Notes under the pieces: model-generated
Told to the model about the DNA's origin: nothing
The model's database searches: none
What the model saw: the letters and a program-made list of their open reading frames with translations, nothing else
Shown: positions 1 through 64,000 of the stretch, in pieces
Layout of the letters: every line of letters starts with the position of its first letter
Numbering within the stretch: position 1 is the first letter of the stretch
Translations under genes and position numbers: made by a program
Assembly (NCBI GenBank): GCA_021811315.1
Contig: JAJZPF010000001.1
Coordinates: forward strand, 1-64,000
Direction: 5' to 3'
DNA length: 64,000 nucleotides
Origin: a bacterium
GTDB taxonomy: Bacteria; Elusimicrobiota; Elusimicrobia; Elusimicrobiales; UBA9959

Positions 1-230
1 AGCTAAATTATTCAGAGAAGTGCTGCCAAGTGGCACAAAAACATTCAGAAACGGAGGCTTAGCAAAAGAATTAACGACGGACTACCGACGAGCTATTTCA
101 CCATCATGTTAGGATTAGAAAATGCTGTCGTACATGATAGTGGTTTTTGATGGCATTTCGGTATTCTGCCATGCCACCAAGTTGATAAAATTGGGTCCAC
201 CAAACCCTAGCAAGGAAAGGTGGACCGAAA
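1..230. other. Window-edge segment upstream of the transposase
   Basis: This stretch is visibly more A/T-rich than the rest of the window. An open frame runs from base 2 to a TAG at 110-112 on the plus strand (about 36 residues, beginning AKLFREVLPSG). It could be the tail of a gene truncated by the window edge, but no family is recognisable and the neighbouring frame is also open for a while. The rest reads as non-coding sequence leading to the transposase start. No clear terminal inverted repeat of the insertion element was identified by eye. Confidence 0.2.
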
Positions 231-1653
231 ATGGAAATCAAAGTACGACTTGAGCTTGTGGCTAGTCTACAAGATGGCGAAGTAAATATCAACGAGATTC
301 TTCACGCCGTCGGCAAGTGGGGCCGTGAGGCGACCGCGAAGGCGGCTGAGGGCGTTATCAACGCCTATCAAAAAAGAGTCATAGAGTTGTTATGTTCGGG
401 ACAAGGCGACGGGAACTGGCTGCCGCACGAGGCGCGTGGTTCCAAGGGGCAGATGTGCCTGGGATGCGCTTACCGCAGCGGTGGCAAGCGTGAGCCGCGA
501 AAGCTGAGAACGGAATTGGGGCCTTTGTCGGTGGAAACGCGGCAGGTGGTATGCGCGGTCTGCGGCAAGCGCTTTCGCGTGCTGGGGCCGCTGCTTAAGA
601 TAGAGCCGCGGGTCCGGCCGACGGTTGAACTGAAGCGGATGACGGCGGAAACCATGACCGACTTGAGTTACCGCAAAGGCGGCGGGCGGATGGTCGCGCT
701 GGCACAGGTGGAAGTGCCCCGAAGCAGCGGGCAGCGGTGGATGGCGGGCGGCGACTGGGACAGCCTGCAGGAAGGCGCTTTCAGGGCGAAGACCTGGGAA
801 TCGCTGCAAGGGCTTATGGCTGACGGTACGGGATACAAGCGCCAGGGTAGCGCCGAGGGCACGCGCGGCCAGTTGCGCCTTATGATGGGTGTTACGGGCT
901 CGCCGAGGCGGCTGGTGCCGCTTGGCGTATGGGCGGACGAAAGCTGGGAGCAGATAGACAAGCAGATGCTGGAAGCCAAGCCGGAAGGCATCCTGCCGCC
1001 GGTGGTGGCGATAGACGGTGAAAAGGGGCAGGAAGTCCTTGGCAATCTGGCGCAGGATATCCAGCGGTGCCAGTGGCACATCCCGCATCAACTGGGTTTT
1101 GCGCTGTGGGAGGACGGGCTGCGCAAGCCGCAGCGGGAGCCGTATATAGACAAGCTGTCCGGGATAATTAAAATTGATTTACCCGAGGGAGAATACCGGA
1201 GTATTCCCAAGGAGATGCGGGAACAGATCGAAGGGCAGCTTCTGGAAAGCCGGCAGTCGATGGACGCGCTGGCGCGCAGTTTCAAGAATAAAGGCTACCA
1301 CGCGGCGGCCAGCTACCTGCGCAACGCCGGGGACCATACCTTCACCGTCGTGGAAAAGTGGCTTGAGATGGGGTATATGCCGCCGAAGGCGATAAGCCTG
1401 CTGGAAAGGGTTATGCGCGAGATGGGGCGGCGCATCAAGAAGATAGGCGCGTCGTGGAAGGACAAGGGAGTGCTTGCAGTGGCCAGGGTGCTGATGACAA
1501 GGATTTACGATCCGAAGCGCTGGCAGCAGTACTGGTCAAAACTGCTGGATTTGAAAGGCCGGTGCGCCATTAAAGACGCCACCATCGCTTTCGCGGTTGC
1601 CTGATTCCGTGTACGACTATGGGACACTATTAAATTTTTTAACGCCGCTCGGG
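113..1653 (+). mobile_element. Insertion-sequence-like element (ends unresolved)
   Basis: A single transposase-like gene flanked by short A/T-rich non-coding sequence on both sides suggests a simple insertion sequence. The limits given are only the space between the neighbouring coding regions. I could not identify paired terminal inverted repeats or a target-site duplication by eye. The right flank contains an A/T-rich stretch at about 1620-1642 and the left flank another at about 180-200, either of which could belong to an end. Confidence 0.4.
231..1604 (+). CDS. DDE transposase, MULE/ISLre2-like
   Basis: This 457-aa protein looks like an insertion-sequence transposase of the MULE/IS256 clade, probably close to the ISLre2 group. 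A zinc-ribbon-like segment lies near the N-terminus (CLGC about residue 75, CAVCGK about 108). Possible catalytic Asp residues are in MADGTGYK (about 196) and VAIDGEKG (about 260). The C-terminal LLERVMREMGRRIKKIGASW carries a plausible catalytic Glu and the basic helix typical of this clade. A Shine-Dalgarno-like AAGG precedes the ATG. The frame is intact. Family placement rests on motif layout only, so the exact IS family is uncertain. Confidence 0.65.
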   Translation: MEIKVRLELVASLQDGEVNINEILHAVGKWGREATAKAAEGVINAYQKRVIELLCSGQGDGNWLPHEARGSKGQMCLGCAYRSGGKREPRKLRTELGPLSVETRQVVCAVCGKRFRVLGPLLKIEPRVRPTVELKRMTAETMTDLSYRKGGGRMVALAQVEVPRSSGQRWMAGGDWDSLQEGAFRAKTWESLQGLMADGTGYKRQGSAEGTRGQLRLMMGVTGSPRRLVPLGVWADESWEQIDKQMLEAKPEGILPPVVAIDGEKGQEVLGNLAQDIQRCQWHIPHQLGFALWEDGLRKPQREPYIDKLSGIIKIDLPEGEYRSIPKEMREQIEGQLLESRQSMDALARSFKNKGYHAAASYLRNAGDHTFTVVEKWLEMGYMPPKAISLLERVMREMGRRIKKIGASWKDKGVLAVARVLMTRIYDPKRWQQYWSKLLDLKGRCAIKDATIAFAVA

Positions 1654-3189
1654 TCAAGATTCAACCCTGACGCCTATACCCCAGACTTCTTCCCGCGCGC
1701 TTTCTCCGACGCCCCAGGCGGCGACCAGGGCGACGCAGCAGGTCGCTATCGCCGCCGGCAGATAGTTCGGGCGCCCGCCGAGGCAGACGGCCATGCCGAT
1801 CCAGCCTACGGTGCTCAGCAACTCTATGTACCCGGCCGGGCCGCCCTGCTTCTGCCTGGTTTTCAGGTCGCCGCGCTTGCCGGGGCGGGGGCTCCAGATC
1901 TGGATCAGGGCGGCTGAGACCATCCCGCCGGCGCCGCACAGAAGAAGCGAGGCCGCGGCCAGCGGGCCGCGCGGGGACCACCAGGCGGCGAGCGGGAACA
2001 GGATAGCCAGCACGGGCAGGACGGCGGCGGCGGCCTTTATCCCGAGCACCCTGAATAGCGGTACCGGCGCGGTAGCCATCAGCTCCGGCGCGTCCTCGGC
2101 GTTGATCGTTATCCAGGCCAGGTTGCCGGCCAGCATGGAAGCTGCCCCCACTAACGCCGGGATTATCACCATATTCTTGGGCCCGGATTTAAGCCCGATG
2201 AAAACGAGCGGGACCAGGTAAAGAAGCTGCAGCAAAGACTGGGAGATAACCTGCATATCCCGCGCGATAAGCTTCCACTCTTTCAGCAGCAGGACGCGGA
2301 CCAGCCCGGACCGGAATACATGCCCGGCGCTTTTATCAGCGTGGGAGGAAGCCCGCCCGCCGGTAATAGTTTCCTGCGTTCCGGTTATGAAGCGGCTGTA
2401 AGTAAGGCTGATCGCCAGCCAGAAACCGCCGGCCCCGGCGAGGACGACCGCCAGGAGCGGCAGGGCCTCGCCGAATATCGCGCGCAGCGGCCACCAGAGC
2501 GGGCTGCCCGCTCCGAAAAATCCGGCGTCAAGCGCCTGGCTCCTGAACCAGTCCGCGATGCTTTTTTTAGCGCCTTCAGGCAGGGCGTTCGGAAGCTGGA
2601 AGGCCAGGAAAAAGATCACGCCGATGACGGCGGAAATGATCTGACCAGCCGTCCTGGCCCGCCGCGCGCCCAGCAGGCGCACCAGCGTCATCGTAAGAAG
2701 TATGCCCGTCGCGGCGCAGCCCAGGGCTGTGGCGGCCACCACCGGGTAAAGCGCCATCAGTTCCGGGTGCCCGCGCAGCAGCCCGGCGTGAGCCAGAGGA
2801 AGCGCGGCGAAAGCAGGAAGCAGCGCCGCGCTTACCGCGATGCCGAGGCCGCGCACCAGGAAAATAGTGCGCTGCGACAGCGGCGAGGATAAAAGAAGGT
2901 CGAGGTCCCCGCGCACTATCAGGGCGTTCACGGAGTGCACCATGGTCTGCGAGACCAGAAGCGAGACGCACAGCCAGTAAATGCCACCCAGGAGAATAGG
3001 GACCTGGAGCATGGCCCGCACGACGCCGTAGCCGCCGGGCAGCGCCGTCCAGGCGCCCCAGTGCATAAAGAGCCATAACAGCCCGCCGCCCCAGGCTATA
3101 ACCTGCAAATGGCTGCCTCTGACTCCGCGCCAGCTCAGGCGCATTTCATTCTCAAGCAGCCAGAGCCAGCTCCCGGGTTTGAATTTCAT
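1654..3189 (-). CDS. ABC-2 type transporter permease
   Basis: This 511-aa polytopic membrane protein has roughly ten to twelve hydrophobic segments spread over its length. An early loop (RGDLDLLLSSPLSQRTIF, about residues 94-112) resembles the coupling region of ABC-2 permeases of the exporter type. The start codon overlaps the stop of the upstream ATPase gene in an ATGA arrangement at 3186-3189, so the two subunits are translationally coupled. Together they should form an inner-membrane ATP-driven exporter. The substrate cannot be inferred. It is the last gene of a three-gene minus-strand operon. Confidence 0.75.
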   Translation of the reverse strand: MKFKPGSWLWLLENEMRLSWRGVRGSHLQVIAWGGGLLWLFMHWGAWTALPGGYGVVRAMLQVPILLGGIYWLCVSLLVSQTMVHSVNALIVRGDLDLLLSSPLSQRTIFLVRGLGIAVSAALLPAFAALPLAHAGLLRGHPELMALYPVVAATALGCAATGILLTMTLVRLLGARRARTAGQIISAVIGVIFFLAFQLPNALPEGAKKSIADWFRSQALDAGFFGAGSPLWWPLRAIFGEALPLLAVVLAGAGGFWLAISLTYSRFITGTQETITGGRASSHADKSAGHVFRSGLVRVLLLKEWKLIARDMQVISQSLLQLLYLVPLVFIGLKSGPKNMVIIPALVGAASMLAGNLAWITINAEDAPELMATAPVPLFRVLGIKAAAAVLPVLAILFPLAAWWSPRGPLAAASLLLCGAGGMVSAALIQIWSPRPGKRGDLKTRQKQGGPAGYIELLSTVGWIGMAVCLGGRPNYLPAAIATCCVALVAAWGVGESAREEVWGIGVRVES

Positions 3190-3956
3190 GCCGGCTCCGT
3201 CAGCTCGAGGAAGACGTCCTCGAGCGTGGCGCCGCCGGCGCCTATGGCCGCGCCGGTCCTGGAGCGCAGCTCGTCCAGCGACCCTTGCGCGACGATGCGC
3301 CCGTTAAGGATGATGCTGATGCGCTCGGCCAGGCGCTCCGCTATTTCAAGGATATGCGTGGTAAGGACCACAGTATTCCCCTTTTTGACGTAAGCCACGA
3401 GCATATCCTTCACGGAGCGGGCGGCGCGGGCGTCCAGGCCGGTGAGCGGCTCGTCGAGGATCATCAGCTTCGGCTCGTGGATCATCGCCCCGGCCAGCGC
3501 AAGTTTCTGCCGCATTCCGCGGGAGAAACCTTCCACGTATTCGTCGCGGTTGGTCCAAAGCTCCAGCCATTCGAGCAGTTCTTTCGCGCGCTTGCCGGCG
3601 GCGTCGGCGGGTATCGCCCAGAGGCCGGCCACGAACTCGAGGTATTCGAGCGGGGTCAGCTTGCCGTAAAGAAGCGGGTCGTCGGGCAGGAAAGCCGTGA
3701 CGCCTTTGGCGGCGGTGGCGTTCTTCGAAATATCGTGGCCGAAAATAGACACCGCCCCGGCGTCCGGGCGAAGCAGGCCCGCGACCATCCGCAAAGTGGT
3801 GGTCTTCCCGGCGCCGTTAGGCCCGAGCAGGGCGTGGAATTCCCCGGCAGGGATGGCGAGCTCGAGCCCGTCCACCGCGCGCTTCGCGCCGAAGCTCTTG
3901 GAGAGGCCTTTCACGGTCAGCGCGGAACCGGAGTCTTTATTATTTTCAGTCTTCAT
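3186..3956 (-). CDS. ABC transporter ATP-binding protein
   Basis: This 256-aa nucleotide-binding subunit powers the exporter encoded downstream. Walker A GPNGAGKTT is at about residues 45-53. The signature region FSRGMRQKLALAGAM is at about 143 and Walker B LMILDEP at about 163, followed by a D-loop LDARA and the H-loop histidine in LTTHI. The degenerate signature (SRGMRQ in place of SGGQ) is common in ABC-2 exporters of the CcmA/NatA type. The gene is preceded by a 252-aa membrane-protein gene 13 bases away, and its stop overlaps the permease start. Confidence 0.9.
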   Translation of the reverse strand: MKTENNKDSGSALTVKGLSKSFGAKRAVDGLELAIPAGEFHALLGPNGAGKTTTLRMVAGLLRPDAGAVSIFGHDISKNATAAKGVTAFLPDDPLLYGKLTPLEYLEFVAGLWAIPADAAGKRAKELLEWLELWTNRDEYVEGFSRGMRQKLALAGAMIHEPKLMILDEPLTGLDARAARSVKDMLVAYVKKGNTVVLTTHILEIAERLAERISIILNGRIVAQGSLDELRSRTGAAIGAGGATLEDVFLELTEPA

Positions 3957-3969
3957 ATTTTCCTCGCTC

Positions 3970-4728
3970 CTAAGCCGGGGTCTCTTCCGCCGCTTTCGGT
4001 TCCGTCGCCGTAGTCCCGGATCTCAGCTCGAGATAAAGCACGGCGAAGATCCCCATGGTAAAAGCCGCCGCCGCGCTATCGAGCAAAGATTTAAAATAAT
4101 ACAGTGGGACGGTTTGTCCCGGCAGTATTTTACTTAACAGTTTCGACAGGATCCCGGCTAAGATCAGCGGGGCGCCGGCAAGTATAATGATACGCAATAC
4201 CTGCGCGCTGGTGATGGTGTAACTGCGCTTCATCGCCTCGAAAAGGCCCAGGTTTTCCGCCACGCTGGCGTTCAGCCAGAGGGGCAGCCTTAAGCTCAGC
4301 CAGCCCGCCCCCAGGATCCAGCATAAGGTCAGAAGAGTGCTGTGAGAGGGTGTTTTTATCAGGAACATTACCGGTCCCCAGATAAGCCCCATGACGACCG
4401 TATCGGCGATCACCTTGCGCAAGAACCAGCCCTTAGCATAATGCAGCATCCCTTCCGGGGCTCCGGAGAGCGCGTCCATGGTGAAACGCCCAGCAAGCCC
4501 CGCGGCGAACCAGGCCGTAAATATGTCTCCGGGAAGACCGGCTATAAGGCCTTTGAGCGGGGGCGAGTCTTTAAAGGACGCGTAGCCGGCATAAGCCCCT
4601 TCCAAGCCGATCAAACCGCACACCAGCACATAAAGCCCGGACGAAACCAGCCCGGCGGCTATAAACCACGCCGCCTCTTTCCCCGACCTTCCGAGCAGTT
4701 TGTAAGCTTTGCTGTAAGAACTATTCAT
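3970..4728 (-). CDS. Polytopic membrane protein of the ABC operon
   Basis: This 252-aa hydrophobic protein has about six predicted membrane segments, with loops around residues 45-60 and 115-125. I do not recognise a family with confidence; the overall look is that of DUF975/glycerophosphoryl-type helical membrane proteins. It is the first gene of a minus-strand operon with the ABC ATPase and permease, so it may be an accessory exporter subunit. AGGGAG nine bases before the ATG fits a ribosome-binding site. The upstream 270 bp carries an unusual tandem palindrome that could be an operator. Confidence 0.6.
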   Translation of the reverse strand: MNSSYSKAYKLLGRSGKEAAWFIAAGLVSSGLYVLVCGLIGLEGAYAGYASFKDSPPLKGLIAGLPGDIFTAWFAAGLAGRFTMDALSGAPEGMLHYAKGWFLRKVIADTVVMGLIWGPVMFLIKTPSHSTLLTLCWILGAGWLSLRLPLWLNASVAENLGLFEAMKRSYTITSAQVLRIIILAGAPLILAGILSKLLSKILPGQTVPLYYFKSLLDSAAAAFTMGIFAVLYLELRSGTTATEPKAAEETPA

Positions 4729-4906
4729 AACATGCGCTCCCTATCCTGTCGATACGAATATAATAATACACTAAATAGCCGCAGGTTCTCTCTTTTCCTG
4801 ATTATCCGGGCAATTTATATTTCATATTGTCACGCCAATCACAGAACATTTTTTATGCCAATACAAGCGGGCATCTTTAACGGTTTTTCTTGGCGGTAAA
4901 TGACAA

Positions 4907-4944
4907 GAATATTTTCATATGAAAATGAATATTTTCAGATGAAA
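4907..4944. promoter_or_regulatory. Tandem near-palindromic 18-bp repeat (possible operator)
   Basis: Two copies of an 18-bp sequence, GAATATTTTCATATGAAA and GAATATTTTCAGATGAAA, start at 4907 and 4927. They differ at one base and are spaced 20 bp apart, about two helical turns. The first contains the palindrome TTTTCATATGAAAA. The site lies between the nifS terminator and the divergently placed upstream end of the ABC operon. The geometry fits a dimeric repressor or activator binding cooperatively, but no regulator gene is adjacent and the role is inferred. Confidence 0.4.
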
Positions 4945-4945
4945 T

Positions 4946-4969
4946 GAAAACGGGCCCGCAAGGGCCCGT
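4946..4969 (-). terminator. Rho-independent terminator after nifS
   Basis: A perfect 8-bp GC-rich stem, ACGGGCCC / GGGCCCGT with a GCAA loop, lies at 4950-4969. On the minus strand it is followed by a TTTTC run. It sits 28 bases beyond the nifS stop, as expected for the end of the nifU-nifS transcript. Confidence 0.8.
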
Positions 4970-4997
4970 CCTCACGCCGCCCGCTGGTTACTCGGCG

Positions 4998-6197
4998 CTA
5001 GTGGTGGTGCGGCTCGCAGGATTCCATGCCGAACAGGGGTTTGCCGTCGGCGAAGGGCGAGATGGAGCGGAGGCGCTCTATGATGGGCGGGAATTCTTTT
5101 ATTATATAGTCCACCTCTTCCTGGGTATTGTAGACGCTGAGGGAGAAGCGCACCGAGCCGTGGGCGTAGGTCTGGGGGACGGCCATGGACATGAGGACGT
5201 GGGAGGGCTCGAGGGAGCCGGAGGTGCAGGCTGAGCCGGAGGAGGCGCAGATGCCTTTTTCGCTTATCATCAGGAGGATGGACTCGCCTTCTATGTATTC
5301 GAAGCTGATATTGGTGGTGTTGGGGAGGCGGTTAGCGCCGCCGCCGTTCACGCGGGAATTCGGGATCTTCAGCAGGCCGGCCTCGAGGCGGTCCCGCAGG
5401 GCTTTCACATAAGTGTTCTCTTTTTCAAGATTGGCGCCGGCCAGTTCGGCGGCTTTGCCTATGCCGGCTATATAAGGGACGTTCTCGGTTCCGGCGCGGC
5501 GGCCGTGCTCCTGGTGGCCGCCCATCAGGAAAGGGGCGAAGCGGGAGCCTTTCTTGACGTAGAGTACGCCTATGCCCTTGGGGGCGTGGAGTTTATGGCC
5601 GGAGAGGGAAAGGAAGTCTATCTTGGCGTCCTTGAGGTTTATGGGCAGCTTGCCGACGGCCTGCACGGCGTCGGTGTGGAACAGGGCGCCTTTGGCGTGG
5701 GAGATGCGGGCGGCTTCTTCTACGGGGAAGATCACGCCGGTCTCGTTATTGGCCCACATGATGGAGACTATGGCTGTTTCGTGGGTGAGGGCGGCCTGGA
5801 GGTCGGCGAGGTTGAGCTGGCCGGCATTGTCTACGGGGAGATAGGTGACGCGGTAACCCTGGGTTTCGAGGAACTTGCAGACGTTGAGGACGGCGGGATG
5901 CTCGACCTTGGTGGTGATGATGTGTTTTTTATCGGGGAAGGCGCGGACGGCTGACCAGAGGGCGGTGGAGTCGGATTCGGTGCCGCAGCTGGTGAAGACT
6001 ATTTCTTCTGGGGCGGCGCCGAGGAGGGTGGCGACGCGCTGGCGGGCGAGGTCGAGGTATTTCTGGTTGGCGCCGCCGAAGAAGTGCATGCTGGAGGGGT
6101 TGCCGTAGAGGTCGTTGAAGAAGGGCTGCATTTCGGCGGCGACTTCGGGGGCGACGCGGCTGGTGGCGTTATTGTCGAAATAATAGACTTTTTCCAT
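4998..6197 (-). CDS. nifS: Cysteine desulfurase, NifS type
   Basis: This 399-aa PLP-dependent class V aminotransferase-fold enzyme takes sulfur from L-cysteine and hands it as a persulfide to the scaffold protein for Fe-S cluster building. The PLP-binding lysine is K202 in SLSGHKLHAPKG. The active-site loop Cys is C324 in SSGSACTSGS, the short-loop arrangement of group I NifS/IscS enzymes. The ATG at 6197 is preferred over an in-frame upstream start at 6281 because AGGAG sits eight bases before it and the family begins with VYYFDNNAT. nifU lies 190 bp upstream on the same strand. The protein ends in three histidines. Confidence 0.95.
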   Translation of the reverse strand: MEKVYYFDNNATSRVAPEVAAEMQPFFNDLYGNPSSMHFFGGANQKYLDLARQRVATLLGAAPEEIVFTSCGTESDSTALWSAVRAFPDKKHIITTKVEHPAVLNVCKFLETQGYRVTYLPVDNAGQLNLADLQAALTHETAIVSIMWANNETGVIFPVEEAARISHAKGALFHTDAVQAVGKLPINLKDAKIDFLSLSGHKLHAPKGIGVLYVKKGSRFAPFLMGGHQEHGRRAGTENVPYIAGIGKAAELAGANLEKENTYVKALRDRLEAGLLKIPNSRVNGGGANRLPNTTNISFEYIEGESILLMISEKGICASSGSACTSGSLEPSHVLMSMAVPQTYAHGSVRFSLSVYNTQEEVDYIIKEFPPIIERLRSISPFADGKPLFGMESCEPHHH

Positions 6198-6300
6198 ATG
6201 ATTTTCTCCTGAAGAACAGAGCCGCGAGATGCCCAGTCGGGGTGGCCACAGGGGCCGGAACGCAAAAACGTTGTCTCGCACACCGTGCTCGCAACTCCCG

Positions 6301-6341
6301 CTCTCGCCCTCCGCGCTTACGCAAGCGTCGGGCTCCGAGAG
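6301..6341 (-). other. Long imperfect hairpin between nifU and nifS
   Basis: CTCTCG at 6301-6306 pairs with CGAGAG at 6336-6341. Inside it GCCC pairs with GGGC, and CGCTT pairs with AAGCG around an ACGC loop. No U-run follows on the minus strand, so it is not a convincing terminator. It may stabilise or partially attenuate the transcript between nifU and nifS. The role is inferred. Confidence 0.4.
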
Positions 6342-6387
6342 GGTTTTGCTAACCCGGCCCCTGCGTCCGCCCCTCCGCTAACGTAAT

Positions 6388-7221
6388 TTATTCCGCTTCT
6401 ATTTCTATCGCAGGATCAATTCGTTCCCTTAATTCTTTCTCTACTACGTTCTTTAAAGTGGCGCCGGAGGAGGGGCAGCCGTGGCACATGCCTAGGAAGC
6501 GGAGTTTGACTTTCTGGCCCTGGATGTCTACGAGCTCCATCCAGCCGCCGTCGGCTTTGAGCTTGGGGTTTATTTCTTCGGCGAGGACTTTTTCTATTAT
6601 TTTTATTTTTTCGACTACGGTCATTTTGTCGAATTTTTTATGTTCGGCTTCGGCCCAGTAGTCTTTAAGGAGTTTTTCTATTTCGCCGTGGCACTGGCGG
6701 CAGCCGCCGCCGGCTTTGGTGAAGTTGGTGACTTCTTCGATGGTGTGGAGGTTATTGAGCTTTATGGCTTTGAGGATGACGGAATCGGTGACGCTGAAGC
6801 ATTTGCAGACGATCTTTTCGGCCTGGCCGATGATGACTTTTTCGGCTTTGCCGCCGCGGTAGTTCTTTATTGCGGCTTCGAGGGCTTCCATGCCCATGAC
6901 GGAGCAGTGCATCTTCTCGCCGGGGAGGCCGCCGAGGTAGTCGGCTATCTGCTGGTTGGTGATCTTGGCGGCTTCGTCGAGGGTGAGGCCTTTTACCATC
7001 TCGGTAAGGGCGGAGGAGGAGGCGATGGCGCTGGCGCAGCCGAAGGTCTTGAACTTGGCGTCGGTGATCTTGTCGGAGGCTTTGTCTATCCTGAGGGTGA
7101 GCTTTAGGGCGTCGCCGCAGACTATGCTGCCGATCTCGCCGATGCCGTCGGGGTTCTCTATCTCCCCCACGTTCTTGGGGTTCTTGAAATGTTCGAAGAC
7201 TTTATCTGTATAGTTCCACAT
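6388..7221 (-). CDS. nifU: Fe-S cluster scaffold protein NifU (three-domain)
   Basis: This 277-aa protein has the full three-domain NifU layout. The N-terminal IscU-like scaffold has the cluster ligands C35, C62 and C106. The central BFD-like [2Fe-2S] domain has C139, C141, C174 and C177. The C-terminal Nfu domain has C246-x2-C249 (GMCHGCPSS). It assembles clusters using sulfur from NifS, encoded next. The ATG at 7221 (MWNYTDKVF) is chosen over one at 7257 because GAGGTAAT precedes it and homology begins there. No nitrogenase genes are in the window, so it probably serves general Fe-S assembly, including the radical SAM enzyme encoded upstream. Confidence 0.93.
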   Translation of the reverse strand: MWNYTDKVFEHFKNPKNVGEIENPDGIGEIGSIVCGDALKLTLRIDKASDKITDAKFKTFGCASAIASSSALTEMVKGLTLDEAAKITNQQIADYLGGLPGEKMHCSVMGMEALEAAIKNYRGGKAEKVIIGQAEKIVCKCFSVTDSVILKAIKLNNLHTIEEVTNFTKAGGGCRQCHGEIEKLLKDYWAEAEHKKFDKMTVVEKIKIIEKVLAEEINPKLKADGGWMELVDIQGQKVKLRFLGMCHGCPSSGATLKNVVEKELRERIDPAIEIEAE

Positions 7222-7296
7222 ATTACCTCGGTTGGCGTTTGCCGGTGAGAAAGTCACGGTCCAAAGAAATTGGAGTGACGATACCTATATATCTTA

Positions 7297-8334
7297 TTAA
7301 ATCCCGACTTTCTTTTCAACCGCGGGTTTGCCGTTCCTGGCCATAAGCGCGCGGGCGAGCCTGAGCGCGGACTCCACCACGCCCAGGGCCGCCCCGGGAG
7401 GGGTGTAATAGCCGCTGGTGCGCGTGGTGAGCTGGCGCACCACTATGATGTCCACTTCGCCCGACCGGCTGGACTCGTACAGGATATCCGTGCTGTTCAT
7501 CCCGAACAAAGCCTTCACGAAGTCGGAGACGCCGGAGCTTTCGGGCTGGACGGTCAGCTCTTCATACTTCGCAAGCAGGCCGGAGCCGGCCTTGGCGATC
7601 AGCACGCAGTACAGGTAAGGATAGTCCTTGCCCTGCACGCTGTTCACCGAGAGCTGGACCTGCAGGCCGTAGAAATCTTTGGGCGCCCCCACGAGCTTCA
7701 CCATCAGCCTGGCGTCCTCGGGAACTTTAGCGCCTTTATCCGTGGCCTCCAGGGCCAGCATCGGCTGCACCTGCACGTCGCTGGGGTCTTTCAGCGCCTC
7801 CATGACCTTCTCGAGCATGTTTATCTTTATTATCAGCCGGTCTTTTTTGAGATAGTCGCGCGTGCCTATGAACCACATCGGGAAGATCAGGACCGCGGCG
7901 TCCAGGCCGAAATAAAGCCAGGAGCCGTCCGGGAAAGACCACCTGTCGGCGGCCGCGATATAAGCGGTGGAGCAGATAACCCCGGCGGCAAGGAAGCCCG
8001 CCAGGCCCCGTATGCTGCTCCCGTCGAAAAGGTCCTCGTCCCACTTTTTCAGCTGGTCGGCCTTCAGCCGCACCTTGGCGTACTCGTCCGGGGTGACTTT
8101 TTCCCAGGTCTCTTCGCCGGTCAGCTTCGGAGCGGCCTCGTAGCCGGAATTTATCCCTATCAGCATCGCCGCGACCAGGGCCCATAAGCCGGGCCAGAAA
8201 CCGACGGTAAGCTGCAGGCCCAGGCCCAGGGTCAGAAGCAGCCCCACCAAAGTCATGCGCGCCCGGTACGGCAGGCCCTTGGCCAGCATGAATTTTATTT
8301 CCCCGTCTTTTTGCGGCGGCGGCAATATGCTCAT
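7297..8334 (-). CDS. Membrane protein of the CHxA/radical SAM operon
   Basis: This 345-aa protein is of no recognised family. Two hydrophobic segments lie at about residues 28-60 and two more at about 108-160. They are followed by a soluble C-terminal half of roughly 180 residues with mixed alpha/beta character. A charged loop between the membrane pairs includes GEETWEKVTPDEYAK. Its ATG overlaps the stop of the radical SAM gene in an ATGA arrangement at 8331-8334, so it is translationally coupled to the maturase. An earlier in-frame start would lie inside that gene and is less likely. It may be a membrane partner or exporter-like component of the same system. Confidence 0.65.
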   Translation of the reverse strand: MSILPPPQKDGEIKFMLAKGLPYRARMTLVGLLLTLGLGLQLTVGFWPGLWALVAAMLIGINSGYEAAPKLTGEETWEKVTPDEYAKVRLKADQLKKWDEDLFDGSSIRGLAGFLAAGVICSTAYIAAADRWSFPDGSWLYFGLDAAVLIFPMWFIGTRDYLKKDRLIIKINMLEKVMEALKDPSDVQVQPMLALEATDKGAKVPEDARLMVKLVGAPKDFYGLQVQLSVNSVQGKDYPYLYCVLIAKAGSGLLAKYEELTVQPESSGVSDFVKALFGMNSTDILYESSRSGEVDIIVVRQLTTRTSGYYTPPGAALGVVESALRLARALMARNGKPAVEKKVGI

Positions 8335-9680
8335 TCTATCCTCCCCATCGCGGCCTCGGCGGCCAGAAGTTCGGCGTAGCCCGTCTTTTCCCAGTAAAGC
8401 GGGCAGCCCCCGTTGCAGACCGCCAGGTACCGGCAGGCTTTGCATTTTTCGTGGGCGAAGCTTTTTCCCCTGAACCAGGCGAAGTCCTCGCGGGCCCAGA
8501 GCTTTTTAAAATTACCGCGCTCATGCAGGAGATTCCCCAACGGCTTCGGGTAGCTGGAGCAGGGCAGAACGTCGCCGTTGGGGGCGACGCTAAGGAGCCC
8601 GTCGCAGGCGGCGCAGCCTTTATTGCCCAGCCCGCGGGTTATCGGGTTGAAGATGCAGACTGGCGTGGGCGAATACCACATGAATTCCAGGCCGCGCTTT
8701 TCGGCCAGCTCTTTCAGTCTCTCGATCAGCGGCCCCGCCTCGGTATAAGAGACGAAGGTCTCGTCGAAATTCTTCCCCGCTGAGCCCACCGGCATCAGCA
8801 GGTTCATCGAGAACTTTTTCAGGCCAAGGCTTTTAACCAGGTCCAAAATGCCTTCGAGAGAATTTTTATTAAGGGCCGAGATAGTGGTATTGGTGTGCAC
8901 GCGTATCCCGGCTTTCATGATGTTCTCTATCCCGCGCACCGTGCGCCTGAAAGCGCCGGGGAAAGCGGCTATAGCGTCGTGCTCGGCCTCGTTCCCGGCC
9001 TCCACGCTGACCTGCGAGGAATCCAGGCCGGCGTTCTTGAGTTTTTGCACGGTCTCTTCTGTGGCGAGGGTCCCGTTCGTTATAAGGTTGGCCCACATCC
9101 CGAGGGACTTGGCGTGAGCCACCAGCTCCGGGATCTCCGGCCGGAGCAGCGGCTCCCCCCCTGTAAAGCTGACCGAGGGGACCTCGGCTTCTTCTTTTAT
9201 TATGCTCAGTATTTTTTTAAGATCCTCCACGGGGAGGTCGGGGTGCTCCTCGTCCTTGCGGCAGCCGCAGCCGGCGTAGCAGAACTTGCAGGCCAGGTTG
9301 CAGCGGTAGGTGACGGCGATCTCGCTCAGCACCGGGAGGCTGTTATGGCCGAGCGCGAATTCTTTCGTCTCCACGGCGAGGCGCTCTTCCCGCTCATCGT
9401 AGCAGCCTTTCAGCAGGGCCATCAGGTCGCGGAAGAAATAATACATGTCCAAAGAAATCTGTTCCCGCTGATCCTCCGGATATTTCTCCACCACCGAAAC
9501 GGCTTTGCCGCCGTCGAAGAGGAATTTCAGGAGCTTCAGCCCCTGCGGGTTGAGCTTATGGGTCTGGTTGGGGATCTTTATCAGGAGCGAGTCGGCGAGG
9601 CGCACGCGCACATAAGGCTTTATGCGCGCGGCATAACCGTCGATCCAATCCACCCGCTTAACCCACTCTCTTTTATCCAT
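8331..9680 (-). CDS. Radical SAM/SPASM enzyme with PqqD-like N-terminus
   Basis: This 449-aa enzyme is a peptide-modifying radical SAM protein. Residues 20-95 resemble a PqqD-like RiPP recognition element. The [4Fe-4S]-SAM site is C127-x3-C131-x2-C134 (RCNLACKFC), with further cysteines at 138 and 140, and the SAM-binding GGEP is at 174-177. The SPASM region carries C342, C356, C359, C374, C413, C416, C422 and C426, enough for two auxiliary clusters. The ATG at 9680 (MDKREW) has AGAGAGAAGAA upstream. The gene begins 50 bp after the gene for a protein with a CHxA-repeat tail and is coupled to a membrane-protein gene. The likely substrate is that tail; the chemistry is unknown. Confidence 0.88.
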   Translation of the reverse strand: MDKREWVKRVDWIDGYAARIKPYVRVRLADSLLIKIPNQTHKLNPQGLKLLKFLFDGGKAVSVVEKYPEDQREQISLDMYYFFRDLMALLKGCYDEREERLAVETKEFALGHNSLPVLSEIAVTYRCNLACKFCYAGCGCRKDEEHPDLPVEDLKKILSIIKEEAEVPSVSFTGGEPLLRPEIPELVAHAKSLGMWANLITNGTLATEETVQKLKNAGLDSSQVSVEAGNEAEHDAIAAFPGAFRRTVRGIENIMKAGIRVHTNTTISALNKNSLEGILDLVKSLGLKKFSMNLLMPVGSAGKNFDETFVSYTEAGPLIERLKELAEKRGLEFMWYSPTPVCIFNPITRGLGNKGCAACDGLLSVAPNGDVLPCSSYPKPLGNLLHERGNFKKLWAREDFAWFRGKSFAHEKCKACRYLAVCNGGCPLYWEKTGYAELLAAEAAMGRIE

Positions 9681-9730
9681 TTCTTCTCTCTTGATCTTCG
9701 ATTCCCGATTCCCGGCTCTCGATTTCTTAA

Positions 9731-11407
9731 TTAATGCCCGCTGCTCACGCAGGCCGAATGACAAGCCCCGTGGCAGGCGGAATGGCAGGCCGAGTGGCAA
9801 GCCGAATGGCAGGCGTCGTGGCAGGCCGAATGGCAGGCGTCGTGACAGGCGGAATTCGCGAAAGCTCCTTCATAGCAGGACTTGGAGCCGCGGAAAGAAT
9901 CGAAGCCGGCGCTCAGGTCTTTCGGCAGCGAAGCCGTGAGCCCGTCCCCCGCCTTAACGGCATTGTCGTAGTACGGGCTGTTCCGGTTGCCGTAATAATG
10001 CCGGTGGTAGCCGCCCCAGTAATAGCCCCTGTCGGTGTCCGTCTCCCGGTGGCCGTAGTTTTCCACTTCGTCCCTGTAATATTTTTTCGTCGCCTCCAGG
10101 TCGCAGTCCCAGAGCTTCTGCTCCAGCCCGGCGGTCAGGGTCTTCAGGGCGGATCCGGCGACGGCCTGGTCCAGGGTCCCGTCCGGCTTCATCGCCGAAA
10201 GCAGGGCCGATTCATAGGGGTCATTACTCGAGCTTATCCCGGGCAGGCGCTCGACGGTCAGCGGGGAATAGCTTACGACCTTGACCAGGCCTTTGCGCTC
10301 CATATTCGCGACCATCAGGCCGAGCATCTCGGCCAGCGGCAGCCCCATCACCACCCCCGCCTCCAGCGGGCTGAGGTTCTTGGCTATCTTGCCGGGCACG
10401 CGGAAGCTGCTCACCTGCGTTTTAGGCGGCGTCCAGTCCGTCGCCTCCCAGTTGATATTTGAAATGCCCGCCTGAGCCGTCAGCATCGCATTGTGCTTTA
10501 TGGTCATGATGAAGAACGGGACCACGACGAAGGCCGCGGCCAGGGCCAGGATAAGGAACATTGTCTCCCGCCTGCTGACCGGCAGCCCGGCGATCATGCT
10601 GGCCGGGAAATAGCGGTTCATATAAAATTTTTCTTCGGCGGGCAGGTACTTGGTGCGGGTCGGCGCGGCCTTTGTAAGGCTGCCGTAAGCCATGGTGTTC
10701 AGGTTAAAAACGGCGGCGTCCAGGTAAACCTGCACCTGGAAATGATAACGGCTTTCGAGAGCCTTGCGGAAGAACCTTACGCTGAAAATATCTTTGCCCG
10801 ACGTATTTTTTACGGTCGGATAGTCTATCATGTACCTCGCGTTCACGAACTTCTCGGTGAGGAAGCCCAGCTTCGCCAGGGCCTGCTCGTCCACGGCGGG
10901 GGAGGAAAGCTCGGCGGGGAAACGCACCACCAGCGCCTCGTGCTCAAGGGGATCGTCCCACTGTACCGGGGACCAGTTGAAGACCGCCAGGCGCTTGTCG
11001 CCGGACATGGTCTGCGTAAGGTTGCCCGAGGCCTGCAGGTCCGCGGCGTAGCGGAAGAAATAAGTGATCTCGCCGCTGGCAAAGGCCTCGCCGCCGGCCA
11101 GGACGATATCGTATTTCCTGTCGTTAAGTTTTTTTATTTCCAGCCCGTAGCGCTTGCCGGTATCGTCCAGCGCGTAGGCGCGCTCATAGTCGAACACCGG
11201 GTTTTCCTGGAAGCCCTCGAAGTAGAAGCCGTGCAGCTGCCCGCCCTGGCCGGTCCACCTGACGGCGTAGGAGACCTGCGCCTTGCCGTCCTTGTCCAGC
11301 ACGGCCTCGGTCTCGACCCAGTTCATTTTAAAGCCGCCGGCGAATGCCGCGCCCGGGGCGAGAACCAGGGCCAGCGCCGCAAAGACCTTCATCGCGTTCT
11401 TTTTCAT
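9731..11407 (-). CDS. DUF2207-like membrane protein with C-terminal CHxA repeat tail
   Basis: This 558-aa protein has a signal peptide (cleavage likely after AFA, residue 23) and an extracytoplasmic domain to about 275 resembling DUF2207 (YciQ-like). A membrane helix spans about 281-303. A cytoplasmic part follows with a winged-helix-like stretch (about 345-380) and a Tyr/His/Gly/Asn-rich linker. The last 38 residues hold nine cysteines at exact four-residue spacing, C521 to C553, forming eight Cys-His-x-Ala units (x is Ser, Asp or Gly). The ATG at 11407 overlaps the upstream stop and has GGGAGAAAG before it. The tail should face the cytosol, within reach of the radical SAM enzyme encoded next. 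The function is inferred from context. Confidence 0.8.
   Translation of the reverse strand: MKKNAMKVFAALALVLAPGAAFAGGFKMNWVETEAVLDKDGKAQVSYAVRWTGQGGQLHGFYFEGFQENPVFDYERAYALDDTGKRYGLEIKKLNDRKYDIVLAGGEAFASGEITYFFRYAADLQASGNLTQTMSGDKRLAVFNWSPVQWDDPLEHEALVVRFPAELSSPAVDEQALAKLGFLTEKFVNARYMIDYPTVKNTSGKDIFSVRFFRKALESRYHFQVQVYLDAAVFNLNTMAYGSLTKAAPTRTKYLPAEEKFYMNRYFPASMIAGLPVSRRETMFLILALAAAFVVVPFFIMTIKHNAMLTAQAGISNINWEATDWTPPKTQVSSFRVPGKIAKNLSPLEAGVVMGLPLAEMLGLMVANMERKGLVKVVSYSPLTVERLPGISSSNDPYESALLSAMKPDGTLDQAVAGSALKTLTAGLEQKLWDCDLEATKKYYRDEVENYGHRETDTDRGYYWGGYHRHYYGNRNSPYYDNAVKAGDGLTASLPKDLSAGFDSFRGSKSCYEGAFANSACHDACHSACHDACHSACHSACHSACHGACHSACVSSGH
9749..9847 (-). repeat. 12-bp tandem repeat coding for CHxA units
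   Basis: Cysteine codons recur every 12 bases from 9845-9847 down to 9749-9751, giving eight CHxA tetrapeptides and a final Cys. The repeat is in frame and at the 3' end of the DUF2207-like gene. Codons vary between units (for example TGC is constant but the x codon alternates AGC, GAC, GGC), so the peptide pattern appears selected rather than a recent slippage product. Confidence 0.9.
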
Positions 11408-11961
11408 CGTCTTTCTCCCGGTGTTATTAAAAATTCGTTTTTCAGTTCGCTCCGGTCCAGGGCCAGCGCCCACCACAGGCAAAGGCTGCCGAGCAGGAGC
11501 GCTATTATCCTGGCCACGTAAGCCGCCGTCCTGACCGAAGCGTTAAATTCCGGCGCAAGCGAGACCTCGCCGTAAACCAGCGGGCGCGGGATAGCGAGCC
11601 AGGGGTAGAGCAGGAGCAGCATGGCGGCCGCGCTCAGCAAATACAGCATCGCGACGGCGCCGCTCCGGGCCCAGTCCTTGCGGGCCCTGACGCCGAGGGC
11701 CAGGACGAAACCGGAAAGCCAGAACAAAAGCGAGAAGACGAAGACCGAGCGCATATTGCGGATCAGCAGGCCCGCCAGCGGCGGCATTTCCACCGGCACG
11801 GTGGCCCGCGCAAGCGCGAGGTAAAAAGCCGGGGTGGAGAAGACTTCGAGCAGCGTGAAAAGGTCGTAAGCGGCTTTGAGCGCCATTATCCCGCAAAGCG
11901 CCGCGGCCCCCAGCGCCAGCCCGGAAAGGCCCCGGGATTTTCCTTCAGGTAGCAGCTTCAT
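11404..11961 (-). CDS. Small membrane protein, first gene of the CHxA operon
   Basis: This 185-aa protein has four hydrophobic segments (about residues 14-35, 68-90, 100-122 and 145-165). The loop between segments 1 and 2 is periplasmic or cytoplasmic; this cannot be decided here. No family is recognised. Its stop overlaps the start of the CHxA-tail gene at 11404-11407 (ATGA), so it is coupled to that gene. No Shine-Dalgarno is visible; a perfect TATAAT lies only 11 bases before the ATG, suggesting a very short or absent leader. Confidence 0.6.
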   Translation of the reverse strand: MKLLPEGKSRGLSGLALGAAALCGIMALKAAYDLFTLLEVFSTPAFYLALARATVPVEMPPLAGLLIRNMRSVFVFSLLFWLSGFVLALGVRARKDWARSGAVAMLYLLSAAAMLLLLYPWLAIPRPLVYGEVSLAPEFNASVRTAAYVARIIALLLGSLCLWWALALDRSELKNEFLITPGERR

Positions 11962-11972
11962 AATATAGTTTG

Positions 11973-11978
11973 ATTATA
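11973..11978 (-). promoter_or_regulatory. -10 element of the CHxA operon promoter
   Basis: A perfect TATAAT on the minus strand ends 11 bases upstream of the ATG at 11961. No good -35 hexamer is seen 16-18 bases further up. Transcription would be expected to begin about four or five bases before the start codon, giving a nearly leaderless mRNA. This is consistent with the lack of a ribosome-binding site. Confidence 0.45.
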
Positions 11979-12029
11979 TAACTTTGGATGGCGCTTGCCG
12001 CGCGCTTCGCCCAGCGGGGAAATGCGGGG

Positions 12030-12058
12030 TTTACCGCGGGCTCAAAAAAATATTAAAT
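12030..12058 (+). promoter_or_regulatory. Weak candidate promoter for the ACT-domain gene
   Basis: TTTACC (12030-12035) and TTAAAT (12053-12058) are separated by 17 bases upstream of the ACT gene. They match the sigma-70 consensus at 3/6 and 4/6 positions. The site is plausible by position in the divergent intergenic region but weak. Confidence 0.3.
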
Positions 12059-12118
12059 AGTGGTACGGCGATTTTCCCGCCGCTGAGATTATCCAAAAGC
12101 CAGTGGTCCGGAGTACTT

Positions 12119-12526
12119 ATGTCAGTAAAACTTATCAGGCAATACACCGTGTTCCTCCCCAATGTCCCCGGCGCGCTCGCCAAGTTCGTGGAGCTTTTCG
12201 CCAACGAGGGCATCAATATTATAGGCCTGGCCTCGGAGATCCGCGACGATTCCGGCGTGGTCCGCATAGCCGTGGACGGGGACCGCAAAGTAAGCCATAT
12301 CCTCACCGGGGCCGGCTTCACCACCATAGAGACCTCCATGATCTCCCTCGAACTCGAGGACAAGCCGGGCCAGCTCCTTCGGCTGACCAGGCTGCTCAGC
12401 GAGAACAATATAAACATTACCACCGTCTACGGGACCTCCTTCGGCGGCGCGAGCGGCCGGCTGCTGATGAACGCCTCCGACACCGACAAAGCGCTGGAAG
12501 TGCTCAAAACCGAACTGGGCGTATAA
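12119..12526 (+). CDS. Tandem ACT-domain protein
   Basis: This 135-aa protein consists of two ACT domains (about residues 4-68 and 72-134). The second has the typical LEDKPGQLLRLTRLLSENN signature for amino-acid-binding ACT regulators. Stand-alone double ACT proteins usually sense amino acids and act as regulatory partners. The ligand is not evident. The ATG at 12119 is chosen because CGGAG lies seven bases upstream; an upstream in-frame start at 11984 would overlap the divergent promoter region. A strong terminator follows, so the gene is probably monocistronic. Confidence 0.85.
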   Translation: MSVKLIRQYTVFLPNVPGALAKFVELFANEGINIIGLASEIRDDSGVVRIAVDGDRKVSHILTGAGFTTIETSMISLELEDKPGQLLRLTRLLSENNINITTVYGTSFGGASGRLLMNASDTDKALEVLKTELGV

Positions 12527-12544
12527 ATCCACGCGAAGCGATGG

Positions 12545-12576
12545 AAAAACCGCCGGCTTCCCGGCGGTTTTCATTT
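12545..12576 (+). terminator. Rho-independent terminator after the ACT gene
   Basis: AAACCGCCGG and CCGGCGGTTT form a perfect 10-bp stem with a CTTC loop at 12547-12570. It is followed by TCATTTT. It ends the ACT transcript and insulates the next gene. Confidence 0.85.
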
Positions 12577-12610
12577 TGAGGCGAAGCGCGGCGGCGCCGC
12601 TTCTTTCAGG

Positions 12611-12639
12611 TTTACATAAAGTTTTTTTTAACCTACGAT
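12611..12639 (+). promoter_or_regulatory. Sigma-70-like promoter abutting the ATG of the 772-aa gene
   Basis: TTTACA (12611-12616) and TACGAT (12634-12639) are 17 bases apart. The ATG at 12646 begins seven bases past the -10 element, exactly where transcription would start. There is no Shine-Dalgarno. The transcript is therefore predicted to be leaderless. Confidence 0.55.
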
Positions 12640-12645
12640 AATTGT

Positions 12646-14964
12646 ATGCTACGAGCCGCACTTCTCTCAATATTACTCCAGCTCTGCGTCTTCCCGCCGC
12701 TTTCCGCCGGCCTCGACGCCGGCGCGGCCGCGAAGCTCAGGCTGCGGAGCGCCGAGGCCTTCTTCGACGCTATCAGCTATGAATTAAAAAAAGATCCGGT
12801 TTCCCGGGCGGCCCTGGACGGCGTAAAGTCCGACGCCCTGGCGGCGGCGCTGGCGGAGAGAGCCTCCGGCGGCGGGAACCTGACGCAGGCCGGTCTGTTC
12901 CGGGAGGTGGCGGCGCTGGTCCCGCTCGGCGGGCTGGATGAAAGAACGAAAGCGGCCGCGCTCCGCTCCATAGAGGAAGCCCGGGCCTACCTGGCGCCGG
13001 AGGAACTCCCGGCCTGGAACGAGGAGGCCCCGCCCGCCCCCGTAAGCGCTCCCTCCGACCTTGCCGTCTACGAAAAAGGCTCTCCCGAAACGGCGGGAAT
13101 AGACCCGGCCCTGCTTGAATGGAAGGACGCCGCCGGCTACACCGCCTCGCGCATAGGGCCGCTTTGCGCGGTGCTGGAGACTCTGCGGCCCGGCGACAGA
13201 ATAGTCCTCTCTAACCTTAGCCTGGCCGCCCTGCTGCCCTCCCTGGGCCCGCAGGAGGAGCTGGCCGCGCTTCATCTGCCCGTCAGCGGCTACGCAAAGA
13301 AACTCTGGCTGCTTACGGCAAAGGACGGCCGCCAGACCCTTTTAGCCAGCGATTTCCAGGGCCGGACCTACCTGCGCCACTTCGAATTGCTTTTAAAATC
13401 ATATTTCTCGGGGAAAAAGGCCCCCACGGTCACCGTCTCCGAAGCCCGCAAAGCCTATGAACCGTATTACAAGTCGCTGGCCCGCCTGCGGGAAGAGAAA
13501 GGCGCGGAGCTGGGCGAACTTGAAGGACTGATAGCCGGCTACGCCGACACTTTCAGGGTCTACTGGAGCTCCTACGCCGTGGCCTCGGTCAGCGACAGCG
13601 GCGGGGACTGGCGGCTGGACATCTACCGGCCGGCCGGCGCCGGACGCTGGGCCGTCATCAGCGCGCGCTCGTCGTTCTACGGCGAGACGCTCGGAGAGAA
13701 TATCCGCTATTTGGTGGAGAGATCCACCGGCATAAGAACGGTAATAATAGCCGGCTCGGGCGGCTCGCTCGAGGCGAGGCCGCTGTACGACGTAGTCTAT
13801 CCCTCCCACCTGCTCACCCCCGAAGGCAAGCTTGTGCCCAACGCCCTGGGTTCGCAGGCCGATTTCAGGGCGCATAAAAGCGCGCTCTCGCCCCTGGAGG
13901 AAACCCCGCCCTGGCTGAAGGACGCATTGGAGAACGGCGTCGGGACGGTAGACGTAGAGATGGGCCCCGCCGCCGGGATCCTGGACGGAAGAGGGCTGCG
14001 GCTGGGCTTCGCCGTCCTGGCCACGGATTTTCCCATCCACCGCCCCGCCATCGAAAAGGCCATGGCGCAGGCCAGCCTGGCGCGGCAGGACGCGGGCGCT
14101 AAATACCGCGGCCTGGCCGAATACGCGAAGGGCGTCGGGGACTGGATAGCGCACGGGGTTCCGCCCGGCTGGCAGCCTATAGAAAAGAAGCTGGGGAGGC
14201 CGCTCGGGGAGCAGTCGGCGCTCAACCTCGCGGCTGAAACAAAAAAGCTCTCTCCTTTTTCCGAGGAGGAAAAAGAGCTGCTCGCAAAACTTGAAAGTTT
14301 TTTCAGGGCTTCGCCGCCCTCGTTCTCGGTAAGGATGAGCGCGGCCCGGGCGGCCCGGATCCTCGAAGACGAGGCCTTCCTCTCCACCGAACTGGTAAGC
14401 GCCCTCAAAGGCTCCGCGGTCAGCCCTTTCACGCCGAGCTACGAGCAGAACAGTTTCCGCGCCTACCGCTATATTTTCGGCACGCTCTCCTATTGGGACG
14501 GCCCGGAAAAATACGGCGACACCGTAGTAAGGCTCAAGACCCGCGCCTGGCAAAGAAGGGCGTGGGCCACGCGGCGCTCCGGCTACAGGGCGCTGGTAAT
14601 AGCGTCGGAGAATTCCGGAGTTGGCGAAGATAAGATAGCGGAGGACCCGGCGCTGGCGAAGAAAGGCGAGGAGATATTCGCGTCCTGGATAGTCACTCCG
14701 CGGGATATGCCGAAGTCCGTCGCGCTGCAGATAGTGGACGAGCTGCGGCGGCGGCCGCCGGAAACCATGAAAGATTTTATTAAAGCGGGGGAAAAAGAGC
14801 TGCCGGAACTGATAGCCCGCTACGACGTGGGCTGGCTGGAAGGCAAGATCAGGGACTCCGTCCAGGTGGAAGACATCGCCCTTATAAAGACCCCGGCGCC
14901 AGCGCCGGCCGGGATCACCGCGCCGGCGGCCAGGCTGGGGATCAAGGTCATAACAGCGCCCTGA
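12646..14964 (+). CDS. Secreted protein of unknown function, 772 aa
   Basis: The protein starts with a signal peptide (hydrophobic residues 4-19, likely cleavage after PLSAG near 22). It is then mainly soluble, Ala/Glu/Leu-rich and apparently alpha/beta. No family is recognised with confidence. A segment at about 360-445 (VIIAGSGGSL, then VDVEMGPAAG) is loosely reminiscent of the nucleoside phosphorylase fold, but this is a weak visual resemblance. The final third contains a basic patch (LKTRAWQRRAWATRRSGYR, about 630-648). It has its own promoter and lies alone on the plus strand between a terminator and the convergent ettA gene. Confidence 0.6.
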   Translation: MLRAALLSILLQLCVFPPLSAGLDAGAAAKLRLRSAEAFFDAISYELKKDPVSRAALDGVKSDALAAALAERASGGGNLTQAGLFREVAALVPLGGLDERTKAAALRSIEEARAYLAPEELPAWNEEAPPAPVSAPSDLAVYEKGSPETAGIDPALLEWKDAAGYTASRIGPLCAVLETLRPGDRIVLSNLSLAALLPSLGPQEELAALHLPVSGYAKKLWLLTAKDGRQTLLASDFQGRTYLRHFELLLKSYFSGKKAPTVTVSEARKAYEPYYKSLARLREEKGAELGELEGLIAGYADTFRVYWSSYAVASVSDSGGDWRLDIYRPAGAGRWAVISARSSFYGETLGENIRYLVERSTGIRTVIIAGSGGSLEARPLYDVVYPSHLLTPEGKLVPNALGSQADFRAHKSALSPLEETPPWLKDALENGVGTVDVEMGPAAGILDGRGLRLGFAVLATDFPIHRPAIEKAMAQASLARQDAGAKYRGLAEYAKGVGDWIAHGVPPGWQPIEKKLGRPLGEQSALNLAAETKKLSPFSEEEKELLAKLESFFRASPPSFSVRMSAARAARILEDEAFLSTELVSALKGSAVSPFTPSYEQNSFRAYRYIFGTLSYWDGPEKYGDTVVRLKTRAWQRRAWATRRSGYRALVIASENSGVGEDKIAEDPALAKKGEEIFASWIVTPRDMPKSVALQIVDELRRRPPETMKDFIKAGEKELPELIARYDVGWLEGKIRDSVQVEDIALIKTPAPAPAGITAPAARLGIKVITAP

Positions 14965-14984
14965 AAAGAGCCAGCTTTCGCGCC

Positions 14985-16676
<1,692 letters not shown>

Positions 16677-16769
16677 AATATTGTTCCTTATAAACCGGTT
16701 ATAACCATTATCCCAAATAAACAAAGCCCGGGAAAACAGCCCCGGCGTAAATGAGCCGCGGAATTAATT

Positions 16770-17627
16770 TCAGGGAATAAAAGACGAGAACTGGGAAGCC
16801 ATGGCCACCTGCTCGCCGGCGCCTTCGTCCTGGGCGCTCACATAGTTGACCACGCAGACGTCGTCTTTGAGCATCAGGTCCTGGCCGCCGGCGATTATGA
16901 TCCCTTCTACCAGGCCGGTGCGGGTATTGAAAACGGGGCTGCCGGAATTGCCGCCGAAAGTGTCCAGGTCCGTCATGAAGCTGTCCGCCTGCACGCTGCG
17001 CACGCGGGCTTCGTCCGCCATTTTAAGAGGCAGCCCGAGCGGCGTCCCGATGACGAAAACTCCGGCGCCGGCTTCCGGCGGGGCCTGCCTGTTCAAAGCC
17101 AGCGGCTCGCGGCCGGCGACGGGCCGGTCCAGGCGGATCACGGCGAAATCGCGCGTTTCGCCGTTGGAAAAACCGGTTATTTCCGCGCAGGAATATACGT
17201 CGGAAGCCGGGACCCTGGAGGGCCATTCGCCTTTGGCGCCCATCTCGAAGCCGAAAACGAACTGCTTTCCGGGGCAGGAAGCCGGCGAAGGGACGCAATG
17301 CCCCGCCGTCAGGACCAGGTCCGGCGCTACCAGGGAAGCCGTGCAGAAAGAACCGGTCGGCTGGTCGGCGAAGCGTTCGCCGGGGCAGAGGCTGTAGCCG
17401 GTGCCGAAACCAAGGAGAGGCAGGCTTACCAGCCCGTCCGTCCCCGCTTCCAGGCCGTTAAAGACCGCGGCCACCGAGCGGGCGAGCTTGCGGGTGAAAG
17501 GGTCGGTCTCTACGACGTCCCTGCGGTTGTCAGCGCCGTAGATGCTTTTATTTGCCGCGAAGGAGACGGAGGAAAAAGAAAGGAGGGCTGGGAACAGCAA
17601 GCCGCAAAGCGGGAGGAGTTTTCGCAT
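16770..17627 (-). CDS. Secreted trypsin-like serine protease
   Basis: This 285-aa protein has a signal peptide (cleavage likely after SFAA, about 25) and a chymotrypsin-fold protease domain. The predicted triad is H110 (LTAGHC), D160 (TRDFAVIRLD) and S228 (GGNSGSP). Cysteine pairs around 95/111 and 118/147 would fit disulfides in the periplasm or outside. GTPLGLPLK near 194 is typical of glutamyl-endopeptidase-like S1 bacterial proteases. No clear Shine-Dalgarno is seen at normal spacing. The gene follows the phytochelatin-synthase-like gene by 73 bp on the same strand. Confidence 0.85.
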   Translation of the reverse strand: MRKLLPLCGLLFPALLSFSSVSFAANKSIYGADNRRDVVETDPFTRKLARSVAAVFNGLEAGTDGLVSLPLLGFGTGYSLCPGERFADQPTGSFCTASLVAPDLVLTAGHCVPSPASCPGKQFVFGFEMGAKGEWPSRVPASDVYSCAEITGFSNGETRDFAVIRLDRPVAGREPLALNRQAPPEAGAGVFVIGTPLGLPLKMADEARVRSVQADSFMTDLDTFGGNSGSPVFNTRTGLVEGIIIAGGQDLMLKDDVCVVNYVSAQDEGAGEQVAMASQFSSFIP

Positions 17628-17700
17628 CTTTAAAGTCTACCTTTAAAGCTGGAACCTCCGAATGAGCCGAAAGCCCTTTTATTTTATGGGCACAAAGGGC

Positions 17701-18456
17701 CTAGTTGCCGGTCTTAAGGATCACGTAGCCGCCGCGGCCGAAGGCTTCCGTTTTTACGGCCATAGCCCTGAACACCTGCACGTCGGCCGCCCAGTAAGGC
17801 TCGTACCATTGCCTGTCCACGTCGAAGATCAGCACCCGGCGGGTTTTTTCGTCATAAGCGCCCACCGGGGAAATATGAGGGAAGGGCCCGCCCGGCGCGC
17901 CGGTCAGGGCGTCCTGCGCGAAGTGCAGAAGCATGATATCCTGCGGATTGCGCTCGTTCCCGGCCAGGGCGCGCCGGAAGCTTTCCAGAGCCTGCGCCGA
18001 TTGAGTGCTGACAGTTACGCTGCTGACGGAGAATTCCGCGGCCCCGTACGCCGCCATAGCCTCCCTGGCGGCCGCGGCCAGCTGGACCAGCGTCAGGCCG
18101 TGCCTGCCTTCGGCGCCCTCCGCGCTGACCAGCTCCTTCCACGGGATCCCGGAGACTTTCCCCACCAGTTTCTCCTCGGTTATATTCTCTTCCTCGTCGC
18201 CGCGCTCGCGGCGGGCGTTCAGGAGGGCGTTAAGCGCCATGGAAACGGAGGCGGCTGAGCAGGAAGCGCCGTTTTGCTGCGGCAGATAATAGGCGGACAA
18301 AGCCCAATAGTCGTAGGCCGGGTTGGCGGGGTTCCTGAAATAAGAATTATCCAGCGAAACGGGCACGGCCTGCGCGCCTCCCACCGGAGAATATTTGGGC
18401 GTCACGGCCAAAGCCGCGGCCGGAAATAAAAGCAAAAAACAAAAAACTGTTTTCAT
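17701..18456 (-). CDS. Secreted phytochelatin-synthase-like papain-fold protein
   Basis: This 251-aa protein has a signal peptide (about 17 residues) and a domain matching the phytochelatin synthase family (clan CA). The predicted catalytic residues are C66 in NGASCSAASVSMALNAL, H194 in FPHISPVGAYD and D212 in LIFDVDRQWYEPYW. The WYEPYW segment corresponds to the conserved lysine/tyrosine-proline-histidine-tryptophan region of the family. Bacterial single-domain relatives act mainly as peptidases that remove glycine from glutathione and conjugates. The substrate here is unknown, and secretion suggests a non-cytosolic one. It lies 11 bp after the MFS gene and upstream of the serine protease. 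Confidence 0.8.
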   Translation of the reverse strand: MKTVFCFLLLFPAAALAVTPKYSPVGGAQAVPVSLDNSYFRNPANPAYDYWALSAYYLPQQNGASCSAASVSMALNALLNARRERGDEEENITEEKLVGKVSGIPWKELVSAEGAEGRHGLTLVQLAAAAREAMAAYGAAEFSVSSVTVSTQSAQALESFRRALAGNERNPQDIMLLHFAQDALTGAPGGPFPHISPVGAYDEKTRRVLIFDVDRQWYEPYWAADVQVFRAMAVKTEAFGRGGYVILKTGN

Positions 18457-18467
18457 AACTTCTTTAC

Positions 18468-19679
18468 TCAGTCGGGCGTTACCGGCTGCGGCGCGGCCGG
18501 GGCGGCGGCCTTCCCGCGCCCGTCGTTCAAAGCCAGCGCGGTTAAGAAGCCGGCCACTGAAAGCAGGGAGGCGACCATAAATACGGACTTGTAGCCGTAA
18601 GCCGCCCAGAGCAGGCCGCCCGCCGCCGGGACGCTCATAGAAAGCGCGTGGTCCAGCGTGACGCCCAGCGAGATGGTCGGAGAGAGGTCGGCTTTGCTCT
18701 CAACGATCTTGTTCAGGTAGGTAGTGCGCGCTATACGGGCGGCGAACATCAGATTATCCAGGATGAACAGGAAATAGAGCAGCGGCCTGAAAGAGGAGAA
18801 GCCGAAGCCGGCGCAAACCCCGAGTAATATTACCGCGTCGGCCGCGAGCATTTTGCGTTCTCCGACCCTGTCCACCAGCGCCCCGAAGGCCTGCCTGAAA
18901 ACCACGCCCGCCGCGGCGGCGGCCAGCGCAAGCGCGGCCATCAGCGCCGGGCTGGCCCCGTAGACGGTGACCAGCACCCAGGGCGCGAAGGTGAGGAAGA
19001 TCTGCTTGCGCGCCCCGAAAATAATATTAAGCAGGTAATACCACTTATACTTCCACCTGAATACGAAGCGCTTGCCGCCGGGGGCGGCTTCCTCGCCGCC
19101 TTTTTCCATGCGCGCGAACAGGAAAGCCGAGGCCAGCGAAGCCAGGGCCGCCGCGAAAAAAGACCACCTGTAGATGGCCGGGCCGGCTATCTTGGCCACA
19201 GCCCAGACGAAGCCCGCGCCGGAGATCGCCGCGAAATTGGTCATGCCGCTGATCTGGCCCAGCTTCCGCCCGTGGGCGCCTTCTTTTGCGAAGCGCAGCC
19301 CCATCACGCTTTCCACGGTCATGAACAAATGGCTGCCGGCGCTCCAGAGAAGCATCCAGACGACCATCATGTTATAGCTGGGCGACATAAAACCCAGCCC
19401 CGCCACGCCCACCGCGGTAAGCAGGCTGGTGAGAATGGCCCATTTGCGCACCGGGAAAGCCGCGAGCAGGCCCGCCATAAAAAGAACGAGGAAGCCGGGG
19501 ATCTCGCGCGGGAATTCAAGGAAGCCGCGCTGCTGGGAAGTCAGATGAAAAGAATCGTTAAGATAATTATTGAAAGCCGCGGAGAGCACGCCGGCGTTTA
19601 TGCCCAAAAAAAACACGCCGAGCAAAAAAGCCTTGAAAGCGGGGTCGGCATTGCGCCACCGGTTAAGCAGGTTGTTCAT
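18468..19679 (-). CDS. MFS transporter
   Basis: This 403-aa protein has 12 hydrophobic segments and a central basic loop (about residues 190-215), the usual layout of major facilitator transporters. A loop after the second segment (FPVRKWAI) and the equivalent after segment eight (ALVDRVGERKML, about 265) match the MFS conserved loop motif. The substrate is unknown. AAAGG lies directly against the ATG, closer than normal, so the start is less certain. It follows the 584-aa membrane protein by 44 bp and precedes the phytochelatin-synthase-like gene by 11 bp, suggesting one transcript. Confidence 0.85.
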   Translation of the reverse strand: MNNLLNRWRNADPAFKAFLLGVFFLGINAGVLSAAFNNYLNDSFHLTSQQRGFLEFPREIPGFLVLFMAGLLAAFPVRKWAILTSLLTAVGVAGLGFMSPSYNMMVVWMLLWSAGSHLFMTVESVMGLRFAKEGAHGRKLGQISGMTNFAAISGAGFVWAVAKIAGPAIYRWSFFAAALASLASAFLFARMEKGGEEAAPGGKRFVFRWKYKWYYLLNIIFGARKQIFLTFAPWVLVTVYGASPALMAALALAAAAAGVVFRQAFGALVDRVGERKMLAADAVILLGVCAGFGFSSFRPLLYFLFILDNLMFAARIARTTYLNKIVESKADLSPTISLGVTLDHALSMSVPAAGGLLWAAYGYKSVFMVASLLSVAGFLTALALNDGRGKAAAPAAPQPVTPD

Positions 19680-19723
19680 CCTTTAATTTTATCAAACAAC
19701 CGGGGGGGTTGCGTTTCGGCGGT

Positions 19724-21478
19724 TCAGAGCAGGCACCTTGCGCCTTTTTTCGCGCAGGCCTCTTTCATCAGCTCGCAAAAGCTCACCAGCGCCGTATTGG
19801 ACGAAGCTTTTTTTCCGCCCGGGTGGGAGTCGAGGAAAAGCCGGAGCTCCCTGTCCAGGCCGGACAGGGGGACTTCGCCCGCCAGCACCGGCTGCGAGAG
19901 GTTCGGGATATCCAAAGGGCGGAGATACAGGTATTCGCGTTCCGCGATCCAGGCCGCGGGCAGCGCCGAGCGCCTCACCACGGCCGCCACCCTGTAATCC
20001 CAATACACTACGGCCCAGTCTTTCTTCGGCAGGTAAAAAAGATAGGCCGGGCGCCAGAACAAGTCCGACTTGCCGCCTTTCAGGCTCTGCCTCACCGGGA
20101 CCATCGGCTCGTTAAGGGAGACAAGCATCAGGTCGAATTTATATTTCTCTATCAGGCCGCTCCAGGTCCCGACGCTGGCGCGCGCCTCCGCCAATTCTTG
20201 TTCCCGGCCTTCGAACAGGCGGCGTCCGTCGAGGAAGACTTTATAATCAGGGGCAAGCTCCCAGCCCAGCCAGCCGCCCCAGTCCGCGTTATTATAAAGC
20301 CGCAGCCCCGAAAGTTCCTTCTTGTTCGATTTCAGGAACTGAGCGAGGTTCCCCGAACTGGCCCTGAAAAATGAAGCGCCCTGGCTATAGTGCGGCCAGA
20401 TGAATGAGGCGTAGAACCAGACGCCCAGGAGCAGCCAGGAGGAAGCGGCGCCATGGAGCAGTTTTTCGCCGCGCAAAGGCGGCAGCCCGCCCCAGGGGAG
20501 GGAGAGCGTAAAAGCCAGGCCGGCCAGCAGGAGAAAAGGCAGGCTTCCGGAGCGCTCGGAGGACGCCCAGACGAGGAAAAGCAGGCAGGCCAGGTGGGCG
20601 TGAACGGCATGCCGCCGCCACAAGGCGAAGTACGCCAGCCCCGCTGATACCGCGAGGACGGCCAGGACGCAGAGCCAGTGATAAGGGTCCGCCCGGCCGG
20701 CGGCCCAGCCCCGCAGATATTCGCCCGCGGCCTGCGCGCGGAAAACATGGCCGGCCAGCTCCGGGTAGAGCTTCCAGCCGTATGGATTTACCAGGGTCGC
20801 GGCCAGGCCAATGAAGAATAATTTCAAATATTCCAGGCCGCGGCCGTGGCCGGCCGCCGGGCCGCCTTTAAGGCGGGGAAGCAGCTCCGAAAAGAACTCC
20901 CCCGCCGCGTACAGCCCCGGGAGCGCGAGCCCGTAGAAGCAGCCGGGGTCGAGATTGACCCAGAGCGCGAAGAACAAGAAAGCCCCGAACCTGAAAGCCC
21001 GGCCGCGCGGAAAGCCTTCAAGACGGCCTTTCTCCAAAACATACAGCGCGGCGGCGAAAAAAAGAAGGGTAAAGTTTTCCGGCCCGAGGTCGCTCCCCCC
21101 CGCCAGGACCGCGGCCAGGACCGGCAGCGCGAGAGGAAGTAAACCGGCGCGCTTGTAAAGAAGCGCCAGACCGCGGAAGATCAGCAGGACCAGGCAAAGC
21201 AGGGCCGCTTTCAGGAAAAACAGGGCCCGGAGCCCGCCGGCTTTATACGCCAAGTAATAAACAAGCTGGGAAGCCCAGCCAAGATCTACCCAGCCCTTCG
21301 CCGGAAGGGGCCAGGAGAGAAAATCAAAACGCGGGGGAACCAGGTGAGAGGCGGCGTACTTCCCGGCCGAAAGCTGCCAGAAAATATCCGGGTTCATCAG
21401 CGGCAGGAAAAAAGCCGAAGCCGAGAAAGCGAAGGCCGCCCAGCCAAGATACTTCAAAAACCTGTCTTTTTTAGTCAC
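19724..21478 (-). CDS. Large polytopic membrane protein, GT-C-like
   Basis: This 584-aa protein has about ten to twelve membrane helices in residues 10-375, then a soluble C-terminal domain of about 200 residues. The early periplasmic loop MNPDIFWQLSAGKY has the D-x-x-W pattern seen in GT-C-type glycosyltransferase-like membrane proteins. The C-terminal part contains YNNADWGGWLGWEL and KVFLDGRRLFEG, as in uncharacterised membrane proteins that carry a similar tail. A role in cell-surface sugar transfer is inferred only. The start is a GTG at 21478, with no strong ribosome-binding site. Confidence 0.6.
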   Translation of the reverse strand: MTKKDRFLKYLGWAAFAFSASAFFLPLMNPDIFWQLSAGKYAASHLVPPRFDFLSWPLPAKGWVDLGWASQLVYYLAYKAGGLRALFFLKAALLCLVLLIFRGLALLYKRAGLLPLALPVLAAVLAGGSDLGPENFTLLFFAAALYVLEKGRLEGFPRGRAFRFGAFLFFALWVNLDPGCFYGLALPGLYAAGEFFSELLPRLKGGPAAGHGRGLEYLKLFFIGLAATLVNPYGWKLYPELAGHVFRAQAAGEYLRGWAAGRADPYHWLCVLAVLAVSAGLAYFALWRRHAVHAHLACLLFLVWASSERSGSLPFLLLAGLAFTLSLPWGGLPPLRGEKLLHGAASSWLLLGVWFYASFIWPHYSQGASFFRASSGNLAQFLKSNKKELSGLRLYNNADWGGWLGWELAPDYKVFLDGRRLFEGREQELAEARASVGTWSGLIEKYKFDLMLVSLNEPMVPVRQSLKGGKSDLFWRPAYLFYLPKKDWAVVYWDYRVAAVVRRSALPAAWIAEREYLYLRPLDIPNLSQPVLAGEVPLSGLDRELRLFLDSHPGGKKASSNTALVSFCELMKEACAKKGARCLL

Positions 21479-21528
21479 GGTATTAGGGTGCGGATAAACC
21501 TTGGACCAATGTCCTCGGCAGTCCTGCT

Positions 21529-21557
21529 ATTATAGCGGGAGGGCAGGGCTTAAGCAA
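21529..21557 (-). promoter_or_regulatory. Promoter of the minus-strand membrane-protein/MFS operon
   Basis: TTGCTT (21552-21557) and a perfect TATAAT (21529-21534) on the minus strand are separated by 17 bases. Transcription would start near 21522, leaving a leader of about 45 nt before the GTG at 21478. It is back-to-back with the plus-strand kinase promoter. Confidence 0.6.
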
Positions 21558-21573
21558 GCCGGCCAGACTTAAC

Positions 21574-21603
21574 TTCACAAAAAAGCCCGCACTTTTGTAT
21601 TAT
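21574..21603 (+). promoter_or_regulatory. Promoter of the histidine kinase gene
   Basis: TTCACA (21574-21579, 5/6 consensus) and TATTAT (21598-21603, 5/6) are 18 bases apart. The predicted start near 21610 gives a leader of about 57 nt before the ATG at 21667. The divergent promoter for the membrane-protein operon lies 16 bp away. Confidence 0.6.
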
Positions 21604-21604
21604 A

Positions 21605-21617
21605 AAGACAGTGTCTT
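21605..21617. promoter_or_regulatory. Perfect inverted repeat at the kinase transcription start
   Basis: AAGACA-G-TGTCTT is a perfect inverted repeat centred on 21611, directly after the -10 element and over the predicted +1. It is flanked by TATA and ATAT, extending the symmetry. A repressor bound here would block transcription. Identity of any regulator is unknown. Confidence 0.4.
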
Positions 21618-21666
21618 ATATCATGCGAATATCTTTGAGCGCCGAACCTCTCCGGGAGCCCTCCTG

Positions 21667-23622
21667 ATGGCCGAAAGCAAAGGCCGCGTGCTCGTAGTCA
21701 CGAGCGGGAAGGAACTCCTGGACGAAATGACCCCTTCCATGTCCGGCAGGGGCCTGGAGCTGGTCTGCGTTCCTAACCTTAAATACGCCGCCACCCGGCT
21801 CGCTACCGGCGACTGCTCCGCCATGGTGGTGGACTACAGCCGCGTCCCCCCCGCCGAGCGGGACGGCTTCCTCACCCTGCACATGCAGTACTCCAAGGTG
21901 CATATGTTCACGCTGGAGTCCGTAGCCAGCCTGGCGCCGACCATGCCTTCGCCGCTGCGCCGCCTTAGCTGGCCGCTGCCTATGGGTTTCGCGGACCAGG
22001 TCAGGGTCACCGCGCGCCCGGTAGTGATCCTTGCCGACCACGTCCTGTTCTCGACCGGGGCCGTGCAGACCGCCTTCCAGCAGGCCGGCGTGCAGCCTAT
22101 GTCCCTCGAATCCCCGAAGGGCCTGCCAGATTTCATCCGCCAGCAGAACGAAGCGCGCGTCGAAGCCGCAAAGCCCAAGCCCAAGAAATCCTGGTCGCTG
22201 CTGGGCGGCGACGAAGAAGAAAATCCGGAAACCACCCTCCTCCCCGGCAATGTGATAGTGGCGCAGTTCACCGGGACGATGAAAGAGGCCGACGCGCTCG
22301 ACGCTATCATCCGGAGCGGGACGCCGGAAGCGGTCTGCTACTACGTTTCAGGGGCGGAGATCGTGCGCTACGCCATCCAGGCGCTCAAGGACGGCCACGA
22401 CGTGGCGATCCCGCGCGACCAGGCCGGGCGCATAGCCGGGATAATCATAGAGAACAGCGAAGGCGCCGACGTGCGCCTGAAAAAGAGGGAAGTGGAGCGC
22501 ATCCTCCTGCTGGACAATTTCAAGCCCGCGATAACCTCGCTCGGCCAGGCGATGCAGGGCGCGGGCTACGAGGTCTTCTCCACCATGGACGGCGACGAGG
22601 CCCTGGGGGTCTGCAGAAAAGGCGCTTTCCACCTGGCCGTAGTCGGAACCTCCACCACTTCCGCGCAGTATTCCGGCGCGGAGCTCGCCCAGAAGATGCG
22701 TGAGCGGGACCCCGACCTGCGCATCATTTTCATGGTGGACCAGTATCCGCTGCAGGCCGCGCTCAAAGGCGTCAGCCAGGTAGTGGAGCTGGGCCTCGAC
22801 GACGCCATCCTGAAGCCGGTGGAGGCCTCCCGCCTGATCTTCTCGGTGGAAAAGGCCCTCGAGCGGCGTTTCCTTATCCTGGAGAACGAGCGCCTGCTTA
22901 AAGAGATGCAGGACCTGAACCGGCAGCTGGCCGCGGTCAACGGCTTCCAGAAAAATTTCTTCGCCACGGTCGCGCACGACGTAAAAAGTCCCCTGACCGC
23001 CATCCTCGGCTACTCCGAGGTCCTGGCCGCCAAGCTGAAGGGCCAGCCCACAGAGGGCAAATACGCCGCCAATATCCAGACCTCGGCGAAGACTCTCAAT
23101 GTGCTGATCTCGGACCTGGTGGATTTGGCCGCGATAGAATCCGGCAAGCTGCGCGTGGAGATAGGCACGCTGAACCTGCTCGCGGTGGTGAACGACGTCT
23201 GCTCGCGCGTGGAGATAGCGGCGCAGAAGCGCAACCTCAATTTCGGCCTGGAAGCCCCGCCCGTGCTCCCGCCGCTGGCCGGCGACGACGCCCGCATCGG
23301 CCAGGTGGTGCAGAACCTCTGCACCAACGCCATCCAGTACACCAAGGAAGGCGGAAAGATCACGATAAAAGTGGAGACCGCCCCCGACCGGGTGATAGTC
23401 AGCGTCATCGACACCGGCATCGGTATCTCCAAGGAAGACCTCCCGCGCGTGTGGGAGCGGTTCTTCCAGACCAAGGAAGCCCAGGGCATGCGCAAAGCCG
23501 GCTTCGGTCTGGGCCTCAAGATCGCCCGCGAGATCGTGCTCAGGCACGGCGGCGAGATGGGCATAGAGTCGGAACTCGGCGTCGGCTCGCGGTTCTTCTT
23601 CCATATCCCCATAAAAAAATAA
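21667..23622 (+). CDS. Soluble histidine kinase with degenerate receiver domains
   Basis: This 651-aa cytoplasmic protein has an N-terminal receiver-like domain (1-110; possible Asp in VVDYS). A middle region includes a Lys/Pro-rich linker near 175. A second receiver-like domain follows at about 275-395, where the phosphoacceptor is replaced (AVVGTST). The HisKA domain has H about 437 in VAHDVKSPLTA. The HATPase domain has NAIQYTKEGG, DTGIGI and GFGLGLKIA motifs. No membrane segment is present, so the signal is likely intracellular or delivered by a partner. The ATG at 21667 is preferred to 21595 because GGGAG precedes it and the receiver fold begins there. No cognate regulator gene is adjacent. 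Confidence 0.85.
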   Translation: MAESKGRVLVVTSGKELLDEMTPSMSGRGLELVCVPNLKYAATRLATGDCSAMVVDYSRVPPAERDGFLTLHMQYSKVHMFTLESVASLAPTMPSPLRRLSWPLPMGFADQVRVTARPVVILADHVLFSTGAVQTAFQQAGVQPMSLESPKGLPDFIRQQNEARVEAAKPKPKKSWSLLGGDEEENPETTLLPGNVIVAQFTGTMKEADALDAIIRSGTPEAVCYYVSGAEIVRYAIQALKDGHDVAIPRDQAGRIAGIIIENSEGADVRLKKREVERILLLDNFKPAITSLGQAMQGAGYEVFSTMDGDEALGVCRKGAFHLAVVGTSTTSAQYSGAELAQKMRERDPDLRIIFMVDQYPLQAALKGVSQVVELGLDDAILKPVEASRLIFSVEKALERRFLILENERLLKEMQDLNRQLAAVNGFQKNFFATVAHDVKSPLTAILGYSEVLAAKLKGQPTEGKYAANIQTSAKTLNVLISDLVDLAAIESGKLRVEIGTLNLLAVVNDVCSRVEIAAQKRNLNFGLEAPPVLPPLAGDDARIGQVVQNLCTNAIQYTKEGGKITIKVETAPDRVIVSVIDTGIGISKEDLPRVWERFFQTKEAQGMRKAGFGLGLKIAREIVLRHGGEMGIESELGVGSRFFFHIPIKK

Positions 23623-23637
23623 CCCGCCGGGGCATAA

Positions 23638-23679
23638 AAGAACGGCGCGGGCCCTGAAGCCCGCGCCGTTCTTATTTAA
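23638..23679. terminator. Bidirectional terminator between convergent genes
   Basis: A perfect 12-bp GC-rich stem (23641-23652 with 23659-23670) extends by A-T pairs on both sides. It is followed by CTTATTT on the plus strand and by TTCTTTTATG on the minus strand. It serves the kinase gene and the convergent phospholipase D-like gene. Confidence 0.85.
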
Positions 23680-23692
23680 GCCGCCGCCGGTC

Positions 23693-25321
23693 TTACAGCA
23701 GCCCGCCGAAAGGGTGGGCCACGTGGTCCATGAAGCCGGGTTTATAATTGGTTATCCGGTCGCTTTTGGTTATGTCCACGTCGAACAGGCGCCGCTCTAT
23801 ATCTCCGGCCACGCCGGGGTCGGTGACGATAAGGTTCAGCTCGTCGTTGTTCTTAAGGCTGCGCGCGTCCAGGTTGGAGGAGCCGAACGTGGCCCAGACC
23901 CCGTCGATGACCGCCACTTTCAGATGCGCCATCCGGTCTTTATATTCGTAGATCTCCACCCCGGCCTTGAGCAGCCTGGGGTAGAAGGACCTGGCGGCGT
24001 TCTGGACTATCGGAATATTGTTCTCCTTCGGGAAAACGAGCTGAACTTTTACCCCGCGCTCGCCGGCCCGGCATAAAGCCTTAACCACGTCTTTGTCGGT
24101 GAAATAAGGAGTGGCGATCCGGATCGACTTCTGCGCGGTGCCTATCGCCCGCAGGTACATGGCTTTGATATTCTGGTCGGCTTTGCCTATATGCCCCACT
24201 ACCTGGGTTACGGCGCCGTCCTGGTATTCGGGCAGCGGAGGAAAAAGCGCTTCGCTGGCGGCTATGCGCCCGCCGGCCGCCTTCCAGCGCTCCAGGAAAG
24301 CTTCCTGCAGTTTGGCCACGGCCGGGCCCTGGATGAGCGTCTGCTGGTCGTGCCAGTTCTCCTGGTAGTCCTTGCCGATATTCATCCCGCCGGTGAAGCC
24401 GACTTTGCCGTCCATCACCAGGATCTTGCGGTGGTCCAGGTGGTCCTTTATCGACGGCGGCTCTTTCACTATGACCTCGATGCCGCCGGCGCGCATAAGA
24501 TCTATGAGCTTAACTATCTCCGGGTCATGCTCCACTTTGGAGCCGTGCTCGTCGATAAGGAAGCGCACGGTCACGCCGGCCTTGGCTCTTTCGACCAGGA
24601 TATTGGCCAGGTCCCGGCTTACATTGTCGGGCTGGAGGTGGAAGATCTCTATATGGATGGAGCTGTTGGCGGCTTTAAGGGCGGGCTTCACCTCGGGCAG
24701 GAATTCGCGCCCGTCGATAAGGAATTTAACGAGGTTGCGCCCGGAATGGGAGGTTTCGGTGACCGTGTCCACGTACCTGCGCAGTCCGTCCCAGTCGCCC
24801 GGGACTACGGAGTTGCGGGCCCGCTCTACCAGCTCTTTTATCCGGCTCTGGGCGGTCACGGCGGAATTGAGCTTCCTTAGGTCCAGGCGGTAATAAACGC
24901 GGTCGAAAGAGGCGGCGTCAGGAGCCGAGGCCAAAATACGGATTATAGCCTGCTCCAGGTCTTCCTGGTCGCGGTCGGGGCCGCCGTCGCCGTTCTGCTG
25001 GTTAGGGGCGGAGCGGCCGATAAGGGTCTTGAGCATGTCCACTTTCTGGTCCGGGCTGGCGGCGGCGAACTGGGCGTCGCTCATCGCGATGATAGCGGCT
25101 TCCCTGGCAAAAAGCATTTTGTTCGCTTTAGCGCCGGCGGGTTCCGCGGGCCGCGGGCCTGCCGGCTCCGGGACCTTCGCCGCTTTCGCCTGGGAAGAAA
25201 GCGCCTGGTAAGCGGCGCCTGCCGCGGAAGTTTTACAGGGCAGAATTATCGAAGCTGAAAAAATAAAAATAGCCGCTGTGGAAGCGGCCATGGCTGCATT
25301 GGGTTTATAAGCTTTTCTCAT
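23693..25321 (-). CDS. Phospholipase D-like / cardiolipin synthase-like protein
   Basis: This 542-aa protein has an N-terminal hydrophobic signal or anchor (about residues 11-28). Two HKD motifs follow: HLDHRKILVMDG with GGMN at about 295-310, and HLKVAVIDG with GSSNLD at about 464-480. This two-motif arrangement is typical of cardiolipin synthases and related phospholipase D enzymes, which transfer phosphatidyl groups at the membrane. The 230-residue region before the first motif is longer than in classical cardiolipin synthase and may be a separate domain. The ATG at 25321 is chosen because the signal peptide begins there. A -10-like TATCAT is only six bases upstream and no Shine-Dalgarno is in place. 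Confidence 0.85.
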   Translation of the reverse strand: MRKAYKPNAAMAASTAAIFIFSASIILPCKTSAAGAAYQALSSQAKAAKVPEPAGPRPAEPAGAKANKMLFAREAAIIAMSDAQFAAASPDQKVDMLKTLIGRSAPNQQNGDGGPDRDQEDLEQAIIRILASAPDAASFDRVYYRLDLRKLNSAVTAQSRIKELVERARNSVVPGDWDGLRRYVDTVTETSHSGRNLVKFLIDGREFLPEVKPALKAANSSIHIEIFHLQPDNVSRDLANILVERAKAGVTVRFLIDEHGSKVEHDPEIVKLIDLMRAGGIEVIVKEPPSIKDHLDHRKILVMDGKVGFTGGMNIGKDYQENWHDQQTLIQGPAVAKLQEAFLERWKAAGGRIAASEALFPPLPEYQDGAVTQVVGHIGKADQNIKAMYLRAIGTAQKSIRIATPYFTDKDVVKALCRAGERGVKVQLVFPKENNIPIVQNAARSFYPRLLKAGVEIYEYKDRMAHLKVAVIDGVWATFGSSNLDARSLKNNDELNLIVTDPGVAGDIERRLFDVDITKSDRITNYKPGFMDHVAHPFGGLL

Positions 25322-25406
25322 GCTTATATGATACCCCTTGAGCGCTATGTACAAAAGGGCCCTAATGCCCAGAAAACAGCCGCCATTTGGCGGGGCTAAA
25401 GGGCCC

Positions 25407-25444
25407 ATAAAAAAACGGCGCCCGCCTCAAAGCGGACGCCGTTT
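25407..25444 (-). terminator. Rho-independent terminator after the papain-like protease gene
   Basis: AAACGGCG plus CCGC (25413-25425) pairs with GCGG plus CGCCGTTT (25432-25444), with one mismatch and a CTCAAA loop. On the minus strand a T-run of about eight follows. It lies just past the stop of the protease gene. Confidence 0.85.
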
Positions 25445-25461
25445 CCAGGTTCGCGCTTAAC

Positions 25462-26457
25462 TTATTTCCAGGAGGAAACGCCCTCTAAAAGCGGGCTGAC
25501 CCTGGCGAAGCTCGCGGCGCGCGCGGCCTCGCCCGCGGGGACCTCGTCCTTGGAGGCCCTGTAAGCTATGGTGCTCAGGCCGAAGTTCACTGAATTGTCC
25601 ATTTCGGAATAAGCTATACGGAAATAGCCGTTCTCGCCCCAGCCGGTGTCCCAGCTGTTCTTCACGATGAAATACTTCTCCGCGTCATTATAGCCGACCA
25701 GCAGGACTGCGTGCCCGCCCAGCCTTTTGCCGGTAGTATAGGAGTAGATACCGGTCTTATAGTGCATGAAGTCTTCGTAGACCATGTAGGCTATAGGGAG
25801 CGGCCCGTATTTAACCAGGGCCGTCTTTATGGTATTAAGGTCCTGTTTCACAGAACCCCAGGCGCCTACTTTTTTGGCCCCGGCCTGCCAGCCGGGAGCG
25901 GCGGTGGCGCAGGAGCCGTCAGTTGCGGTGTAGGGATAAGCCGATTCGAGCGGCAGCCCGGTGCTCTTCAGGAAACCGGCCGAAAGACGGCCGCCATTGC
26001 AGGAGCCCGCGCCGCTGCAGGACAGCATGACCTGTTCGGAAAGGTCCAGGTCCTTGCCGGGGGTATTTTCCTTGAGAAGCGTGTAGGCTTCAAGGCCGCC
26101 GGTCATGGAAAAAGCCCAGCAGGAGCCGCATTTCTTCTGGTTGCGGACCGGGGTGACGTAATTTCCGCTGGCGTCGCGCCAGTCAAGCGCGGCAGGCAGA
26201 GAGGCTGCGGCCACCAGGCCTATCGGCTCGGCGTCCACGGGCTCGAAATTCAGGCCCACCAGGTATTTCCAGTCTTCGCGGTTGGCGGAGATATTGGTCT
26301 CGCCGGCCGTCCACTTCGCGCCTTTCGCGGCTATGGCGGCCTGCACTTCTTTGATCTGCTGCTTCACATCCCCCGAAAGGGTCTGCTGGCTGAAGGACGG
26401 CGTGGCCGCGGCGATGAAAGCCGCCGCTAAAATAAACAGGCTGATCGTCTTTTTCAT
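25462..26457 (-). CDS. Secreted papain-like cysteine protease (C1)
   Basis: This 331-aa protein has a signal peptide (about 23 residues) and a short propeptide-like region. The mature C1 domain starts near SLPAALDWRD (about 87). The active site residues are Q107, C113 in CGSCWAF, H249 in GGHAVLLVGY and N267 in KNSWDTGWGENGY. Disulfide-type cysteines occur at about 110, 147, 153 and 183. The catalytic machinery is complete, so it is probably an active exported protease with self-processing of the propeptide. GGGGAGGAAATA precedes the ATG at 26457. It has its own near-consensus promoter and terminator and so is monocistronic. Confidence 0.93.
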   Translation of the reverse strand: MKKTISLFILAAAFIAAATPSFSQQTLSGDVKQQIKEVQAAIAAKGAKWTAGETNISANREDWKYLVGLNFEPVDAEPIGLVAAASLPAALDWRDASGNYVTPVRNQKKCGSCWAFSMTGGLEAYTLLKENTPGKDLDLSEQVMLSCSGAGSCNGGRLSAGFLKSTGLPLESAYPYTATDGSCATAAPGWQAGAKKVGAWGSVKQDLNTIKTALVKYGPLPIAYMVYEDFMHYKTGIYSYTTGKRLGGHAVLLVGYNDAEKYFIVKNSWDTGWGENGYFRIAYSEMDNSVNFGLSTIAYRASKDEVPAGEAARAASFARVSPLLEGVSSWK

Positions 26458-26491
26458 TATTTCCTCCCCTGCTCCGGACTTAGCTGCCCAA

Positions 26492-26520
26492 ATTCTACCG
26501 CTTGCGGCCGGTATTGTCAA
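26492..26520 (-). promoter_or_regulatory. Near-consensus sigma-70 promoter of the papain-like protease
   Basis: A perfect TTGACA (26515-26520) and TAGAAT (26492-26497) are separated by 17 bases on the minus strand. The start codon is 34 bases beyond the -10 element, with a strong ribosome-binding site between. It is the best promoter match seen in the window. Confidence 0.75.
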
Positions 26521-26573
26521 ATGTCAATTAACGAAGGTCAAACCGAAGGCGGGAAATCTACCTATAGCCGGGC

Positions 26574-26749
26574 GTATAACTCCGCATGGCGGCCGGATGC
26601 GGGCGAAGGTATCCTATTAAAGCGGGAGCCTGGGAGAACTACGGGCCCCGTGTTTTTAGCGGAGAAGGGTCAAGGAAGGCCGTATCGTGAATATTACCGA
26701 TAACCAGGAGTATAACTCCGCATATCGGCCATAGGCGCGGGAAAGGTAT
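26574..26749 (+). repeat. Imperfect 39-40-bp direct repeats in the gap before the barrel gene
   Basis: Copy 1 is at 26574-26612 and copy 2 at 26710-26749, 136 bp apart. Both begin with the identical 14 bases GTATAACTCCGCAT, share CGGCC and GCGGG blocks in order, and end in AAGGTAT. They lie in the 350-bp intergenic region between the divergent protease and barrel genes. A third partial GGCGCGGGA occurs near 26765. No gene was seen in this region. The repeats may be regulatory sites, a small RNA pair or a mobile remnant. Confidence 0.5.
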
Positions 26750-26808
26750 TGTAGATATATAAGTATAGGCGCGGGATTCAAGTCCTGCGCTTTTAAGGAG
26801 ATACCAAC

Positions 26809-27258
26809 ATGAAAACGCTACTTGTTCTGGCTTGCCTGCTCGCGGTCGGCGTCGGCCCGCTGCGGGCGCAGAAAGCCGGTGACTTCGGCGCCGGCGTAGT
26901 TCTTGGGAATCAGACGGGCGCCACGGCCAAATACTGGCTTGACGGCGGCAAGGCGCTGGATATGGGCCTGGGATTCGACTCCGACCTGACCCTGTACGGC
27001 GACTACCTGTGGCATAGCTGGCGGGTTTTCCCCCAGCCGGCAGAAGGCAAGATCCCCGCTTATCTCGGGGTGGGCGCCCAGTTCGGCGGTTCGTCCCGCC
27101 GCGACAATAACGCCGGCCTGCGCGCCGTAGCGGGCGTCGCTTACTGGCTGCCGCGCAACCCGCTCGAGATCTTCCTGGAGCTGGTCCCGGTCTTCCACTT
27201 TTCAGGCCACAGCGGCACGGACGTGAACCTGAACCTCGGCCTGCGGTACTACTTTTAA
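26809..27258 (+). CDS. Small outer-membrane beta-barrel-like protein
   Basis: This 149-aa protein has a signal peptide (cleavage likely after LRAQ, about 21). It then shows alternating hydrophobic/polar strands with Gly and aromatic residues, ending in LNLNLGLRYYF. The terminal phenylalanine is typical of barrels inserted by the BAM complex. With about eight short strands it would be a small OmpA/OmpX-size or DUF3996-like barrel. The function is unknown. TAAGGAG lies eight bases before the ATG. It is preceded by the direct-repeat region and followed by a small basic ORF. Confidence 0.7.
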   Translation: MKTLLVLACLLAVGVGPLRAQKAGDFGAGVVLGNQTGATAKYWLDGGKALDMGLGFDSDLTLYGDYLWHSWRVFPQPAEGKIPAYLGVGAQFGGSSRRDNNAGLRAVAGVAYWLPRNPLEIFLELVPVFHFSGHSGTDVNLNLGLRYYF

Positions 27259-27269
27259 GGGTGAATAAA

Positions 27270-27509
27270 ATGAACATGAACCTCAAAAAAACGGCTCCGG
27301 CCGGGACTCCGACCAAAGGAGAACTGCTGCGGACCCTCCACGCGCTGGCTCCGCGCCGCGCACCCGCGAAGGCCGCGGGTTCCGGGAAGGCCCTGCCGGG
27401 AAAAACGGCGCAAGGAGCCCCCCGGAAAAGGCGAAGCCAGGCGGCTACCTGCCTGCTGCGCCGGTACTTCGCGCTTCAAATAGCGCAAATTACCGGGCAT
27501 GCCGGCTAA
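27270..27509 (+). CDS. Small basic hypothetical protein
   Basis: This 79-aa frame is rich in Lys, Arg, Ala and Pro and has no hydrophobic helix. It begins 11 bases after the barrel gene stop, and AAGGGTG precedes the ATG at a sensible distance. It could be a genuine small cytoplasmic, nucleic-acid-binding-like protein, or a chance frame in GC-rich sequence. Its position in a tight plus-strand series and its ribosome-binding site give moderate support. No family is recognised. Alternative starts are the GTG at 27261 and the ATG at 27276. Confidence 0.4.
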   Translation: MNMNLKKTAPAGTPTKGELLRTLHALAPRRAPAKAAGSGKALPGKTAQGAPRKRRSQAATCLLRRYFALQIAQITGHAG

Positions 27510-27541
27510 AAGAGTTCGACGAATATAAACAGGGAGGTTTT

Positions 27542-27880
27542 ATGAAGATAGTGATAAATCTGCTTGTAAGCAGCCTGGCGGTTTTCGTTACCGCCCGCCT
27601 GCTTCCGGGCGTTACGATAGACAGCTTCGGAACCTCGATCATGGTCGCGGTAGTGCTGGCGCTCGTGAGCGTGTTCCTGGCCCCGGCGCTGATGCTGCTG
27701 ACGCTGCCTCTGAACATACTGACGCTGGGGCTGTTCACCTTCGTCATTATCGGCGCGCTCGTGCTGGTCACGGCCAAGCTGGTTCCGGGCTTCCAGGTGG
27801 CCAGCTTCTGGTGGGCGCTGGTCTTCGCGCTGGTGCTCTCTGTCATCAACGCTTTCTTCCACGGGATCAAACTGCCCTAG
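27542..27880 (+). CDS. YvlD-like phage-holin-family-4 membrane protein
   Basis: This 112-aa protein has four hydrophobic helices and a layout matching the YvlD / phage holin family 4 superfamily: LLVSSLAVFVTARLLPG at the start, LPLNILTLGLFTFVI in the middle and INAFFHG at the end. These small inner-membrane proteins are widespread and of unclear function, often linked to envelope stress. GGGAGG precedes the ATG. The AI-2E-type transporter starts nine bases after the stop, so they are probably co-transcribed. Confidence 0.85.
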   Translation: MKIVINLLVSSLAVFVTARLLPGVTIDSFGTSIMVAVVLALVSVFLAPALMLLTLPLNILTLGLFTFVIIGALVLVTAKLVPGFQVASFWWALVFALVLSVINAFFHGIKLP

Positions 27881-27889
27881 ACGCCCTTT

Positions 27890-28981
27890 ATGAAGGAACC
27901 TCTCGCGGCTCCGATGATGACCAAGCGGGTCCATGTCGTCACCTTCCTGGGGGCGCTCCTCGCCTGCATCGGCGCGGTGCTGTGGATGATAGGGCCGTAC
28001 CTGCTTTCGCTGTTCCTGGGAGCTACGCTGGCCATGCTCACCTACCCGGCGTATCAATGGTTCCGCGCAAGGAAGCTCGGCCCCCGGCTGGCCGCGAGCG
28101 CGGTCACGGTGCTCTTGTTGTCGCTGGTCATAGCGCCGCTGACCGGCTTCTCCATCCTGGCGATAAAGCAGGGTATCTCCATCGGCCGGAATATGACCGA
28201 ACTCAAGGAATTCTCTCCGAAAGCCCTCTCCGTAGCCATAAGCCGCTGGGATGTGGTCAGGACGGTGATAGGCGACCCGAGACAGGTGAACGCGCGGATC
28301 AAGAGCGTGATACAGGTTACCGGAGAATTAACGACCGCGGCCGTACTGGAGCTGGGGAAAAACCTGCCGGAACTGCTGCTTCAGCTTCTCCTGGCTATGA
28401 TCGCCTTTTTCTTTTTCCTGCTCAACGGGGAGGAATTCGTCGCCTGGCTCCTCGGGCTCGGAATATTCGACCGGAACGTGCAGGAAAAACTGGTCAAATC
28501 GTTCCGCGACACCACTATCTCCGCCGTGCTGGCAGGCCTCGCCGCGGCAGCCTCGCAGGCCGCGCTGATCGTAGTCGGGTTCCTTGTTATCGGCGTGCCT
28601 GGCGCTTTCCTTGCCGGGGGCCTGACTTTTATCTTCGCGTGGATACCGATGCTGGGCACCGCCCCGGCCTCCCTGGCGGGCCTGGTTTATCTCTACGCGA
28701 CCCAGGGGTCCGCGCTGCAGGTGGCGCTGATGATAGTTATGGCGCTCGCGGCCGGCGTGATCGACAATTTAGTGCGGCCGCTCGTGCTCAAAGGCCGGGA
28801 CGATATGCACCCGCTGGTGGGCCTTATCGCGATCATCGGCGGCCTGCAGATGTTCGGGATACAGGGCGTCCTGATCGGGCCGATCCTTGCGGCGATGCTG
28901 CTTTCGCTGCTCAAGATCTGGCCCGCCATAAGAGGGCGGTTCGGGATAGCCTCCGGGGAAAGCAAAAAGAACTGCGGTTAG
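27890..28981 (+). CDS. AI-2E family (PerM-like) transporter
   Basis: This 363-aa protein has about eight membrane segments and the conserved C-terminal region of the AI-2E/UPF0118 family (for example LRPLVLKGR-like VRPLVLKGRDDMHPL near 295, then IGPILAAML). Members export small molecules or ions, including some Na+/H+ antiporters; the name does not prove autoinducer transport. It follows the YvlD-like gene in the same direction with no visible Shine-Dalgarno of its own, suggesting coupling. Confidence 0.85.
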   Translation: MKEPLAAPMMTKRVHVVTFLGALLACIGAVLWMIGPYLLSLFLGATLAMLTYPAYQWFRARKLGPRLAASAVTVLLLSLVIAPLTGFSILAIKQGISIGRNMTELKEFSPKALSVAISRWDVVRTVIGDPRQVNARIKSVIQVTGELTTAAVLELGKNLPELLLQLLLAMIAFFFFLLNGEEFVAWLLGLGIFDRNVQEKLVKSFRDTTISAVLAGLAAAASQAALIVVGFLVIGVPGAFLAGGLTFIFAWIPMLGTAPASLAGLVYLYATQGSALQVALMIVMALAAGVIDNLVRPLVLKGRDDMHPLVGLIAIIGGLQMFGIQGVLIGPILAAMLLSLLKIWPAIRGRFGIASGESKKNCG

Positions 28982-29051
28982 CTTTATAAAGCCGAAATAC
29001 GGCGCTGATAGACGGCAGCAAAGAGCCGCTTTGGACGCAGAGGAAAAATCC

Positions 29052-32000
29052 ATGAAAAACAACAATAAACTTGCCGTTCTGCTGGTCGGCTCGGCGCTGC
29101 TGGCCGCAGTGGCGGCGGCGGGAGCTTTCTGGACCTTCAGCCAGATCAGTAAAGAAGCCGACGCGCGCAAGCAGACTTTCCTGGTGATAGACAGGGCGAA
29201 CAAAGTTCTGTCCGACCTGGTCGACGCGGAGACCGGGCAGCGCGGCTATCTGCTGACGGGCGACGAGGACTTCCTGCAGCCGTATATCGCGGTGCGCGAC
29301 GGCATCAAAGGCGAGCTGGAGAACTTGCGCCGGCTCAAGCTGACCAGCGACGCCCATAAGCACCTCGACGCGCTGGCCCCCCTGGTGGCCGCCAAGCTGG
29401 CGGACCTGTCCTCCAGCATCGAGACCCGCCGCAAACACGGCACGCCCGCCGCGCTGGCGGCGCTCCGCGGCAGGCAGGCAAAACAGCTGATGGATTCTAT
29501 CCGCGCCGAGGTAAGCGGTTTCATCGGGCTGGCTGCGGCCGGGGTGGCCCAGCACGACGAAGAATTTCAGCGGAACATGCGGCTCCTTTTCGGCCTCATC
29601 GTCCTCGCCAGCCTGTTCATGCTTGCGCTGGCGTTTTCGGCTTTCTATTTCCTGGACAAAGAAACGCAGCAGCGGCTCAAGGACCTGGTGCACCTTGAAA
29701 CGCAGCGCCTGCTCGCGCTGCAGGAAGATATAAACAAGCGGCTGCAAAAGGCCAACGCCACCCTGCAGATCAGCGAGGAAAGGTTCTCGGTCACGCTCAG
29801 GTCCATCGGGGACGCGGTGATGGCGACCGACGCGGAAGGGCGCGTGACGCTCCTGAACCCCCTGGCCGAACAGCTCACCGGCTGGACGCAGGCTGAAGCC
29901 GCCGGCCGCCCGGTGGAAGAGGTTTTCCGCATCATCAACGAAAAAACCCGGCTGATCTCCGCCAACCCGGTAACTGAAACCCTGGAGAAAGGCACGATGC
30001 CCGTCATGGACGCCCATACTATCCTGGTCGCGCGCGCCGGCGCCGAGCGCGATATCGCCGACAGCTGCGCGCCTATCCGCGGCAGCGACGGGCTGATGGT
30101 CGGCGCCGTGATGGTGTTCCGCGACGTTACCGAGAAAAGGGAGATAGAAACGGGGCTGGAAAAGACCAGGAAAGACCTGGAGACCATCAAAAAAACCGCG
30201 GATGAGTCCAGCGAATACGCCGACAGCATCATCAATACCGTGCGGGAGCCGCTCATCTCCCTGGACCAGGACCTGCGGGTGGTCTCCGCCAGCCGCTCTT
30301 TCTACGAGGTTTTCAAAGTAAACCCCAAGGAAACCGTCGGGAAACTTATCTACGACCTGGGCAATAAGCAGTGGGATATTCCCAAACTGCGCGAATTGCT
30401 CGAAACCATTTTGCCACAGAAAGCGACCTTCGACAACTACGAGGTCGAGCACGATTTCGCCGGCATCGGCCGCCGCATCATGCTGCTGAACGCCCGCCAG
30501 ATCCAGAGGGTGCTCGGGAAGGAAAGGATCATCCTGCTGGCGATAGAGGACATCACCGCGCGCAGGGAGATCGAGGACGGCCTGGAAAACGCCCGCAAAG
30601 AACTGGCGGCAACAAAGATATCCGAAGACGCGGCCCGCGAATACGCCGAGAGCCTCATCAATACCGTCCGCGAGCCGCTTATAGCGCTGGACCAGGACCT
30701 GCGGGTGGTCTCCGTCAGCCGCTCCTTCTACGAATTCTTCAAGGTGAACCCGGAAGAGACCGTCGGGCAGCTGATCTACGACCTGGGCAACAAGCAGTGG
30801 GATATCCCGAAGCTCCGGGAGCTGCTCGAAACCATCCTGCCCCAGAAAGCGACCTTCGACAATTACGAGGTCGAGCACGATTTCGCCGGCATCGGCCGCC
30901 GCATCATGCTGCTGAACGCCCGGCAGATCCAGAGGGTGCTCGGAAAGGAAAGGATCATCCTCCTGTCCATCGAGGACATCACGGCGCGCAGGGAGTTCGA
31001 GAACGGGCTGGAAAAAGCCCGCAAAGAGCTGGCGGCCACGAAGATCTCCGAAGACGCGACGCGCGAATACTCCGACAGCATCATCAACACCGTGCGCGAG
31101 CCCCTGATCTCCCTGGACCAGGACCTGCGGGTGGTCTCGGCCAGCCGCTCTTTCTACGAAGTTTTCAAGGTCAACCCCGAAGAGACCGTCGGGCAGCTGA
31201 TCTACGACCTGGGCAACAAGCAGTGGAATATCCCGAAGCTCCGGGAACTGCTGGAAACCATCCTGCCGCAGGAGACTACCTTCGACGACTACGAGGTGGA
31301 ACACGATTTCGCCGAGATAGGCCGCCGCATCATGCTATTGAACGCCCGCCAGATACAGCGGGCGTTCGGGAAAGAGCGGATAATTTTGCTGGCCATCGAG
31401 GACATCACCGAGCGCAGGGAGATAGAAGACGGGCTGGAGAAGGCCCGCAAAGAACTGGCGGCCACCAAGATAGCCGAGGACGCGGCCCGCGAATACTCGG
31501 ACAGCATCATCAATACCGTGCGCGAACCGCTCATCTCGCTCGACCAGGACCTGCGGGTGGTCTCGGCCAGCCGCTCTTTCTACGAAGTCTTCAAGGTGAA
31601 CCCAAAAGATACCGTAGGGAAGCTGATCTACGACCTGGGCAATAAGCAGTGGGATATCCCGAAGCTCCGGGAGCTGCTGGAAACCATTTTGCCCCAGGAG
31701 GCGACCTTCGATAATTACGAGGTCGAGCACGATTTCGCCGACATCGGCCGCCGCATCATGCTGCTGAACGCCCGCCAAATTCAAAGGGCGTCGGGAAAAG
31801 AGCGGGTCATCCTGCTTGCCATCGAGGACATCACCGAGCGCAGGGAGATAGAAGACGGGCTGGAGAAGGCCCGCAAAGAACTGGCGGCCACGAAGATCTC
31901 CGAGGACGCCGCCCGGGAATATTCGGACAGCATCATCAACACCGTGCGCGAGCCCCTTATCTCCCTGGACCAGGACCTGCGGGTAGTCTCCGCCAGCCGC

Positions 32001-34130
32001 TCCTTCTACGAAGTTTTTAAAGTCAACCCCGAAGAGACCGTGGGACAACTCATCTATGACCTGGGCAATAAGCAGTGGGATATACCGAAATTGCGGGAAC
32101 TGCTTGAAACCATTCTTCCCCAAAAAGCGACCTTCGATGACTACGAGGTCGAACACGATTTCGCCGACATCGGCCGCCGCATCATGCTGCTGAACGCCCG
32201 GCAGATACAGCGGGCGTCGGGAAAGGAGCGGATCATCCTCCTGTCCATCGAGGACATCACCGAGCGCAGGGAGATCGAGAACGGGCTCGAAAAAGCCCGC
32301 AAAGAACTGGCCGCGACCAAGATCTCCGAAGATGCCGCGCGCGAATACTCCGACAGCATCATCAACACCGTCCGCGAACCGCTGATCTCCCTGGACCAGG
32401 ACCTGCGGGTGGTCTCGGCCAGCCGCTCCTTCTATGAAGTCTTTAAAGTAAACCCTGAAGAGACCGTGGGACAGTTGATCTATGACCTGGGCAATAAGCA
32501 GTGGGACATACCGAAGCTCCGGGAACTGCTGGAAACAATACTGCCCCAGAAGGCGACCTTCGACAACTACGAGGTCGAGCACGATTTCGCCGACATCGGC
32601 CGCCGGATCATGCTCCTGAACGCCCGGCAGATCCAAAGGGTGCTCGGGAAAGAGAGGATCATCCTCCTGTCCATCGAGGATATCACCGCGCGCCGGCGGT
32701 TCGAGACCGAGCTGCGCCAGGCCAAGGAGGCGGCGGAGGTGGCGAACCGCTCCAAGAGCGCCTTCCTCGCGAACATGTCGCACGAGATCCGGACCCCGAT
32801 GAACGCCATACTCGGCTTTTCCCAGCTGCTGCGGCGCGACCCGGAGGCCACGCCCAAGCAGAGGCAGCAGATAGAGACCATCAACAGGAGCGGAGAACAT
32901 TTGCTGGCCCTGATAAACGACATTCTGGAGATGGCGAAGGCGGAAGCCGGCCGGACTACGCTGAACCCGTCGGCCTTCGACCTGCACGCCCTGATCGACG
33001 ACGTCGAAAAGATGCTGCGGCAGCGGGCGGAAGACAAAGGCCTGCGGCTGCAGGTGCAGCGGGGCGCCGAACTTCCCCGCTCGGTGCTGGCCGACGAGGG
33101 AAAGCTCCGGCAGATCCTGCTTAACCTGCTCAGCAACGCCTTGAAGTTCACGCAGAAAGGCGAAGTGACCTTGCGCGTAAGGGCCAAGCCGGGCGCAGGG
33201 CCGGGGTTCCGCCTGATAGCGGAGATCGAGGACACCGGCTCGGGCATCGAGCCGCAGGAACTGGCCAGGCTCTTCCACCCTTTCGAGCAGGCCCAGGCGG
33301 GCAGGATGGGCGGCACCGGCACGGGCCTCGGGCTGGCTATCAGCCGCGGCTACGCGCGCCTGATGGGCGGGGATATCACCGTCAAAAGCCTCCCGGGCCA
33401 GGGGAGCGTTTTCAGTTTCGAAGTAGCCATGAAGGAAACCTCCTCCGCGGCGGCGGTAGGAAAAGTGCAGCCGCGGCAGGTGAAAGCGCTCAAGCCCGGC
33501 CAGGAGCATTATAAGGTACTGGTCGTAGACGACAAGGAAGATAACCGCGAGTTCCTCGACCAGCTCCTGGGCCCGGCGGGCTTTACCGTCCGCATGGCGG
33601 TCAACGGCGAAGAGGCCATCAAAGAGTTCGAGGCCTGGCTGCCGCAGATCATCCTGATGGACCTGCGGATGCCGGTGATGGACGGTTACGAGGCTATCCG
33701 CCGCATCCGCGCGCTCAAAGGCGGCAAGGACATCAAGATCATCGCGGTAACCGCCAGCATCTTCGGCGAAATAAACAAGGACGCGCTCGGGGCCGGGGCC
33801 GACGCCCTGATCCTCAAGCCTTTCAGGGAAGCGGAACTGTTCGAGAAGATGAGGACCCTTCTTAACGCGGAATATATTTACGAGGGAGAAGGTCCGGCGG
33901 CGACCCCCGCGGCCGAGGCCGCGGCGGCGCTGAAGCCCGGGGCCCTGGCCGCCCTGCCGCAGGAGCTGGTTTCCCAGCTTCGCGAAGCCGCCATCAACGG
34001 GGACTTCCACCTCCTGCTCGAGCTGACGGGCCGCGTGGAAGAACTGGACAAGCGCCTGGCCGGAGTAATGCGCGCCCTCGCCGGCAAGTTCGACACGCAG
34101 CGCATCCTCAACCTGCTGGGAAAGGATTGA
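29052..34130 (+). CDS. Giant hybrid histidine kinase with CHASE3 and seven PAS domains
   Basis: This 1692-aa protein has TM1 at about residues 7-28, a CHASE3-like sensor region (VDAETGQRGYLLTGDEDF near 60) and TM2 at about 180-203. A canonical PAS domain spans about 240-370. Six copies of a 142-residue PAS module follow (about 375-1220), each with INTVREPL, LDQDLRVV and NYEVEHDF-type motifs. The HisKA domain has H about 1243 in MSHEIRTPMNA, then HATPase (about 1340-1460) and a receiver with D about 1536 in LMDLRMPVMDG. A short helical C-terminal domain ends the chain. It is anchored in the inner membrane. The ATG at 29052 follows AGAGGAAAAATCC. It heads a plus-strand signalling series. Confidence 0.92.
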   Translation: MKNNNKLAVLLVGSALLAAVAAAGAFWTFSQISKEADARKQTFLVIDRANKVLSDLVDAETGQRGYLLTGDEDFLQPYIAVRDGIKGELENLRRLKLTSDAHKHLDALAPLVAAKLADLSSSIETRRKHGTPAALAALRGRQAKQLMDSIRAEVSGFIGLAAAGVAQHDEEFQRNMRLLFGLIVLASLFMLALAFSAFYFLDKETQQRLKDLVHLETQRLLALQEDINKRLQKANATLQISEERFSVTLRSIGDAVMATDAEGRVTLLNPLAEQLTGWTQAEAAGRPVEEVFRIINEKTRLISANPVTETLEKGTMPVMDAHTILVARAGAERDIADSCAPIRGSDGLMVGAVMVFRDVTEKREIETGLEKTRKDLETIKKTADESSEYADSIINTVREPLISLDQDLRVVSASRSFYEVFKVNPKETVGKLIYDLGNKQWDIPKLRELLETILPQKATFDNYEVEHDFAGIGRRIMLLNARQIQRVLGKERIILLAIEDITARREIEDGLENARKELAATKISEDAAREYAESLINTVREPLIALDQDLRVVSVSRSFYEFFKVNPEETVGQLIYDLGNKQWDIPKLRELLETILPQKATFDNYEVEHDFAGIGRRIMLLNARQIQRVLGKERIILLSIEDITARREFENGLEKARKELAATKISEDATREYSDSIINTVREPLISLDQDLRVVSASRSFYEVFKVNPEETVGQLIYDLGNKQWNIPKLRELLETILPQETTFDDYEVEHDFAEIGRRIMLLNARQIQRAFGKERIILLAIEDITERREIEDGLEKARKELAATKIAEDAAREYSDSIINTVREPLISLDQDLRVVSASRSFYEVFKVNPKDTVGKLIYDLGNKQWDIPKLRELLETILPQEATFDNYEVEHDFADIGRRIMLLNARQIQRASGKERVILLAIEDITERREIEDGLEKARKELAATKISEDAAREYSDSIINTVREPLISLDQDLRVVSASRSFYEVFKVNPEETVGQLIYDLGNKQWDIPKLRELLETILPQKATFDDYEVEHDFADIGRRIMLLNARQIQRASGKERIILLSIEDITERREIENGLEKARKELAATKISEDAAREYSDSIINTVREPLISLDQDLRVVSASRSFYEVFKVNPEETVGQLIYDLGNKQWDIPKLRELLETILPQKATFDNYEVEHDFADIGRRIMLLNARQIQRVLGKERIILLSIEDITARRRFETELRQAKEAAEVANRSKSAFLANMSHEIRTPMNAILGFSQLLRRDPEATPKQRQQIETINRSGEHLLALINDILEMAKAEAGRTTLNPSAFDLHALIDDVEKMLRQRAEDKGLRLQVQRGAELPRSVLADEGKLRQILLNLLSNALKFTQKGEVTLRVRAKPGAGPGFRLIAEIEDTGSGIEPQELARLFHPFEQAQAGRMGGTGTGLGLAISRGYARLMGGDITVKSLPGQGSVFSFEVAMKETSSAAAVGKVQPRQVKALKPGQEHYKVLVVDDKEDNREFLDQLLGPAGFTVRMAVNGEEAIKEFEAWLPQIILMDLRMPVMDGYEAIRRIRALKGGKDIKIIAVTASIFGEINKDALGAGADALILKPFREAELFEKMRTLLNAEYIYEGEGPAATPAAEAAAALKPGALAALPQELVSQLREAAINGDFHLLLELTGRVEELDKRLAGVMRALAGKFDTQRILNLLGKD
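30180..32700 (+). repeat. Six in-frame 426-bp repeats coding for PAS modules
   Basis: The anchor ATCAA(T/C)ACCG recurs at 30231, 30657, 31083, 31509, 31935 and 32361, exactly 426 bp (142 codons) each time. Encoded modules differ at few residues (for example NPKETVGK or NPEETVGQ; QKATFDNYE or QETTFDDYE). Exact length and high identity indicate recent tandem duplication or ongoing gene conversion. Confidence 0.97.
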
Positions 34131-34194
34131 GCGAGCGACACCTTCAAGGTCAGGCCCCGGGCCGCTGCGCATAGCGCGGCCAAGGAGAAAGAAA

Positions 34195-36834
34195 ATGTCA
34201 CCGGAAAAAATCTCGGCAATGTCCATAAACGACGCGCTGGAATACGCCGAGAGCATCATCAACACCCTGCGCGAACCCCTGATAGTCCTGCACCAGGACC
34301 TAAGGGTGGCTACGGCGAACCGCGCTTTCTATGAAGTTTTCAAGGTAACCCCCGAAGAGACCATCGGGCAGCTGATCTATACCCTGGGGAATAAACAGTG
34401 GGATATCCCCAAGCTGCGGAAACTGCTGGGAGACATCCTTCCCCGGGAGACTACCTTCGACAACTACGAGGTAGAGCACGATTTCGCCGACATCGGCCGG
34501 CGCACGATGCTTTTGAACGCCCGGCAGATCAGAAGAGCTTCGGAAAAAGAGGAGGTGATACTCCTGGTCATCGAAGACATCACCAACCACAAGCAGGCGG
34601 AAGAAGCGCTGAAGTCGAGCGAGGAGCGGCTGATGACCATGTTCAGCGAAGCCCCCCTCGGCATCGCCCTGATGAATTCCATGACGGGACACGTCTACGA
34701 AGTGAACCGCATGTTCGCCAGGATCGCGGGGCGGACCCTGGAAGAAATGAAAAATATCGACTGGATGAGCTTGACGCATCCGGACGACGTGCGGAAAGAC
34801 CTGGACAAGATGGCGCTGCTGAACGCCGGGAAGATAAACGGGTTCCAGATGGAAAAACGCTACCTGCATCCCGACGGCACCGTGGTCTGGGTGAACATGA
34901 CGATAGCCCCGCTGAAAACCGGGACCAAAGACCAGCCGCGCCACCTCTGCATGGTCGAGGATATCACCGAGCGCAAGCGCCTGGAAACCGCGCGCAAAGA
35001 GCTGGCCGAGACCAAGATAGCCGAGGACGCCGCCCGCGAATATTCAGAGAGCATCATCAACACCGTGCGCGAACCCCTGATAGCGCTGGACCAGGACCTG
35101 CGGGTGGTCTCGGCCAGCCGCTCCTTCTATGAAGTTTTCAGGGCGAAGCCCGAAGAGACCGTGGGACAGCTTATTTACGACCTGGGCAATAAGCAGTGGA
35201 ATATCCCCAGGCTGCGCGAACTGCTGGAAAACATCCTTCCCAAAAAAGCGACCTTCGACAACTACGAGGTCGAACATGATTTTACCGACATCGGCAAGCG
35301 CATAATGCTTTTGAACGCCCGGCAGATCAAAAGGGTGCTGGGGAAAGAGCGCATCATCCTCCTTGCCATAGAGGACATCACCGAGCGCAAGCGGTTCGAA
35401 ACCGAACTGGGCCGGGCCAAGAAAGCGGCGGAAGCGGCGAACCGGGCCAAAAGCACCTTCCTGGCGAACATGTCGCACGAGATACGGACCCCGATGAACG
35501 CGATCCTGGGTTTTTCCCAGCTGCTGCGCCGCGACCCGGAGGCCACGCCCAGGCAGATACAGCAGATCGAAACCATAAACCGGAGCGGGGAACATCTGCT
35601 GGCGCTTATAAACGATATCCTGGACATGGCTAAGGCGGAAGCCGGCCGCACGACGCTGAACACCTCTATCCTGAACCTCCTGTCCCTGATCGACGACGTC
35701 GAAGGCATGCTCAGGCCGCGCGCCGAGGACAAGGGCCTGCGGCTGGAACTGGAGCGGGGCGCCGGCCTGCCGCTCTATGTAGCGGCCGACGAAGGCAAAC
35801 TCCGGCAGATCCTGCTGAATCTGGTCAGCAACGCTTTGAAGTTCACCGTCAAAGGCGCGGTTACCCTGCGCGCGGACGCGAGGCCGGGCGCGGAGCGGGA
35901 ATTTAATTTTACGGCGGAAGTGGAGGACACCGGCCCGGGGATAGAGCCCCGGGAATTAGCTTTGCTGTTCCATCCTTTCGAGCAGACGGAAGCCGGCAGG
36001 GCCGGCGGCACCGGCACCGGCCTGGGGCTGGCCATAAGCCGCGAATACGCGCGCCTGATGGGCGGGGATATCACGGTAAAAAGCCGGCCGGGCCAGGGGA
36101 GCGTTTTCACCTTTCAGACCGTCCTCAAGGAGGCGGCGCCGGAGGACATGGCCGAAAAAGCCAGGCCGCGCCGGGTAAAAGAACTTAAGCCCGGCCTGCC
36201 GCGGTACAGGGTCCTGATCGCCGACGACAAAGAAGACAACCGCGAATTCCTGGCCCAGCTGCTGGGCCCGGCCGGCTTCGCCGTCCGGCAGGCGGTCGAC
36301 GGGGCGGAAGCGCTGAAAGAGTTCGGGGAGTGGCAGCCGCAGCTCATCCTGATGGACCTTAAAATGCCGGGCATGGACGGCTATGAAGCCATCCGCCGCA
36401 TCCGGGCCCTGCCCGGAGGCGGGGAAGTAAAGATCATCGCCGTGACCGCAAGCATTTTCGGCGAGACCAACAGGGACGCCATCGGGGCCGGGGCCGACGA
36501 GGTGATCCTTAAGCCTTTCAGGGAAGCGGAACTGTTCGAGAAGATGGGCGGCCTTCTCGGCGCCGAATATGTTTACGAGGAGGAAGCCGCGGTCCCGGCC
36601 GCCGCGGAGGATAACGGCGAGCCCGAAGCGCTGAAGCCGGGCGCCATGGCCGGCCTGCCGCCGGAACTGGTCGCCCAGCTCCGCGAAGCCGCCATTAACG
36701 GGGATTTCCCCCTCCTGCTCGAGCTCAGCAGCCAGGTGGAAGCCAGGGACAAACGCCTCGCGGCGGCGCTGCGCTCGCTGGCCGGCAAGTTCAATATGCA
36801 GCGCATACTTAATTTGCTGGGAAAGGACCAATAA
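34195..36834 (+). CDS. Hybrid histidine kinase with three PAS domains
   Basis: This 879-aa soluble relative of the upstream giant kinase has a PAS module of the same kind (about 15-135), a different PAS_3-like domain (about 145-265, LHPDGTVVWVNMTIAPL) and a second copy of the shared module (about 280-405). The HisKA H is about 428 in MSHEIRTPMNA. HATPase and receiver domains follow (D about 721 in LMDLKMPGMDG), with the same helical tail ending LNLLGKDQ. It has no membrane segment. AAGGAG precedes the ATG. From the kinase core onwards it is very similar to its neighbour, so one gene probably arose from the other. Confidence 0.92.
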   Translation: MSPEKISAMSINDALEYAESIINTLREPLIVLHQDLRVATANRAFYEVFKVTPEETIGQLIYTLGNKQWDIPKLRKLLGDILPRETTFDNYEVEHDFADIGRRTMLLNARQIRRASEKEEVILLVIEDITNHKQAEEALKSSEERLMTMFSEAPLGIALMNSMTGHVYEVNRMFARIAGRTLEEMKNIDWMSLTHPDDVRKDLDKMALLNAGKINGFQMEKRYLHPDGTVVWVNMTIAPLKTGTKDQPRHLCMVEDITERKRLETARKELAETKIAEDAAREYSESIINTVREPLIALDQDLRVVSASRSFYEVFRAKPEETVGQLIYDLGNKQWNIPRLRELLENILPKKATFDNYEVEHDFTDIGKRIMLLNARQIKRVLGKERIILLAIEDITERKRFETELGRAKKAAEAANRAKSTFLANMSHEIRTPMNAILGFSQLLRRDPEATPRQIQQIETINRSGEHLLALINDILDMAKAEAGRTTLNTSILNLLSLIDDVEGMLRPRAEDKGLRLELERGAGLPLYVAADEGKLRQILLNLVSNALKFTVKGAVTLRADARPGAEREFNFTAEVEDTGPGIEPRELALLFHPFEQTEAGRAGGTGTGLGLAISREYARLMGGDITVKSRPGQGSVFTFQTVLKEAAPEDMAEKARPRRVKELKPGLPRYRVLIADDKEDNREFLAQLLGPAGFAVRQAVDGAEALKEFGEWQPQLILMDLKMPGMDGYEAIRRIRALPGGGEVKIIAVTASIFGETNRDAIGAGADEVILKPFREAELFEKMGGLLGAEYVYEEEAAVPAAAEDNGEPEALKPGAMAGLPPELVAQLREAAINGDFPLLLELSSQVEARDKRLAAALRSLAGKFNMQRILNLLGKDQ

Positions 36835-36835
36835 G

Positions 36836-37969
36836 GTGACGGACTATAAGGCCGGGCGCCACGACGCCCCGAACATCCTGCTCGTGGACGACACGCCGGA
36901 AAGCCTGGAGCTGCTTTCCGGGATGCTCAAAGACAGCCATTACAGGATAAGGGCCGCCCTCAGCGGGGACCTGGCGCTGCTGTCCGCCCGCAACGACCCG
37001 CCCGACCTCATCCTGCTGGATATCAACATGCCCGGGATGGACGGCTACGAGGTTTGCCGGCGCCTGAAAGCCGACGCGGAACTGAAAGATATCCCGGTAA
37101 TTTTCCTCAGCGCCTTGAGCGAGCAGATAGATAAAGTAAGGGCCTTCGGAGTAGGCGGCGTCGACTACGTGACCAAGCCGTTCCAGCTCGAGGAGGTCTG
37201 CGCGCGCGTGGAAACCCACCTGCGCCTGAGGAGGATGCAGCTGGAGCTGGAAAGGCATAACCTGCACCTGGAAGACCTGGTCAGGGAACAAATCGCGGAG
37301 ATCTCCGACTCGCAGCTGGCGGCCATCATCGCGCTGACGAAGCTGGCGGAATCCCGGGACGACGGCACGGGAGCCCATATCGAGCGCACGCGGACCCTCG
37401 CCAGGGCCCTGGCGGAAAAAATGCGGAACAGCCCCGGCCATTCGGGCAGCATAACGGAAAGTTTTATCGAAAGCATTTACCACACCGCCGCCCTGCACGA
37501 CATCGGCAAGGTCGGCATCCTGGACAGCATACTCCTGAAGCCAGGCAGACTCACCCCGGAGGAATTCGAGATCATGAAAACGCACTCAATTATAGGGGCG
37601 AACACCCTGGAGAACGCGCGCGGGAAGTATCCCAAGAGCGCGTTCCTCAATATGGGTATGGATATTTCCCGCTCGCATCATGAAAAATGGGACGGCAGCG
37701 GCTACCCGGACGGGCTGGCCGGGGAAGCTATCCCCCTGGCCGCCAGGATCATGGCCGTGGCGGACGTTTACGACGCCCTGCGGGCGGAACGCCCTTACAA
37801 GCCGGCCTTTTCGCACGAAAGGAGCTGCAGGATCATCCTTGAAAATTCCGGCAGCCACTTCGATCCCGCGGTGATAGCGGCCTTCAGGAGCATAGAGTCC
37901 GGGCTTTCCGGGGTCCTGGAACGCCTGAACACGATCCCCGCCGGCCTGGAGGAAACCAGCCATGAATGA
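36836..37969 (+). CDS. Response regulator with HD-GYP domain
   Basis: This 377-aa protein has an N-terminal receiver (1-125, phosphoacceptor D in LILLDINMPGMDG), a helical linker, and an HD-GYP domain (about 165-345). The domain carries HTAALHDIGK (about 217-226), the downstream HHEKWDGSGYPDGL and ARIMAVADVYDAL. HD-GYP enzymes hydrolyse cyclic di-GMP, so this is a likely output of the adjacent kinases. The start is a GTG at 36836, one base after the preceding stop, so translation is probably coupled. Its end overlaps the next gene by eight bases. Confidence 0.93.
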   Translation: MTDYKAGRHDAPNILLVDDTPESLELLSGMLKDSHYRIRAALSGDLALLSARNDPPDLILLDINMPGMDGYEVCRRLKADAELKDIPVIFLSALSEQIDKVRAFGVGGVDYVTKPFQLEEVCARVETHLRLRRMQLELERHNLHLEDLVREQIAEISDSQLAAIIALTKLAESRDDGTGAHIERTRTLARALAEKMRNSPGHSGSITESFIESIYHTAALHDIGKVGILDSILLKPGRLTPEEFEIMKTHSIIGANTLENARGKYPKSAFLNMGMDISRSHHEKWDGSGYPDGLAGEAIPLAARIMAVADVYDALRAERPYKPAFSHERSCRIILENSGSHFDPAVIAAFRSIESGLSGVLERLNTIPAGLEETSHE

Positions 37970-39113
37970 AGTAATTTATTCCCAAACCACGCCGAACGTG
38001 CTTATGGTGGACGACACGCCCGCGAACCTGGAGCTGCTCACCGTAATGCTCAGGGTGCGGGGCTACAAGGTGCGCGCCGCCGTCAGCGGGAAACTTGCGC
38101 TGCAGGCCGCCCGCAACAATCCGCCCGACCTTATCCTCCTGGACATCAATATGCCCGGGATGAACGGCTACGAGGTCTGCGCGGAGCTGAAGGCCGACGA
38201 AAGGCTGAAAGATATTCCCGTAATTTTCCTGAGCGCCCTCAGCGAGACCATGGATAAAGTAAAAGCCTTCGGCGCGGGCGGCGTCGATTACATCACCAAG
38301 CCGTTCCAGTTCGAGGAAGTCGAGGCGCGCGTCGAGACCCAGCTGGAATTGCGCAAGCAGAAACGCCGGCTCCAGGAGAACTACGATAAGCTGCGCGAGC
38401 TGGAAAAGATGCGCGACGCCCTCGTCCACATGATCATCCACGACCTGCGCTCGCCGCTGACGGGGATCCAGGGCTTTCTCGAACTTATCGGCGAGAACGC
38501 GAAAGGCAGCCTTTCCCCGGAGCACATCCGCTATATCGCGGAGGCTTTGAAGTCGGCGAAGCAGATGATACAGATAACCAGCGACGTCCTGGACACGAGC
38601 AAAATGGAAGCGGGAAAAATGAAGCTGGAGCCCGTAGAGTGCGGCCTGGACGGCATGATAAAAGAGGCTGTCTCCGGGCTGACCGCGCTTTTAGAAGGCC
38701 GCGAGGTCCGCTTCACCCCACCGGAAAAACCGTCGACGGTCCTGGCCGACCGCGATATTATTTTCAGGGTCATCCAGAACCTGCTGGGCAACGCTATAAA
38801 ATTCACGCCAAAGGACGGCGGCATTATCGGGTTGGCCGTTGAGTCTTCCGGCAACCGCGTGAGCGTGAGCGTGCAGGACAACGGGCCCGGGATCGCGCCC
38901 GAGTACAGGCAGAAGATCTTCGAGAAGTTCGCCCAGGTGGAACTTCCCGCCGGCCGGCAGAAATATTCCACCGGCCTCGGCCTTACCTTCTGCAAACTGG
39001 CGGTTGAAGCGCACGGCGGCAAGATCGGCGTGGACAGCGAAGAGGGAAAGGGAAGCACCTTCTGGTTCGAGCTGCCATTAAGCGCCCCCAGGCCGCCGGC
39101 AGGCAAGCCTTAG
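37962..39113 (+). CDS. Receiver-histidine kinase (REC-HK)
   Basis: This 383-aa soluble protein has a receiver at residues 10-125 (LILLDINMPGMNG), a coiled-coil linker (RKQKRRLQENYDKLRELEKM), a HisKA domain with MIIHDLRSPLTGIQG and a HATPase domain ending GLGLTFCKLAVEAHGG. The domain order REC then kinase means it may be phosphorylated by another kinase and pass the signal on. It overlaps the HD-GYP gene by eight bases. A close paralogue lies at 50397, on the far side of the PorV/giant/cyclase genes. Confidence 0.9.
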   Translation: MNEVIYSQTTPNVLMVDDTPANLELLTVMLRVRGYKVRAAVSGKLALQAARNNPPDLILLDINMPGMNGYEVCAELKADERLKDIPVIFLSALSETMDKVKAFGAGGVDYITKPFQFEEVEARVETQLELRKQKRRLQENYDKLRELEKMRDALVHMIIHDLRSPLTGIQGFLELIGENAKGSLSPEHIRYIAEALKSAKQMIQITSDVLDTSKMEAGKMKLEPVECGLDGMIKEAVSGLTALLEGREVRFTPPEKPSTVLADRDIIFRVIQNLLGNAIKFTPKDGGIIGLAVESSGNRVSVSVQDNGPGIAPEYRQKIFEKFAQVELPAGRQKYSTGLGLTFCKLAVEAHGGKIGVDSEEGKGSTFWFELPLSAPRPPAGKP

Positions 39114-39208
39114 ACTGATTTTAGCGGAGGATTAAAGGCCGAAAAAGGAAAAACCGCGATATGCTCAGTTTTGGCGGCAGCGCCAATAGTCTTTAACCGG
39201 GTAATACA

Positions 39209-41107
39209 ATGCCGCATACAGGCGATGAAAAAGTCTCTCAGGCAAGCCGCCTTTTTCCTTCGTGTAAAGGCCGCGCGCTTCTTGCCGCCTGTATTCTCGG
39301 CCTGGTCCTGTCCATCTTCCCGCCCGGCGCCGCGGCGGGGCCCGACGGCGGACTCCCGGGCTCGTTTACCCGGCAGGGCGCGGGGGCGCGCGCGCTGGGG
39401 CTCGCGGGCTGCTTTGCCGGCATAGCCGACGACGCCAGCGCTGTTTACTGGAACCCCGCCGGCCTCTCTTTGCTCGCCAAGCCGGAACTTACAGTCAACC
39501 ACATCGCTCTTTTCGGCGGCACCAGCAACGATTTTATCGGCTACGGGATGCCTTTAAAAAGCTTCGGCGCCATCGGGGCGGGGTACACCAACCAGGCCAG
39601 CGGGAATTTCCAGAAGAGGGAGAATCCGTTCGACGCCCCGGTCCCTTTCTCTATCACCAACAGCATGATACAGCTGGGATGGGGGCTCATGATCCCCGCG
39701 ATCCAGACCCGCAGTCTCCCCGGGCGGATCAGCGTCGGCGTCGGCATCAAGAATATCGTGCAGAAGATCGATAACGTCAGCGGGTCCGGCTCCGGGGCCG
39801 ACGCCGGGCTGCTCTACCGGGATGGAAAAGGTTTTTCCCTTGGCGCGGTCATACAGAATATCATGCGGCCATCGGTCACCCTGGTCTCCAAAGCCGTTTC
39901 TTTTCCGCGGGTGATCGACATCGCGCCGGCCTATACCCGCGTTATCAGTAAAGATTTCAAGGCCGCGCTGGCCGCCAGGTCCAACTATTACGCCGGAAGG
40001 TTCCATCCGGCGATCGGTTCGGAACTCTGGTACCAGAACACGTTCGCCGTCCGCGCCGGCCTGGAGGCCAAAGGCTTTTCCCTGGGCGCCGGGGCGCGGC
40101 TTGCCAACTACCAGTTCGATTACGCGGTCCTGCTGCACGAGATAGAGGCAAGCCACATGATCTCTTTCTCGCTTAAATTCGGGATGACCGGGCCGGAACG
40201 GGCAGAGGAGATCAGGCGCGGCATGAAAAGGCTCGACCAGGAGGAAGCCAAGCGCCTGGCCCGCAGCTATTACCTCGAAGGCCTGAATCTGGAAAAAGAC
40301 GGCAACCTGGCCGCGGCCATAGGCAACCTGGAAAAATCCGATCTTTTGGACCCCTCCAATAAACAGGTAGAAGGGAAGCTTGAGGAACTAAAGGCCGAGT
40401 CCGCCCGCCAGTTCAGCAGCCAGATCGCCGAAAGCTCGGTCATATTGGCCAGGCAGCAATACCAGCAGGGTAATATCCTCATCAGCCTTGAATACTGGAA
40501 AGCGGCGCTCCAGGTAGACCCGGCCAACGAGGAGGCGAAGCAGGCCATCGAAACCATCAACTCCCGCCTGGGGACCCAGGAGCAGGAAATGCTCGCCCGG
40601 GCTCAAAAGGAGATCATAGACGTCCAGGTCTCCCAGTTCCTGGCCAGGGCGCAGGGCTACAGGGAGCAGGGGCTTTTAGTGGAAGCGGTCGCCGAAACTA
40701 AAAAGGCGCTGGCGGTGGACGGCGGCAATGAGCGGGCAAAAACGCTGCTCGCGGAGCTGGACCAGGCCACGAAGGAGAAAGTAGAGCAGTTATCCGCGCA
40801 GGCGGCCCTGGAAGATGAAAAAAAAGATTTTAAAGCTTCCGTCGCGGCCTACCAGGCGATACTGCAGATGGCTCCCGCCGCCCCCGGGATCAACGAGAAA
40901 TTAAAAGCCGCCCGCACCGCAGTGTACGTCAAGGTCAAGCCCGAACTGAAGAAGGAAGCCGAGCGGCTTTACTATGTGGCGGTGGACCAGTATTTAAAGA
41001 AAAAATACCTCGAATCGTCTAAAACGCTGTCCCGTATCTTTGAACTGGATCCCGGCAACGAGGGCGCGGTAAAACTCAAGGCAAAAGTGGAGGCTGCGCT
41101 AAAATGA
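39209..41107 (+). CDS. PorV/PorQ-like outer-membrane protein with TPR-rich C-terminal half
   Basis: This 632-aa protein has a signal peptide with a long N-region (hydrophobic core about 30-42). A PorV/PorQ-type barrel domain (about 50-330) shows the hallmark GAGARALGLAGCF and YWNPAGLSLL. A helical region (about 335-632) of TPR-like repeats follows, with motifs such as DPANEEAKQAIETI and DPGNEGAVKLKAKV. In type IX secretion PorV proteins shuttle cargo at the outer membrane. The next gene codes for a giant secreted protein with a PNP-type C-terminal domain and overlaps this stop by four bases. The TPR fusion is unusual. The start at 39209 has only a weak ribosome-binding site. Confidence 0.75.
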   Translation: MPHTGDEKVSQASRLFPSCKGRALLAACILGLVLSIFPPGAAAGPDGGLPGSFTRQGAGARALGLAGCFAGIADDASAVYWNPAGLSLLAKPELTVNHIALFGGTSNDFIGYGMPLKSFGAIGAGYTNQASGNFQKRENPFDAPVPFSITNSMIQLGWGLMIPAIQTRSLPGRISVGVGIKNIVQKIDNVSGSGSGADAGLLYRDGKGFSLGAVIQNIMRPSVTLVSKAVSFPRVIDIAPAYTRVISKDFKAALAARSNYYAGRFHPAIGSELWYQNTFAVRAGLEAKGFSLGAGARLANYQFDYAVLLHEIEASHMISFSLKFGMTGPERAEEIRRGMKRLDQEEAKRLARSYYLEGLNLEKDGNLAAAIGNLEKSDLLDPSNKQVEGKLEELKAESARQFSSQIAESSVILARQQYQQGNILISLEYWKAALQVDPANEEAKQAIETINSRLGTQEQEMLARAQKEIIDVQVSQFLARAQGYREQGLLVEAVAETKKALAVDGGNERAKTLLAELDQATKEKVEQLSAQAALEDEKKDFKASVAAYQAILQMAPAAPGINEKLKAARTAVYVKVKPELKKEAERLYYVAVDQYLKKKYLESSKTLSRIFELDPGNEGAVKLKAKVEAALK

Positions 41108-44100
41108 TACGCCTCCTCCTGGCTTTTATTTTAACGACGCCCGCCATAGCCGGAGCCGCCACTATCGCGGGAAGGGACCTGGCGGGCCAGAACCTTATCT
41201 GCGGACCGGGCAGCACGGCGGACAATTCTATTCCCTGCTCTCCTAGCGACGTGCTCAGCGGCGTCTTCACTAATGTCGGACTCTTCCAGGTCAACGCGGG
41301 AACCACTGTCTTCGTGACCCCCGCCACTCCCCTGGTCGTATTCGCCTCCACCATCTCCATCCCCGGCCTCCTGAACGGGTCCGGCCGCGGCGAGGTAGGC
41401 GGGATAGGCGGCGATCCGGGCCAGCCCGGAGGAGACGGCGACGGAAGGGGCCCGGGCATAGGCGCCTTCACCAATATGGGCGGGGGCGGGGGCGCCTATG
41501 GCGGCGACGGCGGCAACGGCGCCGGTTCGATCGCAATACTGGGCTCAGGCGGCGCCTCCTACGACGATATTGCCTTGCCGATCACTACCGGCTCTATTTC
41601 CCCGGGCTCAGGAGGCGGAGGAGGCGGGGGCTCCGGGACGCAGACAGGCGGAAGCGGCGGCCAGGGCGGGGCCTCTATCTACCTGGAAGCTTCCTCCTTT
41701 ACTTTAACGGGCACAATTTTCGTGCGCGGAGTGCCGGGCGGCAACTCCACCCGGCCGGCCGACGCCGGCGGCGGCGGCGCCGGCGGGGGTTTGCTCCTGC
41801 GGTGCATGGATTTCGCGGCCGTGGGCGGCGTCATTAACGCAAATGGCGGCAAGGGCGGGGACGCTGCCGGTGGGTCCGGTGATACGGCCTATCCCGGAGG
41901 AGGAGGAGGCGGCGGCAGGGTCAAGATCTACTACAGGCAGGCGGCCTTTTCGGTAGCCATCAGCACGGCGGGCGGCGCCAAGGGCATTAAATCAGGAAGC
42001 GGAGGCGAAGGTCTCCCGAAGGCGCAGGACGGGTCCATTGGCGCGGTCTCTTTCTCTATCGTTGCGTCTTCCCCCACTAACCTGGCATTCCCGGCCGTGT
42101 TCGCGACTTCCATAACCTGGAGCTGGACAGCCGCCCCGGATTGGGGAAACGCGGCCGAGGCTTCCAGGAAGTACAGGCTGTACAGCGGTACCGTCAGCTA
42201 CCGCACCCAGGACCGCTTACCCCAACTTGTAGCCTCCAGCGATACGCTCTCGGCCACGGAGGCGGGCCTGCTGCCTAACACCGCTTACACCCGCTATATA
42301 ACGGCCTTCACGGATCATTCGGACAGCCTTCCCTCCGATCCGGTCTCCACCTACACCCTTGCGGGCCTGCCCGGCGCGGCCGCAAGTACCTTCACCGCAG
42401 TGGCCCCCTATTCTTTGAGCCTGAACTGGAGCGCGGGTGAGCCCGCTAATCCCGGCTACACCACTTACGAAGTGAACCGCTCCACCGCTATTGATTTCGG
42501 GGTCGCTGTTTCTACTTCCTTCACCACTGCCCTCTCCTCCGCTCCGGCGGGCCTGACCCCCAATACCACTTATTATTTCAGGGTACGGGCCATTAACATG
42601 GCCGGTTTGCCCACGGGGTTTACCTCCATTCTATCCACAGCGACCCTGGCCGCGGAACCTGCCGACCCCTTGCTTGCGGGGGTCAGCTCGACCGGTTTTA
42701 ATTTCAGCTGGAACGGCGGCGGCAACCCGCCGCAGACCCGCTATATCGCCGAGATCTCCACCGATAACTTCGCCACTCTGTCCCGGTCCTCAAGCACCTT
42801 CAATACCGGCGCCGCCTTTACAGGCCTGGCGGTGAATACTCTGTACTATGCCCGCGCCAAGGCTCAAAACCACAACGGGCTGGATACCGCCTTCACCACC
42901 GCCGTCACTACGGTCACTACCACGGCGCCTCCGCTCAACGCCCCGGCCCCTTTTACGAACCTTTCAGACAATAGCTTAACCTTCAACTGGGAATCGGGCG
43001 GCAACGGCGCGGGAACGAATTACAATCCCGAGATCTCCACCAGCAGCGGCTTCTCGGCTCCTGTGTCTTCGGCGGTCACGACCAACCTTAATTTTATTTT
43101 CACTGGCCTGTCGGTCAACACCACTTATTACGCCCGCGTCCGCGCTCTCGGCGCCGGCGGGCTGGCAAGCCTCTATTCCAGCCCCGCAGTGTCCACGGCG
43201 ACGCTGACGCTGTCCCCTGTTACCGCCTCCCCGCCCTTCACCGGGGTCTTTGCCGGCAGCTTCACTTTCAGCTGGGAGAACGGCGGAAACCCCGGAGGGA
43301 CGCTCTACGCCGCCGAGATCTCCAAAGACGGTTTTGTCAGCGTGTCCAGCGCGGTACGAACCAGCGCGCTCAGCGTGAACTTCTCCGCGCTTGAAGCCAA
43401 CACGGTCTACCAGGCGCGGGTCCGGGCCATAAACTTCTCCGGCATACCGGGCCAGTATTCCTCGCCTATAGTTTCCACCGCCACCGCCATTTCCGCGGCG
43501 GTCAATGCTGCCGCGCCATTCCCGAGCCTCTCGGCTGCCGGCCTGACCTTCTCCTGGAGTGACGGCGGAAACTCCGCGGGAACCAGCTACAATCCGGAAA
43601 TATCCACCAGCAGCAACTTCTCGGCTCCCGTCTCCTCGAACGTCACGACTAATCTCAATTACGTTTTCACGGGGCTCTCGGTCAACACCACCTATTACGC
43701 GCATGTACGGGCCATCGGAGTCGGAGGAAACCTCACCGCCTATACCGGCGCCGTCTCCACGGTCACCTATGCTTTGGCCCCTCTCATCCCTTCCTCGCCT
43801 TATACCGTCATCAGCACTACCGGCTTCACCTTAAGCTGGAGCGATGGAGGGAACCCGCTTAATACACGCTACGCGGCCGAGATCTCCAGGAACAACTTCG
43901 ACACTCTTATCGCTTCCGCTTCCACGCTGTCGACAAGCGCGGCTTTCTCCGGGTTGATACCCAATACCGTCTACCAGGCCCGTATAAGGGCCATCAACTT
44001 CCTGGGAGTGGACGGGCCTTACTCCAGCCCGATACGCTCGACGGCCACCCTTGTTACCGACCCGTTAAATTCGGCCCAGCCGTTCACCGCGGTCTCGGCC

Positions 44101-47100
44101 AGCACCGCCACATTTACCTGGGCCGACGGAGGCAATCCCGGCGGAACTTCCTACACCGTAGAGCTGTCAAGCTCCGCGTTCGCGCCCGGCACGGCCATCT
44201 CCTCGGCCTCGACCCTGGCCCTTAGCCAGACCTTCAGCGGCCTGCTTCCCAACACGACCTACTACGGCCGCGCCAGGGCGGTCAATATGGATAATGTACC
44301 GGGCGGCTACTCACCGGCTTTTCCGGCAGTGACTTTACCGCTGCCGCCCGCGCTGGCGGCCGCGCCTTTCAGCGGGGTGACCAGTTCAGGCCTCACGTTC
44401 AGCTGGACGGGCAACGGCAATCCGCAGGACACCTCCTATGTGGCCGAGCTGTCCGGGAACGGTTTTGTAAGCGTATCCAGCGCTGTACAGACCAGCGCGC
44501 TCAGCGTGAACTTTTCCGCTCTTTCCGCCAACACGGTCTACCAGGCGCGGGTCCGGGCCATAAACTTCGCCGGCGTCCCGGGCGGTTATTCCTCACCTAT
44601 CGTTTCCACCGCTACCGCCAGTTCGCTGCCCGTCAATGTCGCCGCGCCTTTTCTGAACCTTTCGGCCGGCGGCTTAACCTTCAATTGGGAATCGGGCGGC
44701 AACAGCGCGGGAACCAATTACAATCCGGAAATCTCCACCAGCAGCAGCTTCTCGGCTCCCGTTTCTTCTGAAGTCACGACGAACCTGAATTACATTTTCA
44801 CGGGGCTCTCGGTCAACGCCACCTATTACGCCCATGTCCGCGCCATCGGCGTGGGAGGGGATCCCACCGCCTATACAGGCGCAGTCTCTACGGTGACATA
44901 CACCCTGGCCCCCCTCGTAGCCGCCGCGCCTTTCACCGGCGTCAGCACCACCGGCTTCACCCTGAGCTGGAGCGACGGCGGCAACCCGCCCGGCACGCTA
45001 TACGCCGCCGAGATATCCAAGGATGGTTTTGCCACTCTTGTCGCCTCCGCCTCCACGATATCGTCCAGCGCGGTTTTCTCCGGTTTGACGCCCAACACCG
45101 TTTACCAGGCGCGGGCGCGAGCCCATAATTTCCTGGGCGTGGACGGCCCTTACTCCGGCCCGGTACGCTCGACGGCTACCTTGGCCACCGACCCGGTAAA
45201 CGCGGCACAGCCGTTCACCGCCGTTTCGGCGGCCACCGTCACATTCAACTGGACTGACGGCGTAAACCCCGGCGGGACCCGCTATATAGTAGAGCTGTCG
45301 AGCGCCGGCTTCGCGCCCGGCACGGCCATTTCCTCGGCCGCCACCCTGGCCCTTAGCCAGACTTTCAGCGGCCTGCTCCCTAACACGACCTACTACGGCC
45401 GCGCCAAAGCGGTTAACGCGGACGAGATACCGAGCGGCTACTCGCCGGCCGCGGGGGCGGTCACTTTACCCCTGTCCCCCGCTCCGGCGGTACCGCCCTT
45501 CAGCGGGGTGACCAGCGCCGGCATCACTTTCAGCTGGACGGCTAACGGCAATCCGCAGAACACCGTCTATGTAGCCGAATTGTCCGGGAACGGTTTTGTC
45601 AGCGTATCCAGCGCGGTACAGACCACTTCCCTGAGCGCGGCTTTCTCCGCGCTTACGGCCAACACGGTTTACCAGGCGCGGGTCCGGGCCGTTAACTTCG
45701 CCGGCATCCCGGGCCAGTATTCCTCGCCCATTGTTTCCACCGCCACCGCCGGCTCGGAGCCCGGCAATGCCGCCGTGCCGTTCCCGAACGTGTCGGCCGC
45801 CGGCCTGACCTTCGCCTGGGGGGACGGCGGTAATCCTCCGGGCACGAACTACAATGCGGAGATCTCCACGAACAGCAGCTTCTCTGCCCCGGTCTCCTCT
45901 GCTGTCACGACCAACCTTAATTACGTTTTCACGGGCCTGTCGGTCAACGCCACTTATTACGCGCGTGCCCGCACCCTCGGGTCCGGCGGCCTGACAAGTC
46001 TTTATTCCAGCCCCGTAGTCTCAACAGTGACGCTGACGGTTTCCCCGGTTACCGCCGCCCCGCCGTTCACGGGGGTCTTTGCCGGAAGCTTCACTTTCAG
46101 CTGGGAGAACGGCGGAAACCCGGGAGGGACGCTTTACACCGCGGAGATCTCCAAAGACGGGTTTGTAAGCGTGTCCAGCGCCGCCCTGACCAGCGCCCTG
46201 AGCGCGGTTTTCTCCGCGCTTACGGCCAACACGGTCTACCAGGCGCGGGTCCGGGCCGTAAACTTCGCCGGCATCCCCGGCCTGTATTCCTCGCCTATAG
46301 TTTCCACCGCTACGGCGGGTTCGGTGCCGGTTAATACCGCCGCGCCTTTCCTGAACCTCTCGGCCGGCGGCCTGACCTTCGCCTGGGGGGACGGGGGCAA
46401 CGCCGCCGGGACCAGTTATAACCTGGAGCTCTCCACCAGCAGCGGCTTCTCGGCTCCCGTCTCTTCGGACGTCACTACCAACCTTAATTACGTTTTTACG
46501 GGCCTGTCGGCGAACACCACTTATTACACGCATGTCCGGGCCGTAGGGGCCGGCGGAAATTACACCGCTTATACCGGAGCCGTCTCTACGGTCACTTACA
46601 CTTTGGCTCCTGTTATCACGGCCGCGCCTTTTACCGGCATCAGCACCGCCGGTTTCACATTAAGCTGGAACGATGGAGGGAACCCGCTTAATACGCGCTA
46701 CGCGGCCGAGATCTCCAGGAACAACTTCGACACTATTCTCGCTTCCGCCGCAACGCTGGCGACAAGCGCGGCCTTCGCCGGCTTTACTCCCAATACTGTC
46801 TACCAGGCCCGCGTAAAAGCTATCAACTTCCTGGGCGTGGACGGCCCCTACTCCAGCCCGATACGCTCGACTGCCACCCTGGTTACCGCCCCGCTGAACG
46901 CCGACCAGCCGTTCACCGCGGTCTCGGCCAGCACCCTCACCTTCACCTGGGCGGACGGCGGCAATCCCGGAGGAACCTCCTACACCGTTGAGCTGTCGAG
47001 CGCGGGCTTCGCGCCGGGCACGGCCATTTCCTCGGCGGCGACGCTGGCTCTCAGCCAGACCTTCGGCGGTCTGCTCCCTAACACGACCTACTACGGCCGC

Positions 47101-48942
47101 GCCAGGGCGGTGAACATGGACAATGTGCCGGGCGGTTACTCGGCGGTGGTTACAGAAGTAACCTTGCCCCTGTCCCCCGCCCTTGCAGCCGCGCCCTTCA
47201 GCGGGGTGACCAGTTCGGGGCTCACGTTCAGCTGGACGGCCAACGGCAATCCGCAGAACACCACCTACGTGGCCGAGATCTCAAAAGATAACTTCGTGAG
47301 CGTTTCGCTCTCCTCGACCACCCTGAACATCCCGGCCGCTTTCACAGGCCTGACCCCGAATACGACCTATACGGCCAGGGTCAGGGCGGTGAACTTCTCC
47401 GGGAGCGCGGGGCCATATGCCAGCCCTGTCGTGTCAACCGCCACACTGGCCGTTCCCCCTCAGTCCGCGGTTTCCTCCTTCACTTTGACCGACGGCGGCC
47501 TGACCGTAAGCTGGTCCGCGGGCGACAATCCCTCCGGTACGATGTACGAGACGGAAGTCTCCACGCGGCCAGACTTCACGACCCTGTGGGCCAGCGCCGC
47601 AGCCGCGGGGGTGAGCGGGAACTTCGCGCTGGCGGCGAATACGACTTACTACGCCCGCGTGCGGGCGCGCAATTACAACGGCGTACCGACCGCTGACCTG
47701 CAGCTCGGCGGAGAACTTACTTACGCGGCTCCGCCGGCCGCCTCGGCCAGCGTCGCCACAGGCGCCGTTAATGTGACAACTTTCAGCTTCATAAATACTG
47801 TCTCCACCGGTACAGGGGGGCTGCTATTCTACCGTACCGTCTGGGACAGGAACGCCACCCATGTCTGGAACGACCAGGAGCCGGCTTGGGACGCCTTGGC
47901 GGTCGTTACAGCCACGGCCACCGGCAACGGCTACTGGTTCCTGCACCTGCGGAGCTACAACTTCAAAGCTCTCGGTTACAAGACGGCCGACGTAGGGCCC
48001 TTTCACGTAGCTTTAAGCACGGTGATCCCCCCCGGCCAGCCCGTCCCGGTGCCGGGAGCCTTCACCGCAACCTCGGGGATCACCTGGAACTGGCCGCCCG
48101 CCCTGGCCTTCGGCGACACCGTTATTTCCACCTACGTAGTGTCCGTTGGCACGACACCGGCAGATTTCAATGTGCTGGTAGATTCGGAGATCGGCCCGCT
48201 GGCAAGCTTCACCCTGGACCCCGCGGCCAACGGCAAGACCTATTACCTGAAGGTCAAGGCCATCGACGAAGGCGGGATCCTGAGCCAGTACTCTCCCGTC
48301 TCAAGTCCAGGCGTGCTGGTGGACCGGACCGCGCCCGACCGGCTCGGTGCCGTGCGGGCGGACCGCGAATATTCCTACGATTCGACGGCCCTGTTTTCCT
48401 GGTCCGCGACCGAAGATCAGGAGAGCGGCGTCAAAGCCTACCTGCTTGATCTGGGAACGACCCTCAACGGCAATGACATCTTCAGCGCCAAGAACATGGG
48501 CCTTGCGCTTTCCTCCCTGGAGACCGGGCTCCCCAGCGGCAAGTCCGTTTTCGCCCGGGTGCGCGCGGAAAACAACGCGGGAGGCGTAAGCGATTACTCG
48601 GATCCGGGTCCGGGCATCCCCGTCTGGTCCCTCGGCCAGGTGTCCCCTATGGTCCAGCCGTATAACTGGCCCAACCCGTTCGACCCCATGGCCGGGCCTA
48701 CCCAGATAGGTTTTTATCTGAAAGCGCCGGCGAAAGTGACTTTGAAACTGTTCACCCTGGAGGGGGACCTGGTGTATGAAGAAAACCGCGGTGAAAGCTC
48801 GGCGGGCAACAAGGTCTGGCCCTGGGCCGGACGCAACGGCGCGGGAAAGATCACGGCGCCGGGAGGCTACATCTGTATCATTGAAAAGAAGTATGCCGGG
48901 AAAACGGAAAGGCAGAAATTCAAATTAGCGGTACTTTATTAA
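41104..48942 (+). CDS. Giant secreted fibronectin-III protein with PNP-type C-terminal domain
   Basis: This 2612-aa protein has a signal peptide (about 18 residues) and a Gly-rich region (about 95-320) with repeated GG and GGG clusters. At least 20 fibronectin-III-like domains follow (about 320-2500), many with an F-x-W-x-x-GGN-P start and an NTTYYARVRA-type end. The C-terminal domain has YNWPNPFDP (about 2521) and VTLKLFTLEGDLVYEE, like the FlgD-Ig or type A sorting domains. It is probably an extended surface or adhesion fibre. Its ATG overlaps the PorV-like gene stop, so the two are coupled. Three bases separate it from the cyclase gene. Confidence 0.85.
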   Translation: MIRLLLAFILTTPAIAGAATIAGRDLAGQNLICGPGSTADNSIPCSPSDVLSGVFTNVGLFQVNAGTTVFVTPATPLVVFASTISIPGLLNGSGRGEVGGIGGDPGQPGGDGDGRGPGIGAFTNMGGGGGAYGGDGGNGAGSIAILGSGGASYDDIALPITTGSISPGSGGGGGGGSGTQTGGSGGQGGASIYLEASSFTLTGTIFVRGVPGGNSTRPADAGGGGAGGGLLLRCMDFAAVGGVINANGGKGGDAAGGSGDTAYPGGGGGGGRVKIYYRQAAFSVAISTAGGAKGIKSGSGGEGLPKAQDGSIGAVSFSIVASSPTNLAFPAVFATSITWSWTAAPDWGNAAEASRKYRLYSGTVSYRTQDRLPQLVASSDTLSATEAGLLPNTAYTRYITAFTDHSDSLPSDPVSTYTLAGLPGAAASTFTAVAPYSLSLNWSAGEPANPGYTTYEVNRSTAIDFGVAVSTSFTTALSSAPAGLTPNTTYYFRVRAINMAGLPTGFTSILSTATLAAEPADPLLAGVSSTGFNFSWNGGGNPPQTRYIAEISTDNFATLSRSSSTFNTGAAFTGLAVNTLYYARAKAQNHNGLDTAFTTAVTTVTTTAPPLNAPAPFTNLSDNSLTFNWESGGNGAGTNYNPEISTSSGFSAPVSSAVTTNLNFIFTGLSVNTTYYARVRALGAGGLASLYSSPAVSTATLTLSPVTASPPFTGVFAGSFTFSWENGGNPGGTLYAAEISKDGFVSVSSAVRTSALSVNFSALEANTVYQARVRAINFSGIPGQYSSPIVSTATAISAAVNAAAPFPSLSAAGLTFSWSDGGNSAGTSYNPEISTSSNFSAPVSSNVTTNLNYVFTGLSVNTTYYAHVRAIGVGGNLTAYTGAVSTVTYALAPLIPSSPYTVISTTGFTLSWSDGGNPLNTRYAAEISRNNFDTLIASASTLSTSAAFSGLIPNTVYQARIRAINFLGVDGPYSSPIRSTATLVTDPLNSAQPFTAVSASTATFTWADGGNPGGTSYTVELSSSAFAPGTAISSASTLALSQTFSGLLPNTTYYGRARAVNMDNVPGGYSPAFPAVTLPLPPALAAAPFSGVTSSGLTFSWTGNGNPQDTSYVAELSGNGFVSVSSAVQTSALSVNFSALSANTVYQARVRAINFAGVPGGYSSPIVSTATASSLPVNVAAPFLNLSAGGLTFNWESGGNSAGTNYNPEISTSSSFSAPVSSEVTTNLNYIFTGLSVNATYYAHVRAIGVGGDPTAYTGAVSTVTYTLAPLVAAAPFTGVSTTGFTLSWSDGGNPPGTLYAAEISKDGFATLVASASTISSSAVFSGLTPNTVYQARARAHNFLGVDGPYSGPVRSTATLATDPVNAAQPFTAVSAATVTFNWTDGVNPGGTRYIVELSSAGFAPGTAISSAATLALSQTFSGLLPNTTYYGRAKAVNADEIPSGYSPAAGAVTLPLSPAPAVPPFSGVTSAGITFSWTANGNPQNTVYVAELSGNGFVSVSSAVQTTSLSAAFSALTANTVYQARVRAVNFAGIPGQYSSPIVSTATAGSEPGNAAVPFPNVSAAGLTFAWGDGGNPPGTNYNAEISTNSSFSAPVSSAVTTNLNYVFTGLSVNATYYARARTLGSGGLTSLYSSPVVSTVTLTVSPVTAAPPFTGVFAGSFTFSWENGGNPGGTLYTAEISKDGFVSVSSAALTSALSAVFSALTANTVYQARVRAVNFAGIPGLYSSPIVSTATAGSVPVNTAAPFLNLSAGGLTFAWGDGGNAAGTSYNLELSTSSGFSAPVSSDVTTNLNYVFTGLSANTTYYTHVRAVGAGGNYTAYTGAVSTVTYTLAPVITAAPFTGISTAGFTLSWNDGGNPLNTRYAAEISRNNFDTILASAATLATSAAFAGFTPNTVYQARVKAINFLGVDGPYSSPIRSTATLVTAPLNADQPFTAVSASTLTFTWADGGNPGGTSYTVELSSAGFAPGTAISSAATLALSQTFGGLLPNTTYYGRARAVNMDNVPGGYSAVVTEVTLPLSPALAAAPFSGVTSSGLTFSWTANGNPQNTTYVAEISKDNFVSVSLSSTTLNIPAAFTGLTPNTTYTARVRAVNFSGSAGPYASPVVSTATLAVPPQSAVSSFTLTDGGLTVSWSAGDNPSGTMYETEVSTRPDFTTLWASAAAAGVSGNFALAANTTYYARVRARNYNGVPTADLQLGGELTYAAPPAASASVATGAVNVTTFSFINTVSTGTGGLLFYRTVWDRNATHVWNDQEPAWDALAVVTATATGNGYWFLHLRSYNFKALGYKTADVGPFHVALSTVIPPGQPVPVPGAFTATSGITWNWPPALAFGDTVISTYVVSVGTTPADFNVLVDSEIGPLASFTLDPAANGKTYYLKVKAIDEGGILSQYSPVSSPGVLVDRTAPDRLGAVRADREYSYDSTALFSWSATEDQESGVKAYLLDLGTTLNGNDIFSAKNMGLALSSLETGLPSGKSVFARVRAENNAGGVSDYSDPGPGIPVWSLGQVSPMVQPYNWPNPFDPMAGPTQIGFYLKAPAKVTLKLFTLEGDLVYEENRGESSAGNKVWPWAGRNGAGKITAPGGYICIIEKKYAGKTERQKFKLAVLY
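42958..47440 (+). repeat. Higher-order fibronectin-III repeats (about 94-residue modules)
   Basis: The repeated type C module anchor (CGTTCACCG) starts at 44081, 45212 and 46910, giving spacings of 1131 and 1698 bp (377 and 566 codons). Reading modules by sequence type gives A, D', A-B-C-D, A-B-C-D, A, D', A-B-C-D. The array therefore grew by duplication of blocks of several domains, not single domains. Confidence 0.8.
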
Positions 48943-48945
48943 ATT

Positions 48946-50349
48946 ATGAAAATAAAAAATATGAAGATAAACCTCAATAAAATAGCCCTAAAACTTTCAT
49001 TGTTCGCTTCTCTCTTCGTGCTGGCGATCATCGGGGCGATGACCTGGATCCTGCTGCAGCAGGGCGAGCAGCTGATGACCACGGAGATGAAGCTCCGGTC
49101 TATCGCCTATGCCCGGTCGGCGGGAGAGGCCATTTCCCCCCAGCTGGATACTTTTACCCTTCATTTCAATACGCATGAAATGATGAAGGAAAAAGGGGTG
49201 GAGTACGCCGGGATACTGGACGCCGGCCGCAAGGTCCTGTCGCATACCGACCCGCAGAAGATCGGGAGCGTCGACGACAGCCCGATCGCCCTGATAGCTT
49301 CAAGATCAAAGGACGCGCTCGTCCAGCAATATTCCAGCCACGGCGTTTCCTACTTCGACATTTCCGCGCCTGTATTTTCCGGCAACCGCAGGACGGGAAC
49401 AGTGCACATCGGCTCGACCAGAGCTTCCGTCGCGAGCAGCCTGAAGGACTCCAAGAGAAAGGTGCTTATAATAGCCGGCGTCGCGATCGTGCTGGACATG
49501 CTGGGCACCATCTTCATCGTCGGGTGGATGCTGCGGCCGCTGCCCGTGCTGGCGAAGGCGGCGCGCGCCGTCGGAGAGGGCCGTTTGGACATGCAGATCA
49601 GTTTTTCCACTACGGATGAAATAGGGCAGCTGACGCAGGCCTTCAACCAGATGGTCCTGAGCCTGCGCGAAAAAGAAATGATCCGCAGCACGTTCGGGCG
49701 CTATATGTCCAAAGAAGTGGTGGACGGCTTCCTGAACGGAAAAGTGTCCATGGAGCTCGGCGGCGGAGAGCTGAAGGAAATGACGGTGCTTATGTCCGAC
49801 ATCCGCGGGTTCACGGAGTTTTCCGAGAAGCTGCCGCCGCAGGAAGTGGTTAATTTATTGAACCGCTATTTCACCGAAATGGTGCATGCTATCGGGGCGC
49901 ACAGCGGGACGGTGGACAAGTTCATAGGGGACGCCATCCTCGCCGTTTTCGGCTGGCCCGTTTACACCAAGGACCACGAGAAACTGGCGGTAAAAGCGGC
50001 GCTGGATATGAAGGCCCGCCTGGCCGTTCTCAACGAGACCCTGGTAAAGGAAGGCCGCAAGCCCATCGCCATCGGGATCGCCATACATTCGGGCAAGGCC
50101 GTAGCCGGCAATATCGGCAGCCAGGAGAAAGTGCAATACACGGTTATAGGCGACGCCGTGAACGTAACCTCCCGCATGGAAGCGGGCAATAAAGAGTACG
50201 GCACCGACCTGATAGTGAGCCAGCCCGTTTACACAGCGACCAAAGAGCATTTCGAATTCAAGGATATAGGCGAGAAGCCGGTGAGGGGGCGCACCGAGAC
50301 CGTGCATATTTACCAGGTCTTAGGTCCCAAGACCAACAGCCGGCCTTAG
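48946..50349 (+). CDS. Class III adenylate/guanylate cyclase with sensor and HAMP domain
   Basis: This 467-aa membrane protein has TM1 (about 14-36), an extracytoplasmic sensor of about 125 residues, TM2 (about 163-187), a HAMP linker (about 188-240) and a catalytic class III cyclase domain (about 275-450). The metal-binding aspartates are in LMSDIRGFTEFSEKL and DKFIGDAILAVFG. The later GDAVNVTSRME is the usual nucleotide-binding part. Adenylate cyclase is more likely than guanylate but is not certain. The start may be 48946 or the ATG at 48961. It follows the giant protein by three bases, linking cyclic-nucleotide signalling to the surface protein. Confidence 0.9.
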   Translation: MKIKNMKINLNKIALKLSLFASLFVLAIIGAMTWILLQQGEQLMTTEMKLRSIAYARSAGEAISPQLDTFTLHFNTHEMMKEKGVEYAGILDAGRKVLSHTDPQKIGSVDDSPIALIASRSKDALVQQYSSHGVSYFDISAPVFSGNRRTGTVHIGSTRASVASSLKDSKRKVLIIAGVAIVLDMLGTIFIVGWMLRPLPVLAKAARAVGEGRLDMQISFSTTDEIGQLTQAFNQMVLSLREKEMIRSTFGRYMSKEVVDGFLNGKVSMELGGGELKEMTVLMSDIRGFTEFSEKLPPQEVVNLLNRYFTEMVHAIGAHSGTVDKFIGDAILAVFGWPVYTKDHEKLAVKAALDMKARLAVLNETLVKEGRKPIAIGIAIHSGKAVAGNIGSQEKVQYTVIGDAVNVTSRMEAGNKEYGTDLIVSQPVYTATKEHFEFKDIGEKPVRGRTETVHIYQVLGPKTNSRP

Positions 50350-50396
50350 CCGTGGAATTTAGCAAGCAGATACCGCTGCAGCAGAGGAGATTAAAT

Positions 50397-51533
50397 ATGA
50401 ACGAACCAATCAACCCCGAGAACCCGCCGACAGTTCTTATGGTGGACGATATGCCCGCGAACCTGGAGCTGCTGGCCGGGATGCTGAAAAGCCGCGGCTA
50501 TAAAGTGCGCGCGGCCCTCAGCGGGAAGCTCGCGCTGCAGGCCGTCCGCGGCGATCCGCCCGACCTTATCCTTTTGGACATCAATATGCCGGAAATGAAC
50601 GGCTACGAGGTCTGCGAGAAATTGAAGGCCGATGAAAAATACAAGGATATCCCGGTTATTTTCCTGAGCGCCCTCACCGAAACTATCGATAAGGTAAAAG
50701 CCTTCGGCATCGGCGGCGTGGACTACATTACCAAGCCGTTCCAGCTTGAGGAAGTGGAGGCGCGCGTCGAGACCCACCTGGAACTGCGCCGGCAGAAACG
50801 CCAGCTCCAGGAGGCCTACGACAAGCTGCGGGAGCTTGAAAAAATGCGCGACTCCCTGGTGCAGATGATCATCCACGACCTCCGCTCCCCGCTGACCGGA
50901 ACTTTCGCCTATCTTAAGCTCATCAGGGACAACGCGGACAACACGCTCTCGGCGACCCACTCCAGCTATGTCGCCGAGGCTATGAAGGCGGTAATGCAGA
51001 TGATCCAGATGGCCTGCGATGTCCTGGAGACGAGCAAGATGGAAGAGGGGCGGATGAAGCTGAAGACGGCGGAATGCGACCTGAGCCCCATTTTGGAGGA
51101 TGGCATCTCGGGAGTGAAGCCGCTAGCCGGAAGCCGCGAGATCCGGCTTACCCCCCCGCAGAAGCCGGTAACGGTACTGGCGGACCGCGAGATCATCCTC
51201 AGGGTCGTCCAGAACCTGCTGTCCAACGCGCTGAAGTTCACTAAGGACGGCGACCTGATACTGCTGGGCATAGAGCCCGCCGGAGACCGCGTGCGCGTCA
51301 GCGTAAAGGACAACGGGCTGGGCATCGCGCCGGAGTATAAGCTGAAGATCTTCGACAAGTTCGCCCAGAAAGAGCTCCGCGCCGGCAGCCAGAGATATTC
51401 CCAGGGCCTCGGCCTTACCTTCTGCAAGCTGGCGGTGGAAGCGCACGGCGGCAGCATCGGGGTGGACAGCGAAGAGGGAAAGGGCAGCTCCTTCTGGTTC
51501 GAGCTGCCTATGACGAGCGCCGGTCCGCAATAG
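50397..51533 (+). CDS. Receiver-histidine kinase, paralogue of the one at 37962
   Basis: This 378-aa soluble protein has a receiver (about 10-125, LILLDINMPEMNG), a coiled linker, a HisKA domain with MIIHDLRSPLTGTFAY, and a HATPase domain with GLGIAPEYKLKIFDKFAQKE and GLGLTFCKLAVEAHGG. The ATG at 50397 is preferred over a GTG at 50352 because AGAGGAGATTAAAT lies directly before it and the receiver homology begins there. It is very similar to the kinase at 37962. The pair flanks the PorV-like, giant and cyclase genes. It ends the plus-strand island. Confidence 0.9.
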   Translation: MNEPINPENPPTVLMVDDMPANLELLAGMLKSRGYKVRAALSGKLALQAVRGDPPDLILLDINMPEMNGYEVCEKLKADEKYKDIPVIFLSALTETIDKVKAFGIGGVDYITKPFQLEEVEARVETHLELRRQKRQLQEAYDKLRELEKMRDSLVQMIIHDLRSPLTGTFAYLKLIRDNADNTLSATHSSYVAEAMKAVMQMIQMACDVLETSKMEEGRMKLKTAECDLSPILEDGISGVKPLAGSREIRLTPPQKPVTVLADREIILRVVQNLLSNALKFTKDGDLILLGIEPAGDRVRVSVKDNGLGIAPEYKLKIFDKFAQKELRAGSQRYSQGLGLTFCKLAVEAHGGSIGVDSEEGKGSSFWFELPMTSAGPQ

Positions 51534-51703
51534 CCCGTAACCGCCCGCCGGCGTTTCTCCAGGCGGAGGCTATTGATCGAAGTTCGCCACTTTTTTGACG
51601 AATATCCAGACGGGATCGAGTGAGTTCCTTATCCGCGAGATATCGTTCGCAGGACCTGAACACTGAATTGTGTCGCTTCGCTCCACCCGGCACTATCTCG
51701 TAC
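51534..51703. other. Intergenic gap between convergent genes
   Basis: This 170-bp stretch separates the REC-kinase (plus) from the PorV-like gene (minus). No clear terminator hairpin with a T-run was found for either strand. Nothing else was identified. Confidence 0.3.
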
Positions 51704-52678
51704 TTAAAACTTCTTTTTAAGGGTTATCCGCTGGATGCTGCCTAGAGTACCTTCCGGGGACATGGCGTAGTCCAGGTCGGCGTTCATAAGTCTTATCCCC
51801 GCGCCCGCGCTGAATGCGCTCGCCGCATTCTGGCCCGCCCCGCCGTTCATGCCGCCCCTTAGGCTTAGGCCGGTCATTGTTCCAGGCCCGCCGTACAAAG
51901 CATACTCAGTCCCCACGCTATAGGTAGTGTACTTGTCATACACATACCGTCTGGCGTCAAAATTCAGCATGAACCCCGCCACAGGCATATACATTATACC
52001 GGCACTCACACTCAAAGGCAACTGGTCCCGCTGTGAAATATACTTAATGCCGGGGCCAAGATTCTGCACAGCGATTCCCACGGATACGGGAATACCTTTT
52101 AAACCGCGTTGCACCCCCATATCAACAGCATAACCTGTGCCTTTAACGCCCGCTATGGAGCTTTCTATATATTTTACAGCCCCCCCAAGGCCATACCTGC
52201 CGTATTGTTTTGCGATCGCCAGCGTTGCGGCTTGATCGTAGGCTGAATAACCGCCTGTGCGGCTTCTTGCGGCCGTGCGGCCCTCCATAGAACCACTGGA
52301 CAACCTTGCGAAACTCAACCCCAGCTTCCACCCTGCAGAACCGGGCAGGGAAAAACCCGCCCCGGCAAAGTCATGCGCGGTGCCAAGATATAAAGCGCTG
52401 TGGCTTATAGCAGCCTCTCCGTGTTTTAGAGAGGCGAGCCCGGCAGGGTTATAGCTAATGGCGCTTATCCCCATGGCGGAAGCGGCCCCGGCTGAAGACA
52501 TAGCCCCCGCGCGGGCATCCGTGTCTATACGTAGGAACTCCGCACCGCTTTCAAGCGCTTCGCTTATCTTTACCGAAGGCGTAAAAACAAATACCAGCGC
52601 CGCGCCCAACACCCATGGCCTTGAAAATAGATAAACAATACGGTTCACTAAGTCAGGCGGGTTATTTTTATTTTCCAT
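51704..52678 (-). CDS. PorV/PorQ-like outer-membrane protein
   Basis: This 324-aa protein has a hydrophobic signal segment (about 23-45) and a PorV/PorQ-type barrel. Diagnostic stretches are DARAGAMSSAGAASAMG with ISYNPAGLASLKHGEA near 70, and a C-terminal MSPEGTLGSIQRITLKKKF. The ATG at 52678 follows GGGGGGGAAT. It begins 10 bases after the giant gene on the minus strand, so they are co-transcribed. It should assist export or surface attachment of that protein, as PorV does for type IX cargo. It lacks the TPR half of its plus-strand counterpart at 39209. Confidence 0.8.
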   Translation of the reverse strand: MENKNNPPDLVNRIVYLFSRPWVLGAALVFVFTPSVKISEALESGAEFLRIDTDARAGAMSSAGAASAMGISAISYNPAGLASLKHGEAAISHSALYLGTAHDFAGAGFSLPGSAGWKLGLSFARLSSGSMEGRTAARSRTGGYSAYDQAATLAIAKQYGRYGLGGAVKYIESSIAGVKGTGYAVDMGVQRGLKGIPVSVGIAVQNLGPGIKYISQRDQLPLSVSAGIMYMPVAGFMLNFDARRYVYDKYTTYSVGTEYALYGGPGTMTGLSLRGGMNGGAGQNAASAFSAGAGIRLMNADLDYAMSPEGTLGSIQRITLKKKF

Positions 52679-52688
52679 ATTCCCCCCC

Positions 52689-55600
52689 CTACCGCACCAC
52701 CCCAAATTTACCGGTCTTCTTAAGTTTCTGCCCGGACTTCTGCGCCTCTATGTAGTAAAGGTAAACTCCGCTCGGAATATGGCCGCGCCAGACGTATTCA
52801 TAGGCGTAGCTCAGGCCGTTGCCGTCGTCCAGTTCGACCGGAAGCCCTGTAAGCGTCTGCTCATGCGCCGCCCTGCCGCTTATAGTGTAGATTGTGATTT
52901 TCACGCTGTCGGCTATTCCGGTTTCAATATGGAATACCGGGACCTCACTGCCTTTGGCAGGGTTCGGGAACACATAAACCTCACCAAGCTTGAACGCCGG
53001 GTCGGGCCCGGTTAAGGCGGCAGCATTAGACGATATCCGCGCGAAGGCGGACTTGCCGAATCCTTTCTTAGCGCTCCGGGCCGGTACCACTATGGGCGCG
53101 GCCACGGGCCTGCCCAGTTTTACTATCCGGTAGGTCTTTTTATCGCTGACGTAAAGCTCCCCACCGGGGCCGAACGCGGCCAGGCCCGGCTCCTTAAAGA
53201 CGGGGTCCAGCGGGTCACCACGGCCTTCCTCTTCATCGTCTTCATCGTCTTCCTCTTCGTCCTTCCCGGCGCTTTTCCCCGTTTTGGAACCAGAGTTGTC
53301 ATTATCCGGTTTTAATTCCCCGTCTTCATGTTCTTTGCTCCGTTCACGGCCGAAACTGAGCGTTTTGCGCCCTTCGCGATCCAGTTTATGGATAAACCCG
53401 GCGCCCGTGTCGGTCACTATCAGGCATTGCCCGTCGGGGCTGACCGCTATGCCGTATGGCTTCTTAAAGGCTTTATCGGTTATGACGCTTAGCAGTTCGC
53501 CCGCCGGGCCGTATTTGAACACCCTGGCCCCTTCCATGTCCGCCACGTAAATATTGCCGGCGCTATCCACGGCTATGCCGGCCGGTTTAGCCAAAGCCGG
53601 GTCATTTTCATCTTCTTCCTCGTCCGCCTCTTCGTCTTCAACCGGCTTATCCACCGGCGGCAGGGTTATGCGCAGAAGCGGTTTGCCTTCCGGACTTACC
53701 TTCTGCACGCTGCCGGCTTTGCTATCGGTTACATAGATGTTCCCCGCCGCGTCCAGCGCCAGGCCGTGCGGGCGGCGGAACAGGCCCGGCTTGCCGCCGT
53801 TTTCGCCTTTCCGGCCATCGCTGAATTTATGTTCGTGATCATCTTCTTCACCGTGGCTGCGGCCGCCTATAATCGTCAGCACTTTGCCCTCGTACGACAG
53901 TTTCAGCACACGCCTGTTGCCCGCGTCGGCTATATATACGGCCCCGTCATCCACCGCAAGCCCGGCGGGCTCGTCCAAATGCGGGACGCCAGACGCCTCG
54001 TCTTTGTCTTCGTCATCGTGCTCCGCCACGCCATAATATCTGACAAATCCGCCTGTTGAAGTATAGACCGCCACCCGGTCATTGCCGGTGTCGGCTATAT
54101 ACAGCCGGCCCTGCACGTCCGCAACCGCTCCTTCCGGCTTCTTGAACATGCCGCCGCGCCCACCAAGGCTTAACTGCACGGAGGGTTTGCCTATGCGGAT
54201 GTTTACATATTTGACGCCGGCGTTCTCCACTAGGTCGGCGGCGCTCAGGCGCAGGGTGTAGGGGCCGTCGAGACCGGCGGGATTCCACCGGCCTATAGCG
54301 GCGGCCGTTATATTCACAGAACCGGAACTTATCAGCAGATAGCCGCCCTGTGCGTCAACGCCGGGGGCGTATTCCAGGCGCCAGCTGTTTATATATCTGT
54401 CGCTTACCGTGCCGTAAACGGTGAACGTGGAATTGTAGATATTACAGATCCCGCCGAAGCTTTCGCCGGGGCAGTCGAACTTCAACACCGGCGGCTCGTC
54501 GTCCAGCTCATAGGACGCGGCCTTTGGCGGCTCGGCGTTACGCACATTATCCACCGACCACCAGCGCACCGTATTCATACCCCGGCTTGCCAAAGCGAAC
54601 GGCGTAAAATAGGGAACAACCGGCGCGGGACCGGCGGAGGCGGTTATGGAATAGTATATGCCGCTTAAGCCCGAGGCAATGCCGCCGGACAGCGGGTCGG
54701 CGGCTTCAAGCGTCAGAATGGTTTTCGTGGATACCAGCGTATAGCCGGCCAGTTCGTATTTAGGCAGGCCTGTGGTCAGTTTGCTCAAGGGCTGGGTATT
54801 GTCTACGGCTATTTTTACAATCTTCAACGTTTCGGCGTTCTGTACCCGGTCCAGGGAATAATACTCCAAAGTATGTGGCCCCTCAGCCGCTATAGTGATG
54901 CTGCCGACATACACCTGCCAGTTGCCGCCGTTTACCCTGTATTTTGTAAGCATCACACCCGAAGCCGTGTCATTGCTTAGCGGGTCGGTGGGCGTAAGAA
55001 CTATGCTCGAATCCCTGGTGATGTAAATCATATCATCACCGGGGGCCTGGTACCGTACGCCGCTTATCGTCAGCCCGGTAGCCGGGGCCGTTATATCAAC
55101 CCACAGTTCGGAGGTTTTTACCGCTTCCACGTTATTTACATAATCCACAGAGTAGAAGGACACTACGCGTTTGCCTTCGGTGTTCAGTTTAAATTGTGAA
55201 TAAGAGATGAACGCGCCGCCATCTACCGCGTATTTGGTTTCTTTAACGCCTACGGCAACTTCATTCATAACCGGGTCGACGGCTGTGATGACAATGTCAG
55301 TCCGCTGACTGATATATTGCCTGTCGCTCTTGTACTGGTCTCCGGAAACAGTCAGTTCGGTGACGGGCTTAGTGCCGTCAACACAGATTACCGTGGACTT
55401 TACCACCTCTATATTGGTTACATTATCTTTAGCGCTGAAGTTAACGGTTCTTATGCCTTCGGTAAGGCCAAAGGTAGCGGCGTATTTATTCGTCGCCACT
55501 GCGTCTATCCCGTAGTATATCCCCTCCACACCCGAAGCCACTGCGCCGACAACAGGGTCAACGCTTTCAAGCGCTATGCGGCCAAGAGCGTTAAGATAGA

Positions 55601-58600
55601 ATTTCCCGCCTTTTTCAATCCGATCGCCGCTTGACGCTAGCCACCGGCTTTCCGGAGCCGTGGCGTCGCTTTGCACTTCCAGCGTATGCGCACTCTCAAG
55701 GTTGCCCACATTATCGTAGGCACGGTATTTTATAGTGTGCCGGCCTTCGGCAAATTTCAGGGCCTGCGTGTAATTCAACCACTGCCCGCCGTCAACCGCC
55801 GTCTCTATATGCTCCACACCAACGGAAACCTCCTTGATTACGGGGTCTGCCGCAGTGAAAGTTAATCCGCTCGCCGGGGTAATATAGCGCACACCGTCCT
55901 TAATGTACAGCGGTTCGGAGATATTGAATATTGTGACCGGTGCCGTGTTGTCCACGTAGATCTGCGTTGACTTGAATACTTCAATATTCTCAACGCGGTC
56001 CGTCGCCCGATAGGTTATCGTATGCTTGCCTTCGCCCAGCGATATCGACTGGGAGTAAACTTTAAGGGTGCCGCCATTATCAGCGTATTCTATTTTCTTT
56101 ACACCGGCGGCTCCGCCGGCGGCAACAGGGTCCCAGGCCGCGAAACTAAATTCGGTAGCCAAAGAGGCGAAGAAAATCCCTGGCTCTGTTCCGGTATACT
56201 GGCTGCCGCCTATGATATTAAGAGCACTCGAGGGGGCTGTGGCATCCACCCACAGTTCGGCTGTTTTCACCGTTTCCACATTGTTTACATGGTCCGCGGA
56301 ATAGAAGGAAACGACGCGCTTGCCTTCGGCGCTCAGCTTGAACTGTGAATAATCGGCGAACGCGCCGCCATCCACCGCGTATTTAGTTTCCTTAACACCC
56401 ACGGAAACTTCGTTCACGACCGGGTCAGCGGCTGTGATCACTATATCCGTCCGCTGACTGATATATTGCTTGTCATTCTTGTATTGATCACCGGAAATGG
56501 ATAGCTCTGTGACGGGCTTAGTACCGTCTACATATATCACCGTGGACTTCACCACCTCAATATTTCCCACATTGTCTACTGCCTTGTAATTCACTATCCG
56601 CACGCCCTCCCCAAGGCCGAATACGGAAGTGTATTTTGCGGCAGGCGCGCCGTCGATGCCGTAGTAAATATTCTCGAGCCCGGAAGCCACATTGTTCACC
56701 AAGGGGTCAGCGCTTTCAAGCGCGATCCGGCCTAAAGAGTTAAAGTAGAATTTGCTCCCGCGCTCTATCCATTCGCCACTGGACACAGACCACTTACTAA
56801 CAGGCGCCGTGTTGTCGCACTGCACCTCAAGACTGCGCTCCACCTCCACATTTCCCACATTATCTATGGCACGGTATTTTATCGTATGCCGGCCTTCGGT
56901 AAATTTCAAAGCCTGCGTATACAGTAGCCACGGCCCTGAGTCGATTGCCGTCTCTATACGCTCAACACCGGCAGCGACTTCGCCTGCGAGCGGGTCCGCC
57001 GCCGTGAATGTTAATTCGCTCGCCGGCGTTATATAGCGCACTCCGTCTTTAAGGAACAGCGGTTCGGAGATATTGAATGCTGTGACCGGAGCCGTGTTGT
57101 CCACGTAGATCTGCGTGGACCTAAACACTTCAATATTCTCAACACGGTCCTTCGCACGATAGGTTATCGTATGTTTACCCTCGCCCAGCGCTAGCGGCTG
57201 GGCGTAGACTGCGGACAGACCGCCATTGTCCGCGTACTCTATGGCTTTAGCGCCGGCTGCCCCGCCGTTGGCAACGGGGTCAACAGCCGCAAAGCCGTAT
57301 TCGGTGGTCAAGGAGGCATAGAAGCTACCCGGCGCCATTCCCGCATACTGCCTCCCGCCTATAATATTGAGGGTGCTCAATGGTGCAGTGGCGTCCACCC
57401 ATAGCTCGGAGGTTTTTACTGCTTCCACATTATTCACATGGTCGGCGGAATAGAAGGAAACGACGCGCTTGCCTTCGGCGCTCAACTTGAACTGCGAGTA
57501 ATCGCCGAACCCGCCGCTATCCACAGCGTATTTGGTTTCCTTCACGCCTACGGAAACTTCGTTTACAACCGGGTCAGCGGCTGTGATTATAATGTCCGTC
57601 CGCTGACTGATATATTGCCTGTCGCTCTTATATTGATCTCCCGAAACAGTCAGTTCAGTGACGGGCTTCGTGCCGTCGACATAGATCGCCGTAGACTTCA
57701 CTACCTCGGTATTGCCCAAATTGTCTTTCGCTTTGCAATTCAATATCCTCACGCCTTCGCCAAGCCCGAATACAGAAGAGTATTTTGTGGCAGGCGCGGC
57801 GTCTATGCCGTAATAAATATTTTCAAGCCCTGAAGCCACATTGGCCGCCAGGGGATCGGCGCTTTCAAGCGCAACACTGCCAAGGGCGTTGAGGTAAAAT
57901 TTACCGGCGCGCTCTATCCGCTCGCCGCTTGAGACCGACCATTTGCTCACCGGCGCGGTATTATCGCACTGGACTTCGAGGGCGCGCTCCGCCTCAATAT
58001 TGCCGACATTGTCTATTGCACGGTATTTTATCGTGTGCCGGCCTTCGGCAAATTTCAGGGCCTGCGTATACTTCAGCCACTGCCCGCCGTCTATAGCCGT
58101 CTCTATGCGCTCTACACCGGCGGCGGCTGTGTTTGCCAGCGGGTCTGCCGCCGTGAATATTAATTCGCTTGCCGGCGTTATATAGCGCACTCCGTCCTTA
58201 ATGTACAGCGGCTCGGCTATATTGAACGAGGTAACAGGCGGCGTCGCATCCATATATACCGAGCTGGACTTTTCAACTTCCAAGTTCTCCACATTATCTC
58301 TGCTATGGTATTTAACAAGGTAATTTCCGTCAGTTCCAGGCAGAGTGAATTTCACAAGCGATGTTGAAACGGCGCCGTTGTTTATACTATGGGATGTTTC
58401 CTTTACCCCACTTGCAAAGGCGCCCGGATCTTCCGGGGAAAGTTCAAAGAGGGTCCACGTAGAGACATAGTTAAGGTAGGCCGGACCCGAAACGCGGTTA
58501 AACGCCGTTTGCGGTACTGTATTATCCACTATGAACGTGCTGATAGTTATTTTTTCAATATTTCCCAATACATCTTCTGAATTGTAGGAAAGACCATATA

Positions 58601-61600
58601 TTCCATCGGTCTCTTGGTCGAGCCTGAAGGCAGAGACGAACGTCGCACCCTGCCCAGGATTTGTGTTCTCGAACAAAAGCTGCCTTATTAATCCTATCGC
58701 CTCCGTCCTAACACTTAAACCCTGTTTCTTTACACCCAAGCCGCTGTTATCCATGGCGGACACCAGGTCGTCTATGCTGGACAGGGTAAACGTGGTCCTT
58801 GCAGTTACATAAGGGGCCGAGCCAACGCCTTGATATTTATCGCCAGCCGTGGACAAGGTCGTCCTGGGTGGCAATACATCATGGATAACCTCAAATGACC
58901 CGCCTGTTACAAGGCTTGCGTTATCCGCAAAATCAGTCGCGCTCACACTCAGCCGCCACATGCCGTCGTCTATATCCAACGGTTCGATGGACTGGCCGGG
59001 AGCAACGTGTATAATAGCCGGCCTGCCGCCGCGCGGGCTCCCTCTGTCCTCGACCTGCGCAAGGAAAGCGTCAAAGGCCGGCGCGGGGTCTAGGTTATCC
59101 TTTACGCCAACCTTGAAGTAAATACTGCCCCGCGTCGCCACAAAGATCTGCCCGGCGACGGGCGAGGAGATGCTGATAGCCGGCGCGGCTCTATCCATAT
59201 TTATTGTGGCAGTGGAATAACCGATATTACCGGCAATATCCCGGCACCAGCCAGCTATTTTCTGCGCCGCGCCCTCGGTGAGAACCGTTTCAGAGGAACA
59301 GGCCTCTACTCCTGACAGCGTATCCGTACCAGAGAAGACCAAAGTAACAGGCGTATTGTTCCATTCGGTATAATTGGCTTCGGGGGCCTGGGTATAAGCC
59401 ACTAATGGCCTGGAGGTATCGATTTTAAATTCAATGACTTTCCAAGCCTCCCTATTCCCGGCTTTGTCCTCGGCATAGTAGCGCAACATAGTTAATCCAT
59501 TCACGCTAATATTTAGCGGTTCAGAATAGGTCTGGTCTTCGCCATTCCCGCCCGCTCCCTCCAGTCTGTATACGACTTTCGCGGCGCCTGACAGAGCGTC
59601 TGTGGAAGCGAGGACGACCGTAACCATGGAGGAATACCACCCGTTCCGGTAGACGCCTGAAATAGCGGCTGTGCTTAAAGGAGTTGTTCTATCTATGTTT
59701 ATACCCCACATAGAAATTTCTTTTGAGTTCCCGGCCAGGTCATGCGCTGCCGCGACCGTGGAAATATTCAATCCCTCGTCGGTAAACCGGATATCCTCCG
59801 GGCAGGATCCAACACCGGATAAAGCGTCGGCGCATACGAATTTAACCGCCACTTCGGAATTATACCAGCCGAGCACATTAGAAGACGCCTCTACAACATA
59901 AGAGAGGTTCGGAGCGGTTGTGTCGATACTCACCTTTAAAGTCGCGGTGGAGGACCAGCCGGCATAATCCATACAGTAACCGGAAATAGTACGGCTTGAG
60001 CCCTCGCTCTCGATTAATAGATCCTGAGAGCAGGAAACTATACCTGATGCTGTGTCAGTCCCTGTGAAAACAGTGGTTACTGGGGTGCGATTCCAGCCAT
60101 TCTCATTCGGACTGGGTGAAGCAGTTACGTTCACTATCGGAGAACTCAAATCTATTCCGACCTGCGCCGTTATTTCCCCTTCAATGTTTCCAGCTTTATC
60201 TTCTGCATGATAATAAACAGTATGACGCCCTTCACCGCTAAAGGCCACTATTTCACCTTGATAACTTTGTGTGGAAAAGCGCACTCCGCCGGCAGCCGAA
60301 CTATAATAAACTTCGCTCACTCCGGAGAGCGTATCCGTCGAGGCCAGCTGGATTGTAACGGTAGAGATATACCAGCCGTGCCCTCCGATAGTTCCATTAA
60401 GATCAGCCACTGAAGCTGGCGTGGCGGTGTCAATATTGAGCGTGATAGAGGCTGTAGATGACCAGCCCGCATAATCGGCGCAGTACCCGGAAACCGGGAC
60501 ATTTAGTCCATACTGGCTTACCGTCACGGAAGAACTGCAATAAGCGATTCCGGAAACGGTATCACTACCTGCGAACATGACTTCAACTGGAGTATTATTC
60601 CAGGCGCGACTATTCGGAAGGGGCCTAATCACAGCGCTGGCGACAGGCGTGCTGATGTCTAGTTTAAATGAAATATGCTTTTCGACCTCCATATTTCCAG
60701 CCGTATCCCTTGAATAATAATACAGGGCGTATATTCCATCCGTGATGAAAGTCAAAGGTCCTGTGTAGGCCTTATCGTCAGTATCATACCCGCCACCCTC
60801 AATCCGATAATTTATTCTTGAAATACCTGATATAGAATCAGAGGAAACCAGTGTTACGGTCGCGGCTGAAATATACCAATTATTGGGCCCGGCCTTCCCT
60901 TCCACCCTTGCCGTTGTTTCAGGCAAAGTTCCGTCAACATGAACAACGGCGGATTTGACTGCTTCAATATTGGCAAGGCTATCCTGGCTTCTGAATTCCA
61001 CGACGTGCCGACCTTCGGAGAGCCAGAAAGGGAGGCTATATCTTGTAAATGCCGTTGAACTGTCGGCATCAACGCGGAACTCTGTGAACGCTATAGAGGC
61101 GGCGGTACCAGCAACTACGGGAGCGTATGCGGACAGGACCACAGAACTCTTTATATTCGCGTAGAGACTGCCCCCGAATTCTCCGGACTCTCCGAGTATC
61201 TGCAGCGCTGTTATCGGCGGGGTAGTATTACTGGGCGGGCCAAAGATCCCGAAGATAGAAGTTATCTGCGACAATTGAATGGTGATTTCCTTGCGCTGAG
61301 TATCCCGTAATTGTCCCGGGACTTTCACCAGACCATTTTGGGCGTCGTAATGATACACATAAATATCCTGCTCCAGAATATTCAATTGCCTGAGCATTTC
61401 ATCCGAATACCGGAACGTCATTATCAGCGGGGGGTTAAAGGTTTCTCCCTCCGGTCCGAGGCTATATACAGTACTGACCGGGTATAGCGACTGGTCAATG
61501 GAAGTGGCAAGCACCATTGAGCCTTGCGTTGTCCCGTTATCAAGCGCGGCCATCTCCACAGGTTTTACCGCTGAAACAGAGGCTTCGGGCGCGGTATTAA

Positions 61601-64000
61601 TAGTTTGTGTGGCAACCGCCATATACGCGCCTATAGAACCGAAACCACCTGCCTGGGCCAAGCCTCCTCCCGCGCCGCCGAGAACGGTAACAACCCCGGC
61701 TACATTTGATACCCCCGCAAGTCTTCCGCCCGAGCCGGCGCCGCCGCCCCTGATGCTTCCCGCTCCCCCGGCCCCGCCATTGGCGGTTATAGGGCCGCTC
61801 CCAGCCAGACCGCCGGCTGTTACATAAATACTGCCGCCCGACCCGCCACCGCCGCCGTAACTTCCATTACTTCCCCCGCTGGCGCCATTGGCGTTTATCA
61901 CGCCGTTAACCGTAAGGATACTTCCCACTTGCAGTCTTATCTGGCCGCCCCCGGCCCCGCCGCTTACGCCGTTGGATCCGCCCCCGCCGCTGCCGGAATC
62001 ATCAGGCATCGATATGGAACCATAGCTTGCCCCACCCTGTGAACCGCCATGCCCTATCCCGCCGTTACCGCCGTAGCCGCCGCCACCACCGCCGTTTGCG
62101 GTTGAGCCGTAACCATAACCCGAACCGAAACCATTTTGTCCCACTATACCACCCGTATACCCGAGACCGGTCGCTTCAATGGTCGCACCAGACTGCACTT
62201 CCATGTCACCGCTCACGCTTAAGTTAACCGCATACAACTTGGCTGCCCCGTTAGCCGCATGCGTAAGTTTTGAGCCACTTTTCAATATTAAAGCCCCAAG
62301 CTTAAATGGATTAACGCTGGATTGTTCTAATATTGCTCCATTCCCTACGATTAAGCTTACAGGAACCGTCAAACTGGACACTGACAGGGTGGTTCCGCCG
62401 GGCAGATCGCTCTTCCCCGGTAATCCCATTCCACCACCCATGAACGTAATCTTGTTTATCCCGCTAAAACTTACCGAGGACGTCACCATTAACGACCCGA
62501 CACCAGTAAACGTACTTTCAATGTTTTTCGCAATAAATGTCGAAACATTAAAATCTGTGGCGTCTATGGTTTTTGAAGAGATATTCGTCACCCCGTCCCG
62601 GCCTGTGCTGGTTAAACTTGTACGCGATAGGACCAGCAGGGAACCAGCGCCGCTCTTGACGTATATCGGTCCGGCACCGCCGTGCCCGCCGTAATAACCG
62701 CCTATCCCCCTGTCCGCGCTCAGCACAAGATTGGAATTATCCGCGCCGGAAGCAAGAAGCGCTATGCGGCCTCCGGCGCCGCCGCCGGCCCCCGTTAAGC
62801 CAGCTGTACTGCCGCCATCAGCTTTAAGTATTCCCCCACCTGACAATGTGCCCGCCTTAATGTTAATACTGCCGCCGGACCCGCCGCCTGAGCCATAGTT
62901 GGAAGCAACAGTGCTATCACTGCCGCTGACATCGATTACACCATTAAGAATTATACTGCCGGCGTCGATTATCACCGCGCCGCCGCCGGAACCACCAGGG
63001 ATTCCGGAGCCGCTTGTGCCCCCGCCGCCGCTGCCGAGATCGATCGGATTAACCAGTGAGCCATATGCCATACCCGGATTACCGCAACCGTTCCAAGGCA
63101 TGCCGCTCTGGCCGCCGTATCCACCGCCGGAAGCGTTGCCGTAAGCGCCGCAGCCGCCGCCGGGACCGCTACCGGACTGTCCGGGAGCTCCACCGGCATA
63201 GCCAAGGCTTTTTGCTGTAATATTTGAACCCTGCTGCATCTCAAACATGTTCGCAATCTTTAGATTTACCAGAGTTGAACGTGTCACATTATTTCCCGTG
63301 TGGTTAAGCATTGAGCCGGAATACATTGTTAGTGCTGCCAGAGCCACCTGCGCTGTTGTGTTTTGTGTCAGCGCGGCCCCGGGATATATTATTACCGGGC
63401 CCGCGGAAAGCGTCCCGGTTGATAACTTTAAAGTCGATGATTTCGTACCGGAGGGACTCCCGAGTGTCAAAGAGGCGAAACTGATGGCCGGATTGGTGGA
63501 ATATGTCATCACCAGAACAGAATCGTTAATGGTCACTGGGTCTATAGCTGTGGGAACCGCGCCATTATCCCAATTGGCAGGATTCTGCCAATCACCGCCG
63601 CTTGGACCCACCCAGGTTTCGCCTGGCTGCCGCAGCGTTCGTGTAGATCCCAAGCTGACGAAATCGGAAGCAACCATGCCATTATTCATAACAGCAACGC
63701 GGGCGTGGTACGTCGTGTTTCCGGTTAAACCCGTAAACGAAGCATTCGCATTATATGAGGCAGTTGAAAGGATTCCTGAACTAAAATCCGGCTTATTAGA
63801 AATTTCAGCCCAATACGACGCTCCCGGATTACCCGTCCAGTTTGCAGTTAGTCCTGAGTCGCCTACTTCTGGAAACACCGGCGACGCAATACCGGGTTGG
63901 GAAACTGTAGGGTCATACCATGTTCCGCTTTGCCCCGCCTGCGCGCCGGCGCCGCCAGTAACACTTTTTCCAGCGTGGAACAAATGCGCGCCGCTCACGC
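52689..64000 (-). CDS. Giant secreted repeat protein, N-terminus beyond the window
   Basis: At least 3769 codons are open to the right edge, and the true start is probably outside. Reading from the visible end: a fibronectin-III-like domain (30-120), two Gly-rich regions (about 260-430 and 600-790), about 2,300 residues of OmpL47/Ig-like repeats, NHL-type repeats (about 3280-3650) and a PNP-type C-terminal domain with VYVFPNPAKGS (about 3668). The Ig-like repeats show a GRHTIKYRAIDNVGN-type core. The NHL repeats are broken by strongly acidic inserts. The C-terminal domain resembles type A sorting domains of type IX cargo. It is likely a surface-exposed adhesin or fibre. GC content is visibly lower than in the plus-strand giant gene. 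Confidence 0.85.
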   Translation of the reverse strand, partial: VSGAHLFHAGKSVTGGAGAQAGQSGTWYDPTVSQPGIASPVFPEVGDSGLTANWTGNPGASYWAEISNKPDFSSGILSTASYNANASFTGLTGNTTYHARVAVMNNGMVASDFVSLGSTRTLRQPGETWVGPSGGDWQNPANWDNGAVPTAIDPVTINDSVLVMTYSTNPAISFASLTLGSPSGTKSSTLKLSTGTLSAGPVIIYPGAALTQNTTAQVALAALTMYSGSMLNHTGNNVTRSTLVNLKIANMFEMQQGSNITAKSLGYAGGAPGQSGSGPGGGCGAYGNASGGGYGGQSGMPWNGCGNPGMAYGSLVNPIDLGSGGGGTSGSGIPGGSGGGAVIIDAGSIILNGVIDVSGSDSTVASNYGSGGGSGGSINIKAGTLSGGGILKADGGSTAGLTGAGGGAGGRIALLASGADNSNLVLSADRGIGGYYGGHGGAGPIYVKSGAGSLLVLSRTSLTSTGRDGVTNISSKTIDATDFNVSTFIAKNIESTFTGVGSLMVTSSVSFSGINKITFMGGGMGLPGKSDLPGGTTLSVSSLTVPVSLIVGNGAILEQSSVNPFKLGALILKSGSKLTHAANGAAKLYAVNLSVSGDMEVQSGATIEATGLGYTGGIVGQNGFGSGYGYGSTANGGGGGGYGGNGGIGHGGSQGGASYGSISMPDDSGSGGGGSNGVSGGAGGGQIRLQVGSILTVNGVINANGASGGSNGSYGGGGGSGGSIYVTAGGLAGSGPITANGGAGGAGSIRGGGAGSGGRLAGVSNVAGVVTVLGGAGGGLAQAGGFGSIGAYMAVATQTINTAPEASVSAVKPVEMAALDNGTTQGSMVLATSIDQSLYPVSTVYSLGPEGETFNPPLIMTFRYSDEMLRQLNILEQDIYVYHYDAQNGLVKVPGQLRDTQRKEITIQLSQITSIFGIFGPPSNTTPPITALQILGESGEFGGSLYANIKSSVVLSAYAPVVAGTAASIAFTEFRVDADSSTAFTRYSLPFWLSEGRHVVEFRSQDSLANIEAVKSAVVHVDGTLPETTARVEGKAGPNNWYISAATVTLVSSDSISGISRINYRIEGGGYDTDDKAYTGPLTFITDGIYALYYYSRDTAGNMEVEKHISFKLDISTPVASAVIRPLPNSRAWNNTPVEVMFAGSDTVSGIAYCSSSVTVSQYGLNVPVSGYCADYAGWSSTASITLNIDTATPASVADLNGTIGGHGWYISTVTIQLASTDTLSGVSEVYYSSAAGGVRFSTQSYQGEIVAFSGEGRHTVYYHAEDKAGNIEGEITAQVGIDLSSPIVNVTASPSPNENGWNRTPVTTVFTGTDTASGIVSCSQDLLIESEGSSRTISGYCMDYAGWSSTATLKVSIDTTAPNLSYVVEASSNVLGWYNSEVAVKFVCADALSGVGSCPEDIRFTDEGLNISTVAAAHDLAGNSKEISMWGINIDRTTPLSTAAISGVYRNGWYSSMVTVVLASTDALSGAAKVVYRLEGAGGNGEDQTYSEPLNISVNGLTMLRYYAEDKAGNREAWKVIEFKIDTSRPLVAYTQAPEANYTEWNNTPVTLVFSGTDTLSGVEACSSETVLTEGAAQKIAGWCRDIAGNIGYSTATINMDRAAPAISISSPVAGQIFVATRGSIYFKVGVKDNLDPAPAFDAFLAQVEDRGSPRGGRPAIIHVAPGQSIEPLDIDDGMWRLSVSATDFADNASLVTGGSFEVIHDVLPPRTTLSTAGDKYQGVGSAPYVTARTTFTLSSIDDLVSAMDNSGLGVKKQGLSVRTEAIGLIRQLLFENTNPGQGATFVSAFRLDQETDGIYGLSYNSEDVLGNIEKITISTFIVDNTVPQTAFNRVSGPAYLNYVSTWTLFELSPEDPGAFASGVKETSHSINNGAVSTSLVKFTLPGTDGNYLVKYHSRDNVENLEVEKSSSVYMDATPPVTSFNIAEPLYIKDGVRYITPASELIFTAADPLANTAAAGVERIETAIDGGQWLKYTQALKFAEGRHTIKYRAIDNVGNIEAERALEVQCDNTAPVSKWSVSSGERIERAGKFYLNALGSVALESADPLAANVASGLENIYYGIDAAPATKYSSVFGLGEGVRILNCKAKDNLGNTEVVKSTAIYVDGTKPVTELTVSGDQYKSDRQYISQRTDIIITAADPVVNEVSVGVKETKYAVDSGGFGDYSQFKLSAEGKRVVSFYSADHVNNVEAVKTSELWVDATAPLSTLNIIGGRQYAGMAPGSFYASLTTEYGFAAVDPVANGGAAGAKAIEYADNGGLSAVYAQPLALGEGKHTITYRAKDRVENIEVFRSTQIYVDNTAPVTAFNISEPLFLKDGVRYITPASELTFTAADPLAGEVAAGVERIETAIDSGPWLLYTQALKFTEGRHTIKYRAIDNVGNVEVERSLEVQCDNTAPVSKWSVSSGEWIERGSKFYFNSLGRIALESADPLVNNVASGLENIYYGIDGAPAAKYTSVFGLGEGVRIVNYKAVDNVGNIEVVKSTVIYVDGTKPVTELSISGDQYKNDKQYISQRTDIVITAADPVVNEVSVGVKETKYAVDGGAFADYSQFKLSAEGKRVVSFYSADHVNNVETVKTAELWVDATAPSSALNIIGGSQYTGTEPGIFFASLATEFSFAAWDPVAAGGAAGVKKIEYADNGGTLKVYSQSISLGEGKHTITYRATDRVENIEVFKSTQIYVDNTAPVTIFNISEPLYIKDGVRYITPASGLTFTAADPVIKEVSVGVEHIETAVDGGQWLNYTQALKFAEGRHTIKYRAYDNVGNLESAHTLEVQSDATAPESRWLASSGDRIEKGGKFYLNALGRIALESVDPVVGAVASGVEGIYYGIDAVATNKYAATFGLTEGIRTVNFSAKDNVTNIEVVKSTVICVDGTKPVTELTVSGDQYKSDRQYISQRTDIVITAVDPVMNEVAVGVKETKYAVDGGAFISYSQFKLNTEGKRVVSFYSVDYVNNVEAVKTSELWVDITAPATGLTISGVRYQAPGDDMIYITRDSSIVLTPTDPLSNDTASGVMLTKYRVNGGNWQVYVGSITIAAEGPHTLEYYSLDRVQNAETLKIVKIAVDNTQPLSKLTTGLPKYELAGYTLVSTKTILTLEAADPLSGGIASGLSGIYYSITASAGPAPVVPYFTPFALASRGMNTVRWWSVDNVRNAEPPKAASYELDDEPPVLKFDCPGESFGGICNIYNSTFTVYGTVSDRYINSWRLEYAPGVDAQGGYLLISSGSVNITAAAIGRWNPAGLDGPYTLRLSAADLVENAGVKYVNIRIGKPSVQLSLGGRGGMFKKPEGAVADVQGRLYIADTGNDRVAVYTSTGGFVRYYGVAEHDDEDKDEASGVPHLDEPAGLAVDDGAVYIADAGNRRVLKLSYEGKVLTIIGGRSHGEEDDHEHKFSDGRKGENGGKPGLFRRPHGLALDAAGNIYVTDSKAGSVQKVSPEGKPLLRITLPPVDKPVEDEEADEEEDENDPALAKPAGIAVDSAGNIYVADMEGARVFKYGPAGELLSVITDKAFKKPYGIAVSPDGQCLIVTDTGAGFIHKLDREGRKTLSFGRERSKEHEDGELKPDNDNSGSKTGKSAGKDEEEDDEDDEEEGRGDPLDPVFKEPGLAAFGPGGELYVSDKKTYRIVKLGRPVAAPIVVPARSAKKGFGKSAFARISSNAAALTGPDPAFKLGEVYVFPNPAKGSEVPVFHIETGIADSVKITIYTISGRAAHEQTLTGLPVELDDGNGLSYAYEYVWRGHIPSGVYLYYIEAQKSGQKLKKTGKFGVVR
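55000..58250 (-). repeat. Three superrepeats of 1149 bp coding for four OmpL47-like domains each
   Basis: The anchor GCGCAC/GCGCAC-type site after TATA occurs at 55887, 57036 and 58185, spaced exactly 1149 bp (383 codons). Each unit encodes four different OmpL47/Ig-like domains in the same order, recognisable by SEPLYIKDG, SSGERIERG, ELTVSGDQYK and NIIGGRQY. The third unit begins the last, partly altered copy. The exact spacing indicates block duplication. Confidence 0.85.

Follow-up and report, generated by a model that had tools for sequence, protein, structure and literature searches.

Most of what is known of peptide maturation by radical SAM enzymes concerns short peptides that are released. 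A compact locus in the 64,000-nucleotide stretch of elusimicrobial DNA analyzed here (the window) raises the question whether such an enzyme may also finish a tail that belongs to a membrane protein. The locus consists of four closely packed open reading frames, P1 to P4, all on the minus strand; an earlier note had described them as tightly spaced genes with short overlaps and a 50-bp gap, and both the coordinates and the intergenic distances of -4 (P1/P2), 50 (P2/P3), and -4 (P3/P4) bases agree with that description. The features are as follows:

11404..11961, minus strand: P1, 185 aa, small membrane protein with four hydrophobic segments (hydropathy)
9731..11407, minus strand: P2, 558 aa, DUF2207/TIGR04222-like membrane protein with CHxA tail, the proposed substrate
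11339..11407, minus strand: P2 residues 1-23, signal-peptide-like N-terminus (hydropathy and sequence)
10688..11338, minus strand: P2 residues 24-240, predicted exported beta-rich domain (structure model and Foldseek)
10505..10561, minus strand: P2 residues 283-301, single strong transmembrane segment (model and hydropathy)
9743..9847, minus strand: P2 residues 521-555, tail of eight CHxA units and a final CVS, predicted cytoplasmic
8331..9680, minus strand: P3, 449 aa, radical SAM/SPASM enzyme, the proposed maturase (Pfam Radical_SAM 3.6e-29, SPASM 8.2e-9)
9417..9569, minus strand: PqqD-like (RRE-like) N-terminal domain of P3, aligned part about residues 38-88 (hhalign, Pfam)
9279..9302, minus strand: radical SAM motif CNLACKFC of P3 (C127, C131, C134), cysteines invariant in 31/31 rows
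8391..8657, minus strand: SPASM region of P3, C342 to W430 (alignment of 31 rows)
7297..8334, minus strand: P4, 345 aa, conserved partner membrane protein

P2, P3, and P4 form a conserved cassette. Among 294 genomes of the phylum, P2 and P3 orthologues (the latter at E <=1e-60) are present in the identical 21 genomes, and each is present in 17 of the 189 better-assembled ones. Of 38 P2 loci in public genomes, 34 have P3 directly after P2. Three of the four remaining loci end at a contig end; the fourth, L051, carries P2 alone inside a longer contig, and the P3-P4 pair lies elsewhere in the same genome, which shows that adjacency of P2 and P3 is not required. P4 follows P3 in 31 of the 38 loci, the other seven being six that end within P2 or P3 and again L051. 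Two of 11 further genomes yielded no enzyme at E 1e-50: in G312 the locus (L055) carries an enzyme that is cut by the contig end, and in G311 it is P2 that the contig end truncates. The P2 match at L030 (G188) was rejected as a low-complexity CLSV repeat. The link between maturase and substrate, for which the earlier note had named CHxA homologues lacking the radical SAM gene as one refuting case, thus survives, given the identical 21 genomes and the enzyme found elsewhere in the L051 genome; it is strongly indicated rather than proven. An isolate with the cassette is Desulfobulbus alkaliphilus DSM 24258 (L058).

A conserved neighborhood, for which the earlier note had suggested a search over all four genes, is present for P2-P3-P4 but not for P1, which was found (tblastn, E <=0.01) in 13/19 home-group loci (L031-L049) and in 0/19 of the others (L050-L068). 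P1, which has no Pfam match at E <=1, was therefore rejected as a core member and was found only within part of the home lineage. An ORF family beyond the trio, F11, is common to L031, L051, and L053. For P4, Pfam returned only weak matches (best 0.011) and the PDB none at E <=0.001. Of ten neighbor genes from loci outside the home group that were scanned with Pfam, seven had matches, all of different kinds, and three had none; no MNIO was among the ten. Neighbor clustering revealed no other candidate substrate common to the loci beside P3. Nor is any peptidase or exporter common across loci, which makes it most likely that the product remains joined to P2. Single loci have a tricorn-type peptidase after P4 (L066) or an M48 peptidase before P2 (L058), and release of the tail by a peptidase may occur there.

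The feature that sets P2 apart is its tail. The translation contains the eight CHxA units recognized earlier between C521 and C553; they begin at C521, 525, 529, 533, 537, 541, 545, and 549, C553 ends the cysteine series, and the DNA encoding them uses mixed codons. Across 31 aligned P2 rows the tail columns are mostly invariant or at least 90% conserved, and the tail is nearly unchanged over about nine phyla (phyla taken from record titles); identity across P2 as a whole falls to 33-37%. In 13 rows outside the home group, pN is 0.033 and pS 0.84 for the tail, compared with 0.40 and 0.73 for the P2 body. The tail is thus held invariant under selection, and its conservation is not due to chance, since its columns are near-invariant while synonymous sites vary freely. 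The tail at L048 has only 3 CHxA units.

For the window protein taken by itself, the description "DUF2207-like" is weak (PF09972, the DUF2207 N-terminal domain model: E 0.025, 15.2 bits, cut-off 24.4), but it fares better for the family, in which 20/31 rows match at E <=1 (best 1e-8). TIGR04222 matches 10/31 rows at E <=1 (best 4.5e-8; curated cut-off 43 bits), and no match at E <=0.01 was obtained for P2 of L058 and L054; 4/294 phylum genomes match this model, none of them among the 21 with P2. Residues 24-240 are modeled with pLDDT mostly >85, and the predicted fold resembles M1 aminopeptidase N-domains and OST1/ribophorin I (Foldseek E values from 6.5e-8 upward, with TM-scores of only 0.22-0.27 when normalized by query length), a resemblance from which no function follows. 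The tail has pLDDT <50, so that the model carries no information on its shape; hydropathy and the model predict it to lie on the cytoplasmic side.

Pfam Radical_SAM matches all 31 P3 rows, in which the CxxxCxxC cysteines are invariant (31/31). The PqqD-like N-terminus that had been suggested is corroborated by hhalign (93% against 24 PqqD domains, compared with <=2.6% for 20 column-shuffled controls, 1.4% for a P2 stretch, and 0.3% for a P4 stretch) and by Pfam PqqD matches in 8/31 homologues at E <=1 (best 0.0096). The claim of full SPASM cysteines is correct only in part. C342, C356, C374, C413, C416, C422, and C426 are invariant in 31/31. Beyond C426, however, the alignment has no further conserved cysteine column, and a few rows have scattered C-terminal cysteines. 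The SPASM motif has one further cysteine beyond those conserved in P3. The complete seven-cysteine motif, as generally known, is thus not present across the 31 rows, and the second auxiliary cluster is therefore incomplete or otherwise ligated. In the PDB, the P3 profile matches SkfB best (2.5e-30) and PqqE second (4.3e-27).

Related systems point to a pairing of tail and enzyme. In four loci (L112, L117-L119) a P2-related protein with a CACACACAGCACACA tail adjoins a PqqD-fused radical SAM enzyme. The sister tail, CACACACA, is His-free and invariant within its system; the sister enzymes form a clade separate from P3, and of two compared with Pfam PqqD (cut-off 23.4 bits) one lies above it (28.6) and one just below (23.1). 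The sister system has both a tail and an enzyme clade of its own, which suggests that the two belong together. The pair at L113, a TIGR04222 protein with a Cys/Gly tail adjoining another radical SAM enzyme, points the same way; the examined ORFs of five weaker TIGR04222 matches (L114, L115, L122-L124) have no tails of that kind. An MNIO was seen at L121 only. Ala adjoins nearly every Cys in CHxA and CACA tails alike.

Other functions for the tail have to be considered. It could be an unmodified cytoplasmic segment that binds Cu, Zn, Fe, or Fe-S, with P3 acting elsewhere, either on a different molecule or on a different stretch of P2. The fixed spacing of the alternating Cys and His is what a metal site would have, a plain site of that kind would also be expected to keep its Cys/His tail invariant, and at one locus (L054) P4 is followed by a P-type ATPase for heavy metals that has an HMA domain. 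However, a PqqD-like domain such as that of P3 is typical of peptide maturases, the loci have no second candidate substrate in common beside P3, and the sister system keeps its PqqD-fused enzyme although its tail has no His; we consider this reading unlikely. It is much less probable still that P2 is a helper whose tail holds or delivers Fe-S for P3 as its client. The tail is thiol-rich, and genes that, judged by sequence, read as nifU and nifS lie downstream of P4 in the window, their families recurring in 7 and 11 home-group loci; yet these families were not seen in loci outside the home group, the exported domain of P2 would be left unexplained, and other radical SAM enzymes are not known to need such an arm.

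The scores of P3 against NCBIfam bear on the last alternative, in which the tail, where CX3CH can be read in the repeat, would be a covalent heme site and P3 a heme-tailoring enzyme. The best models are a mix of heme and peptide enzymes, led by AhbD heme b synthase (157 bits) and NirJ2 (154 bits), with PqqE at 127 bits. Both leading scores are far under their 500-bit cut-offs, however, and none of the best 25 of 100 models reaches its cut-off. Moreover, the CX3CH motifs overlap, and the tail is predicted by hydropathy to be cytoplasmic, where c-type heme is not known to be attached. We regard this as the least credible of the three, with hardly any chance of being right.

We consider P2-P3-P4 likely to be a cassette that matures a peptide tail tethered to the membrane, with P3 modifying the tail of P2. 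Judging from hydropathy and the structure model, the N-terminus of P2 would be exported first and one transmembrane helix would serve as anchor, which would place the C-terminal part with the CHxA tail on the cytoplasmic side. P3 may recognize and dock on P2 via its PqqD-like domain, and its radical SAM and auxiliary Fe-S clusters would then modify the tail cysteines successively. Intramolecular thioethers to nearby residues are the favored modification, although this is a guess. P4 is inherited together with P3 and probably serves as its partner in membrane docking or in a quaternary complex. The modified tail would then most likely work on P2 as a metal or redox site or as a rigid cross-linked stalk.

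A broader proposal, on which we are evenly balanced, is that enzymes build a class of peptide cofactors that stay permanently tethered to the membrane, in which Cys-repeat tails (CHSA, CACA, Cys/Gly) of P2-type and TIGR04222 proteins are finished by dedicated radical SAM enzymes; CHSA would be kept near letter-for-letter over about nine phyla because the tail, once modified, is itself a functional site that has to stay fixed. A near-constant Cys-His tail in very distant bacteria suggests that the finished tail probably has a general job at the membrane, and P2-P3 would represent a class of protein tails, finished by enzymes, that has been little explored. Because of the CHxA repeat, modifications could be counted by mass, and comparison with the sister and MNIO-linked systems would cover different chemistries on one kind of scaffold.

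Searches of the open-licence literature found nothing joining DUF2207 with radical SAM, nothing on ACGX with radical SAM or on the names TIGR04117 and TIGR04340, and nothing on Elusimicrobia with radical SAM and RiPP; matches to the P2 tail string look unrelated by title. Several known systems are nevertheless comparable. The ACGX system (TIGR04340 rSAM_ACGX) and TIGR04117 (Syntroph_Cxxx) resemble P2-P3, to judge by the model names, in placing a Cys at each fourth position and in having a radical SAM/SPASM maturase. Their targets are free peptides, with an ACGX repeat in the former. TIGR04117, the model of a Cys-Xaa-Xaa-Xaa repeat target, matches 23/31 P2 rows at E <=1 (best 0.061), with the window protein at 10.9 bits (E 0.36; cut-off 50 bits), and TIGR04340 gives 99.8 bits (cut-off 400 bits). 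The sactipeptide and ranthipeptide synthases SkfB and CteB, which have an RRE, and PqqD/PqqE share with P3 an RRE-like N-terminus, a radical SAM core, and a SPASM or twitch domain. These enzymes act on short, leader-bearing peptides (general knowledge and, in part, PMC8326336), whereas the candidate substrate of P3 is a membrane protein and its loci have no peptidase in common. The His-Xaa-Ser (Hxs) system, mentioned in PMC9062424, also has a repeat motif that radical SAM enzymes presumably mature, but the repeat is a different one and there are two enzymes, HxsB and HxsC; P3 scores 99 of 500 bits against the HxsC4 model. A published parallel is the link between MNIO enzymes and TIGR04222 membrane proteins that carry Cys/Gly/Ser tails; these proteins likewise have a Cys-containing C-terminal tail and an adjoining peptide-modifying metalloenzyme (PMC12452194). 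In that system an MNIO takes the place of the enzyme, the tail is rich in Ser and Gly and is predicted to be periplasmic, and in the text of that paper "radical SAM" occurs only in the reference list; P2-P3, in contrast, has a radical SAM/SPASM enzyme and a CHxA tail on the predicted cytoplasmic side.

The earlier note had described four tightly packed minus-strand genes with ATGA overlaps and a Cys-His tail, all of which is borne out by the window sequence. These genes, and two further reading frames downstream of P4 on the same strand, are as follows:

11404-11961, minus strand: P1, small membrane protein
9731-11407, minus strand: P2, membrane protein with the C-terminal CHxA tail, the proposed substrate
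8331-9680, minus strand: P3, radical SAM/SPASM enzyme with a PqqD-like N-terminus, the proposed maturase
7297-8334, minus strand: P4, second membrane protein
4998-6281 and 6388-7257, minus strand: read as nifS and nifU genes

The P2 tail consists of eight CHxA units beginning at C521, followed by C553 and VSSGH. Some 40 residues upstream lies a Tyr/Trp/His-rich segment (P2 residues about 463-482; window about 9962-10021, minus strand), and most P2 homologues carry a comparable aromatic/His-rich segment at the same place before the tail.

A P2 search of genome contigs yielded 38 loci (home group, L031-L049; other CHxA loci, L050-L068), and seven or eight CHxA units are present in the open frame of 33 of these. 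The tail is cut off in three, and in L067 the P2 gene is split over two frames, the second of which holds the tail. The P2 gene of L066 is also split over two frames. L048 (5956-7656, plus strand) encodes a complete P2 with three units, a tail that could be real or could be a repeat collapsed in assembly. An alignment of 31 complete and mutually distinct P2 rows (near-duplicates, cut and two-frame genes omitted) shows most of its tail columns to be either invariant or conserved in 90% or more of the rows, whereas over their whole length the 13 rows from other groups than the home group share 33-37% identity with the window protein. For these 13 rows, pN and pS are 0.033 and 0.84 in the tail (last 26 tail codons) and 0.40 and 0.73 in the body; the corresponding values for 17 home-group rows (L048 omitted) are 0.076 and 0.69, and 0.27 and 0.60. 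Tail codons thus vary freely between rows, and the invariance reflects selection at the amino acid level and not a recent duplication of the units.

P3 lies downstream of P2 in 34 of the 38 loci and P4 downstream of P3 in 31, and ORF clustering likewise recovers the P2-P3-P4 trio in most loci. The contig stops within P2 in L047, L065 and L068 and inside P3 in L055, L056 and L060; in L051, P3 and P4 are paired elsewhere in the same genome, away from P2. Of the 11 genomes behind twelve P2 loci, nine gave a match to P3 with E up to 1e-50; in the other two, a contig end cuts P3 (G312, locus L055) or P2 (G311). In the clustering, the nifS and nifU families, as read from sequence, occur in 11 and 7 home-group loci, respectively, and in no other loci, and outside the home group the only further common family is F11 (L051, L053). 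Neighbours seen at one locus each are a peptidase of the tricorn type (L066), one of the M48 family (L058) and, in a Bacteroidetes bin, the following gene downstream of P4:

L054:4635-6734, plus strand: heavy-metal P-type ATPase with HMA domain

A short ORF upstream of the true P2 in L050 (4149-4415, plus strand) was grouped with the P2 family in the clustering.

Within 294 home-phylum genomes, the P2 search gave 22 matches, one of which (G188, L030) was discarded as a low-complexity artefact. P3 was found in exactly the 21 genomes with P2, at a cut-off (E up to 1e-60) chosen to exclude other radical SAM enzymes and with five candidates per genome scored in most genomes. P2 and P3 each occur in 17 of the 189 genomes at least 90% complete, and both are absent from the 12 sampled genomes of the window's own genus. 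Record titles of the 38 loci, some without a phylum name, include Elusimicrobia, Anaerolineae (Chloroflexota), Cloacimonetes, Aminicenantes, Thermodesulfobacteriota, Bacteroidetes, Lentisphaerae/Verrucomicrobia, Pseudomonadota and Gemmatimonadota; since 37 are titled as metagenome bins, these assignments could be in error. L050 and L063 have nearly identical P3 despite different phylum labels, and L055 and L056 share the same tail and coordinates. The sole isolate is Desulfobulbus alkaliphilus DSM 24258 (L058), in whose phylum the cassette is rare: P2 matches occur in 2 of 297 genomes, its own and one with the sister system described below.

P3 comprises a radical SAM core and a SPASM region with seven invariant cysteines, C342 included, and its alignment has no conserved cysteine column beyond C426. 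Profile alignment of its N-terminal 112 residues with 24 PqqD domains (PF05402 matches from relatives of the window's genome) gave 93% probability; none of 20 column-shuffled controls exceeded 2.6%, and stretches taken from P2 and P4 reached 1.4% and 0.3%, respectively. Among the best 25 of 100 NCBIfam models, none reached its cut-off against P3; AhbD, NirJ2, TIGR04053 and PqqE ranked highest.

P2 has a signal-like N-terminus, a predicted exported beta-rich domain, one strong transmembrane segment and, between this segment and the tail, a part that lacks further strong hydrophobic segments; some rows have a borderline hydrophobic stretch near residue 350, within a predicted soluble helical part. 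The membrane side of each part is predicted from the hydrophobic segments and the structure model (pTM 0.48), which resembles M1 aminopeptidase N-domains and OST1 and gives the tail a pLDDT under 50. With E up to 1, the DUF2207 N-terminal model, which covers the beta-rich domain, matches 20 of the 31 rows (best 1e-8) and TIGR04222 matches 10 (best 4.5e-8); no NCBIfam model matched two rows scanned singly.

A search of 297 genomes revealed four loci of a sister system, in which a P2-related protein with the invariant tail CACACACAGCACACAGGGR is encoded immediately upstream of a radical SAM/SPASM enzyme; a fifth hit, L120, belongs to genome G302 and is its CHxA enzyme.

Sister cassettes (P2-related protein and radical SAM/SPASM enzyme)
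L112:3523-6678, plus strand
L117:1441-4200, minus strand
L118:1-2859, plus strand
L119:2-2862, plus strand

The kinship of these proteins to P2 rests on the P2-alignment profile (E 1.9e-17 to 4.3e-8, mainly in the region after the membrane segment); Pfam gave no match for those of L112 and L117, nor NCBIfam for that of L112, in which a long hydrophobic stretch is seen. Of the sister enzymes scanned with Pfam PqqD, that of L112 passed the cut-off of 23.4 bits (28.6) and that of L117 fell just short (23.1). In the enzyme tree, rooted for drawing only, support is 100/99 for the group of four sister enzymes and 84/97 for that of the 31 CHxA enzymes, the latter falling below the level that the tool counts as firm. 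A P4 profile search found no homologue beside the sister loci. Downstream of the L112 enzyme, 6671-7780 (plus strand) encodes a protein that contains 4Fe-4S and CCG domains.

Only two loci exceeded the TIGR04222 cut-off in the genome searches with that model. L113 (293-2250, minus strand) encodes a protein with a Cys/Gly GCSGGC-type tail adjoining a radical SAM/SPASM enzyme, whose nearest model is ACGX (156 of 400 bits); L121 (1429-3307, plus strand), from the window's own phylum, encodes one with a Cys/Ser/Gly tail adjoining an MNIO enzyme (PF05114; 219 bits). Since L113 pairs such a tail with a radical SAM enzyme, TIGR04222 tails are not linked to MNIO enzymes alone.

The CHxA tail is likely the substrate of P3, given its link to the enzyme, the PqqD-like domain in P3 and the existence of parallel types of tail. 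Radical SAM enzymes form thioethers between cysteines and the alpha, beta or gamma carbons of acceptor residues (PMC8326336), and data reported for a RumC variant are consistent with a Cys-Ala thioether (PMC6779426). In the CHxA tail each Cys, usually except the first, has Ala before it, and in the CACA tail of the sister system each Cys has Ala after it; Ala would thus be a plausible thioether acceptor. Searches among open-licence papers brought up neither a radical SAM cassette that includes a DUF2207-type protein nor this CHxA tail; the published parallel to the cassette is provided by the MNIO-linked TIGR04222 proteins (PMC12452194).
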